Below, one piece after another: positions 1 through 63,087 of a stretch of DNA of 63,087 nt; position 1 is the first letter of the stretch; each line of letters starts with the position of its first letter. Origin of the DNA: Bdellovibrionales bacterium (GTDB taxonomy: Bacteria; Bdellovibrionota; Bdellovibrionia; Bdellovibrionales; UBA1609); assembly GCA_020630675.1 (NCBI GenBank), contig JAHDIR010000012.1, positions 1 to 63,087 on the forward strand, written 5' to 3'. The translations under genes were made by a program, and so were the position numbers. A model generated the notes under the pieces. That model saw only the letters and a program-made list of their open reading frames with translations, was not told the origin of the DNA and ran no database searches.

Positions 1-1728
1 AGGGATGATATTATTGTTGAAAGTAAAGCAGAAGTTGCAAAAATTACATCTCGAATAAAGCAACTCACAAATCGTCAAGAAACTTTAAATAAAAGAATGA
101 TTGAAGTTGGTAAAAGCATAGAAAGTAATCTATTAGATAACGACGATGTTTTTGATTTTGTCAGCGAATACCTTGAGAATTATCAAGCAAAGCGTTTTTC
201 AGAAGAATGTGTTCAAGCCTCGACATCTAATATTAAAATTGAAATTGGAGCTAGCCAAGCTCCGGATTCATCAGATGTTAATTATGAAGGTATTTGTCCC
301 TCACAACCGGATTCATTTTGTTTATCTTGTCTTGAAGCAATTAAATCTAATAATAGCTTAAAAAATATCACCCGAATTTGTAAAAACCACTCTGCTGGCA
401 ACGTGAATAGGTGTGAACAGAGTTTAAAAAACTATATTAAATACTCTGACGAAGAATCTAAATTAACCTCAGAGATTGAACGTTTAGAAAGCGAGCAAAT
501 TAGTTTGGGAGATAAAATTCGTGAACGGGAATGGGCCATTGAAGATGGAGATACTGAAGCTGATGTTTGCTTGACAGGAACTTGTGACAAAACCAAAAAT
601 GTTCTTAAAAATGGTTTGATTTCATTAGGTGCTGCAGCCATTGGTGTTTATGGTGTAAAAGAGATTGCAAAAATTGATGCTGACCTTTCATTTCGACCTA
701 ACTTGAATTCTGGGTTATTGGGGTTAGGGCTTGCGGCGCAAACTTACGGTGCATTATCTTCAGGCGTTGGTCTTGGGGCTTATGGTTGTTCACACACAGG
801 GCCTGGTTTTTATCAAGACCCCCTTAGTATGTACGGATCAGTCATTACAAATGCAGCCTTGGGTGGAAATATCAATTATCCAAGTCGTAATCAATATGGA
901 GCCTTCCAGTACCCTCCTAATTTTTATAATGCTCCTCATGGTGGTAATATTTTTAACCAAGGCCTTATGCCTGGTTCGCAATACCCTTCTTACGGAGGTA
1001 ACGGAAACTATAACCAACAATACACTTTACAAAATGGTGTATTAGGGCCTTACTTTACAGGAGCTAACAACTCACAGTGCTTATGTTATGCCGCTCCTTG
1101 CTCTTGTGCTGGGCAAAATAGATTTGGCCCACTGGGCGGTAATGGTCAAGCTCCCTATGGCTCACAATTTCAAGGCCCTTATTTAGCAAATGGTCAACCT
1201 AACCCTTACTATCAGCAAGGCAGCTATGGGCAAGGCCCTTATGGTCCACAATCTCAAGGCCCTTATTTAGCAAATGGTCAACCCAACCCTTACTATCTGC
1301 AAGGCAGCTACGGGCAAGGTCCTTATGGTCCACAATCTCAGGGCCCTTATTTAGCAAACGGTCAACCCAACCCTTACTATCTGCAAGGTAGTTACGGGCA
1401 AGGTCCTTATGGTCCAAATACTGGATTTAACCAAAATAGTATTTACCAAATGCAAGCACAGGCCGAGTACTATCAATATTTAAGTCAGCAACAAGAACGA
1501 GAAGTGGCTCGAAGAGCCCAGATAAGTGAATTACAAGCAGAGATTAATAAGCTTTATACACAAATGAATGAATTGTCATCGGGCTCGTTGAACAGTTTCT
1601 CAAGTGCCAATTCAGGATTGGGTTATAACATCGGTGTTTCTGCAGGAGCCTCCTTTAATTACAATAGCACAACGACGGGAACGCCATTTTCTCCTTATGC
1701 GCCCACAGTATCTAGGGGTGGAAATTAA
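1..1728 (+). CDS. Repeat-rich secreted/surface protein, 5' end cut by window
   Basis: The frame is open to base 1 with no ATG, GTG or TTG before the ATG at 97, and the upstream codons read as charged coiled-coil continuous with what follows. I therefore take the gene as truncated at its 5' end (575 codons visible); a start at 97 is possible. The visible protein has a helical N-terminal part with several cysteines, a Glu/Lys/Arg-rich coiled coil near codon 175, a hydrophobic Gly/Ala segment near codon 220, then a long Gly/Asn/Gln/Pro/Tyr-rich low-complexity region with three 28-residue tandem repeats, and a final short coiled coil. No catalytic domain is recognised. The composition suggests an extracellular or envelope structural protein; that is inference, because the signal peptide would lie outside the window. 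Confidence 0.7.
   Translation, partial: RDDIIVESKAEVAKITSRIKQLTNRQETLNKRMIEVGKSIESNLLDNDDVFDFVSEYLENYQAKRFSEECVQASTSNIKIEIGASQAPDSSDVNYEGICPSQPDSFCLSCLEAIKSNNSLKNITRICKNHSAGNVNRCEQSLKNYIKYSDEESKLTSEIERLESEQISLGDKIREREWAIEDGDTEADVCLTGTCDKTKNVLKNGLISLGAAAIGVYGVKEIAKIDADLSFRPNLNSGLLGLGLAAQTYGALSSGVGLGAYGCSHTGPGFYQDPLSMYGSVITNAALGGNINYPSRNQYGAFQYPPNFYNAPHGGNIFNQGLMPGSQYPSYGGNGNYNQQYTLQNGVLGPYFTGANNSQCLCYAAPCSCAGQNRFGPLGGNGQAPYGSQFQGPYLANGQPNPYYQQGSYGQGPYGPQSQGPYLANGQPNPYYLQGSYGQGPYGPQSQGPYLANGQPNPYYLQGSYGQGPYGPNTGFNQNSIYQMQAQAEYYQYLSQQQEREVARRAQISELQAEINKLYTQMNELSSGSLNSFSSANSGLGYNIGVSAGASFNYNSTTTGTPFSPYAPTVSRGGN
1171..1416 (+). repeat. Three in-frame 84-bp tandem repeats
   Basis: Units start at 1171, 1255 and 1339, exactly 84 bp (28 codons) apart. 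Each encodes GPYLANGQPNPYY, then a Gln/Gly stretch, then GPYGPQSQ. The third copy diverges at its end. The copies differ by a few mostly synonymous changes, which fits relatively recent in-frame duplication under protein-level constraint. Confidence 0.9.
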
Positions 1729-1836
1729 CGGGCTTACCAGTAAATAAGTTTGCTGTTATTATAAAAAAATAATTTTATTTTTTAAGATGGTAAAAGGTGT
1801 CCTTGCCCTTATCAAAAAAAATTCATACAACAAATT

Positions 1837-3141
1837 ATGCAAATAAATAATTGCTTTGATAGTCACTTGCATTGGCAAGGTATTGGTAGCTTTAAGAGTC
1901 GCCTAAGCTTATCCTCTTTAAAAAGTGCACATGACTTAAAAAAGTTAACAATGTCAGATTGTCACTACCGAGAAAGTTGGCTTTTAGGCCATGGATGGTT
2001 AGACTCCTTTTGTCTAGAGGGCATGAGCCCACGCGATACGCTGGATACTTTATTTCCTCATACGCCGGTTTATTTTACAACCCCTGATATTCACTCAGTA
2101 AGGTTAAACTCTTTGGCCATTAAAAGGTTAGGAATTGATTCTAGCTCTTGGAAATTAAATTATAAAAATTACGTCGATAGCAAAGAAAATAAACTTTTGG
2201 GTGCCTTTCATGATTTAGCCAAAGACTTTATTGATCAAAAGTTACCAGCCTACACTGACTCGCAAGTGAAGCAACATTTATTAGAGGCCCAAAAAGTCAT
2301 TCACCAAGCCGGAGTCACACATATTCGCGATTTGACTTGTAGTGAACAGCAATTTCGCATGGCCTGCGAGTTGGAAAAAAGTAATCAATTAAGCATGGTG
2401 GTGGATTTATTTTTTAAATTAAATCATTTCGATCATTTATCTTCTCATATTCAAACTGTAAAAAAAATGTCATCTGTACCCACACAGAATTTAAACATAA
2501 AAGGAGTTAAAGTTTTTATTGATGGAGCTCTTGGCTCTGGTGGAGCTTTGCTTTCTGAAAAATATTTAAATGGTCATCAAGGCTTTACTCTTTTTTCTCA
2601 AGACGAATTAAAAGAAATTTTTATTCAATGTTATGCCAATAATTTAGAATTAGCTTTTCATGTTATTGGTGATCAGGCCTGTGATAACGTTTGTTCCGTA
2701 GCCCTTGAACTACAAAAAAAAGGTGTTACCGGCACTCTTCACCTTGAACATGTTCAAATTCTGTCCACAGAAACAATTCGTAAGATCGCCCAGTTGGGGG
2801 CGACCTGCCATATGCAACCTCAGCATTGGTGTAGCGATAAAAAATGGCTATCTGAAAAAATCTCACCGCAATTAATATCTAAATCTTTTCGATGGGCCGA
2901 TTTAGACAAGGCAAAAATTCCTTTTTACTTTGGCAGTGATGCCCCTGTAGAAGATATGAGTGTTGGCCACTTACTGTTTTGCTTAAAGCAGGCTGAAAAA
3001 GATGGAATTGCAAATATTTCTAAATCATCTCTTTCAAGAGCGTTAAGCTATCCAGGAAACCTTAGAGGAAGCACCTTTATTAGCCAGGACGGACGGGTAG
3101 AAAAAGTATTGTTTGATAATAATATAGTTTATCAAAGCTAA
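1837..3141 (+). CDS. YtcJ-like metal-dependent amidohydrolase (Amidohydro_3 type)
   Basis: A 434-residue protein of the amidohydrolase superfamily. It opens with FDSHLHW, the HxH metal site. The following region with PVYFTTPDIHSVRLNS resembles the YtcJ-type segment. HVIGDQACDN and LEHVQIL supply the histidines after the central barrel strands, and FGSDAPVED carries the late metal-binding Asp. Members hydrolyse amide or imide bonds, but substrates are rarely known and this one cannot be assigned. It is somewhat shorter than typical YtcJ proteins (about 500-550), mainly for lack of a long N-terminal beta-sandwich portion. No signal peptide, so probably cytoplasmic. There is no clear Shine-Dalgarno before the ATG. 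It stands alone, convergent with the gene at 3188. Confidence 0.8.
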   Translation: MQINNCFDSHLHWQGIGSFKSRLSLSSLKSAHDLKKLTMSDCHYRESWLLGHGWLDSFCLEGMSPRDTLDTLFPHTPVYFTTPDIHSVRLNSLAIKRLGIDSSSWKLNYKNYVDSKENKLLGAFHDLAKDFIDQKLPAYTDSQVKQHLLEAQKVIHQAGVTHIRDLTCSEQQFRMACELEKSNQLSMVVDLFFKLNHFDHLSSHIQTVKKMSSVPTQNLNIKGVKVFIDGALGSGGALLSEKYLNGHQGFTLFSQDELKEIFIQCYANNLELAFHVIGDQACDNVCSVALELQKKGVTGTLHLEHVQILSTETIRKIAQLGATCHMQPQHWCSDKKWLSEKISPQLISKSFRWADLDKAKIPFYFGSDAPVEDMSVGHLLFCLKQAEKDGIANISKSSLSRALSYPGNLRGSTFISQDGRVEKVLFDNNIVYQS

Positions 3142-3187
3142 ATGCTTTCCTGGCCATTATTAAATAATATACCAATTAAATTTTTTT

Positions 3188-4237
3188 TTAAAAATTACTT
3201 TTTGTTGTTGTAGTTTTTTTACCTGAATCACTGCTTTGACGAATGGCATAGGCACCGGCGACAGCAGCGACGCCTAACCAAATCCATTTGTTTTTAAGCC
3301 AGGAACTTTTTTGAGAGGGTTGAGCGTTAGTTTGCAAACCCATAGGGTTTAGTCTTGAGGCCTTAGCCTGGTTTTCAGTAAAAACAGGCTTTAAATCAGC
3401 TAAGTTACTTATAGTATTTTTCTTTTCAAAATAATTTTTTTTATTCTTTGTATTGATTATACATTTTTCAGTATAAAAAACATACAAGGCATCGGTGGTT
3501 TCACTTTTATCTCCTCCAGGAAATTCACATGTACCTGAGCTAACCCACCTGGGGCTTGGAAGCCAGTGTTTAATACTAAGGCCATCTAATCGTGTTCGCA
3601 CAGGGTAAAAAGCATCTGAAAAAAGAGTCACTAAAAATTGGCCTCCAGGTATTTTTATTTTTTTTCCAGGAAAGAGAGAATGAACTTCTCCGTTAAAAAC
3701 TACAAAGTTAAACTTTTCAAAAGATTCAGGAATTTTCCAAAATGAAGACTGGGACTTCATTTTTTCAATTTGTTTTCTTACTTTCATGGGCATATTAATT
3801 GTTTCTAGGGGAAAGTTAGGAAAAGTATTTTGTATTAATGATAAATAAGAATTTTTATCAATTAAATCGTGAGATAACTCTGACGCCTTCAAAAAAGATT
3901 GAATCAAAAGTTTTTTAGAAAAGGAATTCCAATGTTGGTAATTTCTGTGGCCAATAACCTCTTGGTACTTTTTAAGCGCGTTAAAATAGTCTTTTTGAAA
4001 GTAGAGTTTTTGTGCTTCTACATACAGTAGACTTAACTTTTTGTTATAGTGATTAGTTTCTAGTTGGTTTATTTTGTAGTTGGAGTAACTAATAAAATTT
4101 GAATTAAGGTGAACTGTGGCCTGATAGTTGTTTTTGTCAGCAGCAGCAGATCTAACTAATGGCTGTTGTATTTCACTTTGTGCCAGGCTTGTTAATGCAA
4201 ACAAGCATAAACCAATCACACTAAATAGTACTTTCAT
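3188..4237 (-). CDS. Secreted TPR-like protein with PEGA-like region and C-terminal TM
   Basis: A 349-residue protein with an N-terminal signal peptide (hydrophobic stretch at residues 3-19). A helical region around residues 65-130 (YVEAQKLYFQKDYFNALKKYQEV) looks like a tetratricopeptide pair. A beta-rich piece around 180-225 (VVFNGEVHSLFPGKKIKIPGG) resembles a PEGA domain. A hydrophobic segment lies near residues 312-328, followed by a Lys/Thr-rich tail. It is the last gene of the minus-strand pilus-like cluster, and its ATG overlaps the stop of the preceding gene by 4 bp, so translation is probably coupled. A periplasmic scaffold role for the Flp/Tad-like system is inference; no precise function is recognised. 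Confidence 0.6.
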   Translation of the reverse strand: MKVLFSVIGLCLFALTSLAQSEIQQPLVRSAAADKNNYQATVHLNSNFISYSNYKINQLETNHYNKKLSLLYVEAQKLYFQKDYFNALKKYQEVIGHRNYQHWNSFSKKLLIQSFLKASELSHDLIDKNSYLSLIQNTFPNFPLETINMPMKVRKQIEKMKSQSSFWKIPESFEKFNFVVFNGEVHSLFPGKKIKIPGGQFLVTLFSDAFYPVRTRLDGLSIKHWLPSPRWVSSGTCEFPGGDKSETTDALYVFYTEKCIINTKNKKNYFEKKNTISNLADLKPVFTENQAKASRLNPMGLQTNAQPSQKSSWLKNKWIWLGVAAVAGAYAIRQSSDSGKKTTTTKSNF

Positions 4238-4713
4238 TTTTCATCCTCCACAATGATTTGTCTTTTTTGTTTTTTTACTTTTTTTGTAATAATTTTGTTG
4301 GGTTTATTGGGGTTTTGTAAGCTGACTTTAAATGGCCCAGGGTATTGAGAAAAAATTTCCGCTTCAGACATGGTCATAAGAGCTCCGAAATAACGTCGGT
4401 CTTTGGGGCTACGAACTAACTTAATTCTTTGTAAAACAAGTTTTGTTTTTTTATTGGTAAAGGTTTGATATAAATTGACCACAGCAAAGTCTCCAACTAA
4501 GGCGTCAACGGAGGCCTTATTAGATATTGTGATGGGCTCTATTGTGTGACCAAAGGGAATTTTTGTATCAATATTTTCAATAGGACGATGCCCAGATAAA
4601 ACCACTTCATTTTGGTCAGAGTTCCAAATTACAATGGCTATAATAAATGTGAGAGCCATACAAATTGTAATTTGTTGTGAATTTTTTAGGTTCATCAAGA
4701 GCTTTTTGTTCAT
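4234..4713 (-). CDS. CpaB/RcpC-like Flp pilus assembly protein (tentative)
   Basis: A 159-residue protein with one N-terminal membrane helix (about residues 14-30) and a periplasmic remainder. The stretch IPFGHTIEPITI...LVGDFAVVNLYQ followed by MTMSEAEIFSQYPGPFKVSLQ has the order seen in CpaB/RcpC, where a SAF-type segment is followed by a loop that checks pilus assembly. It ends in a very basic tail. It is shorter than typical CpaB (about 250-300) and the match is by pattern only. A strong GGAGGG at 4723-4728, lying inside the 3' end of the preceding small gene, serves as its ribosome binding site. Its stop overlaps the downstream gene start. Confidence 0.5.
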   Translation of the reverse strand: MNKKLLMNLKNSQQITICMALTFIIAIVIWNSDQNEVVLSGHRPIENIDTKIPFGHTIEPITISNKASVDALVGDFAVVNLYQTFTNKKTKLVLQRIKLVRSPKDRRYFGALMTMSEAEIFSQYPGPFKVSLQNPNKPNKIITKKVKKQKRQIIVEDEK

Positions 4714-4718
4714 ACCTG

Positions 4719-4838
4719 TTACCCTCCAATTAAAATTTTACTGATGCTATTAAACTGAATTTGATAAACCTCCAGCATAAGCAGAATGATTAGTGGTATT
4801 AGTTTCATGAAAAAATAAAACCCAACATATTGGCTCAT
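4719..4838 (-). CDS. 39-residue single-pass membrane peptide in the pilus cluster
   Basis: A short frame of 39 codons plus TAA that fills the gap between the TadG-like gene and the CpaB-like gene. Its ATG (4838-4836) overlaps the TGA of the upstream gene in an ATGA arrangement typical of translational coupling. Its last codons carry the GGAGGG that serves the next gene. The peptide begins MSQYVGFYFFMKLIPLIILL and continues with MLEVYQIQ, giving one hydrophobic helix over residues 5-23 and a short polar C-terminus. No homologue is recognised. It is supported by position and hydrophobicity, not by sequence conservation. Confidence 0.6.
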   Translation of the reverse strand: MSQYVGFYFFMKLIPLIILLMLEVYQIQFNSISKILIGG

Positions 4839-5608
4839 AAACTGGCCTTTTTGAGTAAGTAGGCCTGCCACTGGTGGCGGGCAACTTTTTTTAAACTAGT
4901 TTGACAAGATCCAGTAATTGCTGGGGCCATATTTAAGTTAAATAAATCTTTCATAAAGGTGAAATTATAATTTTTGATGGTCCATTGGGCTTTAACGCTT
5001 TGTTTTTCTGAAAAAAAATTTTTTGTTTTATAGTCGGGTGTTAAGTTTGTTTTTTGTACTTTTTCAATGGCAAAGGGAATCAAGGAGACATTGAGATTCA
5101 TGTTGCCTTTGATTGTCCTCATTTTTTGTTCAAATTGGTTTTTATATTTTATAGAAATCGACTGAGCATTGTACTTAATAAGTTCTTGGCGTGCGGCTAA
5201 TAATTTTCGTTGTAATTTAACATAACTTAACCTTGCTGCTGTCGTGGCAATGGCTGGAGCATAGTTGGATCTTAAGGCTATTTTGTATGCTTTTCTGGCC
5301 GATACAATTTGTGCTCGTAACCTTCGAGCTTTTGGGTTGAGTTTAATTAGTTTTCTTAATTGATTTTTTATTTGATCTTGTCCGTTCAACAATGTCCGTC
5401 GGCAAATATTAGACGCCTTTAGTTTTGTAAGTGAAAATTGCGAGTATCCGGCCAGGGCACAAACCAAGCATAGTGCAATAGGAAGAAATGAAAAAAACAT
5501 CACCATAGCAAAGCCCTTTTGGTTCTTTTGGAAGGTTTTATTATGGTTTTTAAGACCTTGTGACGGTGCTCTATCTGAAAATTTTTTATAGGAGTTGTAA
5601 CCAACCAT
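4835..5608 (-). CDS. TadG/TadE-like pseudopilin
   Basis: A 257-residue protein with an N-terminal NQKGFAMVMFFSFLPIALCL segment at about residues 29-48, which matches the pattern of Tad minor pilins (small basic leader, Gly, then one hydrophobic helix). The remainder is a basic, mostly helical extracytoplasmic domain with two cysteines. The start at 5608 has AAAGGA about 9 bases upstream. A start at the ATG at 5506 would delete the conserved leader Gly, so I keep 5608 although this overlaps the previous gene by 109 bp. It lies between a second TadE-like gene and a small membrane peptide. Role in Flp-type pilus biogenesis is inferred. Confidence 0.6.
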   Translation of the reverse strand: MVGYNSYKKFSDRAPSQGLKNHNKTFQKNQKGFAMVMFFSFLPIALCLVCALAGYSQFSLTKLKASNICRRTLLNGQDQIKNQLRKLIKLNPKARRLRAQIVSARKAYKIALRSNYAPAIATTAARLSYVKLQRKLLAARQELIKYNAQSISIKYKNQFEQKMRTIKGNMNLNVSLIPFAIEKVQKTNLTPDYKTKNFFSEKQSVKAQWTIKNYNFTFMKDLFNLNMAPAITGSCQTSLKKVARHQWQAYLLKKASL

Positions 5609-5901
5609 TTGATATGTCCTTTCATGTATTTTGCGTCTTTTTTTATTTTGATAGATTTTTGCTTTCCAAAAATAAGTAAGCTTTTTAATGAGTTTTGTAG
5701 TTCATTCTCGCAAAAAAAAATGCTTTGCTCGCGAACACTACATATCAATGCCTCATGCAGGAGGTGCTGCAGTGTGATTTTACTAAAGCAAATATAAAAA
5801 ATGATGAATAAACTTGTGATAACTAAAGCAAAAACTTTAGCCAACACGAGAAGCTCAATTGTTGAGTTTCCCTGCTGGTTTAAGCTTCTAAGAGGGGTCA
5901 C
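5500..5901 (-). CDS. TadE-like minor pseudopilin
   Basis: A 133-residue protein. Its N-terminus reads NQQGNSTIELLVLAKVF followed by a hydrophobic run to about residue 42, the form of TadE/TadF minor pilins (Gly, then a Glu at +5, then a membrane helix). The rest is a basic domain with two Cys. The start is a GTG whose bases overlap the TGA of the pilin gene (GTGA), so it is coupled to the pilin. Its 3' third overlaps the next gene by 109 bp in another frame. No peptidase, ATPase or secretin gene of a Tad system lies in the window. Confidence 0.6.
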   Translation of the reverse strand: MTPLRSLNQQGNSTIELLVLAKVFALVITSLFIIFYICFSKITLQHLLHEALICSVREQSIFFCENELQNSLKSLLIFGKQKSIKIKKDAKYMKGHIKWLVTTPIKNFQIEHRHKVLKTIIKPSKRTKRALLW

Positions 5902-6143
5902 CGTTTATTCGACCCATGCATGAAGTCGCTTAAGTCTCTTTTTTTATAATCAGAGCCTGTAATGGCCTCAGATTGAATTTTTGCTTTTTTTCCGCCCTGT
6001 ATGGAGTTAATGATATTTGAGTATTGGCTTTTAATCGACTGTTGTAATACACCCATCACGCCCATGGCAGCGACGCCAATGAGAGCAACAATGATTAAGT
6101 ACTCGACCAAACCTTGGCCTTTATTGTTTTTTGTAAGGTTCAT
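5898..6143 (-). CDS. Flp-type (class IVb) major pilin subunit
   Basis: An 81-residue prepilin. The N-terminus, a basic leader then KGQGLVEYLIIVALIGVAAMG, shows the Flp signature: cleavage after Gly, then a Glu-Tyr pair at the start of the helix. The size is typical of Flp/Fap pilins. AAAAGGAG sits just upstream of the ATG at 6143, which is preferred over the in-frame ATG at 6176. The mature subunit would be polymerised by a Tad machine, which is not in this window. It is the first gene of the minus-strand pilus-like operon. In Bdellovibrio an flp locus lies near the host-interaction region (prior knowledge); orthology is not tested here. Confidence 0.85.
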   Translation of the reverse strand: MNLTKNNKGQGLVEYLIIVALIGVAAMGVMGVLQQSIKSQYSNIINSIQGGKKAKIQSEAITGSDYKKRDLSDFMHGSNKR

Positions 6144-6241
6144 AGTTTCTCCTTTTATGAAGAAACTAAAGTGCAAGATTTAGCAGAGAGTCGTTGTATT
6201 GAAATTTGTTTGTGGCTTGGCAATAAGTCCGAAAAACGAAT

Positions 6242-6493
6242 TTACTTTTTACTGGCTTTTTTCTTTTTGCTGGCTCTGGCCGCTTTTTTTAAAGCGCTGG
6301 CCTCTTGCTTTCTTTGAACATAAATACGATTAACAATTTCAAAGGCTTCTCTTTGTAAAAGGTTTTCGTAAACAAAGCGATAAAAGCCCTCAATTTCAGG
6401 GCTACGACGAAATTTCTTCATAGAAGTTGGGATATTTTCTGACTGTACAAAATCGATTGAGCTACCATCTTTTGAAAGTTTTACTTTAGCCAT
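6242..6493 (-). CDS. Small protein with Lys/Ala-rich C-terminus, unknown function
   Basis: An 83-residue protein with AAAGGA about 7 bases before its ATG. Residues 25-62 (RRSPEIEGFYRFVYENLLQREAFEIVNRIY) form an amphipathic helical block. The last 20 residues are almost entirely Lys, Ala, Ser and Arg, like the tails of small nucleic-acid-binding proteins. I do not recognise the family. It sits upstream of the pilin gene on the same strand, about 100 bp away, and divergent from folD. Nucleic-acid binding is inference from charge. Confidence 0.6.
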   Translation of the reverse strand: MAKVKLSKDGSSIDFVQSENIPTSMKKFRRSPEIEGFYRFVYENLLQREAFEIVNRIYVQRKQEASALKKAARASKKKKASKK

Positions 6494-6722
6494 TGAAAAT
6501 CCTTTATGAAAATCCCATTGATTTTTGAGAGAGTTATTGTGATTTCAAGTTAGGAAATATCTTGCAACTAGTCAAAGTTTTTCTAGCTTTATTGGCTGTG
6601 AATCCATATTTTACGGCCATTGCTGGGCTTATCGCTGAATTTAGCTAACGCATAATTGAAATAGAGCTGCTCTCTTTGCGAATTCTAATATACATATACA
6701 AGTATTCCTTAGGAGGCCGATT

Positions 6723-7577
6723 GTGTTAAAACTAGACGGACTGGAAGTTTCTAATGAACTACGCACTCAACTAAAAGTTGAAATATCAAAATGGAGCCAA
6801 GGTTCGGGGCGCTCTCCCGGCTTAAGTGTCATTCTTGTTGGTGATGACCCGGCCAGTGAAGTTTACGTTAGAAATAAAGTAAAGTCTTGTGAGCAAGTAG
6901 GCATTGAGTCGAATGTTATTAAAATGCCAGAAACGTCCTCTTATGACGACATTAAAGAAAAAATCGAAAATTTAAATTTGAACCCTAAAGTAGACGGTAT
7001 ACTCTTGCAGTTACCCTTACCTCAAGGGCTTGATGAAAGAAAAATACTAGAGCTCATTTCTCCGGATAAAGACCCCGACGGTCTCACCATTTCCAATAAC
7101 GGGTTACTTTTTTGTGGGGATGCTAAGGTGCAGCCCTGCACACCGAGTGGAGTTATGGAAATTTTAAAATTCTTTAAAATTCCTGTTCAAGGTAAAAAAG
7201 CCGTTGTAGTGGGTCGTAGTCATATTGTCGGGCTACCAATGTTTTATTTATTACAGCAAGCCAATGCCACGGTTACTTTATGTCACTCTAAAACAGAAGA
7301 CCTTCTTTCTCACACCAAAGAGGCTGATATTGTCGTTGTTGCTGCTGGCCGCCCAGAGTTTTTAGGTAAAGAAGCTTTTAAAGAAAATGCGGTCGTGATT
7401 GATGTTGGTATTCACAGAAAGCCCATGGGGGAAAAAACAAAGCTGGTTGGGGATGTAAAGTACGATGAGCTAGAGGGCTGGGCCTATGCGGCAACACCAG
7501 TGCCAAAGGGAGTGGGCCCTATGACAATTACTATGTTGTTAAAAAATACTTTTGATTTAGCTAAAAGTCATTCTTAA
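6723..7577 (+). CDS. folD: Methylenetetrahydrofolate dehydrogenase / cyclohydrolase FolD
   Basis: A 284-residue bifunctional enzyme that interconverts 5,10-methylene-THF and 10-formyl-THF with NADP(H). Motifs in order are VGDDPASEVYVRNKVKSCEQ (substrate-binding region with the catalytic Lys), DGILLQLPLP, PDKDPDGL, PCTPSGVME, the Rossmann VVVGRSHIVGLP and the C-terminal GVGPMTITMLL. Length is standard. The start is GTG at 6723 with AGGAGG 6 bases upstream. It supplies formyl donors used by PurH (50.2 kb) and links to the glycine cleavage genes just downstream. Its stop overlaps the stop of the convergent gene, leaving no room for a terminator. Confidence 0.97.
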   Translation: MLKLDGLEVSNELRTQLKVEISKWSQGSGRSPGLSVILVGDDPASEVYVRNKVKSCEQVGIESNVIKMPETSSYDDIKEKIENLNLNPKVDGILLQLPLPQGLDERKILELISPDKDPDGLTISNNGLLFCGDAKVQPCTPSGVMEILKFFKIPVQGKKAVVVGRSHIVGLPMFYLLQQANATVTLCHSKTEDLLSHTKEADIVVVAAGRPEFLGKEAFKENAVVIDVGIHRKPMGEKTKLVGDVKYDELEGWAYAATPVPKGVGPMTITMLLKNTFDLAKSHS

Positions 7578-9781
7578 TGAATATACTCACTACTGGAGTT
7601 AAGCACTGGTCCTGTGGTACGAAATAAATTCATTTCAATTTGATGTACTTTTTGTTTAATAAGTTTTTTGGCGTCTTTATATATATTTAAAATATCTTGC
7701 TCTTGTAAATATTTTGAACAGGCCACTTCAGGTTGGGTCATGGCATGGCGTAGCGCTAAAGCACGAATGGCGTAACTTACTCCACTATACTCTTTAATTT
7801 GTTTTTTGGAGAGATCATTTTTTATAGAGAACCCTAAATTCGTTCCCAAAATTTGTTGTTGCTGAACATTTGATAAGTTGAAGTTGATAATGTCGCGAAG
7901 AGTAAACGGGATACTTTCTTTGTGATTTTGAGTAGGAGACCAGCCGGGCCCTAAATTATAGGCTGTAAAACTCAAGGCAGCATCGCTAAAGCTCTTCTTA
8001 TTATAAATATACTTAAGATAACTGGCTGAAAGCATCGTACTGGTTTCTAGGTACATACGATCATCTCCACTTTCTTGAGACATGAGATCACCATCGCTTT
8101 CTAAAGCTCTCATTTGTGGATTTTCAACGGCACATAAAGCTTCATGTTCGGCTGAACTTCGGTTTTTACTTTGCGAAAATTTAGAGTTGGGAAAGTGCAA
8201 CTTGGCGTTGTAAATATTATATTCAAATCCATTTTCTTTTAATTTATCGATCAGTGGTTGAGAGAGAGTTTTAATGAATTGCGCCGTCGCATCGGTAATT
8301 TGAAAGGGCCCTGAGGCAGAACCACATTTTTTGTAAATAGAAACCGTGTAATCATTTTTTCCATAACTTGTTTCCAACCACATTAGGGCTGCAAAGCTAG
8401 GTGTGACCCCCGTGCGTAAATAAATATTGGCAATAATTTCTCGAGCAGGCGCCATATTTTCGATAAATTGGGTGCAAAATGTTTTTAAGTCAGATTGGTG
8501 ACGCTCAGTTTGAGAATATTTAAGAAGAGCAGAGTGTTGACGGTAAAACTCTAAGTCAGCCTCCATCTTAAGAATATCCTTCTTAACGGTCGCGTTTATT
8601 TCATCAGGAAAAGAGGTGTGAAATAAGGACGTCTCTGGGTTAACGCCAACGTCTGCCCAGCTGGCGTTATCGCTATTTACTTTTTCTTGAAGGTCTTTCG
8701 CTCTTTCTTGTTCGGCAACTTCTTTTTGAAAATCCTGAGAAGAAAGAACTTTTATCTGAATTTTATACGCTTTAGATAATTCACTTAAGGGGGAAATTTC
8801 CATTTCAAATAAAAATGAACTGCCATTGGTGGTGCCGAGGTAAGCTCCTTTATGAATTTTCATTTTAGGTATTGAAACTTGTTTTGTATTGAGAGCTGCC
8901 GATGAGGCCTTAGAGTTAGTGACGGGAGTAAAAATACTAAGTACATCTTTTTGATAAATTTTAGTGGTCGAATAACCTTGCCCTATGGTCCATGATTGTG
9001 AACTTGCCGTGAAGGGGTTTTGTTCTTGCGATTTAAAAAGGTTTTGAACAAACTCTAGAGAGGAAATTTCTCCCTTCTGTTCTTTGTTACTTCTTAAAAC
9101 TATTTGAACTGGTCGATGGGAATACCCGAGGAAGGCTACCGGGCCATTTTCTTTTTTAGGTCCTTGAGAAACACTAATATTAATATCTGTGCAGTTATTA
9201 ACATCCAAACAATCAAGATAAGAGTAAAAAGAAGAGTCTTCTTGTAGGTTAGAGCTATAAGGGTTTGAGTTTAAACTCTTCTTACCTTGAATGTTTTTAA
9301 AGTTATCTATTCGAGATCGAAAGGCATGGTATTGGTCAGAAATCAAAAGAATCAGCTCGATAAATTGAGCATTCTGTGGTGAGGAAACTGGTGTTTTAAA
9401 ATGTTGATCAGCAAAGAAGGTTATTTTTGAGCCTCTAATATGGTTTACGAGCTTTAACTTAGATGTTTTTTGCCCTTGCGGGCTTAAAGTATCAAGAGCA
9501 GTTAAAATATTCTCATAAACTTTGGGTGAAACAGAGCTGACATAATTAACTTTTACTTTAGAAGGGGAGGGCGTTGTGGAGGCTGGGGTAAGTTCTGGCG
9601 TCTGCTTTTTGTTTTGTTGATAAGGTGGAGTAATTTGAATTTGTGCACCAGTGAATTGACTTTCAAGGCCCTCAGGGCTTGAGTCAGAGTTAGCCGCGTA
9701 AGGCGCACAAGAGCTAAGCCCCATTGATAAAATCAAAGAGAAAATAACAAGACTAGAGGTTTTTAATGATGTGATTTTCAT
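7574..9781 (-). CDS. Large lipoprotein with C-terminal lytic transglycosylase domain
   Basis: A 735-residue protein. The ATG at 9781 (AAGGAAAG upstream) gives a lipoprotein signal with LSSC at about residues 22-25; the in-frame start 30 bases upstream would spoil this. The middle is Ser/Gln/Lys-rich with no recognised fold. From about residue 440 the sequence has the SLT/goose-lysozyme pattern: MWLETSYGKN (catalytic Glu), SGPFQITDAT and later LSFTAYNLGPGWS. It should therefore cleave peptidoglycan glycan strands to 1,6-anhydro-muropeptides from a membrane-anchored position. An N-terminal extension of more than 400 residues is unusual. A role in wall remodelling is general; a role in prey or host walls would be speculation. 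Confidence 0.75.
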   Translation of the reverse strand: MKITSLKTSSLVIFSLILSMGLSSCAPYAANSDSSPEGLESQFTGAQIQITPPYQQNKKQTPELTPASTTPSPSKVKVNYVSSVSPKVYENILTALDTLSPQGQKTSKLKLVNHIRGSKITFFADQHFKTPVSSPQNAQFIELILLISDQYHAFRSRIDNFKNIQGKKSLNSNPYSSNLQEDSSFYSYLDCLDVNNCTDINISVSQGPKKENGPVAFLGYSHRPVQIVLRSNKEQKGEISSLEFVQNLFKSQEQNPFTASSQSWTIGQGYSTTKIYQKDVLSIFTPVTNSKASSAALNTKQVSIPKMKIHKGAYLGTTNGSSFLFEMEISPLSELSKAYKIQIKVLSSQDFQKEVAEQERAKDLQEKVNSDNASWADVGVNPETSLFHTSFPDEINATVKKDILKMEADLEFYRQHSALLKYSQTERHQSDLKTFCTQFIENMAPAREIIANIYLRTGVTPSFAALMWLETSYGKNDYTVSIYKKCGSASGPFQITDATAQFIKTLSQPLIDKLKENGFEYNIYNAKLHFPNSKFSQSKNRSSAEHEALCAVENPQMRALESDGDLMSQESGDDRMYLETSTMLSASYLKYIYNKKSFSDAALSFTAYNLGPGWSPTQNHKESIPFTLRDIINFNLSNVQQQQILGTNLGFSIKNDLSKKQIKEYSGVSYAIRALALRHAMTQPEVACSKYLQEQDILNIYKDAKKLIKQKVHQIEMNLFRTTGPVLNSSSEYIH

Positions 9782-10126
9782 GCTTTCCTTTTTTGTATTT
9801 ATAAAGAGCAAGTCTTATGCCAAAGGAAAACGGGTGATCAACCCTAAATATCTGTAATTACTTATTAAATGAGTGTAAATTGAGTATTTAAAAGGTGTCG
9901 TAAATAGGTCATTTGAAGGGTTTAAGTGAATAGACAATTAGGGCGAAGTGGTGATTATAGTTTTTACAGCTTGGTCCCTTATTTTTTTTAGTTCGATTAT
10001 CAAGCAATTCTGTTTGTACTTAACTGTCATGTCTTAATTTTTTCAGTTTTAAAAGTAGGATATAACTAGCATGGTGCTGAAAATTCAGTTAAAACAGAGC
10101 CGTTTTCGTCCATAAAGGAGTTCAGT
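9782..10126. other. Divergent intergenic region upstream of gcvT
   Basis: This 345-bp AT-rich stretch lies between the divergent lipoprotein gene and gcvT. I see no ORF with a ribosome binding site. I looked for the conserved cores of a glycine riboswitch and did not find them. A TATAAC at 10061 could be a -10 element, but no good -35 precedes it. The gcvT site AAAGGAG is at 10114-10120. Confidence 0.4.
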
Positions 10127-11227
10127 ATGTCTAGCGATAATAAAACAGCTTTATACCAAGAGCATTTATCCTTAGGTGGCAAAATGGTGAGTTTTGCTGG
10201 TTGGTCTATGCCGGTGGAGTATCCGTCGGGTTTAAGAGTTGAGCATGCAAACGTACGCAGTAAAGTGGGTCTTTTTGACGTATCTCATATGGGAGAGTTT
10301 CGTGTTCAAGGCCCTGAGGCCTTAAAAACAGTGGAGCACTTAACAACAAACTTTGTGGCTGGATTAGAAAAAAACCAGGCTCAATATAGCTTACTTTGTA
10401 ATGAGCAAGGTGGCGTTGTGGATGATTTGATTGTCTATTGTTTAGAGGAGGGCACAGATTACTTGTTGTGTGTCAACGCTTCTAACCGTCATAAAGACTT
10501 TGAGTGGGTGGTTAAAAATAACTTAGGTGCTGAAATTTCAGATATTAGTGACCTTTGGTCACAAATTGCTGTTCAGGGCCCCAATGCCTACGAGTTGGTC
10601 GAAAAGGTTTACCCTGGTTTTCAGTCTTCGAGTTTAAAAAACTTTGAACTACTACAGACATCTTTTGAGGGAAGCTCATGTATTATTGCTAAAACGGGCT
10701 ATACTGGTGAAGCCGGTTTTGAAATTTTTATCGAAAATGAAAAAGCCGTGCAGCTTTGGCAGGCTCTTCTTGAGAAGGGTCAAGGTTTAGGTGTTTTACC
10801 AATAGGCCTGGGGGCTCGAGATAGCCTTAGAACAGAAATGAAGTACAGCCTTTATGGTCACGAAATCGATGACACAACACTTCCTCATGAGGCTGGCCTT
10901 AATTGGGTTGTAAAGGCCACTAAAAAAGACTTTATCGGTAAGGCGGCTATTTTGGAGGCCAAAGAACTGGGTTTTTCTAAAAAGCTTGTTGGCTTTAAAA
11001 TGAAGGGCCGCGGTATCCCTAGGCAGTCCTACCTACTGTTTTCCTTTGACAATCAGGAAATTGGTTGGGTAACTAGTGGCACGATGTCACCCACTTTAAA
11101 CGAGGCTATAGGAATTGCCTATATTAAGCCTGAATTTGCTCCGGTGGGGTCAGAGTTTAATGTGCAAATTCGAGGAAAAAATATCGCGGCTGAAGTTGTT
11201 AAAACTCCTTTCGTAAACCAAAAGTAA
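10127..11227 (+). CDS. gcvT: Glycine cleavage system aminomethyltransferase (T protein)
   Basis: A 366-residue enzyme that transfers the aminomethyl carbon from lipoyl-GcvH to THF, giving 5,10-methylene-THF and ammonia. Recognised by GKMVSFAGWSMPVEYPSG at the N-terminus, RSKVGLFDVSHMGE, NEQGGVVDDLIVY (folate-site Asp region), KTGYTGEAGFEIF and GLGARDSLRTE. Length is typical. AAAGGAG precedes the ATG. gcvH follows 10 bp downstream, so they form an operon; gcvP (glycine decarboxylase) is not in the window. It shares the one-carbon pool with FolD encoded upstream. Confidence 0.97.
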   Translation: MSSDNKTALYQEHLSLGGKMVSFAGWSMPVEYPSGLRVEHANVRSKVGLFDVSHMGEFRVQGPEALKTVEHLTTNFVAGLEKNQAQYSLLCNEQGGVVDDLIVYCLEEGTDYLLCVNASNRHKDFEWVVKNNLGAEISDISDLWSQIAVQGPNAYELVEKVYPGFQSSSLKNFELLQTSFEGSSCIIAKTGYTGEAGFEIFIENEKAVQLWQALLEKGQGLGVLPIGLGARDSLRTEMKYSLYGHEIDDTTLPHEAGLNWVVKATKKDFIGKAAILEAKELGFSKKLVGFKMKGRGIPRQSYLLFSFDNQEIGWVTSGTMSPTLNEAIGIAYIKPEFAPVGSEFNVQIRGKNIAAEVVKTPFVNQK

Positions 11228-11237
11228 GAGGATATTT

Positions 11238-11636
11238 ATGTCAAAAAAGTTTATTGTTCCTGAAGAAAACTATTACACAAAAGACCACGAGTGGGCTTAT
11301 GTTGATGAAAATATAGTGACCGTTGGAATTACTACCTTTGCTCAAGATAAGCTGGGCGAGATTGTTTATGTTGACCTGCCAGAAGAAGGCAATAAAGTCA
11401 CTCAGAACGAAGATTTTGGAGTGGTTGAGAGCGTTAAGGCGGCTAGTGACCTTCTATCGCCAGTTTCTGGGACTGTGATTGAAGTCAATGATGGTGTTAT
11501 GGACAACCCAGGTGTTCTTAACGACGACCCTTTAAATGATGGCTGGTTAATTAAAATTGAGATGGACTCTGAAAAAGAGCTTGCGAATTTAATAAGAGCC
11601 GGTGAATACAGAAAATTGATTGAAAAAGAAAGCTAA
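11238..11636 (+). CDS. gcvH: Glycine cleavage system H protein (lipoyl carrier)
   Basis: A 132-residue lipoyl carrier that shuttles the aminomethyl group between the P, T and L proteins. The motif GVVESVKAASDLLSPVSG carries the Lys that is lipoylated (about residue 68), and YTKDHEWAYV is the usual N-terminus. Length is standard. AGAGGA lies before the ATG. It is the second gene of a gcvT-gcvH pair and is followed 58 bp later by tRNA-Leu. Confidence 0.97.
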   Translation: MSKKFIVPEENYYTKDHEWAYVDENIVTVGITTFAQDKLGEIVYVDLPEEGNKVTQNEDFGVVESVKAASDLLSPVSGTVIEVNDGVMDNPGVLNDDPLNDGWLIKIEMDSEKELANLIRAGEYRKLIEKES

Positions 11637-11694
11637 ACGTATTAGAAGGTAATACGCAGTTATTAAAATACCGACTGTAAAAAACACATAAAAT

Positions 11695-11779
11695 GCTCCA
11701 GTGGTGGAATTGGTAGACACGCTAGACTTAGGATCTAGTGCCGAAAGGTGTGGAGGTTCAAGTCCTCTCTGGAGTACCA
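11695..11779 (+). tRNA. tRNA-Leu, anticodon UAG
   Basis: An 85-base cloverleaf can be drawn: acceptor GCTCCAG pairs with CTGGAGT (one G-U pair), discriminator A, and CCA is encoded. The anticodon stem CTAGA/TCTAG encloses the loop CTTAGGA, so the anticodon is TAG. A long class II variable arm fits leucine. The T-loop is TTCAAGT between GGAGG and CCTCT. Its 3' end is where the accessory block at 11.8-18.7 kb begins. Confidence 0.96.
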
Positions 11780-11787
11780 ATTAATAA

Positions 11788-11812
11788 GGCAAGCAGTAAG
11801 CTTGCCTTTTTT
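11788..11812 (+). terminator. Intrinsic terminator after tRNA-Leu
   Basis: A 7-bp perfect stem GGCAAGC/GCTTGCC with a 5-base loop (11795-11799), followed by six T. It starts 9 bases after the CCA end of the tRNA. Confidence 0.9.
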
Positions 11813-11862
11813 ATTTGGACCAACAAATGCGTTTGTTAATGGACTATCAAAATATTATTTAC

Positions 11863-12345
11863 TTACTGTTTTCCATCACGATTATATATCCCATCAGGAC
11901 ATTTTATTTTATCAAGACTTATTTTTACACATTTGTGTAAGCTATTTGCTCCCAATAAGTCTTCTAAACTTTTTTTCACCAACAAACTTAAATTCTCTTT
12001 TTCTGAAGGTTTATTACTTAAACCTTTATATATGGTAAATAGAATTAAAAAAACCATTAGGCTAAACACTATAGGCACTGCTATTTTTTTAAATTTATAG
12101 TACTTATCTGTTTTTCTTTTGAATATTATAAACTTCTTAACTTTACTATTGTCATTAATTGTGGCACTCGGGTCTGGATGATTTCTATAGTTTTTTATTT
12201 GCTTCCATCCTATACCAGTTATATTTCGTAATTCTTTATCAAAGTCAGGGTGAGTTACTTTGTTATATTTAGCTAGGAGTTCATTGACTACTTGTTTTGT
12301 ATAGCGATTTACCTCGCATACAAGTATCTTATTTTGATTCCACAT
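11863..12345 (-). CDS. Single-pass membrane protein paired with the MotA-like gene
   Basis: A 160-residue protein of unknown family. The ATG at 12345 follows the stop of the MotA-like gene by one base; GAAGAG within that gene's end can act as ribosome binding site. A basic N-terminal cytoplasmic region of about 90 residues contains a helical segment that could be a small DNA- or protein-binding module. One membrane helix follows (IAVPIVFSLMVFLILFTIY), then about 50 periplasmic residues with two Cys (HKCVKISLDKIKCPDG) that could form a disulfide. A single-TM partner next to a MotA/ExbB-type channel recalls the MotA-MotB and ExbB-ExbD layout, but no MotB peptidoglycan-binding domain or ExbD domain is visible. 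Confidence 0.55.
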   Translation of the reverse strand: MWNQNKILVCEVNRYTKQVVNELLAKYNKVTHPDFDKELRNITGIGWKQIKNYRNHPDPSATINDNSKVKKFIIFKRKTDKYYKFKKIAVPIVFSLMVFLILFTIYKGLSNKPSEKENLSLLVKKSLEDLLGANSLHKCVKISLDKIKCPDGIYNRDGKQ

Positions 12346-12346
12346 A

Positions 12347-12751
12347 TTATTGCTCTTCAACTTGTTCAGTATTTTTTTCTAGCAGATGAAATATCAGAGA
12401 CAGCAGAAAACCATAAAATAAACACACAAAAGAGATCGCAAAAGCCTCACTAGCTCGTGAAAAATTGTCTATATTAGAGAAACACTGAATTATGGCTATG
12501 ATGGTTCCTAAAAGTCCTGAAATGATACTTAAAAATTTCCCATATTGGCAAAAAACTAATTTAGTCTTACTGTTACCAAAAAGTAAGCCAAAACCACTAA
12601 AGCCAAACCTATAAACTAGCCCACCCATTGAAATCCCAAAAACTATTATAAAAGAAGGTATATTTATAAATAACTTTAGGCTGCCTCCGAGGCTGATAGC
12701 CCCAATAATTACTATAATAACAGTCAACAAACCTAATACATTGCTCTTCAT
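12347..12751 (-). CDS. Mini MotA/TolQ/ExbB-like membrane protein
   Basis: A 134-residue, very hydrophobic protein. The N-terminal half (IIVIIGAISLGGSLKLFINI, then PSFIIVFGISMGG) matches the first helices of MotA, including the GGxLxxFIxIPS element. The C-terminal half (LLGTIIAIIQCFSNIDNF...FAISFVCLFYGFLLSLIF) matches the last two helices of the MotA/ExbB fold, with the GT and FYG motifs. The large cytoplasmic loop of MotA (about 100 residues) is missing. AGGAG precedes the ATG. A proton-driven stator-like function with its coupled downstream partner is inference from the fold. Confidence 0.6.
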   Translation of the reverse strand: MKSNVLGLLTVIIVIIGAISLGGSLKLFINIPSFIIVFGISMGGLVYRFGFSGFGLLFGNSKTKLVFCQYGKFLSIISGLLGTIIAIIQCFSNIDNFSRASEAFAISFVCLFYGFLLSLIFHLLEKNTEQVEEQ

Positions 12752-12811
12752 TTATTTCTCCTATTTAAGTATTAATTCTAAACCTTTTATCGATGAAATG
12801 TGGACTTTATA

Positions 12812-12836
12812 AACTGGAAATTTAACTTTTCCAGTT
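12812..12836. terminator. Stem-loop between the isonitrile cluster and the MotA-like pair
   Basis: Perfect 9-bp arms AACTGGAAA and TTTCCAGTT separated by 7 bases. It lies in the 417-bp gap upstream of the MotA-like gene. A following ATTTTT on the plus strand and a weaker TTTATA on the minus strand make it a possible terminator. It would separate the two minus-strand transcription units. Confidence 0.4.
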
Positions 12837-12969
12837 ATTTTTAGCACTTCCGCAATCACGAATTGTTTTTTGCTTAAATTTTTGTCTCAATATTTAGCAA
12901 ATAATATTAGGTAGAAGAAAACTTGCGACTTTCCTGGAATTAGGCTCAAAACAATCCATCAATATTTGA

Positions 12970-13134
12970 AGCTCTTTTACAATAAACTTCTTCGCGGAAA
13001 TAGAAAAGGGCAAAGGTCTGTTAAGCTTAACACCTGAGTGGTTAGTCAAAGTTGTTCTGATTTATCAGTTAAAGCAAGAGGGCTTGAAACTCAAAAATAT
13101 ATACGAATTATATAAACTCATCATTTATTATTAA
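12970..13134 (+). pseudogene. Start-less ORF fragment, possible gene remnant
   Basis: Inside the gap 12752-13168 the plus strand holds a 54-codon open frame bounded by TGA (12967) and TAA (13132). It has no ATG near its beginning. It encodes a protein-like sequence (LLSLTPEWLVKVVLIYQLKQ, then EGLKLKNIYELYKL). The pattern of a short helix followed by QLKQEGLKLKNI is reminiscent of the effector-linker helix of MerR-type regulators, but that is only suggestive. Apart from this and the stem-loop at 12812, I see nothing else in the gap. Confidence 0.3.
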
Positions 13135-13168
13135 AAATAAATTCAATTCTTATTTGGATGATTAACAC

Positions 13169-14395
13169 TTATGATATTTTTAGTGATTTTTCCATGTCTC
13201 TAATTTTTTTGTAATCTAGAAAAATACTGTCTCTTTTACCTGATAAAGCAACAATACCAAGGCTAGTAAGATAATCTACAGTTTGAGAAACCCTATCGCC
13301 ATTCTTAAACCAAATGTGTTTTTCATACAGTGTTGATAAACTAGAAATTTGTTGAAATACTTCAGCATTAGAAACTGTACCTACAGAAGGTGACTTTAAA
13401 AAAACAGGAACAACAGTTTTTTTAAATAGATATTTTTTTGTTTGAACGTCACCATCGATATAGGCCTCAACGAGTTTATCTGCTTGACTACTGCCAGTAG
13501 CTTCACGTGTAAAACTTACTGTAGGTCCTCCTAGCAGTCTGGCACCCGTTTCTATAAGTAATGGGCCTTTAGCAGTTAGCATCACCTCATTATGAGCAGC
13601 TCCCCAGCGAACACCAAGTGCATCTAATGATCTCTGAACATACTTAAATAAATCATTATGTATACCCTCCTCAAAAGGAACAAATTCTACATGGTCAAAA
13701 ACGGTTTTTCGATCACCAGATGATATTTTATTATACTTAATCAAATGAGTTAAGTAATGCTTGCCGTTGGCACTGACGGTTCCTACGGCATACTCAGTTC
13801 CAATGGCTTGCTCTTGAATAACCACTGTTTTACTTTTCTTTCCAGTTATTTTGGAAGGTTCTGATAGAATTCTATGAAAGGCTCTTTTCCAATCCTTACC
13901 TTTTGAAATATGAAACACTTTATCACTTCCGGCAGAAATTGGTGGTTTCAAAATAAGTGGAGTACTGAGTAAATCATTTTCTTTTAACCAATATTCAACG
14001 TCTCTTTCAAAAGAAGTGTTCAATGTCTTTATGACTGGTAGTCCTGCTTCTTTTAAAGCTTTTTGCATATGGGCCTTATGTAACCTGTTAATAGTTTTAT
14101 TAGGGTCATTTGAAAATTCAGGTGTTAAGTTGTTGGACAAATTTTCAGCAAGCGAAACTCCTGATTCTGTTCCTGGGATAATAGCTAAAGGATTATACTT
14201 ACGCAAAATGTTCTCAAGGTCAGGTTGCTCAGGAATAATTTTTATGAAATCTGATTTTCGTACTTTTGTTCCAAAGCCAATCCGGTCAAATGGTTTAAAA
14301 ATAACTGCTATTGAAGGAATCCCCCTAGCTTTAAAGGCGGGTGCCAGTTCAACTCCAGATGACAAAGGGTCTACGATAATAATTGGTCTTTTCAA
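13169..14395 (-). CDS. ATP-grasp carboxylate-amine ligase of the isonitrile cluster
   Basis: A 408-residue ATP-grasp enzyme. The N-terminal domain (RPIIIVDPLSSGVELAPAFK) is a Rossmann-like pre-ATP-grasp fold. TPLILKPPISAGSDKV supplies the ATP-binding Lys, TVVIQEQAIGTEYAV the hinge, and GPLLIETGARLLGG the Mg-binding Glu and following Asn-like position. The overall form is that of L-amino acid ligases and carnosine-synthase-like enzymes, which join a carboxylate to an amine through an acyl phosphate. The start is TTG at 14395 with GGAGAG 6 bases upstream. It is the last gene of the four-gene operon, 23 bp after the hydroxylase gene. Amide coupling of an isonitrile acid to an amino acid or amine is inferred. 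Confidence 0.8.
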   Translation of the reverse strand: MKRPIIIVDPLSSGVELAPAFKARGIPSIAVIFKPFDRIGFGTKVRKSDFIKIIPEQPDLENILRKYNPLAIIPGTESGVSLAENLSNNLTPEFSNDPNKTINRLHKAHMQKALKEAGLPVIKTLNTSFERDVEYWLKENDLLSTPLILKPPISAGSDKVFHISKGKDWKRAFHRILSEPSKITGKKSKTVVIQEQAIGTEYAVGTVSANGKHYLTHLIKYNKISSGDRKTVFDHVEFVPFEEGIHNDLFKYVQRSLDALGVRWGAAHNEVMLTAKGPLLIETGARLLGGPTVSFTREATGSSQADKLVEAYIDGDVQTKKYLFKKTVVPVFLKSPSVGTVSNAEVFQQISSLSTLYEKHIWFKNGDRVSQTVDYLTSLGIVALSGKRDSIFLDYKKIRDMEKSLKIS

Positions 14396-14418
14396 AAGAA
14401 ACTCTCCACTTTAATTGA

Positions 14419-15870
14419 TTAACGAATAGAAGTTGAAACAAAATTTTTAATAGATTTAATTTTATCAATAGGAACAATGGCTTGAATATAAGAGTCAGGC
14501 CTTACTAATATGGCCTGTTTTTTATAAGGGGGGGCTTTGGACCAATATTCATTTTTAACATTATCATTTAAATGTATATAAAGAATGTTTACAAAGTCAG
14601 GTAAACTGATTTTTTCTTTTGGGCTCCCAAATATCAATAGAGTATATTTTGTATAATCTAGAAGAGAGTAAAGACGAGTTTTCTTTTCATTATAAAAAAT
14701 TTCAAAATCAAAAATTCTTGTCCCAGCAAGTCCTTCTTGGCCATAGCGCACCCCCATTCCAGTAATATTTCCAGCTCTTTTTTGCACTATTTTTATATAG
14801 TCTTGTGCATGAGTTCCTTTGGCTGAATATTTTGTGGACCTTACGAGCTCACCTGATGATTCAATTACACTTTGAGCGACAGGCTTTCTTTCTTTTTCAT
14901 AAGTGTCTAACAAGTTTAAAGTATTCCCTTTTAAAGTCATATTTAATTTCCACATAAGGTTAAATGCGTCAGCAAGTCCAGTATTTAAACCTTGTCCGCC
15001 ATTTACAGAGTGAATATGACATGAGTCTCCGGCCAGAAAAACACGTTCTTTATAATGAAAATTGGAAGCAACAGACTCTTTAACAGAAAATTGTGAAAAC
15101 CAAATAACTTTCTTAAACTTTAAAGTATGTGGTTTCATAGCTCGATTAATTTTTTCTACAGCGTCATCTAAGGAAAAGGTTTTGGTGTCCATTCTCACAT
15201 AAAACCTATCAATTTCTCCTTCTCTGGGTATCCAGGCAACATCAGACGTTTCAGCTTGAAAGACAATAATTTCAGGAACTTTTGAAAAGTCGCTTTCAAT
15301 AATACCATCGATAACGGCCCATATTATTTGTGGTCGTACAATATCGAATGGAATTTTAAATTGCTTACGAACAAATGATCGAGATCCATCTGCACCAATC
15401 ACATATTTTGATTTAATTTGTTCTCCACTAGAAAGAGTGGTTGTACAGGCCTCATTATTAACTTCAATTTTATTTGTTGTGGAGCTTCTTAAAACTTTTG
15501 TATGAAGGGTCTTAAGTTTAGCGTCGAGTAATTTCTCAATATAAGCTTGCCCCAGCATTAAGAAATGTTTGTGTAAACAGCCCTCTAGGTTGTCCCACCA
15601 AAAAGATTGCCTAGAAACAAACTTGCCACTGGCCCACACAGATGAAGTGTTACACTTTTTTCCCTTAGGGAGTAGATCATTAAATAAATCCACTAACTCT
15701 AAAAGTTGTAGGGTTCTTGCATTGAGGGCATCAGCACGACCAACCTCTAAGGGCCCATCAGATTTATCAATAGCAATGACGTTTATTCCGCAAAGAGTTC
15801 CAAGGTAAGCGCACATAAGACCTACTGGGCCAGCTCCAACAACGACAATATCAACTTCTTTATTAATCAT
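14419..15870 (-). CDS. FAD-dependent aromatic hydroxylase (PHBH/TfdB type)
   Basis: A 483-residue class A flavin monooxygenase. The N-terminal VVVGAGPVGLMCAYLG is the GxGxxG FAD site, YVIGADGSRSFVRKQF is the DG motif, and FLAGDSCHIHSVNGGQGLNTG is the GD motif that holds the ribityl chain. A C-terminal thioredoxin-like extension typical of TfdB/MhpA proteins is partly present (residues 385-483). Such enzymes hydroxylate phenolic rings using NAD(P)H and O2. Its ATG overlaps the TGA of the preceding oxygenase gene (ATGA), so it belongs to the same operon. In the Pseudomonas pvc operon the hydroxylase PvcC is a different, two-component flavin type, so this would be a functional analogue at most. 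Confidence 0.85.
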   Translation of the reverse strand: MINKEVDIVVVGAGPVGLMCAYLGTLCGINVIAIDKSDGPLEVGRADALNARTLQLLELVDLFNDLLPKGKKCNTSSVWASGKFVSRQSFWWDNLEGCLHKHFLMLGQAYIEKLLDAKLKTLHTKVLRSSTTNKIEVNNEACTTTLSSGEQIKSKYVIGADGSRSFVRKQFKIPFDIVRPQIIWAVIDGIIESDFSKVPEIIVFQAETSDVAWIPREGEIDRFYVRMDTKTFSLDDAVEKINRAMKPHTLKFKKVIWFSQFSVKESVASNFHYKERVFLAGDSCHIHSVNGGQGLNTGLADAFNLMWKLNMTLKGNTLNLLDTYEKERKPVAQSVIESSGELVRSTKYSAKGTHAQDYIKIVQKRAGNITGMGVRYGQEGLAGTRIFDFEIFYNEKKTRLYSLLDYTKYTLLIFGSPKEKISLPDFVNILYIHLNDNVKNEYWSKAPPYKKQAILVRPDSYIQAIVPIDKIKSIKNFVSTSIR

Positions 15871-16703
15871 TTGTAGGTCTCCAAACCAGGGTTATTATAA
15901 GGAGGGTGACTCAAAACTTGAACTCTTCGAAGATGTCTTGAAGATCCTGATTTAAATTTTTCTCTTCCATGTAAAAGAGAAAAATTATCTGCAATGACAA
16001 CATCTCCATCTTGCCACTGATGAGCGTAAAAGTTTTCAGCATTATATAAGGCCTTATTTAGTGATTGATGAAATAAATCGACCTCTTCAAGTTTAACTCC
16101 TGAAAATTTAAGATGGGGTGTATTTATAAGGTGCCCTTTGTTTTTTAAATGAGGTTCATTGTAACGAATGACAAAAAAATTTCTTAAAGGGTGTTTGGTA
16201 ATAATAGGTGAGGCGACTTTACTATTATAAAACTCCATTTCTCTTTGATAAACACCGACCACTTTTTTCCAATGATCCTTCCAGGCTTTTGAAATATTAT
16301 TTAAAGCCAGGATCGTGTTAGAAAATGTTGTTCGTCCTCCATGTTGAGGTTTTGGGGCTTTCACACAATGAAAGAATTGATACTCAGGAATTTGAGGTCT
16401 GTACATTCCATCCCAATGAAGAGGAACATAACTATTATCAAAGATATGGTCCTTGGCATTTTTTTGTTCTACGAGATCAAGTACTTTTCCAAAGGGCCAT
16501 AGGCTAACCTCACCCCATTGTTCGCAATATTTAGAAAAGTGGTCTGAGTTTTTAAAAGTATTAAAGCCTCTTAACAAGATCAATTGAGACTTTTGGAACA
16601 ACCTTCTTAGTATTTCAATCTTAATATCTTGGATGTTACTACTTTCATTTTGTGCCTCTATCATTGTTCCAAAAGGTCTTAATTTACTAATCTGGTAAGT
16701 CAT
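15867..16703 (-). CDS. PvcB/IsnB-like Fe(II)/2-oxoglutarate-dependent oxygenase
   Basis: A 278-residue TauD-family enzyme. VPLHWDGMYRPQIPEYQFFH contains the HxD iron site in the HWDGMY form typical of PvcB/IsnB. DNFSLLHGREKF gives the distal His, and the Arg of SSRHLRRVQVL should hold 2-oxoglutarate. In known pathways this enzyme converts the isocyano amino acid made by PvcA/IsnA into a vinyl isonitrile, with or without loss of the carboxylate. I choose the ATG at 16703, which has AAAGGA about 7 bases upstream and begins one base after the pvcA-like stop, over the in-frame start at 16739. It overlaps the hydroxylase gene by 4 bp. Confidence 0.88.
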   Translation of the reverse strand: MTYQISKLRPFGTMIEAQNESSNIQDIKIEILRRLFQKSQLILLRGFNTFKNSDHFSKYCEQWGEVSLWPFGKVLDLVEQKNAKDHIFDNSYVPLHWDGMYRPQIPEYQFFHCVKAPKPQHGGRTTFSNTILALNNISKAWKDHWKKVVGVYQREMEFYNSKVASPIITKHPLRNFFVIRYNEPHLKNKGHLINTPHLKFSGVKLEEVDLFHQSLNKALYNAENFYAHQWQDGDVVIADNFSLLHGREKFKSGSSRHLRRVQVLSHPPYNNPGLETYK

Positions 16704-16704
16704 A

Positions 16705-17772
16705 TTAAATTCCTTTGAATGAGATATGTTTATGGTCATCTAATTTATAATGACTGGGGCGACCTGCAGAATCATGAATCAACTCGGCACCTAATTCGAT
16801 AGCTTTATGACGTTTAAGCAGGACAAAACCTTTTTTTGTTTGCAGGGCAACTCCGTGCCAAGGAGTCATCCAAGACTCATTACCAATAAGGCGTATTCCA
16901 AGCTTTTTGGCTCCACAAGTCTGCGGATGAATAGAAAGGCGAACTGCCTCAGGAAACCGCATTGCAATTAAATCACTCCAAGCATTACTTCTTCGAATAA
17001 CTTCATAGGCTTTAGTTTTTGCTTGTCTTTGAATAAAGGTTCGACTTTTTGTTTGGCCAGGTATTAAAGAGTCTTCAAATAAAAAACGTGTTATTCCACA
17101 AAACATTCGATGAGCTTCTTGATCTTCAGGTTTTGCCTCTGCCCTTGTGCCGTTTCGAACTTTATGTTTAAGAACATCTAAAGAGTTTCCAAATGTCTTC
17201 ATCAATTCGTCTCTCATTTGAACAAAGCTTAATTCTTTATAAAAATTATCTAAATTATATGTTGTTATGTCTAAGGCAGACATTTCTTTAATAAGTCTAT
17301 TTATTTCAACCTGATAGGCCGTTACGTTACTTTCTTTCATGCCAATGATGTCACTAAAAACTCTTCCATCTGAGCACAAAATAATTTTTATGCCTGGAGA
17401 GTAAAATTTTTTAATTTTTTGGCAAAGCTTTCCAAGAAACTGAAGAGAAAGCCTTTCAGCATAATCAGGCAAAGGCCCCAATACTTTATGACTATTCGGT
17501 GATTTACCTGGAAAAGCTGGTAGTACAAAAGTAACAGGATTTTTGGTTTTAACGGCTGAAATTACCTTTGGTAAACGATAAGATGAGCAAGACTGACATT
17601 TTGAGTTCTTACAAAAATTATTATATCTTGGTGAGCGACGGTAGTTCATAAATTCTTGAAGTATTTTTTCTGCCATTTTTATTTGTAAACTATTGGCTAA
17701 TAAATGATTAGAGTTATAGCCTGTCGTTATTTGGCTTTGAGCTGAATCAAATTGAAATGCTGTGTTTTTCAT
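16705..17772 (-). CDS. PvcA/IsnA-like isocyanide (isonitrile) synthase
   Basis: A 355-residue member of the DIT1/PvcA family. Diagnostic stretches are LPAFPGKSPN, KVLGPLPDYAERLSLQFL, IKIILCSDGRVFSDI, AYEVIRRSNAWSDLIAMRFP, LSIHPQ and WMTPWHGVA. Characterised members install an isocyanide on the amino group of tyrosine or tryptophan using ribulose 5-phosphate as the carbon source. The substrate here is not decided by sequence. An N-terminal cysteine cluster (CKNSKCQSCSSY, residues 54-65) is present and may bind metal. It is the first gene of a tightly packed minus-strand operon with oxygenase, hydroxylase and ATP-grasp genes. A LysR gene diverges from it across 84 bp. Confidence 0.92.
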   Translation of the reverse strand: MKNTAFQFDSAQSQITTGYNSNHLLANSLQIKMAEKILQEFMNYRRSPRYNNFCKNSKCQSCSSYRLPKVISAVKTKNPVTFVLPAFPGKSPNSHKVLGPLPDYAERLSLQFLGKLCQKIKKFYSPGIKIILCSDGRVFSDIIGMKESNVTAYQVEINRLIKEMSALDITTYNLDNFYKELSFVQMRDELMKTFGNSLDVLKHKVRNGTRAEAKPEDQEAHRMFCGITRFLFEDSLIPGQTKSRTFIQRQAKTKAYEVIRRSNAWSDLIAMRFPEAVRLSIHPQTCGAKKLGIRLIGNESWMTPWHGVALQTKKGFVLLKRHKAIELGAELIHDSAGRPSHYKLDDHKHISFKGI

Positions 17773-17813
17773 AAATTTATCCCCCTCAATAATTTTTACA
17801 AATATTTAAGAAA

Positions 17814-17833
17814 TAAATAAAATGACTTATTTA
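17814..17833. promoter_or_regulatory. Inverted repeat in the LysR/isocyanide-synthase promoter gap
   Basis: Perfect 7-bp arms TAAATAA and TTATTTA with a 6-base spacer. It sits in the 84-bp divergent gap where a LysR-type regulator would bind. The gap is very AT-rich, so a chance palindrome cannot be excluded. Confidence 0.35.
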
Positions 17834-17856
17834 AATTACTGTAATATAAAATATTT

Positions 17857-18690
17857 ATGTCTTTAGTTATGGATGATGTTAAATACTTCCTTGCAGCCAG
17901 TGAAACTCTTAATATTACAAGAGCTTCAGAAATAATTGGTATTTCCCAACCAGCTCTTAGTTATGCGATTAAAAGATTAGAAAACGAACTTGGGGGCCAG
18001 CTTCTTATTCGTTTAAAAAATGGAATACAGCTCACTAAACTTGGTGAGGAGTTTAAAGTTCGTTGTCGCCGTTTAATATATGAATGGGAACAGGCTCAAA
18101 ACTTAGCCAAGCCTGAAACAGGCTTTATTCAAGGTTGTTATACTTTTGCAATTCACCCATCTGTTGCTTTGTATTCTTTAGGCTTTTTTATACCAAAACT
18201 TCAATCAGACTTTCTAGGGCTAGATTTTAAATTTATACATGGACTTTCAAGAGAAATGACTGAAAAAGTGATTAGTTGGGAAGCTGATTTTGGAATAGTC
18301 GTTAACCCGATTAAGCACCCTGATCTTGTCATTCGAAAGTTGTATACGGATGAGGTAACTATTTTTTATGCAAAAAATACGCAAGACAAACTTATTTATG
18401 ATCAAAACTTAGCTCAATCGCAATATATATTAAAAAAAATGGGTAAAAAGAATTTTTTTTCAGGTGAAATTAATTCTGGAAATTTGGAGCTAGTTGCTAA
18501 GCTCACAGCTCTCGGAATAGGCTATGGTCTTCTGCCCGCGACAATTGCCTCTCAATACGCTCATCTCAAAAGACTTACTGGAGCTCCGATATTTAAAGAC
18601 GAGGTTTGCTTGGTTTACAGGCCTGAAAAGCACAATAATGTAACTAGTAAAAAAATAATTCAAGTTATGAAGAACTCTAAATTTGAGTAA
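17857..18690 (+). CDS. LysR-family transcriptional regulator
   Basis: A 277-residue regulator. Residues 1-62 form the winged helix-turn-helix (YFLAASETLNITRASEIIGI, then SQPALSYAIKRLENELGG). The remainder has the two-lobed periplasmic-binding-like effector domain, slightly shorter than the usual 300 residues. There is no good Shine-Dalgarno before the ATG at 17857; the second ATG at 17869 is an alternative. It is divergent from the isocyanide synthase operon across 84 bp, the classical layout for a LysR protein that controls the neighbouring operon and itself. The effector is unknown and could be a pathway intermediate. Confidence 0.9.
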   Translation: MSLVMDDVKYFLAASETLNITRASEIIGISQPALSYAIKRLENELGGQLLIRLKNGIQLTKLGEEFKVRCRRLIYEWEQAQNLAKPETGFIQGCYTFAIHPSVALYSLGFFIPKLQSDFLGLDFKFIHGLSREMTEKVISWEADFGIVVNPIKHPDLVIRKLYTDEVTIFYAKNTQDKLIYDQNLAQSQYILKKMGKKNFFSGEINSGNLELVAKLTALGIGYGLLPATIASQYAHLKRLTGAPIFKDEVCLVYRPEKHNNVTSKKIIQVMKNSKFE

Positions 18691-18846
18691 TATTTCTTGG
18701 TTTTAAATAACTAGCCATTTACTTCTCGTACGGCTTATTTTAGTAAATATCTAGAACTACTCATTAAATATTGATTGTTTTTTATGCAGAGGTGCTGTTA
18801 GTATGGCGCTGAATAGGCTAGCTGTAGGCCCTTAACCTTTTTTAAA

Positions 18847-20127
18847 GTGAATATTGTGAGCTTAGATTACGAAAAAAAATTTCCGACATTAATTCCTCAA
18901 ACTCTCTTCTCTCATTTAGATGAACAAGAGCAGCAAGAGGTTAAAATTATGGCTTTTGAGCATAGGTTTACCTTGCAAGAGTTAAAAAAAATAGTGGAAG
19001 GCACTATCGACCTAAGAATGTGGAATGAGGGTCAGCTGTCAGATCGTTGGAAATCTTTCCAAAAATCTTCTGATTTAAAAGGAAGAGAATTTAAAAAGTG
19101 GGCATTTCTTCAACTAGAAAATGAAATGAACCAATTAAAAAATAACTCTTTTCATTTCAAACAAAAACCAGAATTACCGGGCTCTTATAAAGTCACTAAA
19201 AAAGAATTAACTAAAGAAGACCGCTCTAAAGAAGTGTTTGGTATGTGTGCTGTTCAGTCAGAAAAAACAAGCTGCTGTAACTTAAGAACCATAGATGCTG
19301 TTAAGAACTGTGGTTTTGGCTGCAGCTACTGCAGTATTCAAACAATGTACGGAAATGAAAAAGTTGTTTTTGATGAAAACCTCCAGGATAAACTAGATAG
19401 TTTATCGCTTGATAAAAATAAACTTTATCATATTGGTACTGGGCAAGCCTCTGACTCCTTGATGTGGGGTAATCAGCATGGTGTTTTAGATTCTATGCTG
19501 GGTTTTGCAAAAAAGTGGCCCAATGTTTTGCTGGAGTTTAAAACAAAATCTAAAAATGTCAGGCACCTTTTAAAAGTAGATACACCTAAAAATATAGTTT
19601 GTTCTTGGTCTGTAAACCCGCAAGCCGTGATTGAAAATGAAGAACATTTGACAGCCAGCCTTGAAGACCGACTTAAAGCAGCCGAAGCTTGTGTGAGTAA
19701 AGGAATCAAAGTTGGATTTCATTTACACCCAATGATATTTTATAGAGACTGGGAGGCTGATTATTCTCAAATGATTGATAATATTGTAAGCCGCTTCAAA
19801 CCATCTGATGTATTGTTTATTTCTTTTGGCTCTTTAACTTTCTCAAAGCCTGTGATGAAAAAAATACGTCAATACAATATTAATAGTAAAATGTTGCAAA
19901 TGCCTATGGTCTCTAATCCAGAAGGTAAACAAACTTACCCAAACTCTCTAAAAGCCAAAATGTTTTCATTGGCCTATGATCAATTTAAAAGCTGGCAAAA
20001 AGAGGTTTACTTCTTTTTATGTATGGAAGAGTACAGTTTGTGGGACTCTACATTTGGCCATAAATATAAAAACAATGAAGAGTTTGAAGACGATTTCATG
20101 AAACAAGTTTTTCAAAAAATTAAATAA
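18847..20127 (+). CDS. Spore-photolyase-like (SplB-type) radical SAM protein
   Basis: A 426-residue radical SAM protein. The [4Fe-4S] ligands are in CGFGCSYC (CxxxCxxC, about residue 156). Downstream stretches LEFKTKSKNVRHLL, CSWSVNP, then HLTASLEDRLKAAEACVSKG, VGFHLHPMIFYRDWEADY and FLCMEEYSLW follow the order of spore photoproduct lyase and its relatives. True SP lyase splits the thymine photoproduct of spores with SAM chemistry. FLCMEEYSLW could supply the cysteine that acts as H-atom donor in SPL, but that mapping needs alignment. The start GTG at 18847 has only a weak binding site; GTG at 18856 is an alternative. It is a lone gene, convergent with ftsK. Confidence 0.75.
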   Translation: MNIVSLDYEKKFPTLIPQTLFSHLDEQEQQEVKIMAFEHRFTLQELKKIVEGTIDLRMWNEGQLSDRWKSFQKSSDLKGREFKKWAFLQLENEMNQLKNNSFHFKQKPELPGSYKVTKKELTKEDRSKEVFGMCAVQSEKTSCCNLRTIDAVKNCGFGCSYCSIQTMYGNEKVVFDENLQDKLDSLSLDKNKLYHIGTGQASDSLMWGNQHGVLDSMLGFAKKWPNVLLEFKTKSKNVRHLLKVDTPKNIVCSWSVNPQAVIENEEHLTASLEDRLKAAEACVSKGIKVGFHLHPMIFYRDWEADYSQMIDNIVSRFKPSDVLFISFGSLTFSKPVMKKIRQYNINSKMLQMPMVSNPEGKQTYPNSLKAKMFSLAYDQFKSWQKEVYFFLCMEEYSLWDSTFGHKYKNNEEFEDDFMKQVFQKIK

Positions 20128-20150
20128 GTTATCTACACAATTAACTTTTA

Positions 20151-20186
20151 ATGAAAAGTAAGGTTTTGCAAAACCTTACTTTTCAT
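20151..20186. terminator. 36-bp perfect palindrome at the end of ftsK (bidirectional stem-loop)
   Basis: The 18-base arm reads ATGAAAAGTAAGGTTTTG and is followed immediately by its exact reverse complement. Transcribed from either strand it folds to a stem of about 16 bp with a tiny loop. It lies between the convergent radical SAM gene and ftsK. The last codons and the stop of ftsK are inside it. T-tracts after it are weak, so termination efficiency is uncertain. Confidence 0.65.
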
Positions 20187-22356
20187 CATTATTTTTAGAG
20201 GCTTGCTTAACGAGTTTTTTCACTTCACTTTCTGAAATATAAGCTGATTGTAATCTTTGCATAGCTTTACCGTTTGGAAGAAATAAAAGGTCTCCTAAAC
20301 CAAATAACTTTTCAGCCCCTGCCGTATCTAAGATAGTGCGTGAGTCAATTCCTGAAGACACTTTACAGGCTACTCGTGTTGGAAAGTTTGTTTTAATAAG
20401 GCCGGTAATAATATCTGATGAAGGTCTTTGAGTAGCAATTACCATATGAATTCCACAAGCACGAGCTTTTTGAGCTATACGTGTGATTGGAATTTCGACT
20501 TCTTTTCCTTGGGTCATCATAAGATCAGCTAACTCATCAATAATTATTACAAGGTATGGAAGGGGAGCCCATTCAAAATCTGTGGTTTTCTTTTTCTTAC
20601 CATTAGTAATATTATGATTAAAAGATTCAATGTCTTTTGATCCTAATTGAGCTAACAACTTATACCTTCTATCCATTTCTTTTTCAGCCCACTGTAAAGT
20701 ATGTTTGGCTTCTTCGACATCTGTTACAACTGGCTTTAACAAGTGAGGAATTCCATTATAAGGACTGAGTTCGATCATCTTAGGATCTACCATAACAAAG
20801 CGAAGCTCTTTAGGAGAGTTGTTAAATATAAGAGAAGAAATCAAAGTATTTATAAAAACACTTTTACCAGAACCTGTTGTCCCGGAAACGAGCATATGAG
20901 GCATTTTTGTTAAGTCAGAAATAATTGTTTCGTTATTTACATTCATTCCCATAGGTATTGGAAGAACTTGGTCTTTTTCTTTATTAATAGCGATCATTAA
21001 TTCAGATAAGTTTACAACGCGCTTATCTTTATTAGGTATTTCTATTCCAATAGTTGTCTTTCCAGGAATTGGAGCTAAAATTCTAATAGAACTTGCCCCG
21101 AGAGCCATAGCCAAATCATCATTTAAAGAAGCCACCTTACTGAGTTTAACCCCAGCTTTTAGCTGGACTTCATACATGGTTAAGGTTGGTCCTTGGTGAA
21201 CATCAACGATGGTTCCAAATATTTGAAAACTTTCTAAGTGAGTTAAGAGCATTTCCGATTGTTCTTTAACCTCTTTATCTGACATTTTTTTAGCTTTTGT
21301 TGGCTTATCTAAAATTTGTAAATCAGGTTTATTATATTTTTTTGTCCAAGCTTTTACAGCCATTTCTGGTTTTACAGGAGCATCCTCGATAGCTTTGGTT
21401 TGACTTTCTTTTTTGACAGAAACCTCTTCTTTGTTATTCTTGGAGGAGCCTTGCTGTAAAGTCGCCTCTGTATCTACCTTCTTTTTTCGCCCACGATGAC
21501 CTTTGGTTTTCTTGGGCTCTTCCTTTGCTTCAGATGAGGGCTCATCTTTATAATAAGAGTCAAACCCTTCTGGAGCATCAGGCAATGCAACTTCACGTAA
21601 TTCAATAGATTCTTCACAAGGCTCACTGGTTTTGATTTCAATCACAGGTTGGCTTTGTTGACGAGACTGAGGGATAAATTTATGAGCTTTATATAAAACT
21701 TTCTGAACAAACTGGTTTTTTTCAATAACGGGATGAAATATAGATAAGATAGAATTTAAGCTACTGATAAAAAATTGAATGAAAGATAAGCTTGCGATTT
21801 TTAAAAAAGAGGCAATAGAGACGAGTACTTCAGAGATATTAATAACTCCACTTACAATACTTAAAACTAAAGTAGATACAATGATAATCGATAAAGACCC
21901 ATAAGCCCCAAATAAACTATAAAGGCCACCACCTAGTCGTAAACCAAATAACCCACCAGCCCCAAAAAGCATAGAAGAGTGAGATGAAAATTGTATCCAG
22001 GCCTGAAAAATAGCTAACAAACTGGCACTGAGAACCAAAAGAAATGATTGAATTAAAATAAGAAATAGAATCTTTTTATAGTACTTACTGAAATCAGTCG
22101 GGCTATGAATTTTTTGTAATAGATAGCTTCCCATCCATAAAAAATTAATTCCAATAAAAAAAGAGCTGTAACCGAAAGTGTTGAAAACACCTTGTAGAGT
22201 TATGCTTCCAAGCCTTCCTGTAAAAAGAGATACGCTTTCAGGCTTTGCAAAAAGATATATAAGTCCCGTGATAATAACGCTTATTGCTGACAGTAAGGAA
22301 ACCACAAAAGTGATTTCTTGAGTTTTAGTTTCTAGTTTATCGATTTGATTGAGCAT
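20176..22356 (-). CDS. ftsK: FtsK/SpoIIIE-family DNA translocase
   Basis: A 726-residue septal DNA pump. Four hydrophobic segments occupy about residues 14-170. A charged Lys/Glu-rich linker runs to about 330, then the alpha domain and the RecA-like motor: Walker A GTTGSGKSVF (near residue 495), Walker B LVIIIDELADLMM, and IATQRPSSDIITGLIKTNFP with DTAGAEKLFGLGDLLFLP. It moves chromosomal DNA during division. The protein ends about 25 residues after the motor (QSAYISESEVKKLVKQASKN), so the DNA-reading winged-helix gamma domain of standard FtsK is missing. It is monocistronic as far as the window shows, and its 3' end lies in a palindrome. Confidence 0.93.
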   Translation of the reverse strand: MLNQIDKLETKTQEITFVVSLLSAISVIITGLIYLFAKPESVSLFTGRLGSITLQGVFNTFGYSSFFIGINFLWMGSYLLQKIHSPTDFSKYYKKILFLILIQSFLLVLSASLLAIFQAWIQFSSHSSMLFGAGGLFGLRLGGGLYSLFGAYGSLSIIIVSTLVLSIVSGVINISEVLVSIASFLKIASLSFIQFFISSLNSILSIFHPVIEKNQFVQKVLYKAHKFIPQSRQQSQPVIEIKTSEPCEESIELREVALPDAPEGFDSYYKDEPSSEAKEEPKKTKGHRGRKKKVDTEATLQQGSSKNNKEEVSVKKESQTKAIEDAPVKPEMAVKAWTKKYNKPDLQILDKPTKAKKMSDKEVKEQSEMLLTHLESFQIFGTIVDVHQGPTLTMYEVQLKAGVKLSKVASLNDDLAMALGASSIRILAPIPGKTTIGIEIPNKDKRVVNLSELMIAINKEKDQVLPIPMGMNVNNETIISDLTKMPHMLVSGTTGSGKSVFINTLISSLIFNNSPKELRFVMVDPKMIELSPYNGIPHLLKPVVTDVEEAKHTLQWAEKEMDRRYKLLAQLGSKDIESFNHNITNGKKKKTTDFEWAPLPYLVIIIDELADLMMTQGKEVEIPITRIAQKARACGIHMVIATQRPSSDIITGLIKTNFPTRVACKVSSGIDSRTILDTAGAEKLFGLGDLLFLPNGKAMQRLQSAYISESEVKKLVKQASKNNDEK

Positions 22357-22620
22357 ATATACACATCCTTATGGTTAAAGAAAGGAGCAATATCTATGCC
22401 TTATAAATGACATCTATGTAGCTAATATTATTGTGTTTATGTAAATAAAGTGTGAAAGAGTGAGGGGGGATGACACTTTGGGCGTAACTTTGTAAAATAC
22501 TTTAACAAGTAAAAAAAACTTGTTTATATAATAGCCCAGATATGAATTTCTGCCAGAAGTAAAACTCACAATGATTACTTCTTAATATGAAGGTGATCAA
22601 TAAAACCTAAACAATTCTCT

Positions 22621-24396
22621 TTACAAAGATGATTTATCTAGTCCGTAAAGAGATAGAATTTCTTTTTCAAATTTTTTATCACAATGTTTTCTTTTGAGCT
22701 TTAAACTAGGAGTTAGCTCACCACTTTCAATGGTAAAATCACGAGGTAAAACTTTGACACTTTTGATAGTTTCAAAGCGAGCGAGGTTAGAGTTAGCTTC
22801 AGCAACAATTGATTTTACTTCTGCATAAACCCTTTTGTTTTGAGAAAGTTGTTCGGCACTAGAATAAGAAATTTCGTTTGTTTTAGCAAAATTAATTAAA
22901 TAATCAGGATCAAGAGTAACAAGAGCTACAATATATTTTTTTCTATCCCCATGAATGAGAACATTAGATATCATTGGGCTTATTTTAAGTAAATTCTCAA
23001 GCTTTTGCGGAGCTACATACTTTCCGGCAGCAGTTTTTATAAGATCTTTTTTTCGGTCAGTAATTTTTAAAAAGCCATCTTTTGTAAACTCACCAATATC
23101 ACCAGTTTTAAAAAATCGATCTTGGTCAAAAACTTCAGCTGTAGCTTCAGGGTTGTTGTAATACTCCTTCATGACTTTTTTAGATCGAACTAAAATTTCA
23201 CCATCTTCAGCAATTTTAATTTCTGCGTCACCTGCAGGTTTACCTACTGTTCCAAAGCGATAGTCAAATTCAGTGTTAGCACAAACAGCAGCTGTTGTTT
23301 CCGTTAAGCCATAGCCCTCTAAGATAAGAATATTGGCAGCATGAAAAAATTCACTGATTTTTTTCTCAAGAGGAGCTCCTCCCGAAATAGCCAGTTTAAT
23401 TTCACCACCCAAAGCCATTTTAATTTTATTAAAAATCAACTTTTGCGCTAAATTATATTGTAGTGCTAACGGTAAGGGTATGCTCTTTTTTTCAACTTTT
23501 AAATGACTTACTCTTTGGCCAACAGCACTGGCCCAATTAAACAGTTTTACTGTTAATTTTTTTGTATTTATTTGATTTAAAATTCCGTTGTAAATTTTTT
23601 CAAAAATTCTTGGTACGGCAATAAGGAAAGTGGGTTTAACTTCAGATAAGTTTTTCTTTAAAGCTTCAACACTTTCAGCAAATGCAATGGTGTAGCCTTT
23701 GTGAATATTACCAAGAGATTCAATTCTCCCCATAACATGAGCTAACGGTAAAAAACATAAGCAGGTGTCAGAGTGATCGAAGGTAAAATAGCTGAACAAG
23801 TCATAGATTTCTGAGTAAATCTGTTCATGTGTAAGAACCACTCCTTTTGGGCGACCTGTAGTACCAGAGGTGTATATAATAGTGGCCACATCTTCGGGGG
23901 TAATTGCTTTTAGTTGCTTTTTATAATTATCTTCGTTGGCTAATTCAAAATTAGTCATGTCTGCAAAGTTCTTAATTTTTGTGCTATCACTTTTAGAATA
24001 AGTTATAATTTGCTTTAAACTAGGGCAGTTTAGGGCCATTAATTTTTTAGCAGTCTGCTCTGTTTCACAAAAAATAAACTTAGCTTGGCAGTTATTAATG
24101 ATGTACTCGATATCTTCTTCTAATGAGTTTTGGTAAATAGGGACTGTGACTCCGCCACAAGCCATTATAGACACATCACTTAAAACCCATTCGTAGCAAG
24201 TATTAGAAATTATACAAGCTTTGTCACCTTTTTGTAAGCCCATCTCTTTTAAACAATGACTCACTTTATTAGTTGTATCAAAATAGGTATGCCAATCGAT
24301 CGACTTCCAAACCTTATTTTTTTTTACCTTAAAGGCTTTGTAATTTTTACTTTTAGTTTTGGCTTCACTGAAGATATTTAGAATAGTTTCATTCAT
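22621..24396 (-). CDS. Long-chain fatty acid-CoA ligase (AMP-forming, FAA1/FadD type)
   Basis: A 591-residue adenylate-forming enzyme that activates fatty acids to acyl-CoA through acyl-AMP. It contains TIIYTSGTTGRPKGVVLTH (P-loop A3 core), ILEGYGLTETTAA (A5), the FKTGDIGEFTKDGFLKITDRKKD core (A7-A8) and the C-terminal LTPSLKLKRKH with the catalytic Lys. The length and internal insertions match the eukaryote-like long-chain ligases common in bacteria. It is followed by the Ser/Thr kinase gene upstream on the same strand (30 bp gap), so they may be cotranscribed. Physiologically it would feed lipid scavenged from outside or from turnover into beta-oxidation. Confidence 0.93.
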   Translation of the reverse strand: MNETILNIFSEAKTKSKNYKAFKVKKNKVWKSIDWHTYFDTTNKVSHCLKEMGLQKGDKACIISNTCYEWVLSDVSIMACGGVTVPIYQNSLEEDIEYIINNCQAKFIFCETEQTAKKLMALNCPSLKQIITYSKSDSTKIKNFADMTNFELANEDNYKKQLKAITPEDVATIIYTSGTTGRPKGVVLTHEQIYSEIYDLFSYFTFDHSDTCLCFLPLAHVMGRIESLGNIHKGYTIAFAESVEALKKNLSEVKPTFLIAVPRIFEKIYNGILNQINTKKLTVKLFNWASAVGQRVSHLKVEKKSIPLPLALQYNLAQKLIFNKIKMALGGEIKLAISGGAPLEKKISEFFHAANILILEGYGLTETTAAVCANTEFDYRFGTVGKPAGDAEIKIAEDGEILVRSKKVMKEYYNNPEATAEVFDQDRFFKTGDIGEFTKDGFLKITDRKKDLIKTAAGKYVAPQKLENLLKISPMISNVLIHGDRKKYIVALVTLDPDYLINFAKTNEISYSSAEQLSQNKRVYAEVKSIVAEANSNLARFETIKSVKVLPRDFTIESGELTPSLKLKRKHCDKKFEKEILSLYGLDKSSL

Positions 24397-24426
24397 GGTT
24401 AGTTTCTCTAGTTATGGCTGAGTGAT

Positions 24427-26418
24427 TTATTTACGTCTTCGTCTCGTACTTGTTGGCTGGCGAGCTTTACTATTTAAGTCAAATATAACTGATTTTTTCT
24501 CACCGACTTTAAGGTTAATTCTTTTGTATTTCGTAATTCCTTTGTAGGGATTTGTTGCTTTAATTATAATATCAGAGTCAGATCTAACAGCATAATTTCT
24601 AATTGGCAAAGTTTTTTCTGATAGAGGTTTGCCATTAACATAAAGCTTAACGTTTCTTGATGGTCTGGCGTCTATGGTTAAGTAAGAAATCAAAGCTTTT
24701 TGCATGGTGGTATTAAAAGTTCTCGAGCTACCAGCATTAATTGTAATACCTTCTTTTAGGTAGTCTATATAGTTTAGCTTTCTTAACACTATGTTAAATG
24801 GTTTTTTGTAAGGAACAGAGATTTGCGAGGGAGTTATTTTCTTAGTATCTACACCATTTAGGTATATCTTGGCTCCAGAAGGGCTACTGTTAATCACAAT
24901 CTTAGTTGTGGTAGAAGGCTGTTCTTGTGGCGCACTGTTTGGGGTAGTCGGTATTTTATTTATAGCCTGTCCAGCTTCTTGACCAGGTTGCGAAATTATT
25001 TTTTTTAAATTATTTTGTTTTTTCATAATAGTGGATGAGAAACTGCTCGCACTATTAATGGACTTAGACATAAGGCCACTTTGATAGAGATAATAAATGC
25101 CACCAAAAATAGCGACAAAAATTAAAAACTGAATAAATGAATTTCTCTTTTTTTCAAGTCTTTTGAATTCAACATAAGAAGGCTGGACAACAGACTTTGT
25201 ATTTGTAGACTTGTACTTAGATTTAAAGAAAGGGTTTTCAGATTTTAAACGTGCTTTTGAAAAATCATATTTCTTTGAACCTTCTGTTACTACAGAATTT
25301 TTTCCTGGTGTGGCTTTTACAGTTTTATCACCATCAAATGATGAGTTAGTTCCTGTAATGAGTTCTAAAAATGCACTATCATTTTTATCTTCTTTGTTAT
25401 TAGACTGTAAAGAGTTATTATTTGGCTTTTGAAATGGAATTTGTGAGTATTCTACAATTCTATTTCTAATTTCAATAATTTCATCAGCGTATATTCCCGA
25501 AACAAACATTGAGAAGTCTTGTCTTGAAAAATCTGGGTATTGACGGTTTAAAAAACGATTTAAATCTCTGTTTAATTCAGAAGCGTACTGATACCTAAGA
25601 TTACGATCTTTAACTAAAGATTTATTAACAATACGTTCTAACTCTGGATGGATACTAGGGTTAATCTTTTTTATTGAGGGGATGTTACAGTCACGAATTT
25701 TTCTTAAGGTATTGATCTCATTGTTAGCCACAAAAAGTCTTTCATTAGCTAAAAGTTCCCATAAAACAATTCCAAGAGAAAAAATATCAGTACGGATGTC
25801 TACCTCTAAACCTTGCGCTTGTTCAGGGCTCATATAGCCAAACTTTCCCTTGAGTGTTCCAGCTTTAGTTTTTTCTACTTGGCTTTCTGCCTTAGCAATT
25901 CCAAAATCAACAATTTTTATTTCTCCATCAAAACTTGTCATAATGTTTTGAGGGCTCATATCTCTGTGAATAATATTAAGAGGTTTACCAGTTGTGCCAT
26001 CAATACACTTATGTGCATGATCTAAGCCTGCTGCCACTTCTTTAATAATATATACAATTTGATCAAAAGTTAGTTTTTTACCAATTTTTTTGAGATGGTT
26101 GAGGAGCTGTCGAATATTTTTTCCCTCAACATACTCCATGGCAATAAAAAGCTGTTGATTCTCAATGCCAAATTCATAAATTGAAACCACATTACTATGA
26201 GATAAGTTAATAGCAATTTTTGCTTCTGCTTTAAACATATCAAGAAAGTCTTGGTTATCTGTGTATTGTGGAAGTATTCTTTTCATAGAAATAATTTTTC
26301 CAATGCCACCGGCACCGGGAGCTCTGGCCATAAACACTTCGGCCATGCCACCAGAGGCAATTCTCTCTAAGAGAATATACTTTCCAAAATACTCATGTTT
26401 TGAATTAAACAAAAACAT
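24427..26418 (-). CDS. Membrane Ser/Thr protein kinase with periplasmic PEGA domains
   Basis: A 663-residue Hanks-type kinase. It has a glycine loop (ERIASGGMAEVFMA), catalytic loop IIHRDMSPQNIM, DFGIAKA and GYMSPEQAQG in order within residues 10-280. A low-complexity linker leads to one membrane helix around residues 430-450 (FIQFLIFVAIFGGIYYLYQS). The outer part has two PEGA-like repeats (INSSPSGAKIYLNGV and DARPSRNVKLYVNGKPL) that may sense the cell wall or bind surface partners. It ends in a run of Arg/Lys. AAAGGA abuts the ATG at 26418, leaving no spacer, so the TTG at 26412 (6-base spacing) may be the true start. Divergent from coaE. Confidence 0.92.
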   Translation of the reverse strand: MFLFNSKHEYFGKYILLERIASGGMAEVFMARAPGAGGIGKIISMKRILPQYTDNQDFLDMFKAEAKIAINLSHSNVVSIYEFGIENQQLFIAMEYVEGKNIRQLLNHLKKIGKKLTFDQIVYIIKEVAAGLDHAHKCIDGTTGKPLNIIHRDMSPQNIMTSFDGEIKIVDFGIAKAESQVEKTKAGTLKGKFGYMSPEQAQGLEVDIRTDIFSLGIVLWELLANERLFVANNEINTLRKIRDCNIPSIKKINPSIHPELERIVNKSLVKDRNLRYQYASELNRDLNRFLNRQYPDFSRQDFSMFVSGIYADEIIEIRNRIVEYSQIPFQKPNNNSLQSNNKEDKNDSAFLELITGTNSSFDGDKTVKATPGKNSVVTEGSKKYDFSKARLKSENPFFKSKYKSTNTKSVVQPSYVEFKRLEKKRNSFIQFLIFVAIFGGIYYLYQSGLMSKSINSASSFSSTIMKKQNNLKKIISQPGQEAGQAINKIPTTPNSAPQEQPSTTTKIVINSSPSGAKIYLNGVDTKKITPSQISVPYKKPFNIVLRKLNYIDYLKEGITINAGSSRTFNTTMQKALISYLTIDARPSRNVKLYVNGKPLSEKTLPIRNYAVRSDSDIIIKATNPYKGITKYKRINLKVGEKKSVIFDLNSKARQPTSTRRRRK

Positions 26419-26510
26419 TCCTTTTGTATCAAAAATTATTATTACTTCTTGTATTACTATCGGTTAAATATTTAATGTTATTAAAAAATAAATTGTGTTA
26501 CATTCAATAT

Positions 26511-27122
26511 ATGGACTTTAATCGTAAATTGTGGGTAGGTTTAACAGGGGGAATAGCTACAGGAAAAAGTTCTGTTAGCAAATACCTGATTGAAAAAGGC
26601 GTTGCTGTTATAGATGCTGATGCCATTTCTCACTCATTACTTAAGTCTGGTAGCCCAGCTATTCCCCAAATTAAATCTATTTTTGGACCCAACATATTAA
26701 CAAATGAAGGGGCTGTTGATAGACCTAAGTTGGGTGATATTGTTTTTTCGAGCCCTCAACTTTTAAAAAAATTAGGGCAAATTATGCATCCTTTGGTTCG
26801 TAATAAAACTGAAGATGAAAAACAAAAATTGACCGACCAAGGTCATAGTTTAATTATAAACGATATTCCTCTTTTATTTGAAAATAATTTACAATCAGAT
26901 TATGACTGCACAGTTTTAGTTTATTGTGATCAAAAAACACAAAAAATGCGTTTAAAAAATAGAAACCACTTAACTGATATTGAGGTTAAAAATAGAATAG
27001 CTAGTCAAGTTTCTATTGATAGCAAAGTAAGTTTGGCTGATTATGTTATTGATAATTCCGGAACTTTAAAAGAACTTCATAAAAATATTGATAATTTTTT
27101 AAACCAGCTTTTATTGAGATAA
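26511..27122 (+). CDS. coaE: Dephospho-CoA kinase
   Basis: A 203-residue P-loop kinase that phosphorylates the ribose 3'-OH of dephospho-CoA, the last step of CoA synthesis. Recognised by LTGGIATGKSSVSKYL (Walker A), DADAISH and INDIPLLFENNL, followed by VYCDQKTQKMRLKNR. The ATG at 26511 gives the family-standard N-terminus; the longer frame from 26424 adds a hydrophobic, non-conserved stretch and is rejected. It is a single gene with its own terminator. It starts 92 bp from the divergent kinase gene. Confidence 0.95.
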   Translation: MDFNRKLWVGLTGGIATGKSSVSKYLIEKGVAVIDADAISHSLLKSGSPAIPQIKSIFGPNILTNEGAVDRPKLGDIVFSSPQLLKKLGQIMHPLVRNKTEDEKQKLTDQGHSLIINDIPLLFENNLQSDYDCTVLVYCDQKTQKMRLKNRNHLTDIEVKNRIASQVSIDSKVSLADYVIDNSGTLKELHKNIDNFLNQLLLR

Positions 27123-27127
27123 AAAAA

Positions 27128-27160
27128 GATGAAGTCTTAAATGACTTCATCTTTTTTTTT
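27128..27160 (+). terminator. Intrinsic terminator of coaE
   Basis: A 9-bp perfect stem GATGAAGTC/GACTTCATC with a 6-base loop, preceded by seven A and followed by nine T. It begins 6 bases after the coaE stop, and the A/T tracts make it usable in both directions. Confidence 0.92.
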
Positions 27161-27232
27161 GTAAACTTTTACGGTCTAACACTTAATCATCAACATTATA
27201 CGTTATTTAAAGTTTATTAATATTAACTCTTT

Positions 27233-27865
27233 TTATGGAAGCTTTTGAATAAGAACAAAAGCAAATGGTTTTTTCACTCTTTTGCCAGCTATATACTTAA
27301 GACGATGTATTTTTTCTTGTGGGAGAGTAGACTCATTGACAGATTTGTAGTCTTGCCCACTATCTGTCCCAGCATCTATGGCATACAGAGGAGCATATAA
27401 GCGTTGAATAAATCGCCCTTTTTTGAATAATTTTACAGAGTTTAGTCCTACAACCCAGTCAGGAGATGGGGCAATCATTGATAGAACTGAGATGAATGGA
27501 GCTTCTTTTTTAACAGTAATTTGTAGGCTGGCAACTTGATCACCATCCAAAGGAGACGTTCTTTGGTATTCAAAGACGTCATTGATATTTTGAGCGGCTT
27601 CTAATTCCAGGGAAAGAGGTCCTGGGTTACCAGTTTCGGCCACAACTTTTACTCCTTCAGTTGCAACAGTCCCCTTTGGAAAAAGTTTGTAACTCTTGTT
27701 GTGACTAACGACATTAACCGGCGAAAAATGAGGGTTGCCTGGAAAATTTTCACCAGGAAAAATATCACTTGTAAAGTTGCCAATAAATTTTACTTGATAG
27801 GTAGCTTCAAGACCAAATGCGGAGGCACTGATCAGTAAGCTCATTATAAAAATCATTTTTTTCAT
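27233..27865 (-). CDS. Secreted spondin-domain protein
   Basis: A 210-residue protein with a clean signal peptide (residues 1-18, cut after SAFG or nearby). The mature part is a single Spondin_N domain: YQVKFIGNFTSDIFPGENFP, PHFSPVNVVSHNKSYKLF, VKVVAETGNPGPL, SMIAPSPDWVVGLNSVKL and DAGTDSGQDYKS all follow the family order. In animals this fold occurs in matrix and adhesion proteins; bacterial members are secreted and mostly uncharacterised. AAGGAT precedes the ATG. It stands alone between the coaE terminator and a G-rich intergenic region. Confidence 0.85.
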   Translation of the reverse strand: MKKMIFIMSLLISASAFGLEATYQVKFIGNFTSDIFPGENFPGNPHFSPVNVVSHNKSYKLFPKGTVATEGVKVVAETGNPGPLSLELEAAQNINDVFEYQRTSPLDGDQVASLQITVKKEAPFISVLSMIAPSPDWVVGLNSVKLFKKGRFIQRLYAPLYAIDAGTDSGQDYKSVNESTLPQEKIHRLKYIAGKRVKKPFAFVLIQKLP

Positions 27866-28015
27866 AGTTCACTTATCCTTTTTTCACATGGCTTTATTGC
27901 CATAAGGTCTTTTTTTTATAATCGTCATTTATAAAAAATAAAGCAAATCTTATAATTTTAATTTGTTTTTTAGAAAATCTTAACAAAATTTATGTTTTTT
28001 GGGGGCTTTGTCATT

Positions 28016-28029
28016 TAGGCTTTAGCCTA
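28016..28029. other. Short stem-loop in the 27866-28160 intergenic region
   Basis: Arms TAGGC and GCCTA around TTTA. It is part of a G-rich segment (about 27999-28107) inside otherwise very AT-rich DNA between the spondin gene and the barrel operon. The 295-bp gap holds no convincing ORF; it also contains a DnaA-box match and a tandem repeat. Confidence 0.35.
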
Positions 28030-28046
28030 GGGTGGGGGCCTCAGAG

Positions 28047-28055
28047 TTATCCACA
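28047..28055 (+). promoter_or_regulatory. Perfect DnaA-box consensus match
   Basis: TTATCCACA, the exact 9-base DnaA consensus. It is a single copy with no others nearby, so it is not an origin on this evidence. A chance match or a DnaA-responsive promoter are both possible. Confidence 0.4.
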
Positions 28056-28056
28056 A

Positions 28057-28109
28057 GTGTGCTCCGTACTTTTTGGGGGGTAAGTGTGTCCGTACCTTTG
28101 GAGGGGTAA
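28057..28109. repeat. Two tandem 26-27-bp imperfect repeats
   Basis: Copy 1 (28057-28083) and copy 2 (28084-28109) abut. Both begin GTGTG, contain TCCGTAC, then a T-run, a G-run and GGGGTAA at the end. They differ by a few substitutions and one or two indels. A run of ten T follows. They precede the barrel operon by about 50 bp and could be operator or insertion-element-end sequence. Confidence 0.7.
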
Positions 28110-28160
28110 TTTTTTTTTTGTAGTGTTTCAGAATGAATCAATTTTTACCGATAAAAAGTT

Positions 28161-29252
28161 ATGGAAAATAATAATAATGTTTTATCTAGAATATATATTT
28201 ATGCTTTAGTTCTTTCTTTTTTGTTTTTTTTTCAGGAAAGCTTTGCTAGCGGAATTTTTTATCAAAGCACTCGTGGGTTAGGAATGGGAGGGGCACAAAT
28301 CAGTGCCGTTAATGACGAAACTTCAGTATTAGTAAACCCAGCGGCCTTGGGTAAAATTAGAGGCGGTTATTTTTCAGCTCTTGATTTTGACCTAGAAATG
28401 AGCCCTGATACCTATGAGCTTATTGGAGCTGATATTCTTAGGGGCTTAGACCCGCAAACAATTTTAGATGACCTAAATGCTGATCCAAATAAAGTTTATC
28501 ACCTTCGAGCCCAAAGTTTAATTTCATATGCCAGAAGAAATTTTAGTATTGGACTTTTTGGTAACTACACCGTTGATGCGAATATAAATACTAATAACCC
28601 GCTTCCATTTGAAATGAGCTATCGTAATGACCTTGCTGTTGTTATGGGCTTTAATAAAAGGTTTAAAGAGGGACGAATTAAAATTGGCGGAAATCTTCGC
28701 CTAGTCAATCGTGTAGAAATTGAAGATAACTTTTTAACTAACAGCAACCTTTCTGTGGGTGCTAATGGAAGAGAAGGTATAGGTTTAGGCTCAGACATTG
28801 GTATACAAGTCGCTGCTCCTTGGAAATATCTTCCCACTTTGTCTGCTGTTCTTAGAGATGTTGGTGGAACTCATTATACGCTTAAAGAAGGTCTATTCAA
28901 TGGGGGGAGTAACTCGCCGGAGAAAACGTCGACCTCTTTAGACGTTGGTTTTGCTTTGTTTCCAATTCGATCTAATTACTCTCGATTTACTTTTACTGGA
29001 GAATACAGAGATGTGTTGTCGAGCAGTGATTTAAAGAACTCGCTGTCGAAATATCATTTAGGTTTTGAGTGGAATAGCTTTGATCGTTTCTTTTTAAGAG
29101 CTGGTTTAAACCAGGGTTATTGGACCGCCGGTTTAGAGTATGCCTTTTCAAAATTTCAAATTCAGCTAGCCAGTTATGGTCAAGAGGTGGGAGACACTAT
29201 TGAATCGAAAGAAAGTCGAAGTTATTTACTTAAATTTACAGTGAGGTTTTAA
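28161..29252 (+). CDS. Outer-membrane beta-barrel protein, TraF/PorV-like (copy A)
   Basis: A 363-residue protein with a signal peptide ending near residue 29 (FQESFASG). The mature N-terminus (STRGLGMGGAQISAVNDETSVLVNPAALG) is the signature of FadL-like or TraF/PorV-type barrels. Alternating hydrophobic strands follow, and the chain ends in a Phe (LLKFTVRF), the usual barrel C-terminal signal. It is the first of a three-gene operon and paralogous to the third gene. A transport or surface-assembly role is inferred; no substrate is evident. Confidence 0.8.
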   Translation: MENNNNVLSRIYIYALVLSFLFFFQESFASGIFYQSTRGLGMGGAQISAVNDETSVLVNPAALGKIRGGYFSALDFDLEMSPDTYELIGADILRGLDPQTILDDLNADPNKVYHLRAQSLISYARRNFSIGLFGNYTVDANINTNNPLPFEMSYRNDLAVVMGFNKRFKEGRIKIGGNLRLVNRVEIEDNFLTNSNLSVGANGREGIGLGSDIGIQVAAPWKYLPTLSAVLRDVGGTHYTLKEGLFNGGSNSPEKTSTSLDVGFALFPIRSNYSRFTFTGEYRDVLSSSDLKNSLSKYHLGFEWNSFDRFFLRAGLNQGYWTAGLEYAFSKFQIQLASYGQEVGDTIESKESRSYLLKFTVRF

Positions 29253-29257
29253 AAAAA

Positions 29258-30112
29258 ATGATTTTTTTAAAGACAAAAACAAAAGGGTCTATTTTAAAAA
29301 ATATTTTTTTATTTGTCTTTTTATTGTCTCTGCTTTCTTGTGAAGAAAATCAACTTTTAGAGCTAGATAAGGAAGACACTGATACTACGATATGGTTTGA
29401 AGTAAAAAATCATATCAATGAACAAGAGTATCAAGATGCTATTGATGACTTGGCTCGAATTTCTAATAATTTTAAATTTGATCGTAGTAGAATTATTGAT
29501 CATGCCTCAGCCTATGCCGGACTCTGTGGTTTAGACCTTTTAGCTTTGGTCACAGAGTCAGGGGGGATTGGAGCCGTCACCATCACTCAGTTTTTTATGA
29601 GTATATTTGATGATGCGAGCTCTACAAAACTAGATGCTTGTAATACAGCGATTTCATTATTAGAGACTCATGCTTCAGATGACCCCTCACTGCGAACGGA
29701 AGATGAAAATATAGCGACGATGGCTATATTAATGGCTCAAATCGGCAACAGTTTAAATGTGAGTTTAGACCAAAATAATGATGGAGTGGTCGATATCGGA
29801 CATAATGATTTATGTACAACAACACCAGTGACCGATTTAATGGCTGCTGAGTTTGGTGCGAATTTAGCTAAGTTATTTCAAACAGCCGCAAATTTAAGTG
29901 TTGTAGCTCTGTTAGGAGATGTAAAAAATCAAATAGATCAAGGCTGTGCCGCTTTATCTGGAGGTTTAAATTTTTGTTCAAAAACAGATCCGACGTCTTT
30001 TACCGCCACTGAAATTCAGGGAGTTAGAAGCTTATTACAGGAGGGGCAAATCTTTGGTGTTGGGTCTTGCACAGGTTCCCCCAATAGTTTGGTGAATTGT
30101 ATTTGTTTATGA
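29258..30112 (+). CDS. Lipoprotein between two barrel paralogues
   Basis: A 284-residue protein with a basic N-terminus, hydrophobic stretch and lipobox LLSC at about residues 25-28, so exported and lipidated. The rest is helical and acidic with several Cys (CGLD, DACN, DLCTT, GCAAL, NFCS, SCTG, CIC) that could form disulfides. A stretch DQNNDGVVDIG resembles an EF-hand-like Ca-binding loop. No family is recognised. It begins 5 bp after copy A and overlaps copy B (ATGA), which suggests that the lipoprotein and the two barrels act together. Confidence 0.75.
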   Translation: MIFLKTKTKGSILKNIFLFVFLLSLLSCEENQLLELDKEDTDTTIWFEVKNHINEQEYQDAIDDLARISNNFKFDRSRIIDHASAYAGLCGLDLLALVTESGGIGAVTITQFFMSIFDDASSTKLDACNTAISLLETHASDDPSLRTEDENIATMAILMAQIGNSLNVSLDQNNDGVVDIGHNDLCTTTPVTDLMAAEFGANLAKLFQTAANLSVVALLGDVKNQIDQGCAALSGGLNFCSKTDPTSFTATEIQGVRSLLQEGQIFGVGSCTGSPNSLVNCICL

Positions 30113-31326
30113 AGATAAAATTTAAAATTTTTATTTGTATTTTTCTTTTTACCGGATCAAGTTTTGCCGAGGAACTTTATGATAGCTACCGAGCTGCCCG
30201 AGCTATGGGTATGGGAGGGGCATATACTGGAGTGGTTCAAGGTTTAGACTCACTTTTTTACAATCCCGCTTCATTGGCTGATATTCGGGGTGTGAATTTT
30301 AATTTAATGGATTTAGGTTTAGGAGTGAGCGATGTTGATCAGGCAGTCATTGATAGCCTGCAAGAGTTACAAGACTCCAGCACAATAGCTCAAGCTCTTC
30401 AAGATTTGTATGGTGAGCCTGTGGCTTTAGCTGCTAATATTAAAGCGGGGCTTGCTCTTCCGGGCTTTGCCATTGCTGGTTATGGCTTTGGTGATTTAAG
30501 CTTAACGGTTAATAACCCTGTTATTCCTAATGTTGAAATGAATGCCATTGTTGATGTTGGTTTAGCCATGGGCTTTGGCTTTCGTTTAAACTCACTAATG
30601 AACTTTGGTGTCGTAGCCCGAAGAGTGACACGTTACGGAGATCGCCAAACCTTCACAGCGTCTTCAGTGAGTCAGTTAGATCCTGAGGTTTTTTCTGACG
30701 CCTTTGAGAAAAAAGGTAATGGTTTAGGAGTAGATGTTGGTCTCGACTTTGTCGGTCGAGGAAGCTTTTTAATTCCAAAGTTATCTTTAGTTTATAAAGA
30801 CATTGGTAATACTTCTTTTACAAGTACCAGTAGTACCTTGGGGCCACCGCCTACACAAGAGGCTGAGCTGATTTACTCAGGCTCTTTAATTTTTGATGCT
30901 AGCTTGGCTTCACTCACTTTGGCCGCAGATTATCGACACGCTTTGAAAGAAGATGTGAGTGATGGCAAAAAAATTCATGCTGGGGCAGAGTTAAGTTTGC
31001 CAATTATGGATTTAAGAGCCGGCCTCAACCAAGGATATATCACCTACGGCGTTGGCCTTAATTTTGGTTTATTTCGTTTAGATGCTGCTAGTTATGGTTT
31101 AGAAACTGGAGAAAAGCTTGGGCAAAAAGAAGAAAGACGTTACAGCGCTCAACTGTCATTAGAGTTTGGTTTTGATTTTGCTCAAAAAAGAGGACGGCGA
31201 GGACTTTCAAGTATGTTTAAGCTGAAAAAAGCTGGGCGTGGAGGGCGATCGTCGATGGGCACAAGTGGAGGTCGGAGAGCTTATAAGAGGCAGTTTTATA
31301 AAAACTACCTCAAGCCTCGTCGTTAA
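30109..31326 (+). CDS. Outer-membrane beta-barrel protein, TraF/PorV-like (copy B)
   Basis: A 405-residue protein. I use the ATG at 30109, which overlaps the TGA of the lipoprotein gene (ATGA) and starts a normal signal peptide (IKFKIFICIFLFTGSSFAEE), over the TTG at 30097. The mature N-terminus, AARAMGMGGAYTGVVQGLDSLFYNPASLADIRG, aligns by eye with copy A. Barrel-like strands continue to SAQLSLEFGFDF at about residue 365. Unlike copy A it then has a 40-residue basic, Gly/Arg-rich tail (GGRSSMGTSGGRRAYKRQF) that is unusual behind a barrel and may face the periplasm. Confidence 0.8.
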   Translation: MKIKFKIFICIFLFTGSSFAEELYDSYRAARAMGMGGAYTGVVQGLDSLFYNPASLADIRGVNFNLMDLGLGVSDVDQAVIDSLQELQDSSTIAQALQDLYGEPVALAANIKAGLALPGFAIAGYGFGDLSLTVNNPVIPNVEMNAIVDVGLAMGFGFRLNSLMNFGVVARRVTRYGDRQTFTASSVSQLDPEVFSDAFEKKGNGLGVDVGLDFVGRGSFLIPKLSLVYKDIGNTSFTSTSSTLGPPPTQEAELIYSGSLIFDASLASLTLAADYRHALKEDVSDGKKIHAGAELSLPIMDLRAGLNQGYITYGVGLNFGLFRLDAASYGLETGEKLGQKEERRYSAQLSLEFGFDFAQKRGRRGLSSMFKLKKAGRGGRSSMGTSGGRRAYKRQFYKNYLKPRR

Positions 31327-31349
31327 AGAGTAGACAAATACTTTGAGCC

Positions 31350-31913
31350 TTAGTGGTAAGCTTCAGTGATAGGAGCTCGACCCATTATATTTTTATAGTT
31401 TTTATAAAAATACTGATAATCTCTAGTTTTCTTGTGAGCTTTAAATTTTTCTATAAGTAGCTCTTTGCGATAAGGAGTGAGTTCTGGAAATAGAATGGTT
31501 TCGGTAATTATAAACTCAAATTCTGGTGGGCGGTTAATACTTTCCCAAAGAGCTTTTTCATTTTTCATAGCCTCACGGTCACCCTCAGTGATATTGGGGT
31601 TTACATTTTGATCTGGCCAAGCTTTGGCATAGTAGCCAGCTCCACCGGGGCGAACAAACCTATAAAACAAGTCACCAGGCCCTCCCATATAATTAACACA
31701 TTGGCGTAAGCGCTCGTCAGCCTCTTTGCGATCGACGTAACTGCCTCCAGTCCAATAGGAAAAGTCATGTTCATAACAGCAGTGACCCCAGTTTCCATCT
31801 GGGGCTCCCGCTGAACAACCATCAGTTTCAAAAAAGGTAATGTCATTTATGTCATAGTCAGCAAATGTACTTAATGAAAACAATGCAGTTATGATCAGTA
31901 AAATAGACTTCAT
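31350..31913 (-). CDS. Secreted phospholipase A2-like protein
   Basis: A 187-residue protein with a signal peptide (ILLIITALFSLSTFA). The core DGCSAGAPDGNWGHCCYEHDF contains CCxxHD, the catalytic His-Asp motif and paired cysteines of the phospholipase A2 fold, with DGC as the calcium-loop side. Downstream ADERLRQCVNYMGG continues the second helix. True PLA2 motifs read CCxxHxxC; here the last Cys is not at that spacing, so activity is uncertain. I choose the ATG at 31913, which has GGGAG upstream and overlaps the stop of the phosphoesterase gene (ATGA), over 31928. Confidence 0.65.
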   Translation of the reverse strand: MKSILLIITALFSLSTFADYDINDITFFETDGCSAGAPDGNWGHCCYEHDFSYWTGGSYVDRKEADERLRQCVNYMGGPGDLFYRFVRPGGAGYYAKAWPDQNVNPNITEGDREAMKNEKALWESINRPPEFEFIITETILFPELTPYRKELLIEKFKAHKKTRDYQYFYKNYKNIMGRAPITEAYH

Positions 31914-32872
31914 AATGGATACTCCCATGGTATAGATGGCAAGGCCTCTATGGAAAAGGGTTGGTCATTTTTGTTGGTATTAATTATCACTTTTACACCT
32001 CTTACCTCAGGGGCTCCAAACACCTCTAGCCGATAGAAGTTTGGAAGGGGATATTCAAAATCCCAAGCATTAACTGCTTTAAGAGGCATATTAAATTGAA
32101 AACTATGGCTATCACCATGAACAAGGAGTACACTTTTTTGGAATTTAGTAACCCAATGAGAAAGAGAATTAAGGAAGTTTTTAAAGCCTAAGTTATTGGC
32201 CCGGTCTTTTTCAAATAAAGGGTTGGCATGAATGAATAGAACTAGGGCTTGAGAGTCGTTATTGATAGATGATTCAAAGATATAGTCAAGCCAATCTTGG
32301 TTGGCTAAGCTTCGCAGCCGGTGTTCACTCATGGCTGTTGGTTTTTTAGGAGCGTAATTATTATTAGAACCAACGATATGTAATGTCGCAAAAGAAACTT
32401 TTTTAATTTGCCAGAAGCTGTTTTCTACGAAGGTTTTGTAACGACTTCTAACGTCGGGCTGACGAAGTAATGATAATTTATTTTCCCCAAAACTCATTTT
32501 TTGATCAAAAAAAGTTTTTCTTAGAAAGTCTAAACGTTCGATGGGGTCTTGTTTGTAGCGGTGGCAGTCTGTCCATTCATTGTCACCAGGTGTGTAAAAG
32601 AGTGGGGTCTGAAAAGAGTCAAAGTGCTTTTTGACTCTTAAAAGAGTCTTATTACTACAGGTGGTATTTCCACCTCTTATATCGCCGACATGAATAGCAA
32701 AATTTGGTTGGTCTTTGTCAACTTGCTGTCTAAGTTTGTCGAACATGGAATGAGCCTCTGGAACAAAATAAGGGGCATCTCCAAAAGCGATAAACGCAAT
32801 AGGTTTAGCAGAAGTAGTTAATGAAAAAAATAGGGTAGTAAGAAAGGTAAGCGCAAAGAATTTTTGACTCAT
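31910..32872 (-). CDS. Secreted calcineurin-like metallophosphoesterase
   Basis: A 320-residue protein. The ATG at 32872 has AAGGAGG upstream and gives a normal signal peptide cut near residue 22; the longer frame to 32971 lacks this. Metallophosphatase motifs are AFGDAPYF (first metal Asp), HVGDIRGGN (GDxxxxG), TPGDNEWTDC (GDNE variant of GNHD) and VHGDSHSF (GHxH variant GDSH). Binuclear-metal phosphoester or nucleotide hydrolysis in the periplasm is expected; the substrate is unknown. It is coupled to the PLA2-like gene and divergent from addB. Confidence 0.8.
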   Translation of the reverse strand: MSQKFFALTFLTTLFFSLTTSAKPIAFIAFGDAPYFVPEAHSMFDKLRQQVDKDQPNFAIHVGDIRGGNTTCSNKTLLRVKKHFDSFQTPLFYTPGDNEWTDCHRYKQDPIERLDFLRKTFFDQKMSFGENKLSLLRQPDVRSRYKTFVENSFWQIKKVSFATLHIVGSNNNYAPKKPTAMSEHRLRSLANQDWLDYIFESSINNDSQALVLFIHANPLFEKDRANNLGFKNFLNSLSHWVTKFQKSVLLVHGDSHSFQFNMPLKAVNAWDFEYPLPNFYRLEVFGAPEVRGVKVIINTNKNDQPFSIEALPSIPWEYPL

Positions 32873-33129
32873 TGGGTCCCTCCTTATGAGTTTGAAAAAT
32901 TTACCAATAAAGTTGTTTTGTAACAACTTACATTGTCTGTCATTCTTAAGAGGTACGGAGAACGCTAACAAAATGAGGGGTGACAGTTCATTGAGTAGAG
33001 TTAAGTCTTTATTATTATTAACTCAAATAGATAGAAATCTGCGTCCTAAGTTGCCACCCTTGAAAAATAAAGTTAACGGTGAAACGTCGTTAATAATTTC
33101 ATACCCCAAAAAGTGTTACATAATAATTC

Positions 33130-35874
33130 ATGCTTCATTTTACTGCCATACCGAACTCAAGTGCTAAAAGAAAGTGGATCTTGGGCTTAAACCCAAAGGA
33201 AATAACTTATATTGTTCCTGATTTAGCGACCAAGTCAGAAGTTCAGCGCCATTTTTTTAAAGAAAAAAACATAAAAGTATTAGAAGAAGACTCAGTTTTA
33301 AGAGCTAACGAATTTTGGTTGAAAGCCATTACTCAAAACTTCTTTGATTTTCAAATGATCAGCTCGTTTTTAGCTCAAACTTTATTGCAACAATGGGCAA
33401 GTGAAAGTGAGCTTAATATAACATCCTCAGGTGTTAAGCGTTTGCAGGGTTATTTTCAACAACTTCTACCGATTATTACAAAGCCAACTTCAGTGGATAT
33501 ATTGCAGCAATGGTTTAATGAAAACCCAGAGAGTTTTATTTCTTGGGGGCGTTGGTATCAGTTAGCAGTAATGGCTTGGCAAAAATTTAATGAACACCAG
33601 CTTATTCCGCAAAACTGCTTATCGGCCTACTTATTAGCAAATATTGGTTCTATGAATTTAAAGTGGAAACGTAAAATTTATTTTGATTTAGGCGCTGATT
33701 TAAACCTCACTGAAGTAGAATTGATTCATCACTTATCTCAAGAGTTAGATATTACTGTTGTGACTCCAGATATTTCCTTGCTAAACAAATATGAAAGTTT
33801 ATTCTCTACCTATAAATTATTACAGGAAAAATCTAGCCAAGACCATTTAGGGTTGGTTGTGCCAGAAGTTCTTAATTTACCCAGTGAAGATTTACTTGAG
33901 AGTTCCAAGAAGTTTAAAAGATTTTCAACTGTTGTATCCGAAGTGAAGGACCTTACAGCACAAGTTCGCTACTGGCTAAATAATGGCGGCAAGCCCCATG
34001 AAATATCAGTCGTCACGCCCAATATAGAAAAGTATTGGCCGATTCTAAAGCCTTATTTTGATAAAGAGGGTATTCCTTTAATTAAAAATGAAATTATAAT
34101 TGCCTCGACATTGCCTTCAGTGTGCCGGTGGATATCTAAGTTAAGAGTTTATTCTGGAAAATTATCGAGTGTAGATATTGAACTTATTGAATTTGCTGGT
34201 GAAGAACAACATGTAGATTTTGAAAATTTCAAAAAACTTTATAGTGTTTTTTATGATGAAAATGACCTGAAAAGAGATCAAGGTCTTTATGATAAGTATT
34301 TTGTGGCTATGGACTTAAATAAGTTTTATGCGCGCGATGAATTTTTAATTTGGAGTTTAGGTTTTTGGCAACATTCTGATGAGCATGATGTTTTAAAAAC
34401 TATTTTTAACCAAATTTTACTGGAATGCCCACTTAAAACAAAAATGAGCCTAAATTATTGGCTAAACTATTTAGAGCAAATTGTATCTAAAAAAGAAATC
34501 ACCGTTGAAAAATCAAGTTACGGAGTTCACTGTATAAACCTTTCTGCCAGCTCTTGGGTCGAAAGTAAATATACTTACGTTGTGGGCTTAAGCTCAAGTC
34601 AGTTTAAAGTAAACCCTGTTGACTCTATTGACCTAGGGGAGATTTCAAAACTTTATCAGCAAACAGGTTTTTTGGTAGATAAGTTTAATGTTTCTTCTGA
34701 AAATTATTTATTGTCTTGGATATTTAGAAAAAACTTTAAAGAAGCTATTTTTAGTTACCCAGAAACCGGTATTAATGGAGAAGTAGGTGCCCCGTTACTT
34801 TTTTGGCTGGAAGAAAAGTTTCGTAGAGATAAGAACACTGAACATAAAGACAGTCCCCAGAAAAGTCTTTGGGATTTAGAACAAAACCAGCGTAGTCACA
34901 CTTTATCTACAAAAAATTTAGCAGAAAAAATCATTCAAAGTGATTTAGGGCTTGATGACTATCAGCCACTTGAAGACAAAAAGTATCTTGATCACATACG
35001 GTTTTCACCGACGTCTATTGAACGTTTTATTGCTTGCCCTTTTATTTTTATGTCTGAAAAAATATTTAATCTTCAAGATTTGCCGGATATTGATTTTGAT
35101 GAAAACCCTATGAACCGTGGACGGCTAAGTCATGCTATCGTTGAAAGCTTAACAGAAGAACCTTTTTGTGCCGAACACTCTGATGAGGACCTGCTTCGTG
35201 TTATTGAAAATTGTAAAGAAAAACTGAAGCTTGATTACTACAATATTGAAATTTGGCATTATCACCGCGAAACTTATTTAAAGCTAGCCAAAGAGTTTTT
35301 GAAAGCTGAAGCTGAGCATCGCCTGCAGTTTCCGCAAACTAAGGTTAAGCACCGAGAAGTTAAATTAAAATTATTTTGGGATCAAAAAGAAAAAAAGCTT
35401 TCAGATAAGGGCTTTCCTTTAAATACTGTGATTGATCGAATAGATCAAAACAGCTCTGGGGATTATACAGTGATTGATTATAAGTCATCATCCTCACAAG
35501 CGACCAATTTTGAATCTTGGACAAAGAAAAAAAGTGTCCAAATGCCTTTATATATCATGGCATACCAGAAGTGGTTGCAAAGTAAAAATAAGGAAGGTTC
35601 ATTTGTTGGTGCTTTTTATTATGTATTAAAAGATATGAGTCGAGGAAAAGGTTTAAAGGTCTCTAGTCATGATCAAAGTTTATTTGAGCTTGGGTCAAAA
35701 AGAGGGCAAGCCGATCAAGAAGGGCTGGAAAGGTTGTGCGAGGCTACTTGTGAACTCACCGCTGAAGTGGTTGGGAAGGTAGAGGCCGGTTTCTTTGCTC
35801 CCGAACCTGAAGATGTTAATGCCTGTGGCCAGTGCAATTGGAGGTCGCTATGTCGAGCCCCACATCTCGTTTAA
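33130..35874 (+). CDS. addB: AddB-like helicase-nuclease subunit
   Basis: A 914-residue protein. The N-terminal two thirds are a UvrD-like fold without an intact Walker A (no GxGKT near the start), as is common in AddB-type accessory subunits. The C-terminal PD-(D/E)xK nuclease has FSPTSIERFIACPFIF, RGRLSHAIVESL, VIDRIDQ and TVIDYKSSSS. CGQCNWRSLC with the earlier Cys in FIACPF gives the four-Cys iron-sulfur staple known from AddB. It works with the adjacent AddA to resect double-strand breaks for RecA. There is no clear binding site before the ATG at 33130. The 3' end overlaps addA by 25 bp. Confidence 0.85.
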   Translation: MLHFTAIPNSSAKRKWILGLNPKEITYIVPDLATKSEVQRHFFKEKNIKVLEEDSVLRANEFWLKAITQNFFDFQMISSFLAQTLLQQWASESELNITSSGVKRLQGYFQQLLPIITKPTSVDILQQWFNENPESFISWGRWYQLAVMAWQKFNEHQLIPQNCLSAYLLANIGSMNLKWKRKIYFDLGADLNLTEVELIHHLSQELDITVVTPDISLLNKYESLFSTYKLLQEKSSQDHLGLVVPEVLNLPSEDLLESSKKFKRFSTVVSEVKDLTAQVRYWLNNGGKPHEISVVTPNIEKYWPILKPYFDKEGIPLIKNEIIIASTLPSVCRWISKLRVYSGKLSSVDIELIEFAGEEQHVDFENFKKLYSVFYDENDLKRDQGLYDKYFVAMDLNKFYARDEFLIWSLGFWQHSDEHDVLKTIFNQILLECPLKTKMSLNYWLNYLEQIVSKKEITVEKSSYGVHCINLSASSWVESKYTYVVGLSSSQFKVNPVDSIDLGEISKLYQQTGFLVDKFNVSSENYLLSWIFRKNFKEAIFSYPETGINGEVGAPLLFWLEEKFRRDKNTEHKDSPQKSLWDLEQNQRSHTLSTKNLAEKIIQSDLGLDDYQPLEDKKYLDHIRFSPTSIERFIACPFIFMSEKIFNLQDLPDIDFDENPMNRGRLSHAIVESLTEEPFCAEHSDEDLLRVIENCKEKLKLDYYNIEIWHYHRETYLKLAKEFLKAEAEHRLQFPQTKVKHREVKLKLFWDQKEKKLSDKGFPLNTVIDRIDQNSSGDYTVIDYKSSSSQATNFESWTKKKSVQMPLYIMAYQKWLQSKNKEGSFVGAFYYVLKDMSRGKGLKVSSHDQSLFELGSKRGQADQEGLERLCEATCELTAEVVGKVEAGFFAPEPEDVNACGQCNWRSLCRAPHLV

Positions 35875-38800
35875 AAAATGAAATAGTTCGCGCTGGTGCG
35901 GGAGCTGGAAAGACAACTATTTTAACTCAAAGAATTTTTGACTTTTTAACTCGTTATAAAGAAGAAAATGGGTCTTGGCCAAAAGTGGTGGCAACAACAT
36001 TTACCAAAAAAGCCACCCAAGAACTAGAAGAGCGCTTATTGTTAAAAGCTTTAGAACTGCAAAACTTTGAGCTCATTAAATATATAAGTGAATCTTCAGG
36101 TCTTTTTATTTCAACCATTCATGGTGTTCTTAACCGCTTTTTACAAACTTATGGTTATATGGTGGGCATTGAGTCTGGCTTTGAAGTTATTACGGAAAAA
36201 AGTTCTCTCTATTTATATAAAAAAATTATTCGAGATATAGTGTCGGAGAACCCTGAGCAAGTGCAGCCCTTGCTTAGAGTTTATAGCTTTAAGCAATTGA
36301 TAAGTATCACCCAAGAGTTTTCTAATTGGCAGTCCCAGTACCCAGAAAGTAAAGCTTTTCTCATAAATGATTTTAAGAAAAAGTTTGAGGATAAAAAAAA
36401 GTGGCTTCAAATAAATATTGCAGAAGTCTGTGATGAAATAGAAAGTAATATCGAACAAAAGTCTTGGCTGACTTTTGCTGAGAAATTTAAAAAACTTTCT
36501 GTCGTGGATTGGCCTGATGCTCAAGATTATGTTGATGCTTTAGCTGAAATGGGTCGCAAGCCAAGCAAAAGTAATAAAATTCCTGAAGAAATTAATACCC
36601 TTTTAGAAGGGTGCCTTCAAATTATTAAAAAAGACTTCTCAACTCCTGCCTATCAAAAGAGCTTTTGGCAGAGCAGTGAGCAGCTTTGTGTTGAATTTGA
36701 ATTGTTTTATAATGAGTTTCAAGAAAGGTACAAAGCCTATAAACTCAGTCAGTCTTTAATTGAGGTTAATGACTTAGAAAATTATACGTTTCAAATTACA
36801 AAAGATAACCCTGAATTGACACGGTTATTTTCAGCGGAGTGGGACTATTGGTTAGTTGATGAGTATCAAGATACCAGCCCCTTACAAGTTAAAATTTTAG
36901 AAAATTTTATTGGAAGTTCTCCCGTTTTTATAGTTGGAGACCCACAGCAAAGTATTTATTTGTTTCGAGGTGCTCGGTCGGAAGTTTTTGATCAACAAGA
37001 AAATAAAATTAGCTCTGAAGGGGGAGAGAAAAATTTCTTGCAGAAAAATTACCGCTCTCGCCCTGAGCTTTTGATGTATTTTAATGATTTTTTTCAACAA
37101 GTAGGCCCTCAATTTAAGCCTATGCAGCCGCGAGCTGATGAATTTGATCCATCAGCTGTAGTGGCCTCTGTGGCGCAGCTTCCTTTAAATGAAATTGATA
37201 AAGAGCCCAAAGATCAATTTGAACGAAATTATATTGTTGGAGAAATTTTTAAGTTAATTGATCAAGGTGTTCAATGGGATGATATTTGTATATTATCTAG
37301 AACCAATGGTTATCTTAAAAAAATGGCTCAAGAATTAAAGCAGTATAATATTCCGATCAACTTATATTCTTCAGGTGGTTTTTCTGGGCGAAGAGAAATT
37401 ATTGATGCTCTATCTTTTTTAAAATTTTTAGTGAACCCTTACGATAATATAAATTGCGTGAGGTTGTTGCGTAGCCCCTGGTTTACGGTTTCTGATGATG
37501 ATCTTGTCTCTACGTTGATGAGTCGGGAAGAGGGCGTTTGGTCAACATTAAAAAACTGTTGCCCAGATCATAAAACAGTCCTTCGTTTAAAAGCCGCTTT
37601 GAAGTCTTGTGATAATTTTGGTGTGAGCTTTACTTTTAAGAATGAACTATTAAATTCTGGTTTTGTTGATTACTCATTAAGTTATGACTCTACGGGCCGG
37701 CGAGAGTCAAATTTTTGGAAGCTTGTGCAAAAACTGGCCGATGCCGAGCGACGCCCAGGTTTTAACTATATTGAATTTATAGAGGACATCTTAGGTGGAA
37801 ATGACGCTGATATTCTCTCGGATGAAGGAGATGCCGTGGCTTCTTTGGAGCCAAACTGTATTAATATGATGACAGTGCATGCCTCTAAAGGTCTACAGTA
37901 TAAATATGTTTTTATTCCACAAATGAATAAGCGCCCTATGGTTCAAAAGTCTTCGTCTAAAAAAGAGCATGTAGTTTTTGATGAAAAATTAAAGAAATGG
38001 TCTTTGTATAGCTTGGCCTCTGATGGCAAATTATCTCCAACGGTCTTTCATATGGATTATGTCAAAGAGCTAGAAGAGCGAGAACTACTAGAGTCTCAGC
38101 GTTTACTTTATGTTTCTCTTACACGAGCTTCTGTAAAAGTTTATCTTTCCTTTACAGAAAAGTTAGACAAAAACTCATGGGCTAGTCTTTTAGACATTCC
38201 TGATGAAGGGCTACACACAACCGATCATTATAGTGTTGAAGTTGTTAAACAAGAGGTTTCTAAGCCGGCAATAAATATTGGTGTTCGTAACCAAATAAAC
38301 CAGCAAGAAGCACCCTCTCCTTTTAACCCAGAAAATTTCGAGCAAGACTTTTTGTTTCAAAAAATTTCTGTGAGTGAAGTTTTAAAGACTACTGACTCCT
38401 CTATGAGCCAACCAAAAGTTAAAGATGAAGAGCAAGTTAAGGGCAGTTTGCAAGGTCTAAAAAAATCTTCTGATGGAAGCCTCATGCATCGAGTGTTTGA
38501 ATTATTGAAATTTCATTCAAAAGAAGAACTAACTTCTCTTGTTAATAAATGGTTTCCCGACAAGGTTGATGCTGTTTTGAAAAGTATTGATTATATTTCT
38601 TCTTTAGAAGAGCCCAACTTACTTGAAATTATAAAGCAAGGAGAAGTGGAGTGGGGGTTTCAGTTAAAAACAGAACAAGGTTTAATTGAAGGACAGATTG
38701 ATTTGTGGGGTGAGGATGATGAATTTCTCTGGATTGTAGATTATAAGTCAGGTTCTGAGCGTTTTGTCGATAAGGCTTTTGAACAATTAAAATATTACTC

Positions 38801-38885
38801 AAAAGCCATCAAGGAGTTGCGTCCAGATAAGCCGATTAAGCTTATGGTCGTTTACCCCTCTGCGCAAAAAACATTTATTAAATAG
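35850..38885 (+). CDS. addA: AddA-like UvrD-family helicase/exonuclease
   Basis: A 1011-residue superfamily 1 helicase with a nuclease tail. The ATG at 35850 has TGGAGG 7 bases upstream and is preferred over 35832. Motifs in order: IVRAGAGAGKTTIL (Walker A), VVATTFTKKATQEL (Ia), WLVDEYQDTSPLQ (II), IVGDPQQSIYLFRGA (III), QKNYRSRPEL (IV), MTVHASKGLQYKYVFIP (V) and RLLYVSLTRA (VI). The C-terminus carries HRVFELL, EGQIDLWGED and WIVDYKSGS, the PD-(D/E)xK nuclease. The pair replaces RecBCD in presynaptic repair. Overlap of addB and addA indicates one transcript. Confidence 0.92.
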   Translation: MSSPTSRLKNEIVRAGAGAGKTTILTQRIFDFLTRYKEENGSWPKVVATTFTKKATQELEERLLLKALELQNFELIKYISESSGLFISTIHGVLNRFLQTYGYMVGIESGFEVITEKSSLYLYKKIIRDIVSENPEQVQPLLRVYSFKQLISITQEFSNWQSQYPESKAFLINDFKKKFEDKKKWLQINIAEVCDEIESNIEQKSWLTFAEKFKKLSVVDWPDAQDYVDALAEMGRKPSKSNKIPEEINTLLEGCLQIIKKDFSTPAYQKSFWQSSEQLCVEFELFYNEFQERYKAYKLSQSLIEVNDLENYTFQITKDNPELTRLFSAEWDYWLVDEYQDTSPLQVKILENFIGSSPVFIVGDPQQSIYLFRGARSEVFDQQENKISSEGGEKNFLQKNYRSRPELLMYFNDFFQQVGPQFKPMQPRADEFDPSAVVASVAQLPLNEIDKEPKDQFERNYIVGEIFKLIDQGVQWDDICILSRTNGYLKKMAQELKQYNIPINLYSSGGFSGRREIIDALSFLKFLVNPYDNINCVRLLRSPWFTVSDDDLVSTLMSREEGVWSTLKNCCPDHKTVLRLKAALKSCDNFGVSFTFKNELLNSGFVDYSLSYDSTGRRESNFWKLVQKLADAERRPGFNYIEFIEDILGGNDADILSDEGDAVASLEPNCINMMTVHASKGLQYKYVFIPQMNKRPMVQKSSSKKEHVVFDEKLKKWSLYSLASDGKLSPTVFHMDYVKELEERELLESQRLLYVSLTRASVKVYLSFTEKLDKNSWASLLDIPDEGLHTTDHYSVEVVKQEVSKPAINIGVRNQINQQEAPSPFNPENFEQDFLFQKISVSEVLKTTDSSMSQPKVKDEEQVKGSLQGLKKSSDGSLMHRVFELLKFHSKEELTSLVNKWFPDKVDAVLKSIDYISSLEEPNLLEIIKQGEVEWGFQLKTEQGLIEGQIDLWGEDDEFLWIVDYKSGSERFVDKAFEQLKYYSKAIKELRPDKPIKLMVVYPSAQKTFIK

Positions 38886-38927
38886 GCTTAACTTAACGAC
38901 AAGTTGTTTAAAAAAACTTAGGTTTTT

Positions 38928-39539
38928 TTAAAATAGAAGCCCAAAATTTATGGTAAAGCCGCTATTTTTTAAAGATTCACTTCCCTCTTTGTTTACATCA
39001 AGTAGTCCAAGCGTATAATCAACATCTATAGTAAAATTAGTGGCTCCAGGTACGTTATAACCAAATCCCAGTTGCGCAAAAACATCTAGGTCGTTAGCTC
39101 CACCTGCAATATTGTCGGCGTCGTCATTAATTAATAAGCCAGGAGTTAAATGACCTTTGATAAAAAAACCAGAATTAGCTCCTGCCAGATAGTATTTAGC
39201 ACCAAGTAATAAGTTTAAATAATCCAGTTGGAACTCAACAGTTGATGCACCAATATCTAGCTCTGATTTTAAGTTCATATATTGAAGCCCAAGAACATAA
39301 ACAAGGCCTTGCCCCATTTCTGCACTTACACCGAGCTTAATACCTGGTTTGGCATCAGTATCAACAGAACTGCTTTTAAGTGAAAAAAGCGTGGCTCCTA
39401 AAGAGACATGAGTTTGCAAATGATTAAGGGGAGAAAATAAGTAGTTTACTTTTTCAGGAGTTGAGTTTTTTTCCATTCCTGTTTCGGCAAATGTTGAGAA
39501 AGATAAAACAGTCAGCAGTGCTATTAGTGTTGATTTCAT
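38928..39539 (-). CDS. Small outer-membrane beta-barrel protein
   Basis: A 203-residue protein. The ATG at 39539 (GGGAG upstream) begins a typical signal peptide (TLIALLTVLSFSTFAET); the frame up to 39590 would overlap the upstream lipoprotein gene and is rejected. The mature part has alternating hydrophobic beta strands with Gly and Tyr (LGVSAEMGQGLVYVLGLQYM) and ends SGFTINFGLLF, a good barrel C-terminal Phe. This resembles OmpW/OmpA-like 8-strand barrels, with no specific family decided. It follows a lipoprotein gene on the same strand by 31 bp. Confidence 0.75.
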   Translation of the reverse strand: MKSTLIALLTVLSFSTFAETGMEKNSTPEKVNYLFSPLNHLQTHVSLGATLFSLKSSSVDTDAKPGIKLGVSAEMGQGLVYVLGLQYMNLKSELDIGASTVEFQLDYLNLLLGAKYYLAGANSGFFIKGHLTPGLLINDDADNIAGGANDLDVFAQLGFGYNVPGATNFTIDVDYTLGLLDVNKEGSESLKNSGFTINFGLLF

Positions 39540-39570
39540 TATGTGCTCCCTTATATTTAAGCCAATAGAT

Positions 39571-40158
39571 TTATTTGTTTTTAAATTCAAATTCAGAGGT
39601 GCCTAGGTTACTCGTAAGAACAAATTTAACGGCTCCTGATGATAAAGCTTCTCGGTCGGCAATATCAAAGCTCACTTCGTACGGTTTCATGAAAATATTA
39701 ACATTAGGAAAGAGAGTCGCTACTTGTGACATCGTGTATTTTGTTTTCGAAATTGTTCCTGGAAAGCGTTGACCATTAACTTCAAGGTAGGTTCTCCAGA
39801 TGGAGTCATCTCCTTTTGTGAGGTCGTTATTTTTAACAACCGGTGTGTAAAGAAGAACCATAAATTTTGTACTTTTTGCTAAGCTAAGCTCCAAGTTTTG
39901 ACTGGCTTCTTCAACTTTATGGCTCGGCCATTGTTGTAAGGTAGCAAGTTTTTGATTTTTTAAACTTAAAACCTTTTCGTTCATATAGGTGACTGAAACT
40001 TGGTAGAGGTTAACAAAGCCGGAGTATTTTTTTTCACTTTGTGTATTTTCTTTAACAAGTTTTCTGTAGCCATATTTTTTATCAAAGTCTATAGCGACAG
40101 AAGAGCAAGAAGTGAGAACTAAAAAGGCGAGAGGTAAAGTAATGAGTAAGTGTTTCAT
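39571..40158 (-). CDS. Lipoprotein, unknown function
   Basis: A 195-residue protein with a lipoprotein signal (KHLLITLPLAFLVLTSCSS; LTSC lipobox). The mature part is a mixed alpha/beta domain without recognised motifs. A regular polar pattern such as WRTYLEVNGQRFPGTISK suggests a beta sandwich. It lies upstream of the small barrel gene and 8 bp after the lipase gene on the same strand, so the three may be one operon. An envelope-associated role is inference. Confidence 0.7.
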   Translation of the reverse strand: MKHLLITLPLAFLVLTSCSSVAIDFDKKYGYRKLVKENTQSEKKYSGFVNLYQVSVTYMNEKVLSLKNQKLATLQQWPSHKVEEASQNLELSLAKSTKFMVLLYTPVVKNNDLTKGDDSIWRTYLEVNGQRFPGTISKTKYTMSQVATLFPNVNIFMKPYEVSFDIADREALSSGAVKFVLTSNLGTSEFEFKNK

Positions 40159-40166
40159 AAATTCCT

Positions 40167-41009
40167 TTAGATGAGTGCTTTTATAAAAGTTAAAAGGTCT
40201 TCGGTGGCTTGCTCTTGTTCAATGTCGTTGAAAATTTCGTGGCGACTGTTGCTATAAATGATCATTTGTTTTTCTTCTTGCGAAATTTTTTTAAAAAGTT
40301 GTTTCGACTTTGGCAGAGAAACAACTTTTTCATCTTTAGCTAATTGAAATAAAATAGGAGTATTTATTTTAGCGACCTTTTTAAAAATAATATCAAAGCT
40401 TTCCACAAGCCCAAGATAAGTTCGAGGGTTCATTTTGCCATGCCTAAGAGTATCTTTTTCATAGAACTCAAGCTGTTCAGGCATTTGAGTGAGATGTTGA
40501 GGGTCGATGTCGTTACTTAAGGTCAGTCTAGGAAGGTATTTGTTGGCAAATTGAGCCAGGGTTTCTTTGGCAGCATTCGGAGGGGTATGAATGCCAAGCG
40601 CTGGTGAGCTTAAGCAAATAGCACTGACAGGTTTAAGACGATTTTCAATAAAACTTCGTAATAAAATGGCAGCTCCCATAGAGTGACCAAAAAGAACCAC
40701 AGGAAGGTCAGGTAGATTTAATTTTTGTTTAAAGAATTTGAAAACTTTTTTAAAGTCAGAACAATGTTCACTAAAGTCAGAAACATATCCTCTTTGTCCA
40801 GAAGATCGGCCATGGCCTTTAAGGTCCCAGCCAAAAACTTGCCAACCATTTTGAGTTAAAGATTGGGCGAGTTTATCGTAACAACTAGAATGTTCACCCA
40901 CTCCGTGGGTAAGAAAGAAAGTTCCTTTGGGCGCTTTTGTAGGCCAAATTTGGTAAAAAATTTCTCGTTCAGGCTCAATTTGAAAGTAATTTTCTATAGA
41001 GGTAGACAT
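40167..41009 (-). CDS. Monoacylglycerol-lipase-like alpha/beta hydrolase
   Basis: A 280-residue serine hydrolase. FFLTHGVGEHSSCYDKLA is the HG oxyanion region and GWDLKGHGRSSGQRG the following strand and loop typical of monoglyceride lipases. FGHSMGAAILL carries the nucleophile Ser. LAKDEKVV and SNSRHEIFND supply the Asp and His. It probably cleaves monoacylglycerols or lysophospholipids in the cytoplasm, since no signal peptide is present. It could act with the long-chain acyl-CoA ligase at 22.6 kb in lipid use. Confidence 0.88.
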   Translation of the reverse strand: MSTSIENYFQIEPEREIFYQIWPTKAPKGTFFLTHGVGEHSSCYDKLAQSLTQNGWQVFGWDLKGHGRSSGQRGYVSDFSEHCSDFKKVFKFFKQKLNLPDLPVVLFGHSMGAAILLRSFIENRLKPVSAICLSSPALGIHTPPNAAKETLAQFANKYLPRLTLSNDIDPQHLTQMPEQLEFYEKDTLRHGKMNPRTYLGLVESFDIIFKKVAKINTPILFQLAKDEKVVSLPKSKQLFKKISQEEKQMIIYSNSRHEIFNDIEQEQATEDLLTFIKALI

Positions 41010-41091
41010 ATATCTCAGTTTATTTTTTGCTCATGAGTAAAGTCAATGGTCAGAGCCAAAATCAATGATATTAGTGTTCTTTGCGAGCTTT

Positions 41092-42666
41092 TTAGTCCAC
41101 AGGGTAATCAATGTTGTAATGTATTCCTTGAGAGCGCTTTCTTGACAAGGCCCCCTTCACGGTGAGTTCAGCTACGAGCGCAATATTTCGAAGCTCAACA
41201 ATATCTGGGTGAATTTTAAAATGAGAATAGTATTCGGAAATTTCATTTTGAATATTGTTTAATCGATTTTGCGCTCTTTCAAGACGGCGGTTAGAACGAA
41301 CAATGCCTACGTAATTCCACATGAGCTGGCGAATCTCTTCCCACATATGTTTGATGACAATGAGTTCGTCTTGATTTTCTAACTCATGGTATTTCCACTG
41401 AGGCCAAGACTTGAAATTCTCGCGTTCGTTTTGGGTTTTAATAATATGCTGCGAGGTATTATGAGAAAAAACTAAACACTCGAGAAGAGAGTTGGAAGCC
41501 AAGCGGTTTCCGCCATGAAGGCCAGTGTGAGCGACTTCACCGATGGCATAAAGACCGGGCAAGTTAGTTTGTCCGTTAAGGTCGGTATCAATTCCACCAC
41601 ACAAATAATGAGCGGCAGGAACCACAGGAATAGGCTCTTTATCAATGAAAATACCCAGCTCGGCACATTTTTTATATATACTAGGAAAACGTAATTCTAG
41701 TTCGGCCTTACTTTTAAATGAAATGTCCAGGTAAACACAATTGATGGCTTGTTTTTTCATTTCAGAGTCAATGGACCGGGCGACGATATCTCTGGGAGCA
41801 AGGTCGGCTAAAGGGTGATAAGACCTCATAAACTCATGGCCATTGGGTAATTTAAGTTTTGCTCCTTCACCTCTAAGGGCTTCAGAAATCAAAAAGTTTC
41901 GTGCTTCTGGGTGATAAAGGCAAGTGGGGTGAAACTGCATAAACTCTAAATGACTGACTTTTGCGCCAGCACGGTAAGCCATGGCCACGCCATCGCCGGT
42001 AGCTCCACTCCAATTTGAAGTATATAAATAAACCTTTCCTGCTCCACCGGTGGCAAGCACCGTTGATTTTGCAAGAATTGGGTTTACTTCATTTTTATCT
42101 TTATTAAGCAGGAACGCACCTAAACAAGACTCATCTTGTGATGCGGAGTTTGCCATTTTGCTTTTTAAAATAAGGTCGACGGCCATTTCATTTTCAAGAA
42201 GGTCAATGTTTTTAGCCTCAAGAGCATTCTTTAGTAAAGTTTGATTGATCGCTCGCCCCGTGTAATCTCCAACATGAAGAATGCGGTGGTGACTATGGCC
42301 ACCTTCTTTGGTGAGAGCAAAAAAGTCTTCTTTGGATTTATCAAACTTTACCCCCCAATCAACCAGATCTTGAATGCGCTTTGGCCCTTGTTTGATGGTG
42401 TATTCGACAACTTTGCGATCACAAAGACCTGCTCCAGCCACAAGAGTGTCTTGAATATGAGATTCAAAACTATCCTCTTTTTTATAAACAACTGAGGCTA
42501 TTCCACCTTGGGCCATCCAAGAATTAGTGTCATCAAGTTTAGATTTTGCAACAAGGGCGACTTTTCCGTAAGGAGCTAATTTTAGGGCACAGCTCAGTCC
42601 AGCAAGTCCAGTGCCTATGATAAGGAAATCATATGTGGAGTTTGAGGAAAATTGAGCCTTTTTCAT
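41092..42666 (-). CDS. nadB: L-aspartate oxidase
   Basis: A 524-residue flavoprotein of the succinate dehydrogenase/fumarate reductase family. It oxidises L-aspartate to iminoaspartate in the first step of de novo NAD synthesis. Motifs: FLIIGTGLAGLSCALKL (FAD), SWMAQGGIA, HHRILHVGDYTGRAI, HLEFMQFHPTC, RGEGAKL and the substrate-site ALRGEG/HYLCGGI region. The ATG at 42666 begins one residue block before the FAD motif; the frame to 42714 is not needed. nadA and nadC are not in the window. It is divergent from the membrane-sensor gene, with inverted repeats between them. Confidence 0.94.
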   Translation of the reverse strand: MKKAQFSSNSTYDFLIIGTGLAGLSCALKLAPYGKVALVAKSKLDDTNSWMAQGGIASVVYKKEDSFESHIQDTLVAGAGLCDRKVVEYTIKQGPKRIQDLVDWGVKFDKSKEDFFALTKEGGHSHHRILHVGDYTGRAINQTLLKNALEAKNIDLLENEMAVDLILKSKMANSASQDESCLGAFLLNKDKNEVNPILAKSTVLATGGAGKVYLYTSNWSGATGDGVAMAYRAGAKVSHLEFMQFHPTCLYHPEARNFLISEALRGEGAKLKLPNGHEFMRSYHPLADLAPRDIVARSIDSEMKKQAINCVYLDISFKSKAELELRFPSIYKKCAELGIFIDKEPIPVVPAAHYLCGGIDTDLNGQTNLPGLYAIGEVAHTGLHGGNRLASNSLLECLVFSHNTSQHIIKTQNERENFKSWPQWKYHELENQDELIVIKHMWEEIRQLMWNYVGIVRSNRRLERAQNRLNNIQNEISEYYSHFKIHPDIVELRNIALVAELTVKGALSRKRSQGIHYNIDYPVD

Positions 42667-42712
42667 GAGATATACATCCCCTAAGTTGGCTCTAAAAACA
42701 AGCAAATAGACC

Positions 42713-42731
42713 AAGACTTAGGTCAAGTCTT
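42713..42731. promoter_or_regulatory. Inverted repeat upstream of nadB
   Basis: Arms AAGACTT and AAGTCTT with a 5-base spacer, 47 bp upstream of the nadB start. Position and symmetry suit an operator for a dimeric regulator; the regulator is unknown. Confidence 0.4.
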
Positions 42732-42762
42732 AGTACTTTTGGCTAAAGATACCTACCTAAGT

Positions 42763-42776
42763 CTATTGCCCAATAG
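42763..42776. promoter_or_regulatory. Second inverted repeat in the nadB/sensor gap
   Basis: Arms CTATTG and CAATAG with a 2-base spacer, 32 bp from the first inverted repeat in the same divergent promoter region. A possible operator for either gene. Confidence 0.35.
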
Positions 42777-42882
42777 GTCCTGCTGTAAGTAAACTATGAA
42801 TTAGTAAAAGAGCGGAGCCTCTTTATTAACCGCAGAACCGAAAATGCGACTCAAAATATTAACATACCAAGGAAGGTGTAAT

Positions 42883-44568
42883 ATGAGTTTTAATTTCATT
42901 AAAAAATTTTGGTTTAAAAGCAGTGTGCTTTTATTGAGTATTTTGGTTTTGTCCTCATGGGCTTTGCGCCCTATTTCACATGATGAAATCAACCAACAGC
43001 AAAAAAAGAGTTTAGTTCAGCTTGGAGATAGTGTTGGTCATATTCTCGACAAATCGTTTAGTGATTTAAATTTAACTTTACGCTACCTAATAGAAAATAT
43101 TGATAGTCAAAATAAAAGTCAGTCTTTAGATAGTTATGCCACATCGGTAAAAGCTTTGTTTGCTTTAGAAAATAAAAATAACAATTTAAATTTAACGGGC
43201 AAAGAAATTAGAAGCTTAGATTTATCGTATTGGAGTCCCGAAGACTTAAAAAAGTCTATGAACCGATTGTTTGCTTCGGAAGACAATTCTTTTGATCTTG
43301 GTTTGCAAATGATGAGTTCGCCAAGTGGGGTAAACTACTATGGGTATTTATTTTTAGACCAGGGTAATTACTACTTAGCCTTACTTAGTTTACGTTTTGC
43401 TGTTGAATGGAGTGAAAGCTTTAAGTACAAAAACTCTGATATAGTACTTATTAACTCTTTAGGGGAGTTAGTTTATCACCCTGAGTTTCAATATATTGGT
43501 ACAGAGTACAACCTCTCTGAACGTATTTTTGATAATTTAGATGTAAAAAAAGAACAAGTGAGCTTAACCACTCGAGATAATGTTTATTTTGCTAAATCTG
43601 CGGGCTTAAAAGATCTCTACCTTGTTGTTAGTAGTAAAAAATGGGCCACGGCTTATGGCCCTCATTTTTATGGTAAATTTTTACTTGTCTTTATAGCTAT
43701 GGGTTTGCTGATTTATTACTGGAGCCATTACTTTACTTATCTAAAAGAAGAAAAGCTTCATCAAATTCACCAAAAAGATAATGATCGCCAAGAGTGGACT
43801 ACAATAGAAAGCAAAGGGCTTTTAGATAAGATTAGAAAGCTAGAAATTCAATTGGCTCAAGTTCAAGAACTTTCAGGCAAAGATAGCATGACAAAATCTC
43901 TTTACGATTTAAAAAGTAAATCAGCAAATTTAATAGGGCAAATTCAGCTCATTAAAGGTCAGCCTGAAAACATGGAAAGTTTACTAACCTCTTTAGAAGA
44001 AAAATCTCGCAGTATTTATAAAAAAGTTTTTCAAATGATTGATGAACCTTCACTGATGAATGAAACAATGCCGCCCTTACCAGGGGAATTGTCTGCCGAA
44101 AGTAATAAAAAGCGAGAAATTGATTATAGCTTTGAATCCAAAGACAGTGAAGTTTCTTTTATTGGTGAAGACCAAAGAATTGAAATTAATGAAGAAGATT
44201 TAGGAATGACCGATGACCAAGATGACTTAGGCATTATTGAAGGTTTTGTTGTAAATAAAGAGCCTCTTCAGTTTATAGAGGATGAGGTGGAATTGAGTGA
44301 TGAAGATAAAGTAGAGCAAAATATAAAAAGGCAATTACAAGAGCAAAATTATAAATCTAAAAAGCCATTTAATATTGATGACATTTATTTATCAGAACAA
44401 GCTAAGAAGGCCGATGAGTTTAAAGTTAATTTTTCTGAATCTTTAGATTTTGAAGATCAGATGAGTCGTGTGGATAAAATTATTGAAAGTGTGGATAAAG
44501 GTATAAACTCGACATCTAATGATATGAGAAGTGTAGTGCGTGAACCAAGGTTGAAAGAGTTAAAATGA
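42883..44568 (+). CDS. Membrane protein with periplasmic sensor region and acidic cytoplasmic tail
   Basis: A 561-residue protein. The ATG at 42883 has AAGGAAGGTG upstream. One helix (residues 11-27) and a second (about 260-285, FLLVFIAMGLLIYYWSHYFTYL) bound a periplasmic region of about 230 residues that looks like a Cache-type sensor (GLGEL, YHPEFQYIG are typical of such loops). A cytoplasmic coiled coil follows, then an acidic, Asp/Glu-rich C-terminus. No HAMP, kinase or methyl-accepting core is recognisable. Its TGA overlaps the next gene (ATGA), so the sensor and the REC/degenerate-GGDEF protein are made together. Transmembrane signalling to that partner is inference. Confidence 0.6.
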   Translation: MSFNFIKKFWFKSSVLLLSILVLSSWALRPISHDEINQQQKKSLVQLGDSVGHILDKSFSDLNLTLRYLIENIDSQNKSQSLDSYATSVKALFALENKNNNLNLTGKEIRSLDLSYWSPEDLKKSMNRLFASEDNSFDLGLQMMSSPSGVNYYGYLFLDQGNYYLALLSLRFAVEWSESFKYKNSDIVLINSLGELVYHPEFQYIGTEYNLSERIFDNLDVKKEQVSLTTRDNVYFAKSAGLKDLYLVVSSKKWATAYGPHFYGKFLLVFIAMGLLIYYWSHYFTYLKEEKLHQIHQKDNDRQEWTTIESKGLLDKIRKLEIQLAQVQELSGKDSMTKSLYDLKSKSANLIGQIQLIKGQPENMESLLTSLEEKSRSIYKKVFQMIDEPSLMNETMPPLPGELSAESNKKREIDYSFESKDSEVSFIGEDQRIEINEEDLGMTDDQDDLGIIEGFVVNKEPLQFIEDEVELSDEDKVEQNIKRQLQEQNYKSKKPFNIDDIYLSEQAKKADEFKVNFSESLDFEDQMSRVDKIIESVDKGINSTSNDMRSVVREPRLKELK

Positions 44569-46052
44569 ATTTAGAAAATGTAAGGTCATCCTTTCTAATT
44601 TACTGTGTAGATAGTGATGAGCCACGAAAACAAATGATTGTGGATGAACTAAAAGATAGAGAGTTTCAAGTCTTGGGCTTTTCATCAACTGACAGCCTGT
44701 TAAAGGATGTCAAAGACAAACCTCCGCATATAATTTTTTTAGATTTTTTAACATTTAATTTAGGAAAGCCATCTGTCATTGCCGAGTTAAATAACTTGAG
44801 CCCTGAAACTCGAATTATAATTCTTTCGAGCCGAGAAAAATTTTCTGAGGCTTATGCTTATTTTGAAGTCGGAATTTTTGATTTTATTTTTTCTGATTTT
44901 TTTAGTCCTGGTGGATTAAAAATAGATCAAAAAATTACTTTATCAAACGTACTAAAGTCAGCTGACCACGCTGTTGAAATGGACTTTTATAAATTTAAAA
45001 ATGAACAATTAGAGCAGGAAGCTTTAAGACATGATAAAGCTGTGGGAAGCTCTGACTTCACTTTGCACAATGTTTGGCTTCAACAGTTAGAAAAATGCAC
45101 AAGCTTTAGTGCCTCGATTGATTGCTTTATGAAAGAAATGGTCAGGTATTTAGGTGTGAGTGTTCCAGTTGTTTATTTTAAGTATATTCCTGCTTATCGT
45201 TCATTGGTTTCTTCACGTTCATTGAATTATCCGAATTTCAAAGTAGGGGAAACACTTTCTTTAAAGTCTATGATGAAAGAACATCGATTAGATGAGCAAA
45301 CAGTTGAAAAGGCTCATGAGTTCAAAGACTTAGTTCACGAACATTTCGATTGGGATAAAAAGGCCATTTTACCACTAAGGGTGAACGGAGACTTAAAAGG
45401 AATGTTTGTTTTTCAAGTCGAATCCCATAAAGAAACTGATTCTTTTTTACTAGCTGGGTTAAATAGCTTGGCCCTAAAAGTTAGCAATATTTTTCTAGAA
45501 AGAAAACTACACAGTGTAAATACGATTGATGAAGGGACGGGTATTTATACTCGTAAGTATTTATTTAATCGTTTAAAAGAAGAGGTTTCAAGATCTCGAC
45601 GCATTCACATCCCTGTTTCTTTTGTATTAATTTCAATTGATAACTTTGGCCCGCTTATAGATGGTGTGAGTAAGTTTGAAGTGAACAAGGTTTTACGAAT
45701 GTTGGCTTCATTAGTGCAAAAAAGTAGTCGAATGAATGACATTGTTGGTCGTATAAGTAGTGATGAGTTTGGTTTAATTTTATCTCATACTCCCTTTGAA
45801 GGGGCTTTAGTTAAGGCCGAAAGAATACGACAACTGATTGAGTCGGCAGACTTTTCTCAAGTATCGAGTGACTTTCGGCAAATTACGGTCAGTTTAGGTG
45901 TGAGTGAATATCCTTCACATTGTCGAGACACAGATGATATGCTAGAACAAGCCGATCGAGCTATGATTGAAGTGAGCGACTTTGGCGGAAACCAAGTTTG
46001 TTTAAGTTCAGTTGGTAATGATTTCAATCCTGATTTTAAATATTCTAGATAA
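44565..46052 (+). CDS. Receiver-like plus degenerate GGDEF (SSDEF) protein, likely c-di-GMP effector
   Basis: A 495-residue protein. Residues 8-130 look like a response-regulator receiver: YCVDSDEP acidic pocket, HIIFLDF with the phospho-acceptor-like Asp, and RIIILSS; the conserved Lys after strand 5 is replaced in FIFSDFF. A middle region (150-300) is GAF-like. The C-terminal GGDEF-type fold keeps NTIDEGTGIYTRKYLFNRL, but the signature reads GRISSDEFGLIL (SS for GG). Five residues upstream is SSRMNDIVGR, an intact RxxD I-site. So diguanylate cyclase activity is doubtful while product binding is plausible. The layout recalls CdgA of Bdellovibrio bacteriovorus, a degenerate-GGDEF protein needed for prey entry (prior knowledge); orthology not tested. 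Confidence 0.75.
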   Translation: MNLENVRSSFLIYCVDSDEPRKQMIVDELKDREFQVLGFSSTDSLLKDVKDKPPHIIFLDFLTFNLGKPSVIAELNNLSPETRIIILSSREKFSEAYAYFEVGIFDFIFSDFFSPGGLKIDQKITLSNVLKSADHAVEMDFYKFKNEQLEQEALRHDKAVGSSDFTLHNVWLQQLEKCTSFSASIDCFMKEMVRYLGVSVPVVYFKYIPAYRSLVSSRSLNYPNFKVGETLSLKSMMKEHRLDEQTVEKAHEFKDLVHEHFDWDKKAILPLRVNGDLKGMFVFQVESHKETDSFLLAGLNSLALKVSNIFLERKLHSVNTIDEGTGIYTRKYLFNRLKEEVSRSRRIHIPVSFVLISIDNFGPLIDGVSKFEVNKVLRMLASLVQKSSRMNDIVGRISSDEFGLILSHTPFEGALVKAERIRQLIESADFSQVSSDFRQITVSLGVSEYPSHCRDTDDMLEQADRAMIEVSDFGGNQVCLSSVGNDFNPDFKYSR

Positions 46053-46063
46053 GGTCTTTTAGT

Positions 46064-47230
46064 ATGACAGCGGAACTTCATAGAAAAACCTACGCTGAGG
46101 TTCATATTCCAAATTTAAAATTTAATATTGATTCCTTAAGAAGTGTTGTCGCTTCTGATTTTTTTTGTCCAATGGTTAAGTCTAACGCGTATGGGCACGG
46201 CGATTATGAGGTGGTAAAGGCCCTCATAGAAAAAGGGGTTACAATTGTTGGGGTCGCTTTAGTTGAAGAGGCCTTGAGGTTGCGTGGCTATGGCTTTTCA
46301 GACTTGAATATTTTAGTTTTTGGTTCTTTTAAGGCTCCAGCCGTTGCGGCTATGGTTCAACATAATATCACACCTGTGATATCTCAATGGTGCGAGTTAG
46401 AAAAATTTACTAAAAATAATACCCATCAGTATCCTGTGCATATCAAATTTAATACTGGTATGAATCGTTTTGGTTTCATGCTGTCCGAGGCATTGGCATT
46501 AAGTCAGTATTTTAAAAAACAAAGTGCTTTAAAGCTTTGTGGAGTGGCAACCCACTTTGCCAACGGCGAGGACTTTGGCCAACCCAAAGGCTTTTCGCAG
46601 AAACAGATGGAAAAATTTCTATCTTTGAAAAAATTATTTCCTGAGGTGACATTTCATTCCATGAACTCCCCAGCTTTATTTGCCTCTTTGGATAAAGCGG
46701 CTAGTCAGGAAAATATGGGAGTGCGCCCAGGCTTATCTGTTTATGGCAGTTATCCTTCCGTCAGTGATGCTCAGACCGATTTATCGGCACAAGTTCCTTT
46801 GAAGCCGGTAATGACATTAAAGTCTGAAGTGGTGGCTTTTCATTCTCTTAAAGCCGGAGATCGCGTATCTTATGGTGGTACTTGGAAGGCAGATGGGCCT
46901 TCTGTTATTGGTACAATACCGATAGGTTACACAGATGGTTACAGCCGACAGTTTTCTAATTGTGGAGTGGTACTTTATCGTGGACAACTTGTTCCAGTAG
47001 TCGGTAAAGTTTGTATGGATTATATTATGGTGAATCTTACTTCTGCTTTAGGCGATAAAGAGGGAGCTCTTGGGGAAGAGGTTATTTTATTTGGGCAAGG
47101 CTTGAGCGTAGAAAATCTCTCCGGAAGAGCAGACCAAATACCCTATGAGTTAATGACGACCATGGGGCGAAGAGTACCTAGAAAATATATACATAATGAA
47201 TGTCCACGGGACAAAGAGGAATCAACTTGA
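46064..47230 (+). CDS. alr: Alanine racemase
   Basis: A 388-residue PLP enzyme that makes D-alanine for peptidoglycan. CPMVKSNAYGHG holds the PLP-binding Lys (about residue 37), FNTGMNRFGF and HFANGEDFGQPKGF follow. RVSYGGTW has the catalytic Tyr of the second domain, with IPIGYTDGYSRQ and VCMDYIMVNL completing the C-terminal barrel contacts. It begins 11 bp after the SSDEF gene and its stop overlaps the start of the MlaE-like gene. A second alr or dadX is not visible in the window. Confidence 0.95.
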   Translation: MTAELHRKTYAEVHIPNLKFNIDSLRSVVASDFFCPMVKSNAYGHGDYEVVKALIEKGVTIVGVALVEEALRLRGYGFSDLNILVFGSFKAPAVAAMVQHNITPVISQWCELEKFTKNNTHQYPVHIKFNTGMNRFGFMLSEALALSQYFKKQSALKLCGVATHFANGEDFGQPKGFSQKQMEKFLSLKKLFPEVTFHSMNSPALFASLDKAASQENMGVRPGLSVYGSYPSVSDAQTDLSAQVPLKPVMTLKSEVVAFHSLKAGDRVSYGGTWKADGPSVIGTIPIGYTDGYSRQFSNCGVVLYRGQLVPVVGKVCMDYIMVNLTSALGDKEGALGEEVILFGQGLSVENLSGRADQIPYELMTTMGRRVPRKYIHNECPRDKEEST

Positions 47231-48069
47231 GTATTGGAAGTGAAAAAATAGAATCAAAAAAAGTGAGTCGGTTTGAAAAGGCTGTGAACTCTTTATTTGA
47301 TTATATCAATGGTTTAATCTGCGAATGCGGTGTAACCATGATTTTTTTAATGAGTTCTTTTCGAGCGATGTTTCAAAAACCATCTCGCTATACAGAGGTT
47401 TTGAAGCATGTTGAATTTATTGGTAACCAGTCTCTGTTAATTATAGCCCTCACCTCTGCCTTTACAGGAATGGCAATGTCTTTTCAAATTTACCTTGGTT
47501 TTAGTTTGGTCAATGCCACCAACCTAGTGGGGCCGACGGTGGGTTTAGGTATCACAAGAGAGTTGGGCCCTGTACTTACGGGGTTAATTGTGGCAGCCAG
47601 AGCTGGAGGTGCTATGGCCGCTCGCTTAGGAACTATGAGAGTGACTGAGCAAATTGATGCTTTAGAGGTTATGGGAGTAAATCCTATTCAGTATTTAGTC
47701 GCCCCTCGTGTCATTGCGGCTTTAATTTCTATGCCACTTCTTTGTGGTTTTTTTGATTTTATTGCTATGACGGGCTCTTATTTTTTATGCGTTCAGGTCT
47801 TAGGTCTAGATGAAGGGGTGTTTTTTGATAAAATTCAACTTTGGTTAAACCCTAGAGACATCAATGAAGGTTTAATTAAAGCTGCTGTTTTTGGTTTAGT
47901 CTTTGCTGCGGTTTGTACACATAAAGGTTATAACACTAAAGGGGGCGCTAAAGGAGTGGGAGAGGCCACCAATAAAGGTGTGGTGAATAGTATGGTTTTA
48001 ATTATTGCTATAAACTTTGTAATGACAAATATTATTCGCTTTTTTGATGTCTTATTGGAGAGGCTATAA
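47227..48069 (+). CDS. mlaE: MlaE-type ABC lipid-transport permease
   Basis: A 280-residue membrane permease with about five helices. Signature stretch LGPVLTGLIVAARAGGAMAARLGTMRVTEQIDALEVMGVNP is the MlaE/TtgB core with the EQIDAL motif. I prefer the TTG at 47227, which overlaps the alr TGA (TTGA) and has AGAGGA 7 bases upstream, over the ATG at 47200, which has no binding site. With the ATPase and MCE protein it forms an inner-membrane complex moving phospholipid between membranes; direction is not settled by sequence. Confidence 0.93.
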   Translation: MSIGSEKIESKKVSRFEKAVNSLFDYINGLICECGVTMIFLMSSFRAMFQKPSRYTEVLKHVEFIGNQSLLIIALTSAFTGMAMSFQIYLGFSLVNATNLVGPTVGLGITRELGPVLTGLIVAARAGGAMAARLGTMRVTEQIDALEVMGVNPIQYLVAPRVIAALISMPLLCGFFDFIAMTGSYFLCVQVLGLDEGVFFDKIQLWLNPRDINEGLIKAAVFGLVFAAVCTHKGYNTKGGAKGVGEATNKGVVNSMVLIIAINFVMTNIIRFFDVLLERL

Positions 48070-48828
48070 ATGAATGCCGTTGAACTTCATAATTTAAAAA
48101 AGTCCTTTGATGGTGGTAATGAGTTTGTTTTAAATGGCTTAAACTTAACAATACCAAAAGGTAGTCTAACAGTTATTATTGGTTATAGTGGTACTGGTAA
48201 AAGCGTTATGCTAAAGCATATCTTAGGTTTGATTAAACCCACCTCAGGAAAAGTCAGCGTTCTTGAAAAAGATTTATGGCAGATGTCAGATCAGCAAATT
48301 ATGCAATTGAGAACAAAAGTAGGTGTTTTGTTCCAGCATGCTGCATTATTTGACGATCAAACGGTGATTGAAAATGTTTGCTTTCCTTTAAGCGAACACC
48401 GCCGAACAAAAAAAATAGATGAAATCAAAGAAATTTCTGCTAAAAAATTAATCATTTCTGGTATTGAAGAGAAACATTTTCACAAATTACCTTCTGAGTT
48501 AAGTGGTGGAATGAGAAAAAGAGTGGGTTTGGCTCGAGCTTTGGCTCTCGACCCTGAAATTCTTATATATGATGAGCCCACAACGGGGCTTGATCCCATT
48601 CTGACGGAAATGGTAGATGATCTTATTCATGAAACTCATATGCGAGAAGAAGGTCGAGTTACTTCTATAATAGTGAGCCATGATTTAATGGCTGCTTTTC
48701 GTATTGGACAACATATAGTAATGTTAGATAAAGGAAAAGTTTTACACTCGGGCAAGCCTGAAGACTTTTTAAACTCAGACATCGCTTTGGTGAAAAAATT
48801 TGTGGAAAAAGGGATCAAGAAAAAATGA
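48070..48828 (+). CDS. mlaF: MlaF-type ABC ATPase
   Basis: A 252-residue ATP-binding cassette. Walker [12 protein letters not shown]-loop [14 protein letters not shown], signature [20 protein letters not shown], Walker [14 protein letters not shown] and H-loop IIVSHDL are all intact. LSGGMRKR is typical of the Mla/MkI group. It starts one base after the permease stop and overlaps the MCE gene by 4 bp, so the three are coupled. No MlaB STAS or MlaC-like periplasmic partner lies nearby. Confidence 0.95.
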
Positions 48829-50201
48829 ATTTTAATGCTCTCGAATTTAAAGTAGGTCTGTTAGTTGTCACTGTTGCAAGTATTATAGCTTGGATGTCTC
48901 TTAAAGTGGCCGAGGGTCCTGGGTTTTTAGGTGGTGGAACTACTCATTACTTTGATGTGGCTGATGCCGGTGGCTTAGTGAATAAAGGTGCTGTTAAAGT
49001 GGCCGGTATTAAAGTCGGTGTTATTGATAAAATTATGCTTAAAGACGGTTTAGCCCGAGTTTTCATAAATATTGATGACGAAGTGCCATTAAGGCAGGGT
49101 TCTCATGTTGAAATTAAAGCCGACGGTATTCTAGGTGACCGTCATGTTGAGATTATCCCGGGACCATCTACAGCTCCCTTAATCACTCAGCCCACTCAAT
49201 TTTCTGTAGAAAGTTCTGGAGGGTCTTTAGATACAATAGCTAAAGAAGTGAGTAAAATTACGGACTCTTTAAGTGAATTCTCTAAAAACTTAAATAAAGC
49301 CACTGGCGTTGGTGATGAAACAACAAGTATAGGCCGTATCGTAAGTAACTTAGAAAAGCTCACGGCTGATTTGGCAGAAGTGTCTGGTCAAAACAAACAA
49401 AGAATTCATGAAATTATTGAAAGAGTGCACTCCATTACTGGTCGTGTAGATGAATTTTTAGCTGATGAAAATGGGGAATTTGATCAAGCTTGGTCTGACA
49501 TAAGAGACATTATTCATCGCTTTGATAATACCATGAAAAACTTTGAAGAAGTTTCTCATAAAGTTAACTCAGGGGAGGGAACTCTTGGTCAGCTTATTAA
49601 TGATGATGAAACCATTAATAATATTAATAAAACCGTAGAGGGTGTGAATGAGTTTTTGGGTTCTGCTAATGAACTACAAACAAGTTTAGATTTTCATAGT
49701 GAATTTATGTCTGAAGAAGATAGAAATAAAAACTATATCTCAGCTCGAATAACTCCTGGTTTAGATCGTTATTACGAAATTGGAATAGTTACTGACCCTC
49801 AAGGTTTGATCAGTCGTAAAAGAACAACAACAACGGGTTCAACCACTACAGACGTTAATGAAACAACAACCTTTTTTGACAAGGTAAAATTCACAGCTTT
49901 ATTTGCTAAAAACTTTTATGACTTTACCCTCAAAGGTGGATTGATTGAAAGTAAGGGCGGAGTTGGCTTTGATTATTTTTTGTTAGACAACCGCCTGCGC
50001 TTGTCTGTTGAAGCTTTTGATTTTGATGATATGTATTTACGAAGTTTTGTTAGGTACAATATTGTCAATGGTGTTTATCTCACTGTTGGGGGAGATAACT
50101 TATTGTCTAACCGTGACTTGAATGCGGCAGCATTTGTTGGGGCGGGCTTATTTCTCACAAATGATGATTTGAAAAACTTAGTCTCAAGAATATCTTTGTA
50201 G
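48825..50201 (+). CDS. mlaD: MCE-domain (MlaD-like) protein with long beta-rich C-terminus
   Basis: A 458-residue protein. One N-terminal helix (residues 10-26) anchors an MCE domain at about 37-120 ([40 protein letters not shown]). A coiled-coil region with many Asp/Asn (residues 130-300) follows. The last 160 residues are strongly beta-patterned ([46 protein letters not shown]) and look like a small barrel or sheet. E. coli MlaD is only about 180 residues, so this is a much larger, possibly envelope-spanning version, as in other MCE tunnels. Overlaps mlaF by 4 bp; purH follows by 11 bp. Confidence 0.85.
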
Positions 50202-50212
50202 GAGATGGCTAC

Positions 50213-51745
50213 ATGTTTAAAAATGCCTTGGTTTCAGTTTCTGATAAATCTGGCCTCATAGAATTTATACTTCCTTTATTTAAAAATGGTATGAGAGTTG
50301 TTTCTACTGGGGGGACTGCAAAGTACCTCAAAGAAAACGGAGTTGAAGTGGTCGATATTCAAGACCAAACTGGGTTTCCAGAAGTTATGGATGGTCGGGT
50401 TAAAACTTTACACCCAAATGTTCATATGTGTTTATTAGCTCGACAAGAAAACCTTGAAGATCAGAAAATTTTGGATAGCCATGACTTGCAAGTTTTCGAT
50501 CTTGTGGTTGGTAATTTATACCCTTTTGAAAAATCATTAGAAAAAAATCTAGAGTTTTCGGAGCAAATAGAATTTATTGATATTGGTGGACCTTCATTTC
50601 TTAGGTCTGCGGCTAAAAATTCGAGCCGTATTGCTACAGTCTGTGACCCTGGTGACTATAAGTGGATTTCAGAAAAATCAGAACTGACTCAAAACGATAA
50701 ACTTTATTTAGCTTCGAAAGTGTTTGCTCATACCTCTTCTTATGATTCAATTATTGCTGAGTATTTAAGAAAAGACTTAGATAAAAATTACGAGCAAAAA
50801 GATCATACTTTTTCTGCAGAAAAAGTAAACCATCTAAGGTACGGAGAGAACCCGCAACAACAAGCCACCTGGTTTAGAAAAAAAGGAAGCACAACTGGCC
50901 TTCATCAAGCCAAGATTATTCAAGGCAAAGCTCTTTCATTTAATAACCTACTAGATTTAGAGGCGTCGGTGGCAACCCTTCGACGTTTTCCTCAAAGTAA
51001 TGCTGTTGTTTCCGTTAAGCACAACAACCCTTGTGGAGTTGCTATGGGGCAGGACCTCAACGAATCTTTGAAAAAATCTTTAGCAGCAGACCCCATGAGT
51101 GTTTTTGGAGGCATTATAGCTATTGATGGTGAGGTGACCAAAGATATGGCTAGGCAACTGACCTCTTTATTTTTAGAATGTGTTGTCGCTCAGTCTTATT
51201 CTACAGAAGCTTTAGAGCTGCTTTCGCAAAAGAAAAACTTTAGAGTATTGTCTTGGCCTGAGTTAATGCAGGCAAACCCTTCAGAAAAAGATATTCGCTC
51301 CATCTCTGGGGGATATTTAGTTCAGGATAAAGATCCACTTTCTGAAACAGAAAGCTCTTGGACGTTTCCTCATGGCCCACCAAGTGATGAAGTTAAAAAG
51401 AACTTATCTTTAGCATGGAAAGTGTGTGCTCAGCTAAAGAGTAATGCCATTAGTATTGTTGGCCAAGAACAAACTTTAGGTCTTGGCATGGGGCAAGTGA
51501 ATCGAGTAGACGCTGTTAAATTGGCAATTGATAGAGCAAATCACTTTCATCCACAGGTAACAAACCGAGTGATGGCCAGTGATGCCTTTTTTCCTTTTCC
51601 TGACTCTGTTGAGCTTGCAGCTAAAGCTGGGATTCAGTGGATTATTCAACCTGGTGGCTCGATAAAAGACAAAGACGTTTTAAAGCGTGCTCAGGAATTA
51701 GGGGTTAAGATTGTGCTGACAGGCACTCGACACTTTTTGCATTAG
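50213..51745 (+). CDS. purH: Bifunctional AICAR transformylase / IMP cyclohydrolase PurH
   Basis: A 510-residue enzyme for the last two steps of IMP synthesis. The N-terminal MGS-like cyclohydrolase has STGGTAKYLKENGVEV and MDGRVKTLHPNVH; the C-terminal transformylase has RYGENPQQQATW, VVSVKHNNPCGVAMG and ASDAFFPFPDSVELAAKAGI, then QWIIQPGGSI. Length is standard. It uses 10-formyl-THF, the product of FolD. GGAGATGG precedes the ATG. It follows the MCE gene by 11 bp, an operon companion with no obvious functional link. Confidence 0.97.
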   Translation: MFKNALVSVSDKSGLIEFILPLFKNGMRVVSTGGTAKYLKENGVEVVDIQDQTGFPEVMDGRVKTLHPNVHMCLLARQENLEDQKILDSHDLQVFDLVVGNLYPFEKSLEKNLEFSEQIEFIDIGGPSFLRSAAKNSSRIATVCDPGDYKWISEKSELTQNDKLYLASKVFAHTSSYDSIIAEYLRKDLDKNYEQKDHTFSAEKVNHLRYGENPQQQATWFRKKGSTTGLHQAKIIQGKALSFNNLLDLEASVATLRRFPQSNAVVSVKHNNPCGVAMGQDLNESLKKSLAADPMSVFGGIIAIDGEVTKDMARQLTSLFLECVVAQSYSTEALELLSQKKNFRVLSWPELMQANPSEKDIRSISGGYLVQDKDPLSETESSWTFPHGPPSDEVKKNLSLAWKVCAQLKSNAISIVGQEQTLGLGMGQVNRVDAVKLAIDRANHFHPQVTNRVMASDAFFPFPDSVELAAKAGIQWIIQPGGSIKDKDVLKRAQELGVKIVLTGTRHFLH

Positions 51746-51754
51746 GGATGATTC

Positions 51755-53521
51755 ATGGCAAGTCGTGAGGACAAATGGTTAGTTAAAAGTGGAACCTATA
51801 TTTTGGGGCCTTTCAGTTCTGAAGTGGTGGTGAGCCAACTTTTAGATAAAAGTCTTTCTCCAAGAGACGAAATTTCTGGTCCAATGAAAAATTGGATTTC
51901 TATTAGTGATGAGCCTTTTTTTGCGAGTACTGTTGAAGAAGTGAGAGTTCGTGGGTTTAGCGAAGAATCAACTAACAGTAGCACTTTTGTTAACTTTACT
52001 GCCACCGAAGAATTAGTTGAACATAGCACTTCTGTTGCAGAGAGCCCAGCTGGATTTGCCGCAAGTGGAGCCTCTCAAGAAAGACGTTCTTCTTTTTCTT
52101 CGCAGTCATCAACAAGCAATATTTTTAATGATCCAATAACATCCGGCACAGTGAATGAAAAAATAAATAATAACTCCTTTCCTCAGTCTGGTTTATCTTC
52201 TGGCAACAAAATGAATTTAAATTGGATGGGTGTATTTTTAGTTGTTTTGGTAGTGGGTTACTTATTTTATTCCAATTCTGAACTTTCTACAGAAGGCAAA
52301 AACAAATCACAGGCTAAGATTATTTTGTCCTCTGGCTTAGACAGTTACAGGTTAGGTTTGTGGTCAGAAAGCTTAGAGCAGCTGACCAAGGCGTACCAAT
52401 TAGGAACTAGCAACAAAGAAATTTACGGACCTTTAGCTCAAATGCTTATTTGGGATGGGCAAAATAGTAAAGCCAGAAGTATTTTAAATAAGGTAAGTTC
52501 TTCTGAGTTGTTAGATTATGAAAAATTTAATTTAATGGGGCTAAGTTACTTAGGAGACTTAGATTTTACTCTGGCTGAAAAATACTTTAAAAAATCCCTC
52601 ACTGAAAAAAAGAAATATCCACCGGCATTGATTAACTCTGGAGTGACTTTAATTCAGCAAAACAAATCAGATATGTCAGTTGTACGTTTAAAAGAATCCC
52701 TTTCTTATATTCAGGACTACCCACAAGTAGGTTTACAATATGTACAAGCTCTTATAGGTAAAGAGGGGGAGAGAGCGCGCTCATTGTCTCAAGTTAAAAA
52801 AGCCATTTCATTTGTTGAAAAAAACTTTAGAGTGAACTCTCCTTTGTATCAAGAGTCTCAGTTTGTAAGAGCTTATTTATATAAATCATTAGATCAAGTT
52901 CCTAAAGATCAAGACTCTGAGCTTGCTGGCCTTTTGGATAATGACCCTTATGAGTCTTCTCAATTAAGAATTTCCCCGGAAGTGTCCTTAAACTTTTCTA
53001 AATGGTCAGACTTCTTAAGCTGGTGCGACGAATTAGCGGGAAGCTTTTCAGAAACAAACTCGAAGGCTGTTTTATCCTTTTGTCGTTTTAAAAATGGCGA
53101 TCATCAAATGGCTCAAGATCTTATTCAAGAAATTCTAGTTTCAAAACCTAAAAGCCCACTTTATTTAGCCTTAAGTGCATTATATTATTTTGAACTTAAA
53201 CAACCTCAAAAGTATGAAAGTCAGTTAGCAAAAAGTTTGAAGAGAAACCGTATGTTGCCTAGTCCGTTTGCTCTTCCTTTAATTTTGAAAACTCGTATTT
53301 GTCTTCAGCAGAAAGACACAGGTTGTGCTCAAGACTATTTAGCTAAACTTAGGCTTTTAAGAAGAAACTCTTTATTAGCTAATTTAGCCGAAGCCAATGT
53401 GGCTTTTTGGAATAAAAATATAAATAAAGCAACTGCATTAGTAGAAAGAGCTATTCAGCTAGCTCCCAATTATAAACCTTACTTAAAATTAAAAGAGAGT
53501 ATTGCTTCGTATGAGTTCTAA
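51755..53521 (+). CDS. GYF_2-domain, single-TM, TPR-repeat protein
   Basis: A 588-residue protein. Residues 7-50 (WLVKSGTYILGPFSSEVVVS...WISI) form a GYF_2 domain, known to bind proline-rich peptides or serve as an adaptor. A Ser/Glu-rich linker leads to one membrane helix at about 157-172 (WMGVFLVVLVVGYLFYS). The remainder is TPR/SEL1-like (FNLMGLSYLGDLDFTLAEKYFKKSL and so on) to residue 588. The inside-out orientation (GYF in the cytoplasm, TPR outside) suggests an envelope adaptor. No enzyme domain is seen. It starts 9 bp after purH; the next gene overlaps it by 11 bp. Confidence 0.75.
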   Translation: MASREDKWLVKSGTYILGPFSSEVVVSQLLDKSLSPRDEISGPMKNWISISDEPFFASTVEEVRVRGFSEESTNSSTFVNFTATEELVEHSTSVAESPAGFAASGASQERRSSFSSQSSTSNIFNDPITSGTVNEKINNNSFPQSGLSSGNKMNLNWMGVFLVVLVVGYLFYSNSELSTEGKNKSQAKIILSSGLDSYRLGLWSESLEQLTKAYQLGTSNKEIYGPLAQMLIWDGQNSKARSILNKVSSSELLDYEKFNLMGLSYLGDLDFTLAEKYFKKSLTEKKKYPPALINSGVTLIQQNKSDMSVVRLKESLSYIQDYPQVGLQYVQALIGKEGERARSLSQVKKAISFVEKNFRVNSPLYQESQFVRAYLYKSLDQVPKDQDSELAGLLDNDPYESSQLRISPEVSLNFSKWSDFLSWCDELAGSFSETNSKAVLSFCRFKNGDHQMAQDLIQEILVSKPKSPLYLALSALYYFELKQPQKYESQLAKSLKRNRMLPSPFALPLILKTRICLQQKDTGCAQDYLAKLRLLRRNSLLANLAEANVAFWNKNINKATALVERAIQLAPNYKPYLKLKESIASYEF

Positions 53522-54170
53522 GCTAGCTTTGTTTGTATTGCCTCTTTATATTGTGTCGGCCTTATTGATGTCTTGCTCATCTAAGCCGGATGAATTTAAA
53601 GTGTTAAAAAAAACAAATGTACCAGTAAGTGCAAGTTTACCGGAGCCTCTTATACGTGAACTCAGTAGTCATTTTTTACAAGCAAACCCTCACCTTAAAT
53701 TAGATTTAGACAAAGTAGTGGCTAAGTTTGGTTTTTATCAAAAAGTGCAGTGGCCGGTGAGTATAAAAGTTTGGCCTCAAACCACTTCATTAAAAATAGC
53801 TAGAGATTTTCAAACTAAAGATGAAACCACTAGAATTGATTTGAGCCAATTTATTTCACAATTAAACCAAAAAGGTAGTGATTTTTATTTAGAAACGACC
53901 ATTCAGACTGAAAAATTTAATAAACTATATGTTTATTTTTTACCAAGTTTTTCTGAAAAACAAAAATGTAATAAATTTTATGAAATCACTGAATATTATC
54001 ATACAAGCTTATCTAAAGGGGCATTGGTAACGACAGACAACGAGCATTACCTAAAAAATTATATGGGTACTTATTTGTTTTTTAGCGTTTTGGGCGAAGA
54101 TAGGTATCAACTCAATTTAGTGCAGATCACAGATTCTTCCAAAGAGAAAAAATTATGTCAGTACTTTTAG
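53511..54170 (+). CDS. Lipoprotein, unknown function
   Basis: A 219-residue protein. The ATG at 53511 begins a lipoprotein signal with LLMSC at about residues 19-23; the TTG at 53502 only adds three residues. The mature domain has mixed helices and strands with no recognised motif, and two Cys near the C-terminus. It overlaps the TPR gene by 11 bp and the Nudix gene by 16 bp, so it is cotranscribed. Its job is unknown; a link to the TPR protein is possible by context only. Confidence 0.75.
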   Translation: MSSKLALFVLPLYIVSALLMSCSSKPDEFKVLKKTNVPVSASLPEPLIRELSSHFLQANPHLKLDLDKVVAKFGFYQKVQWPVSIKVWPQTTSLKIARDFQTKDETTRIDLSQFISQLNQKGSDFYLETTIQTEKFNKLYVYFLPSFSEKQKCNKFYEITEYYHTSLSKGALVTTDNEHYLKNYMGTYLFFSVLGEDRYQLNLVQITDSSKEKKLCQYF

Positions 54171-54715
54171 AAAACAAAAAAAAATGGAAAGTTTTAGAAA
54201 AAACTGTTCTTGTTACGACGAATTTTTTTTCTTTAAGAACTGAAAAATGTGAGCTTCCAGATAAAAGAGTTATGTCAAAGTACTATGTTTTCAATTGTAA
54301 AGACTGGGTGCAAGTTGTGCCAGTGACCGACCAAAATCAAATTTTAATGGTTTCACAGTATCGTCATGCCGCTCGCGAGCATTTCTATGAATTTCCGGGG
54401 GGAGTTGTTGATGAAGGGGAGTCTTTTGAAGTGGCAGCCCAGCGCGAGTTGACCGAAGAAACAGGGTATCAAGCTGGTTCATTAGTTTATTTAGGTAGTC
54501 ATTTCCCAAACCCAGCCTTGCAGGAGAATCAACTGCATATTTTTGCGGCCTATAACTGCAAAAAAGTGGGGTCTCAAAACTTAGACGCCTTTGAAGATAT
54601 TGATATTCACCTCTTAGATGAAAATAAAATCACAGATATAATTAATCAAAGTGGGCAGCATGCTTTGATGCTGACTAGTTACTTAATGTTTATGAATCAA
54701 AAGAATAAAAAATAA
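54155..54715 (+). CDS. Nudix hydrolase, ADP-ribose-pyrophosphatase-like
   Basis: A 186-residue Nudix protein. The Nudix box is complete in GGVVDEGESFEVAAQRELTEETGY (starting about residue 84): the REx2EE core that binds Mg is intact. VVPVTDQNQILMVSQYRHA before it is the usual N-terminal strand of ADP-ribose pyrophosphatases. The C-terminal half is consistent with that class. It hydrolyses a nucleoside diphosphate linked to another moiety; ADP-ribose or a similar sugar nucleotide is likely. Last gene of the purH run. Confidence 0.88.
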   Translation: MSVLLENKKKWKVLEKTVLVTTNFFSLRTEKCELPDKRVMSKYYVFNCKDWVQVVPVTDQNQILMVSQYRHAAREHFYEFPGGVVDEGESFEVAAQRELTEETGYQAGSLVYLGSHFPNPALQENQLHIFAAYNCKKVGSQNLDAFEDIDIHLLDENKITDIINQSGQHALMLTSYLMFMNQKNKK

Positions 54716-54729
54716 GATTATTAACTTTT

Positions 54730-55473
54730 TTAAAAGGCGTCGAGGGCTTGGCATAAAGGGCTAAAGTCTTGTTTTATAGTCGGAATTTTATTTTTGATAT
54801 TCTCTTGTCTGGAGTGTGTGCTGTCCATGAAAAATAATGTGACCTCAGGGTGGTCATCATGAACTTTATTAATTATTGTAGGTTCATTTTCAAAAAATAA
54901 AATTTTGTCATACTTTCTTTTTAGGTCATCAATGATATTGCTTTTAAATAAACTATCATTAAGTTTTTTATCAGTTTTCATAATGAGAGAAGAATTATCA
55001 GTATAGGGAAACTGATCTCGCAGTAAATTTTTTAAACTACCTTCTCGCATTAAATCTTGGTTTCGGCCGGTAAGATAAATAATCGTGAAACCTAAGTTCT
55101 CCACCTTTTTTACAAATTCAGTGGCTTTGGTGTAAAGGGTGTCTTGCTCAAGATAATGATTGCTAAAAAAATACTTTCTCCAAAATTTATTGAGGTCTTT
55201 GAAAAAAGTAATAGAGCTTTGAAAATTTTCTCGGTCGAGGGCTTCGGCAAAACCCCAGTCTTCTGTAGAGATAGAAATTGTAGGTATTGTTTGTGTTTCT
55301 TTGGGATAGGCCTTTACCATTTCAGGGTCTTTACAAAATTCTAGAAGTATTTTTTGAGTTCTCGGGCTAACATTGTAAAGAGTAGAGTCTAGGTCAAAAA
55401 GGCAAAGAGGCTGTTTGGACTTTTGTCCGGATAAAAGAGAACTGACAATACTGTTTATATCATGTTTTTCCAT
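54730..55473 (-). CDS. HAD-superfamily hydrolase
   Basis: A 247-residue HAD phosphatase-like protein. CLFDLDSTLYNVS carries the nucleophile Asp and the acid-base Asp (DxDST). TIIYLTGRNQD is motif II with the Thr, a Lys in the middle serves as motif III, and FFENEPTIINKV near the end gives acidic residues in the motif IV position. A cap region of helices lies between motifs I and II. The substrate is unknown; the long C-terminal part resembles HAD proteins acting on small phosphate esters. It is convergent with the Nudix gene, with 14 bp between the stops. Confidence 0.8.
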   Translation of the reverse strand: MEKHDINSIVSSLLSGQKSKQPLCLFDLDSTLYNVSPRTQKILLEFCKDPEMVKAYPKETQTIPTISISTEDWGFAEALDRENFQSSITFFKDLNKFWRKYFFSNHYLEQDTLYTKATEFVKKVENLGFTIIYLTGRNQDLMREGSLKNLLRDQFPYTDNSSLIMKTDKKLNDSLFKSNIIDDLKRKYDKILFFENEPTIINKVHDDHPEVTLFFMDSTHSRQENIKNKIPTIKQDFSPLCQALDAF

Positions 55474-55579
55474 AAAGACATTTACTCTAAAATCTGACGT
55501 ATAGTCTAGTTAAAAACTACTCAATTTTTTCTCTCCAATATCCGATAAACAATTGAAATTCTTTACTTTGAGGCAATGT

Positions 55580-56671
55580 GTGAAAACTTACTTTGTAACA
55601 AAAAATGGTCAACAATTAGGGCCTTTCTCTTTACAAAAAATAGTGGACCTGTTGGGCTCTTCTTCTTTAAAGTTAACCGACTATATTTTTGATGAAGACA
55701 TAAATGATTGGGTGTTATTATTGTCTCATAAGGTATTAACGGACTTTTTAGAGGCAACAAAGCCGAGCACACCTCCACCTGTGACCAAAGTAAGCTCTGT
55801 CATAATTAATACTGATATTGAAGATATTAAAAGTGAAACCAATGAAGAAAGTGAACCTAAGGAAAGTTCTTTTAACGATGAACTCACTCCCATTGAATAT
55901 GAAGAGCTTATTCAAAAAACAGCAGTTAAAGAAATGGACGGTAAAACTAATGTCACTCAACCATCATTAAGTAAAGTTAAAATTCAAGATGCCTTTGATA
56001 GCGTTTCAAACTGTGTGTACCAAACTAAATTGGAAGAAATTAAAAAAAGTAAGGGGAGTGAAAAAGAAAAAGCCATTAAATTTAGCCGAGCCTTAGAGGA
56101 GGTTACGGACCCCATTGATTCAGAGTGGTTTGTTTTAAAAGATAGTAATGAGTATGGGCCTTACACTTACCCTGAAATGATTAAAATGCTTCAACAAAAG
56201 ACAATCTATGCTTTTGATTTTGTTTGGCACAAATCATTAAGTCATTGGCGAAGAATTAGTGAGTTAGAAGCCTTTAGTTACGAAAGCGTCGCTAAGCTAG
56301 AAAATACTTTTTTACCTGAGACAACACAAGTGCTCATTCGACGTCGGCATAAGAGAGTCAATTATGGTCATTCCATACTCGTGCATGATAACCGACGTGT
56401 TTGGAAAGCCCAAAGCGTTCAGATTGGTAAGGGAGGCGTGGGCGTTGTTATGACAGAAAATCATGTTGTGACCGGACAAACCGTGTACCTTCACTTTCAA
56501 CCTGGAGATGGAGTTCCTCCTTTTAATGCAGTTTGCGAAGTTGTGACCAAAAGACTTCATGAGCCAAAAAAAGCTGGAGAACAGGTCAAAGTTTTTTATG
56601 GAATGAAGTTTCAAAAAATATCGAAAAACATTAGTCAATTAGTAGAAAGCCTGACGAAAAAAGCAAGCTAG
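55580..56671 (+). CDS. Two GYF_2 domains plus C-terminal PilZ-like domain
   Basis: A 363-residue protein. I use the GTG at 55580 with TGAGGCA upstream; an in-frame TTG at 55553 is possible. Residues 1-45 (TYFVTKNGQQLGPFSLQKIV) and 180-225 (WFVLKDSNEYGPYTYPEMIK) are two GYF_2 domains around a Ser/Glu/Lys linker. The C-terminal domain from about 250 is PilZ-like: RRRHKRVNYG gives RxxxR, but the expected D/NxSxxG is replaced by QIGKGG. Loss of Asp/Asn and Ser makes c-di-GMP binding doubtful or altered. Two adaptors on a PilZ domain suggest a signalling hub. No membrane helix. Monocistronic. Confidence 0.8.
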   Translation: MKTYFVTKNGQQLGPFSLQKIVDLLGSSSLKLTDYIFDEDINDWVLLLSHKVLTDFLEATKPSTPPPVTKVSSVIINTDIEDIKSETNEESEPKESSFNDELTPIEYEELIQKTAVKEMDGKTNVTQPSLSKVKIQDAFDSVSNCVYQTKLEEIKKSKGSEKEKAIKFSRALEEVTDPIDSEWFVLKDSNEYGPYTYPEMIKMLQQKTIYAFDFVWHKSLSHWRRISELEAFSYESVAKLENTFLPETTQVLIRRRHKRVNYGHSILVHDNRRVWKAQSVQIGKGGVGVVMTENHVVTGQTVYLHFQPGDGVPPFNAVCEVVTKRLHEPKKAGEQVKVFYGMKFQKISKNISQLVESLTKKAS

Positions 56672-56732
56672 AAGCCTTGTCGCATCAATTGCGCCGCCTT
56701 TTACTTTCCCAAGCACATAAAAAAAAGTGATA

Positions 56733-58538
56733 TTAAAGCGGGGCTGGAGAAAGTTTTGCACTATTTTTAATTTGTTGTTGGTAGAGTTTTGAGTAACTAC
56801 CTTGTTTTTTTAGAAGTTCAGTATGTGAGCCAAATTCTAAAATTCGTCCTTGATCTAGAAGAAGTATTTTATCGCAATTGACGATGGTTGACAGGCGATG
56901 AGCAATAATGATGCTGGTTCTATTTTTGATAATTTCTTTTGTTGCCTGTTGAATGAGTTCTTCACTATTTGAGTCTATATTGGCCGTGGCCTCATCTAAT
57001 ATTAATATTTGAGGGTCAAAGGCAAGAACTCTGGCAAAGCAAACCAGTTGTTTTTCACCTAGGCTGAGGTTGGATCCGTTTTCTTCAATAAAATCCTTGG
57101 CCAGGCCTGAGCGTTGTTGGCGCTCAAGTAAGTAATCACAATTAACGGTCTTAAGAGCTTGAATTGCTTTTTGCTTAGAAATTTTAGTAGAAAATAAAGA
57201 CACATTATCTTCCAAACTTCCTTTAAAGATAAAGTTATTTTGTTGCAGAATATTCACTTTGGTTCTTAAGTATGTGGAGTCCATTTTGTTGATACACAAA
57301 TCGTCTATGAAAATACTGTTATCGGCTGCTGGATAAAACTTTTGCAACAAAGAAATTAAAGTGGACTTACCACTACCTGTCCTACCGACAATAGCTAAAG
57401 ACTGACCATCTTCTATTGTTAGGTTAATATTTTTTAAAACTTGAGGTAAGTCAGGTTCGTAGCTAAAGCTTAAGTTTTTAAAAATAATTTTTCCAGAGCG
57501 TTTATCTTTGTCTGGTATTTTTCCGTCATAAGGCTCTTGTTTTTGGGCCAGTAAATCGAAAATACGGTCGGCACTGGCGAGACTATTTTGAAACTGACTG
57601 TAGCGTTCAAGAATCCCTCTAAGTGGACGAAAAAAACCTTGTAGTAAAAGAATATAAGCGCCTAAAACACCGACAGTTAAACCAAATGACTTATAAAAAT
57701 AAGCTCCAACAATTAATGTTATGACGGTGATATTTATGTTGAACATATGCACAGAGGGCCATAGCAAAGCAAAAGATTTTATTAATGAAAAGTTAATGTC
57801 AAAATACTCTTTGGTGAGAGAAGTGAACTTATTGAAAGTAGTTTCATCGTGGTTGTATAGCTTAATAATCTTCATCCCAGAAAGACTTTCCGAGGTCAAA
57901 GTGTTAATGTTAGACATTTTACCTTTAGCTTGTCTCGAATAAAGTCTTATTTTTTTACTTAAGATGATACAAGACCAAATAATAAGAGGTGCAGCAACTA
58001 AAGTGATCATGGAAAGTTGATACGATAAATAAATAAGAGAAAGAAAAATAGAAATAATCTCAACAACATTAACTAAAATTCCAGTGAACCCTTGAGTCAG
58101 AAAGTCTCCAAGGCCCACGACATCGTTGGTCATGCGGGTGAGAACCTTGCCCGTTGGTGTTTTGTCAAAGTATTGAACTGACAGCCTTTGTACATGGTGA
58201 ACTATTTTTTTTCGAATATCAAAAAGAACACGGTTAGAAAGCCTTTGGCTTTGGTAAAATTGTACAAAGTAAAAAAAAGATTTAAGGATTTCAAAGCCTA
58301 AATAAGCAAAAGCATAGTAGTAGAGTTGGTTTAAGTCTTCGCTCTTTACCCCATAGTCAATGGCTCGTCCAAAAATAATAGGTAGTAATCGACCTGAAAA
58401 TGTAAACAAAGCTAACGAAATAAGTACTACGACCGAACTCCATTTGTATTTCGTATAGTAAGGAATAAGTTTGGCAATGAATTCCCAAATTTTATACTCT
58501 TTTCGAACCTGCTCACTTTTATTAAGGCGTTGTTTCAT
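56733..58538 (-). CDS. ABC exporter half-transporter, catalytic subunit
   Basis: A 601-residue MsbA/MdlB-type protein. Six membrane helices fill residues 25-320. The nucleotide-binding domain has Walker A GRTGSGKSTL, signature NLSLGEKQLVCFARVLA (LSxGE variant), Walker B ILILDEATANID with the catalytic Glu, and H-loop IIAHRL. Its ATG overlaps the stop of the other exporter gene (58535-58538), so the two are translated together as a heterodimer. Export of a lipid, peptide or drug is likely. Downstream DNA (56672-56732) holds no clear terminator. Confidence 0.92.
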   Translation of the reverse strand: MKQRLNKSEQVRKEYKIWEFIAKLIPYYTKYKWSSVVVLISLALFTFSGRLLPIIFGRAIDYGVKSEDLNQLYYYAFAYLGFEILKSFFYFVQFYQSQRLSNRVLFDIRKKIVHHVQRLSVQYFDKTPTGKVLTRMTNDVVGLGDFLTQGFTGILVNVVEIISIFLSLIYLSYQLSMITLVAAPLIIWSCIILSKKIRLYSRQAKGKMSNINTLTSESLSGMKIIKLYNHDETTFNKFTSLTKEYFDINFSLIKSFALLWPSVHMFNINITVITLIVGAYFYKSFGLTVGVLGAYILLLQGFFRPLRGILERYSQFQNSLASADRIFDLLAQKQEPYDGKIPDKDKRSGKIIFKNLSFSYEPDLPQVLKNINLTIEDGQSLAIVGRTGSGKSTLISLLQKFYPAADNSIFIDDLCINKMDSTYLRTKVNILQQNNFIFKGSLEDNVSLFSTKISKQKAIQALKTVNCDYLLERQQRSGLAKDFIEENGSNLSLGEKQLVCFARVLAFDPQILILDEATANIDSNSEELIQQATKEIIKNRTSIIIAHRLSTIVNCDKILLLDQGRILEFGSHTELLKKQGSYSKLYQQQIKNSAKLSPAPL

Positions 58539-60322
58539 AACGTCACCTCAGTGGTCGGCGATATTTGATTTTTATAAACCAAATTGTAGGTCGGTGAGTT
58601 TAGCAAAAGCTCATCATGAGTACCCACGGCTTCAATCTCTCCATCCTTCAAGACAATTATGCGACGGGCAAGGTTTAAACTGGCTAGTCGATGACTAATA
58701 ATAATAAGACTTTGGTTTTTCTTTTTTTCATGAAGTTCAGACAAGATGTTTTTTTCTGTATTCGCGTCAATGGCACTGAAGCTGTCATCTAAAATTAAAA
58801 CAGGTGATTGCCTAATTAGCCCTCGAGCCAAAGATAAGCGTTGTTTTTGCCCTCCAGAAATATTGATGCCTTTCTCGCCAAGCACTGTCTTGTGTTTATC
58901 GGGCATATTATTAATTTCTTTTTCTAGTTGAACAGTCTCAAGGTTTTCATGAACGTGACTTTCTTTGGCCTTTGAAGATAGCAGAGTATTGTTGTAAATA
59001 CTGTCGCTAAATAAAAAACTCTCTTGTGGAACATAAGTTATTAAGTTTCGAAGAGATGATTGTTTAAAATTTTGTAATGGTTGGCCATTTAATAAAAGGC
59101 TGCCTTTCTTGACGGGATATAAGCCTGCAATAAGGTCTGTGATGGTTGATTTTCCAGCTCCAGTTTTTCCGAGTATACCTAATACTTCTCCAGGCTTAAG
59201 GGTGAGGTCAATATTTTTTAAGCCAAAGCTGCCCTGGCCCGGGTAATCAAAATTAAGGCCTTTAAGTTCTAAAGATTCAAACTGCTGAGCCTCTTCGCGG
59301 CCTTCATCCGGAGTATCATTTTCAGTAGATAAAACTTCAAGAATACGATCCATAGAGGCTCGGCCTTTTTGCCAGAAAGTCACACCAATTCCTATTGCAG
59401 TCATGGGCCAGATCATTTTTTGTATATATTGATAAAAAGAAAATAAGGCGCCAATGCTCAAAGTGCCAGCGATGACCTCAGGCCCGGCCATAAAAAGTAA
59501 GATAGCACAGCCAATAGAAACTCCTATCTCCATTGTCGGAGCAAAAAAAGCATCGAGACGAGCCACTTGATTACAGATATTTTCATATTTTTTGCTTTCG
59601 GTATTAAATTTGTTTTCGTAATCTTTTTCACTAGCAAAAGATTTAATCGTTCTAATTCCAGCTAAAATTTCTTGGGAGCTAGTTGAGAGTACCGAAAACT
59701 GATCTTGTTGCTCTTTATAGGACTCATGAATGAGTTTTTCTATCCGAGAAATAATGATTGGAATGAGTGGCAAAGCAATGAGTGTTTTCCAGGTAAGAGA
59801 TGGGGATAAAACAATCATTAAGGGCACGACAAAACTGGAGATAAAGAGGGCGTCGAGCAAAATAAGAACGCCGGGGCCAATCGCCATACGAAAGGAATTG
59901 ACGTCATTATTAATTAAACTCATTAGCTTTCCCACAGCATTGGTTTGAAAGAAGGTTTGTCCCAAGTTTAAATACTTACTAAAAATTTTATTTTTTAAAT
60001 CTTCAGCAGCCCCGTATGAGTACTGTCCCCATTGGATGCGCCAAAAGTATCTAAATACACTAATTAATAATGAAATGATTATGAGCAGCCCCAGAGTTTG
60101 AAAAACTTTACTCATTGGTTCGCCCTCAGTGACCTGATCAATCACAAAGCCAATGAGCAGGGGAGGGAGTGAATCGAGACCATTTGTAAATAATAGCGAA
60201 GCAATTCCCAAAAAAAATTGTCTGGGATTTTTTTTCACATAAAAGCGAAAAGGTTTTTGGGCTAAAGATTTAGCTTCTTCTAAATGAAGGGCTATTTTTT
60301 GAGAGGTCGAAGGGTCTGGCAT
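58535..60322 (-). CDS. ABC exporter half-transporter with degenerate Walker B
   Basis: A 595-residue half-transporter with six N-terminal helices and an ATPase domain. Walker A GKTGAGKSTI and signature NISGGQKQRLSLARG are intact. The Walker B reads VLILDDSFSAID, with Asp in place of the catalytic Glu. This pattern fits the non-hydrolysing half of heterodimeric exporters such as MdlA or TM287. It is the first gene of the pair and is 4 bp overlapped with the catalytic subunit. It starts 150 bp after the subtilase gene on the same strand, separated by a terminator. Confidence 0.92.
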   Translation of the reverse strand: MPDPSTSQKIALHLEEAKSLAQKPFRFYVKKNPRQFFLGIASLLFTNGLDSLPPLLIGFVIDQVTEGEPMSKVFQTLGLLIIISLLISVFRYFWRIQWGQYSYGAAEDLKNKIFSKYLNLGQTFFQTNAVGKLMSLINNDVNSFRMAIGPGVLILLDALFISSFVVPLMIVLSPSLTWKTLIALPLIPIIISRIEKLIHESYKEQQDQFSVLSTSSQEILAGIRTIKSFASEKDYENKFNTESKKYENICNQVARLDAFFAPTMEIGVSIGCAILLFMAGPEVIAGTLSIGALFSFYQYIQKMIWPMTAIGIGVTFWQKGRASMDRILEVLSTENDTPDEGREEAQQFESLELKGLNFDYPGQGSFGLKNIDLTLKPGEVLGILGKTGAGKSTITDLIAGLYPVKKGSLLLNGQPLQNFKQSSLRNLITYVPQESFLFSDSIYNNTLLSSKAKESHVHENLETVQLEKEINNMPDKHKTVLGEKGINISGGQKQRLSLARGLIRQSPVLILDDSFSAIDANTEKNILSELHEKKKNQSLIIISHRLASLNLARRIIVLKDGEIEAVGTHDELLLNSPTYNLVYKNQISPTTEVTL

Positions 60323-60414
60323 AAGTTCGATGAATACTATCAGTTATTTGATCGATACGCTACTTATGGCTCAAACAGAGATGCGCAACGTTGTAGTCTT
60401 TATTTTATTTTTAC

Positions 60415-60443
60415 AAAAAAAAAGGAAGGCTGGTTGGCCTTCC
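60415..60443 (-). terminator. Intrinsic terminator after the subtilase gene
   Basis: A 7-bp stem GGAAGGC/GCCTTCC with a 6-base loop. On the minus strand it is followed by a run of nine T (60423-60415), right for the subtilase transcript that ends at 60472. Confidence 0.88.
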
Positions 60444-60471
60444 TTTTACAGTTTTACAAATTAATGTTTTT

Positions 60472-61989
60472 TTATTCTGAAGCTTCACCAAAAGCCATTA
60501 AACTTTTCACATTAAGTTTTCCGTTGGATGTGGCTTTGTTGGTTAAAGCACTAATTGGTACAGCAGAACTTAGTAAAGCCTCTTTCACTTCCACCCAAGT
60601 TTTATCCGGATTTTTTGACCAGTAAAGAGCAGCTGCGCCAGCAACATGAGGTGTCGCCATAGATGTTCCGCTGATCGACCCATATTTGTTTGCAGGGAAT
60701 GTTGAGTAAACATTAACGCCAGGAGCCCCAAGGTCTACAGTTTGGGCGCCCCAGTTAGAAAAAGAACCTAAATTATCTCTTTCATCTAAAGCGGCCACAC
60801 TAACAATAATGTCGTTGTCATAGCTGGCGGGGTAAGCTGGTGTTCTGCTGGTATCATTATCATAACCTCTTCCTGCGCGATCACCGTTTCCAGCAGCGGC
60901 TACAAAAAGTACACCTTTTTCTTGAGAGTAAGCGATCATGTCTCTTAAGGCTTTATTGCCACTAGGGTCGCTTGGGTTTTCTCCAGCAGAACCCCAAGAG
61001 TTAGAGGTGATCTTAGCTCCGTTGTCTACAGCATATTTAATAGAAAGAATGGCGTCAGCGGTAGTACCTTGTCCATCTTCAGTTAAAAACCTAAGAGCCA
61101 TAATTTTTACAGATTGAGCCACTCCAGAAATTCCAATGCCGTTACCTCCACGAGCACCAACGTTTCCTGCGCAATGAGTTCCATGTCCAGGGTTTCCACC
61201 GAAAGGGCCGCCACTTTTTAAATCAAAAGGCTTGTTATCTTTTCTGGCAAAATCCCAACCCATAAGGTCATCGATATAACCATTGCCATCGTCATCGATG
61301 CCGTTTGTTGATTTATCATTTCCATTTTCATCAAGGCCATCTTCACCTGGGTTTCTCCACATATTCCCAGCAAGATCTTCGTGAGTGTAGTCAACGCCAG
61401 TGTCAATCACAGCAACAATTAGGTCACTTTCAACAGTTCCTTCTTTTGTATTTTCACTCCAAAATTCACTGACTTCAATATCATTCATTCCCCATTGTTG
61501 ATCAATCATAGGGTCGCTTCCAACATTTGGGTTAACAACAACTGCTGGAAAGTCAGGATTGTCTCCTGGTTTTGTATCTCCGGGAGGAGGAGTTGGGCCA
61601 CCGCCTCCGCCGCCTCCGATAATATCACACAGCTCTTTTGGTGCGAAGATTTCGCAGATGTCTTTGATAGGGTTCATAGCTTCTTGCTCTTGAGCCTCAA
61701 CGGTATTTACTAATTTAATTTTGTAGTTTGGCTGAACATAGTTCACTTCCGGCTGTTGGCTTAATACTCCAGCGCTGAATGTGTGCATTCTGTTTTCAGG
61801 AACAGTGACGTGAACATAGTTTTTGAAGTTTAAGCTTTTGATCGTCGAACCTTCTGGAACCATATTTTTTAGGGCCAAAAGATCTGAAAAGCTGTTTCCT
61901 TTTAGTTGAACAATAAGGTCATTGTTGTTTGCAGCAAAAGTCATTGTGCTAATAAGTAAGGCACAAATACCTAGGATGATTTTATTCAT
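60472..61989 (-). CDS. Secreted subtilisin-like serine protease
   Basis: A 505-residue pre-pro-protease. A signal peptide (residues 1-19), then an I9-like propeptide (about 20-100), a Gly/Pro-rich linker with seven consecutive Gly, and the S8 peptidase: VIAVIDTGVDYTHEDL (Asp), GHGTHCAGNVGA (His), SNSWGSAG (oxyanion Asn) and SGTSMATPHVAG (Ser). All catalytic residues are intact. A DENGNDKSTNGIDDDGNGYID stretch after the Asp is Ca-binding-like. The chain ends soon after the S8 domain, with no C-terminal P-domain. It is exported and would degrade extracellular or prey-derived protein. Confidence 0.94.
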   Translation of the reverse strand: MNKIILGICALLISTMTFAANNNDLIVQLKGNSFSDLLALKNMVPEGSTIKSLNFKNYVHVTVPENRMHTFSAGVLSQQPEVNYVQPNYKIKLVNTVEAQEQEAMNPIKDICEIFAPKELCDIIGGGGGGGPTPPPGDTKPGDNPDFPAVVVNPNVGSDPMIDQQWGMNDIEVSEFWSENTKEGTVESDLIVAVIDTGVDYTHEDLAGNMWRNPGEDGLDENGNDKSTNGIDDDGNGYIDDLMGWDFARKDNKPFDLKSGGPFGGNPGHGTHCAGNVGARGGNGIGISGVAQSVKIMALRFLTEDGQGTTADAILSIKYAVDNGAKITSNSWGSAGENPSDPSGNKALRDMIAYSQEKGVLFVAAAGNGDRAGRGYDNDTSRTPAYPASYDNDIIVSVAALDERDNLGSFSNWGAQTVDLGAPGVNVYSTFPANKYGSISGTSMATPHVAGAAALYWSKNPDKTWVEVKEALLSSAVPISALTNKATSNGKLNVKSLMAFGEASE

Positions 61990-62277
61990 ATTCCCTCCGT
62001 AGTTAAGCGAAAACAGCTTGGTAGGGCTGCTTTTGCTGTATTGCCGTTCTTGGCAAATTATTTTTTAGTTGATGGTATTCTACTCAGAGGCTGAAGGTGG
62101 TTTCAAATTGAAACTAGACCAAAGGTTTAAAACTAGACTAACAGCCATAAACATGCCTATTTATTAGGCTTGTGTCGGGGTTTATTGGGTAGGCTAAGAA
62201 TATTTTGTGTTTGGGGTTGTTAATTTTTAAGGGAACTTAAATTAAAGGTTGAGTCGTTTTAAGTTTTAAGAAACAAG

Positions 62278-62820
62278 CTAGTTACTTTCGCTCTTTGGTT
62301 TGGCATGACATAGGCCTGTGATCATATCAACAGAAAATGCGGCGGGGTCTCTGGGGTTTTCAGATCTTTTTGTCAAATAGCTCACTTCAAGAAATTCAAA
62401 CTTTGCACCTAAGTTTTCTCTAATGTGACGTATGCATTCGCGCGTAAAGCGGTCAATATTATCATCATGAGAGTCAACTTTTCTTGCTTCCACAGCCATA
62501 GAAGACACTTTACCGCCCGGATAAATATCGTTGGCATCTTCAAATTCTTTACGATTCACTTCATGCTTAATATGAGAACGCCGTACTTTTTTGCGATTAC
62601 GAAGATATTCATAGTGGTTCACTTTGTTTGTAGAGCGCAGGTGGTTTTGATAATCAGTCAGTTTTGGGTTGGTTTCATTTGAGCCTTTGGCATCGGAGTT
62701 TTCTTTTATAGTTTTTTCGTATTGCTCAGAGCTTTTACTGTCTTTTTGTTTATCATCATTATCTTTGGCAACAACCATTAATGGCAGGCTAATAAGAATT
62801 AATATTAAGATTTTTGTCAT
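62278..62820 (-). CDS. Small secreted highly charged protein, unknown function
   Basis: A 180-residue protein with a signal peptide (residues 1-18, KILILILISLPLMVVAKD). The mature N-terminal half is low-complexity Asp/Lys/Ser/Asn, followed by a basic segment (YLRNRKKVRRSHIKHEVNRK). A more folded C-terminal third has two Cys (RECIRHIRENLGAKFEFLEVSY and GLCHAKP). I do not recognise the family. The gap to the subtilase (61990-62277) and the last 267 bp of the window hold no gene I can support. Confidence 0.65.
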   Translation of the reverse strand: MTKILILILISLPLMVVAKDNDDKQKDSKSSEQYEKTIKENSDAKGSNETNPKLTDYQNHLRSTNKVNHYEYLRNRKKVRRSHIKHEVNRKEFEDANDIYPGGKVSSMAVEARKVDSHDDNIDRFTRECIRHIRENLGAKFEFLEVSYLTKRSENPRDPAAFSVDMITGLCHAKPKSESN

Positions 62821-63087
62821 ACCTACCTCATTGTGAAGTTTTTGCCTTTTATACAGCTCACTTGTTATCGGTAGGAACGAGGTCTAGCTTTAAGTGCGTC
62901 TCAAAAGTAAACACGAAGAGAGTATGCTTATAAAATAAAAACGAGAAGGGCCAATTTATGGAGATGAACTGATCAGATATCATAACGACGCTTTGTGTAA
63001 TTTTTGACTATCCGGTCTTTGTTTAAGAGGGTTGCGATCAACCCCAGCTTACTGGATAAACTAGGCTAAATTTCTAAGGGTAACGCA

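Follow-up and report, generated by a model that had tools for sequence, protein, structure and literature searches.

A LysR-linked isonitrile synthase cassette with a class A FAD hydroxylase and an optional ATP-grasp ligase in a Bdellovibrionales bacterium and distant relatives

The DNA analyzed here, a stretch of 63,087 nucleotides from a Bdellovibrionales bacterium (hereafter, the window), raises the question of why genes for a flavin-dependent hydroxylase and an ATP-grasp ligase stand behind those for an isonitrile synthase and its partner oxygenase, and what such a set of enzymes might make. Four genes lie on the minus strand in the order PvcA, PvcB, class A FAD hydroxylase, and ATP-grasp ligase; they encode a PvcA-type isonitrile (isocyanide) synthase of 355 residues (16705..17772; PF05141, DIT1_PvcA, 1.6e-74), a PvcB/IsnB-type FeII/2-oxoglutarate oxygenase of 290 residues (15867..16739; TauD, 9.4e-48), a phenol-hydroxylase-like class A FAD monooxygenase of 483 residues (14419..15870; FAD_binding_3, 6.4e-60), and a ligase of 408 residues resembling L-amino-acid ligases and DdaF (13169..14395; ATP-grasp_4, 1.7e-14), whose TTG start codon occupies the position of ATG or GTG starts in its homologues. 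The identities given to these genes in a sequence-only reading of the window hold, the hydroxylase and ligase reading frames both being present and the family profiles agreeing. The 35-bp overlap of the PvcA and PvcB genes, the 4-bp overlap of the PvcB and FAD enzyme genes, and the 23-bp gap between the latter and the ligase gene indicate one operon read as one transcript; promoter and terminator scans of the cluster gave chance-level hits only, and no RNA element was found within it. Divergent from pvcA on the plus strand is the gene for a LysR-type regulator with HTH_1 and LysR_substrate domains (17857..18690).

The sequence-only reading had regarded the hydroxylase and ligase as an unusual tailoring pair. 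The pair is real and belongs to the isonitrile cluster, recurring in the same order in distant genomes; it is, however, a conserved type of cassette rather than a one-off. Among 20 loci obtained by a PvcA search of genome contigs, the FAD enzyme gene directly follows that of PvcB in 19 (cut by the contig end in L011), the exception being L013, one of two Uabimicrobium loci, and the ligase gene comes next, directly or past one gene, in 13. The intervening gene encodes an MFS transporter in L001 and a similar-looking protein in L003 and L012. The co-occurrence of synthase, oxygenase, hydroxylase, and ATP-grasp protein, for which a neighborhood search had been proposed, was found in Legionella, a Coxiellaceae MAG, Obscuribacterales/Cyanobacteria MAGs, and other Bdellovibrionota, and Uabimicrobium is a further host of the cassette. 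The full order, with LysR preceding PvcA-PvcB-FAD-(MFS)-ligase, is seen in Legionella (L001-L005, L007, L009, L010, and L016), Coxiellaceae (L019), and Bdellovibrionota (G131 and G134); the three Obscuribacterales loci (L012, L014, and L015) keep the order of the enzymes, and no LysR orthologue was found in them. Several loci with the FAD enzyme (among them L006, L017, and L020) have no ligase, and the ligase is unlinked to pvcAB, although PvcA is present in the same genome, in G108, G358, G359, and G253 (Uabimicrobium); in G354 it sits beyond LysR, inside the same few kilobases. PvcA-PvcB fusions occur in L013 and L166. Two cassettes appear damaged: in L172:11050-12116 (genome G321) PvcA is split into two reading frames, and in L178:7501-8662 (G151) PvcA is missing, with both PvcB (201 residues) and LysR (175 residues) shortened.

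The same association appears at the level of whole genomes. Within a sample of 384, composed of 241 of Bdellovibrionota and 143 of the Legionella order, the FAD enzyme was found in 41, 40 of them also having an isonitrile synthase (G151 being the exception), and the ligase orthologue in 25, every one with both FAD enzyme and synthase. PvcA is present in 27 of the Bdellovibrionota genomes and the FAD family PRK07190 in 18, 17 of these with PvcA, while four, that of the window and three more with 57-62% identity, carry the ligase orthologue, each together with PvcA and the FAD enzyme; the corresponding numbers for the Legionella order are 51 for PvcA, 23 for the FAD family (all with PvcA), and 21 for the ligase (all with both). 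Fisher tests of ligase-FAD enzyme co-occurrence, in which the relatedness of the genomes was left uncorrected, gave 3e-23 and 2e-5. The FAD enzyme is thus a core member of the cassette, and the ligase, though optional, is strictly associated with it.

These distributions bear on the view that the FAD enzyme and ATP-grasp genes are unrelated or housekeeping neighbors placed behind pvcAB by chance, for which we found no support other than the wide occurrence of the ATP-grasp superfamily, housekeeping enzymes included. The sequence-only reading had named clustering of the ATP-grasp protein with a housekeeping family in synthase-free genomes as the observation that would tell against a tailoring role. 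What was found is a separate clade of cassette ligases (support 100/100, on a long stem), confined to genomes having both PvcA and the FAD enzyme. Other matches to the PRK07206 profile, most of them from PvcA-free genomes, are 26-36% identical and fall outside this clade; because those from PvcA-free genomes (26-34% identity) do so as well, a housekeeping ligase was rejected. Given in addition the recurrent synteny and the restricted co-occurrence, chance neighborhood was likewise rejected and is, in our judgment, hardly credible.

What, then, is the ligase? It matches NCBIfam PRK07206 at 498 bits (cut-off 302), its best solved relative in sequence is 30vh, an 'L-amino acid ligase' aligned over almost the full length (E 1.9e-40), and its AlphaFold2 model (pLDDT 92.6) has as top structural matches BL00235 (3VOT, Z 34.3), YwfE/BacD (Z 31-32), and RizA (Z 29), with purine-pathway ATP-grasp enzymes matching from Z 30.7 downward. 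As judged from its sequence and predicted fold, it is closest to the L-amino-acid ligases, in agreement with the earlier assignment as amino-acid-ligase-like; to the DdaF profile NF041595 it scores 155 bits, far below the cut-off of 840. The conserved ATP/Mg residues, K150, E270, E282, and R286, are invariant in 48/48 sequences. The ligase shares these residues and the ATP-grasp fold with DdaF (dapdiamide), BacD/YwfE (bacilysin), BL00235, and RizA, but is only 15-17% identical to the solved BacD, BL00235, and RizA and forms a clade of its own that is tied to isonitrile clusters. The distant relatives examined adjoin apparent small-molecule clusters, bacABC-like in L176, NRPS-like in L179, and diiron-oxidase in L162, L180, and L181, which makes a role as a tailoring ligase plausible for the family. 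Two of these neighborhoods deserve mention in their own right: L176:7487-12584, of the Legionella order, contains a bacABC-like set (prephenate dehydratase-like, cupin, and SDR proteins) with a DdaF-like ATP-grasp ligase and is a possible anticapsin-dipeptide cluster; and plasmids of Pantoea dispersa and Methylobacterium indicum (L180:4045-9263 and L181:5176-9233) carry genes for a haem-oxygenase-like diiron protein, a Rieske protein, a methyltransferase, and an ATP-grasp ligase, accompanied in Pantoea by an MFS gene, a similar diiron-ligase pair being present in L162.

The optional nature of the ligase, which is lacking in several FAD enzyme-bearing loci, would be accommodated if it left the isonitrile scaffold alone and made a separate amino-acid conjugate or dipeptide, co-regulated or co-exported with the isonitrile, or protective. 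Uabimicrobium fits such a division of labor, since its ligase gene is paired with one for an MFS transporter (L114:7212-9604), away from both pvcA loci. Three observations nevertheless make a separate product improbable: in Legionella steigerwaltii (L007) the hydroxylase and ligase are fused in a single reading frame of 900 residues; the ligase is never found without the FAD enzyme in the 384 genomes; and the four enzymes have diverged in a correlated manner, their pairwise distance matrices over 24 genomes agreeing with r of 0.87-0.91.

If the ligase acts on the isonitrile scaffold, the chemical group available to it depends on the two enzymes that precede it. PvcA exceeds the PF05141 cut-off over the whole domain (251 bits versus 26.4) and has P. 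aeruginosa PvcA (3E59, E 3.6e-74) as its closest solved relative, but falls below the cut-off of the Tyr-specific equivalog NF045653 (282 versus 600 bits); we infer from the family and from the phenol-type hydroxylase encoded downstream that it makes the isonitrile from tyrosine. In PvcB, the iron ligands H108, D110, and H257 and the carboxylate-holding R272 are all intact. Decarboxylating enzymes of this family have Lys/Arg at the position of PIsnB residue 107 and Asn/His at 188, whereas the carboxylate-retaining PvcB type has Leu and Cys, a rule confirmed on one additional enzyme in the same 2022 study (PMC9467999). The window PvcB has R114 aligned with K107 and N194 with N188 of 7TCL, that is, the PIsnB signature instead of the Leu/Cys pair, and that pair was seen in none of the ligase-bearing clusters examined. 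Arg is present at the first position in 36/36 relatives and Asn at the second in 31/36, the others having Cys, Gly, or Met. The two Cys copies (G197 and G060) and the one Met copy are in ligase-free loci, and the two Gly copies are in ligase-bearing Obscuribacterales. The predicted product of PvcB is accordingly a vinyl isonitrile, in clusters with and without the ligase alike, and the scaffold carboxylate intended for the ligase has probably been lost.

The sequence-only reading had made its proposal conditional on retention of that carboxylate by PvcB, a condition disfavored by the R114/N194 signature of the window PvcB and of most of its relatives. In a model along these lines, either PvcB yields an isocyanoacrylate or the ligase acts before PvcB, and the isocyano acid is joined to an amine or amino acid to give an amide-linked hydroxylated isonitrile. 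Its chemistry is attractive in that the ligase family activates carboxylates and forms amide bonds, and isonitrile-tyrosine, with a carboxylate and no free amine, could serve as acyl donor only. The two-residue rule, moreover, is not decisive: single swaps at the two positions in PIsnB-Ah leave the product unchanged (PMC9467999). Set against the amide are the decarboxylating signature, which the window PvcB shares with almost every ligase-bearing cluster, the identical signature residues in ligase-free clusters, the lack of the ligase in the loci with Cys at the second position, and the invariance over 36 relatives of R272, whose counterpart in PIsnB secures the free carboxylate. We consider amide formation through the PvcB carboxylate the less likely version, unlikely on balance but with a real share of the probability.

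The FAD enzyme matches PRK07190 at 855 bits (cut-off 530), and among solved structures it is closest to VibO and phenol hydroxylases, class A flavoproteins with which it shares both the FAD motifs (GxGxxG at G12/G14/G17, DG at D161-G162, and GD at G281-D282) and an Asp-Arg-Tyr triad. The triad residues D47, R216, and Y224 align with Asp54, Arg281, and Tyr289 of phenol hydroxylase 1PN0, which have catalytic roles in that enzyme, and are invariant in 48/48 cassette FAD enzymes; this fits ortho-hydroxylation of a phenol and hence a tyrosine-derived substrate. The window enzyme differs from 1PN0 in being shorter (483 versus 665 residues) and in belonging to a family of its own.

The reading that we prefer, with a probability of about one half, is that the LysR-linked cassette directs the synthesis of a tyrosine-derived, decarboxylated vinyl isonitrile, its conversion to a catechol, and, where the ligase is present, its conjugation with an amino acid. 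In the first step, PvcA would convert the amine of L-tyrosine to an isonitrile, giving isonitrile-tyrosine, from which PvcB of the PIsnB type would, according to the two-residue rule, produce 4-hydroxystyryl isonitrile by desaturation and loss of CO2. The class A FAD enzyme may then hydroxylate the phenol ring to the catechol. As an optional late tailoring step, the ligase would convert a carboxylate to the acyl phosphate and join an amino acid to the scaffold; since the scaffold probably has no carboxylate of its own, the amino acid is the likelier acyl donor, with a phenol or catechol oxygen of the scaffold, or a nitrogen derived from it, as acceptor. Export may be provided by the MFS protein whose gene, in several relatives, separates those of the hydroxylase and ligase. 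Conserved gene order, co-occurrence, fusions, correlated distances, the PvcB, FAD enzyme, and ligase residues, and a shared intergenic 19-mer are in favor of this pathway. Weighing on the other side, the predicted decarboxylation depends on two residues in a PvcB that is about equally distant from 7TCL (264 bits) and 3EAT (258 bits), and the two ligase-bearing Obscuribacterales copies carry Gly in place of Asn or His at the second of them. Members of this amino-acid ligase family make amides, and a phenol ester would be unusual, which argues for a retained carboxylate; a decarboxylated scaffold having neither amine nor carboxylate needs an oxygen acceptor, and it is this that leaves the amide its share.

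Compared with known isonitrile clusters, the cassette resembles pvcABCD of P. aeruginosa (paerucumarin) in that PvcA and PvcB homologues are followed by flavin-dependent ring hydroxylation, but P. aeruginosa PvcB is of the carboxylate-retaining Leu/Cys type, the cassette has no PvcD, and a ligase is added. PvcC is a two-component hydroxylase; the sole hydroxylase of the window operon is instead the class A FAD_binding_3 enzyme, which, judging from its family and triad, would be a non-homologous stand-in for PvcC. With isnAB of Xenorhabdus and Photorhabdus (rhabduscin and byelyankacin) the cassette shares an isonitrile synthase, an oxygenase with the PIsnB signature, and a predicted 4-hydroxystyryl isonitrile core. 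In rhabduscin and byelyankacin, a glycosyltransferase decorates the phenol, whereas the cassette has a ring hydroxylase together with an amino-acid ligase, and no glycosyltransferase occurs among the reading frames at 11863-20127.

In Legionella, pvcAB homologues are iron-regulated and linked to biofilms (PMC11705809, PMC4256840), and an isnAB cluster has been described in which an HTH protein and a P450 are said to be always present (PMC5126622). That P450-type cluster has the order LysR-type gene, PvcA, PvcB in common with the window, but its PvcA and PvcB are ~40% and ~31-35% identical, its third gene encodes a P450 (PF00067 in L163), and the FAD enzyme and ligase are absent; identity of the cassette with this cluster was rejected on account of the third gene. 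This second type of Legionella isonitrile cluster is represented by L163, L164, L165, and L173, which have LysR-like, PvcA, and PvcB genes and a third gene of ~400 codons (the P450 in L163) but lack both FAD enzyme and ligase. Legionella longbeachae (L191:4054-10336) carries, ~17 kb from its cassette, a divergent isonitrile synthase with an NRPS of 1113 residues (A-T-C) and a TauD-like oxygenase, a second synthase being similarly spaced from the cassette in G242, G314, and G326. Yet another variant is found on a Hymenobacter plasmid (L182:6335-11349), with an isonitrile synthase, a TauD-UbiA fusion, and an FAD oxidoreductase; as a counterpart of the window FAD enzyme this oxidoreductase was rejected (E 0.22). 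In the literature searched, mostly without subscription papers, no description of the FAD-plus-ligase cassette was found, and searches for isonitriles with ATP-grasp or L-amino acid ligases returned nothing relevant by title or abstract. The cassette is best filed as a new variety of bacterial isonitrile synthase cluster.

Isonitriles are ligands of iron and copper, capable of inhibiting copper enzymes (phenoloxidase, for example), and are therefore relevant to contests between bacteria and their hosts or prey. Here, a member of the predatory Bdellovibrio group has a compact isonitrile gene set that is also present in Legionella and other distant bacteria, and the cassette with its candidate operator extends across several deep lineages, including amoeba-infecting, engulfing, and predatory bacteria. 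We tentatively suggest, at somewhat less than even odds, that it represents a widely exchanged, NRPS-free pathway to amino-acid-conjugated catechol isonitriles in such bacteria. Coupling of an amino acid to an isonitrile scaffold would then have its first demonstrated enzyme in this ligase, and, with the scaffold carboxylate gone, the bond might be of a new kind; such a step, if it takes place, would bring amino-acid conjugates within isonitrile chemistry. With so few genes, the cassette can be rebuilt in a laboratory host and its product read directly.

The regulator is conserved together with the enzymes, its gene being divergent from pvcA in 14 of the 20 loci and the protein 68-85% identical at the same position in Legionella, Coxiellaceae, and Bdellovibrionota. 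The 84-bp region between the LysR and PvcA genes of the window contains the 19-mer AATAAGTCATTTTATTTAT (17813..17831, minus strand), for which the intergenic site is the sole exact match in the 3.1-Mb genome. It recurs exactly and in the same place in L002, L004, L006, L009, L017, and L172, and with one to four mismatches in most other loci having the LysR gene, and is likely, as a candidate, to be the LysR operator. Upstream of unlinked ligase genes no such operator was found, apart from one weak site with four mismatches in L161.

Beyond the LysR gene, the window encodes a radical SAM protein of the spore photoproduct lyase family (18847-20127). On the other side, after a gap of 417 bp and on the same strand as the operon, lie genes for a short MotA/PomA-like membrane protein (134 residues) and a protein of 165 residues without known family (11863-12751), neither showing a tie to the cassette. 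A tRNA gene (11695-11776) is located ~1.4 kb past the ligase end, and the GC content falls to 32% at 12-14 kb, suggestive of a possible insertion site.
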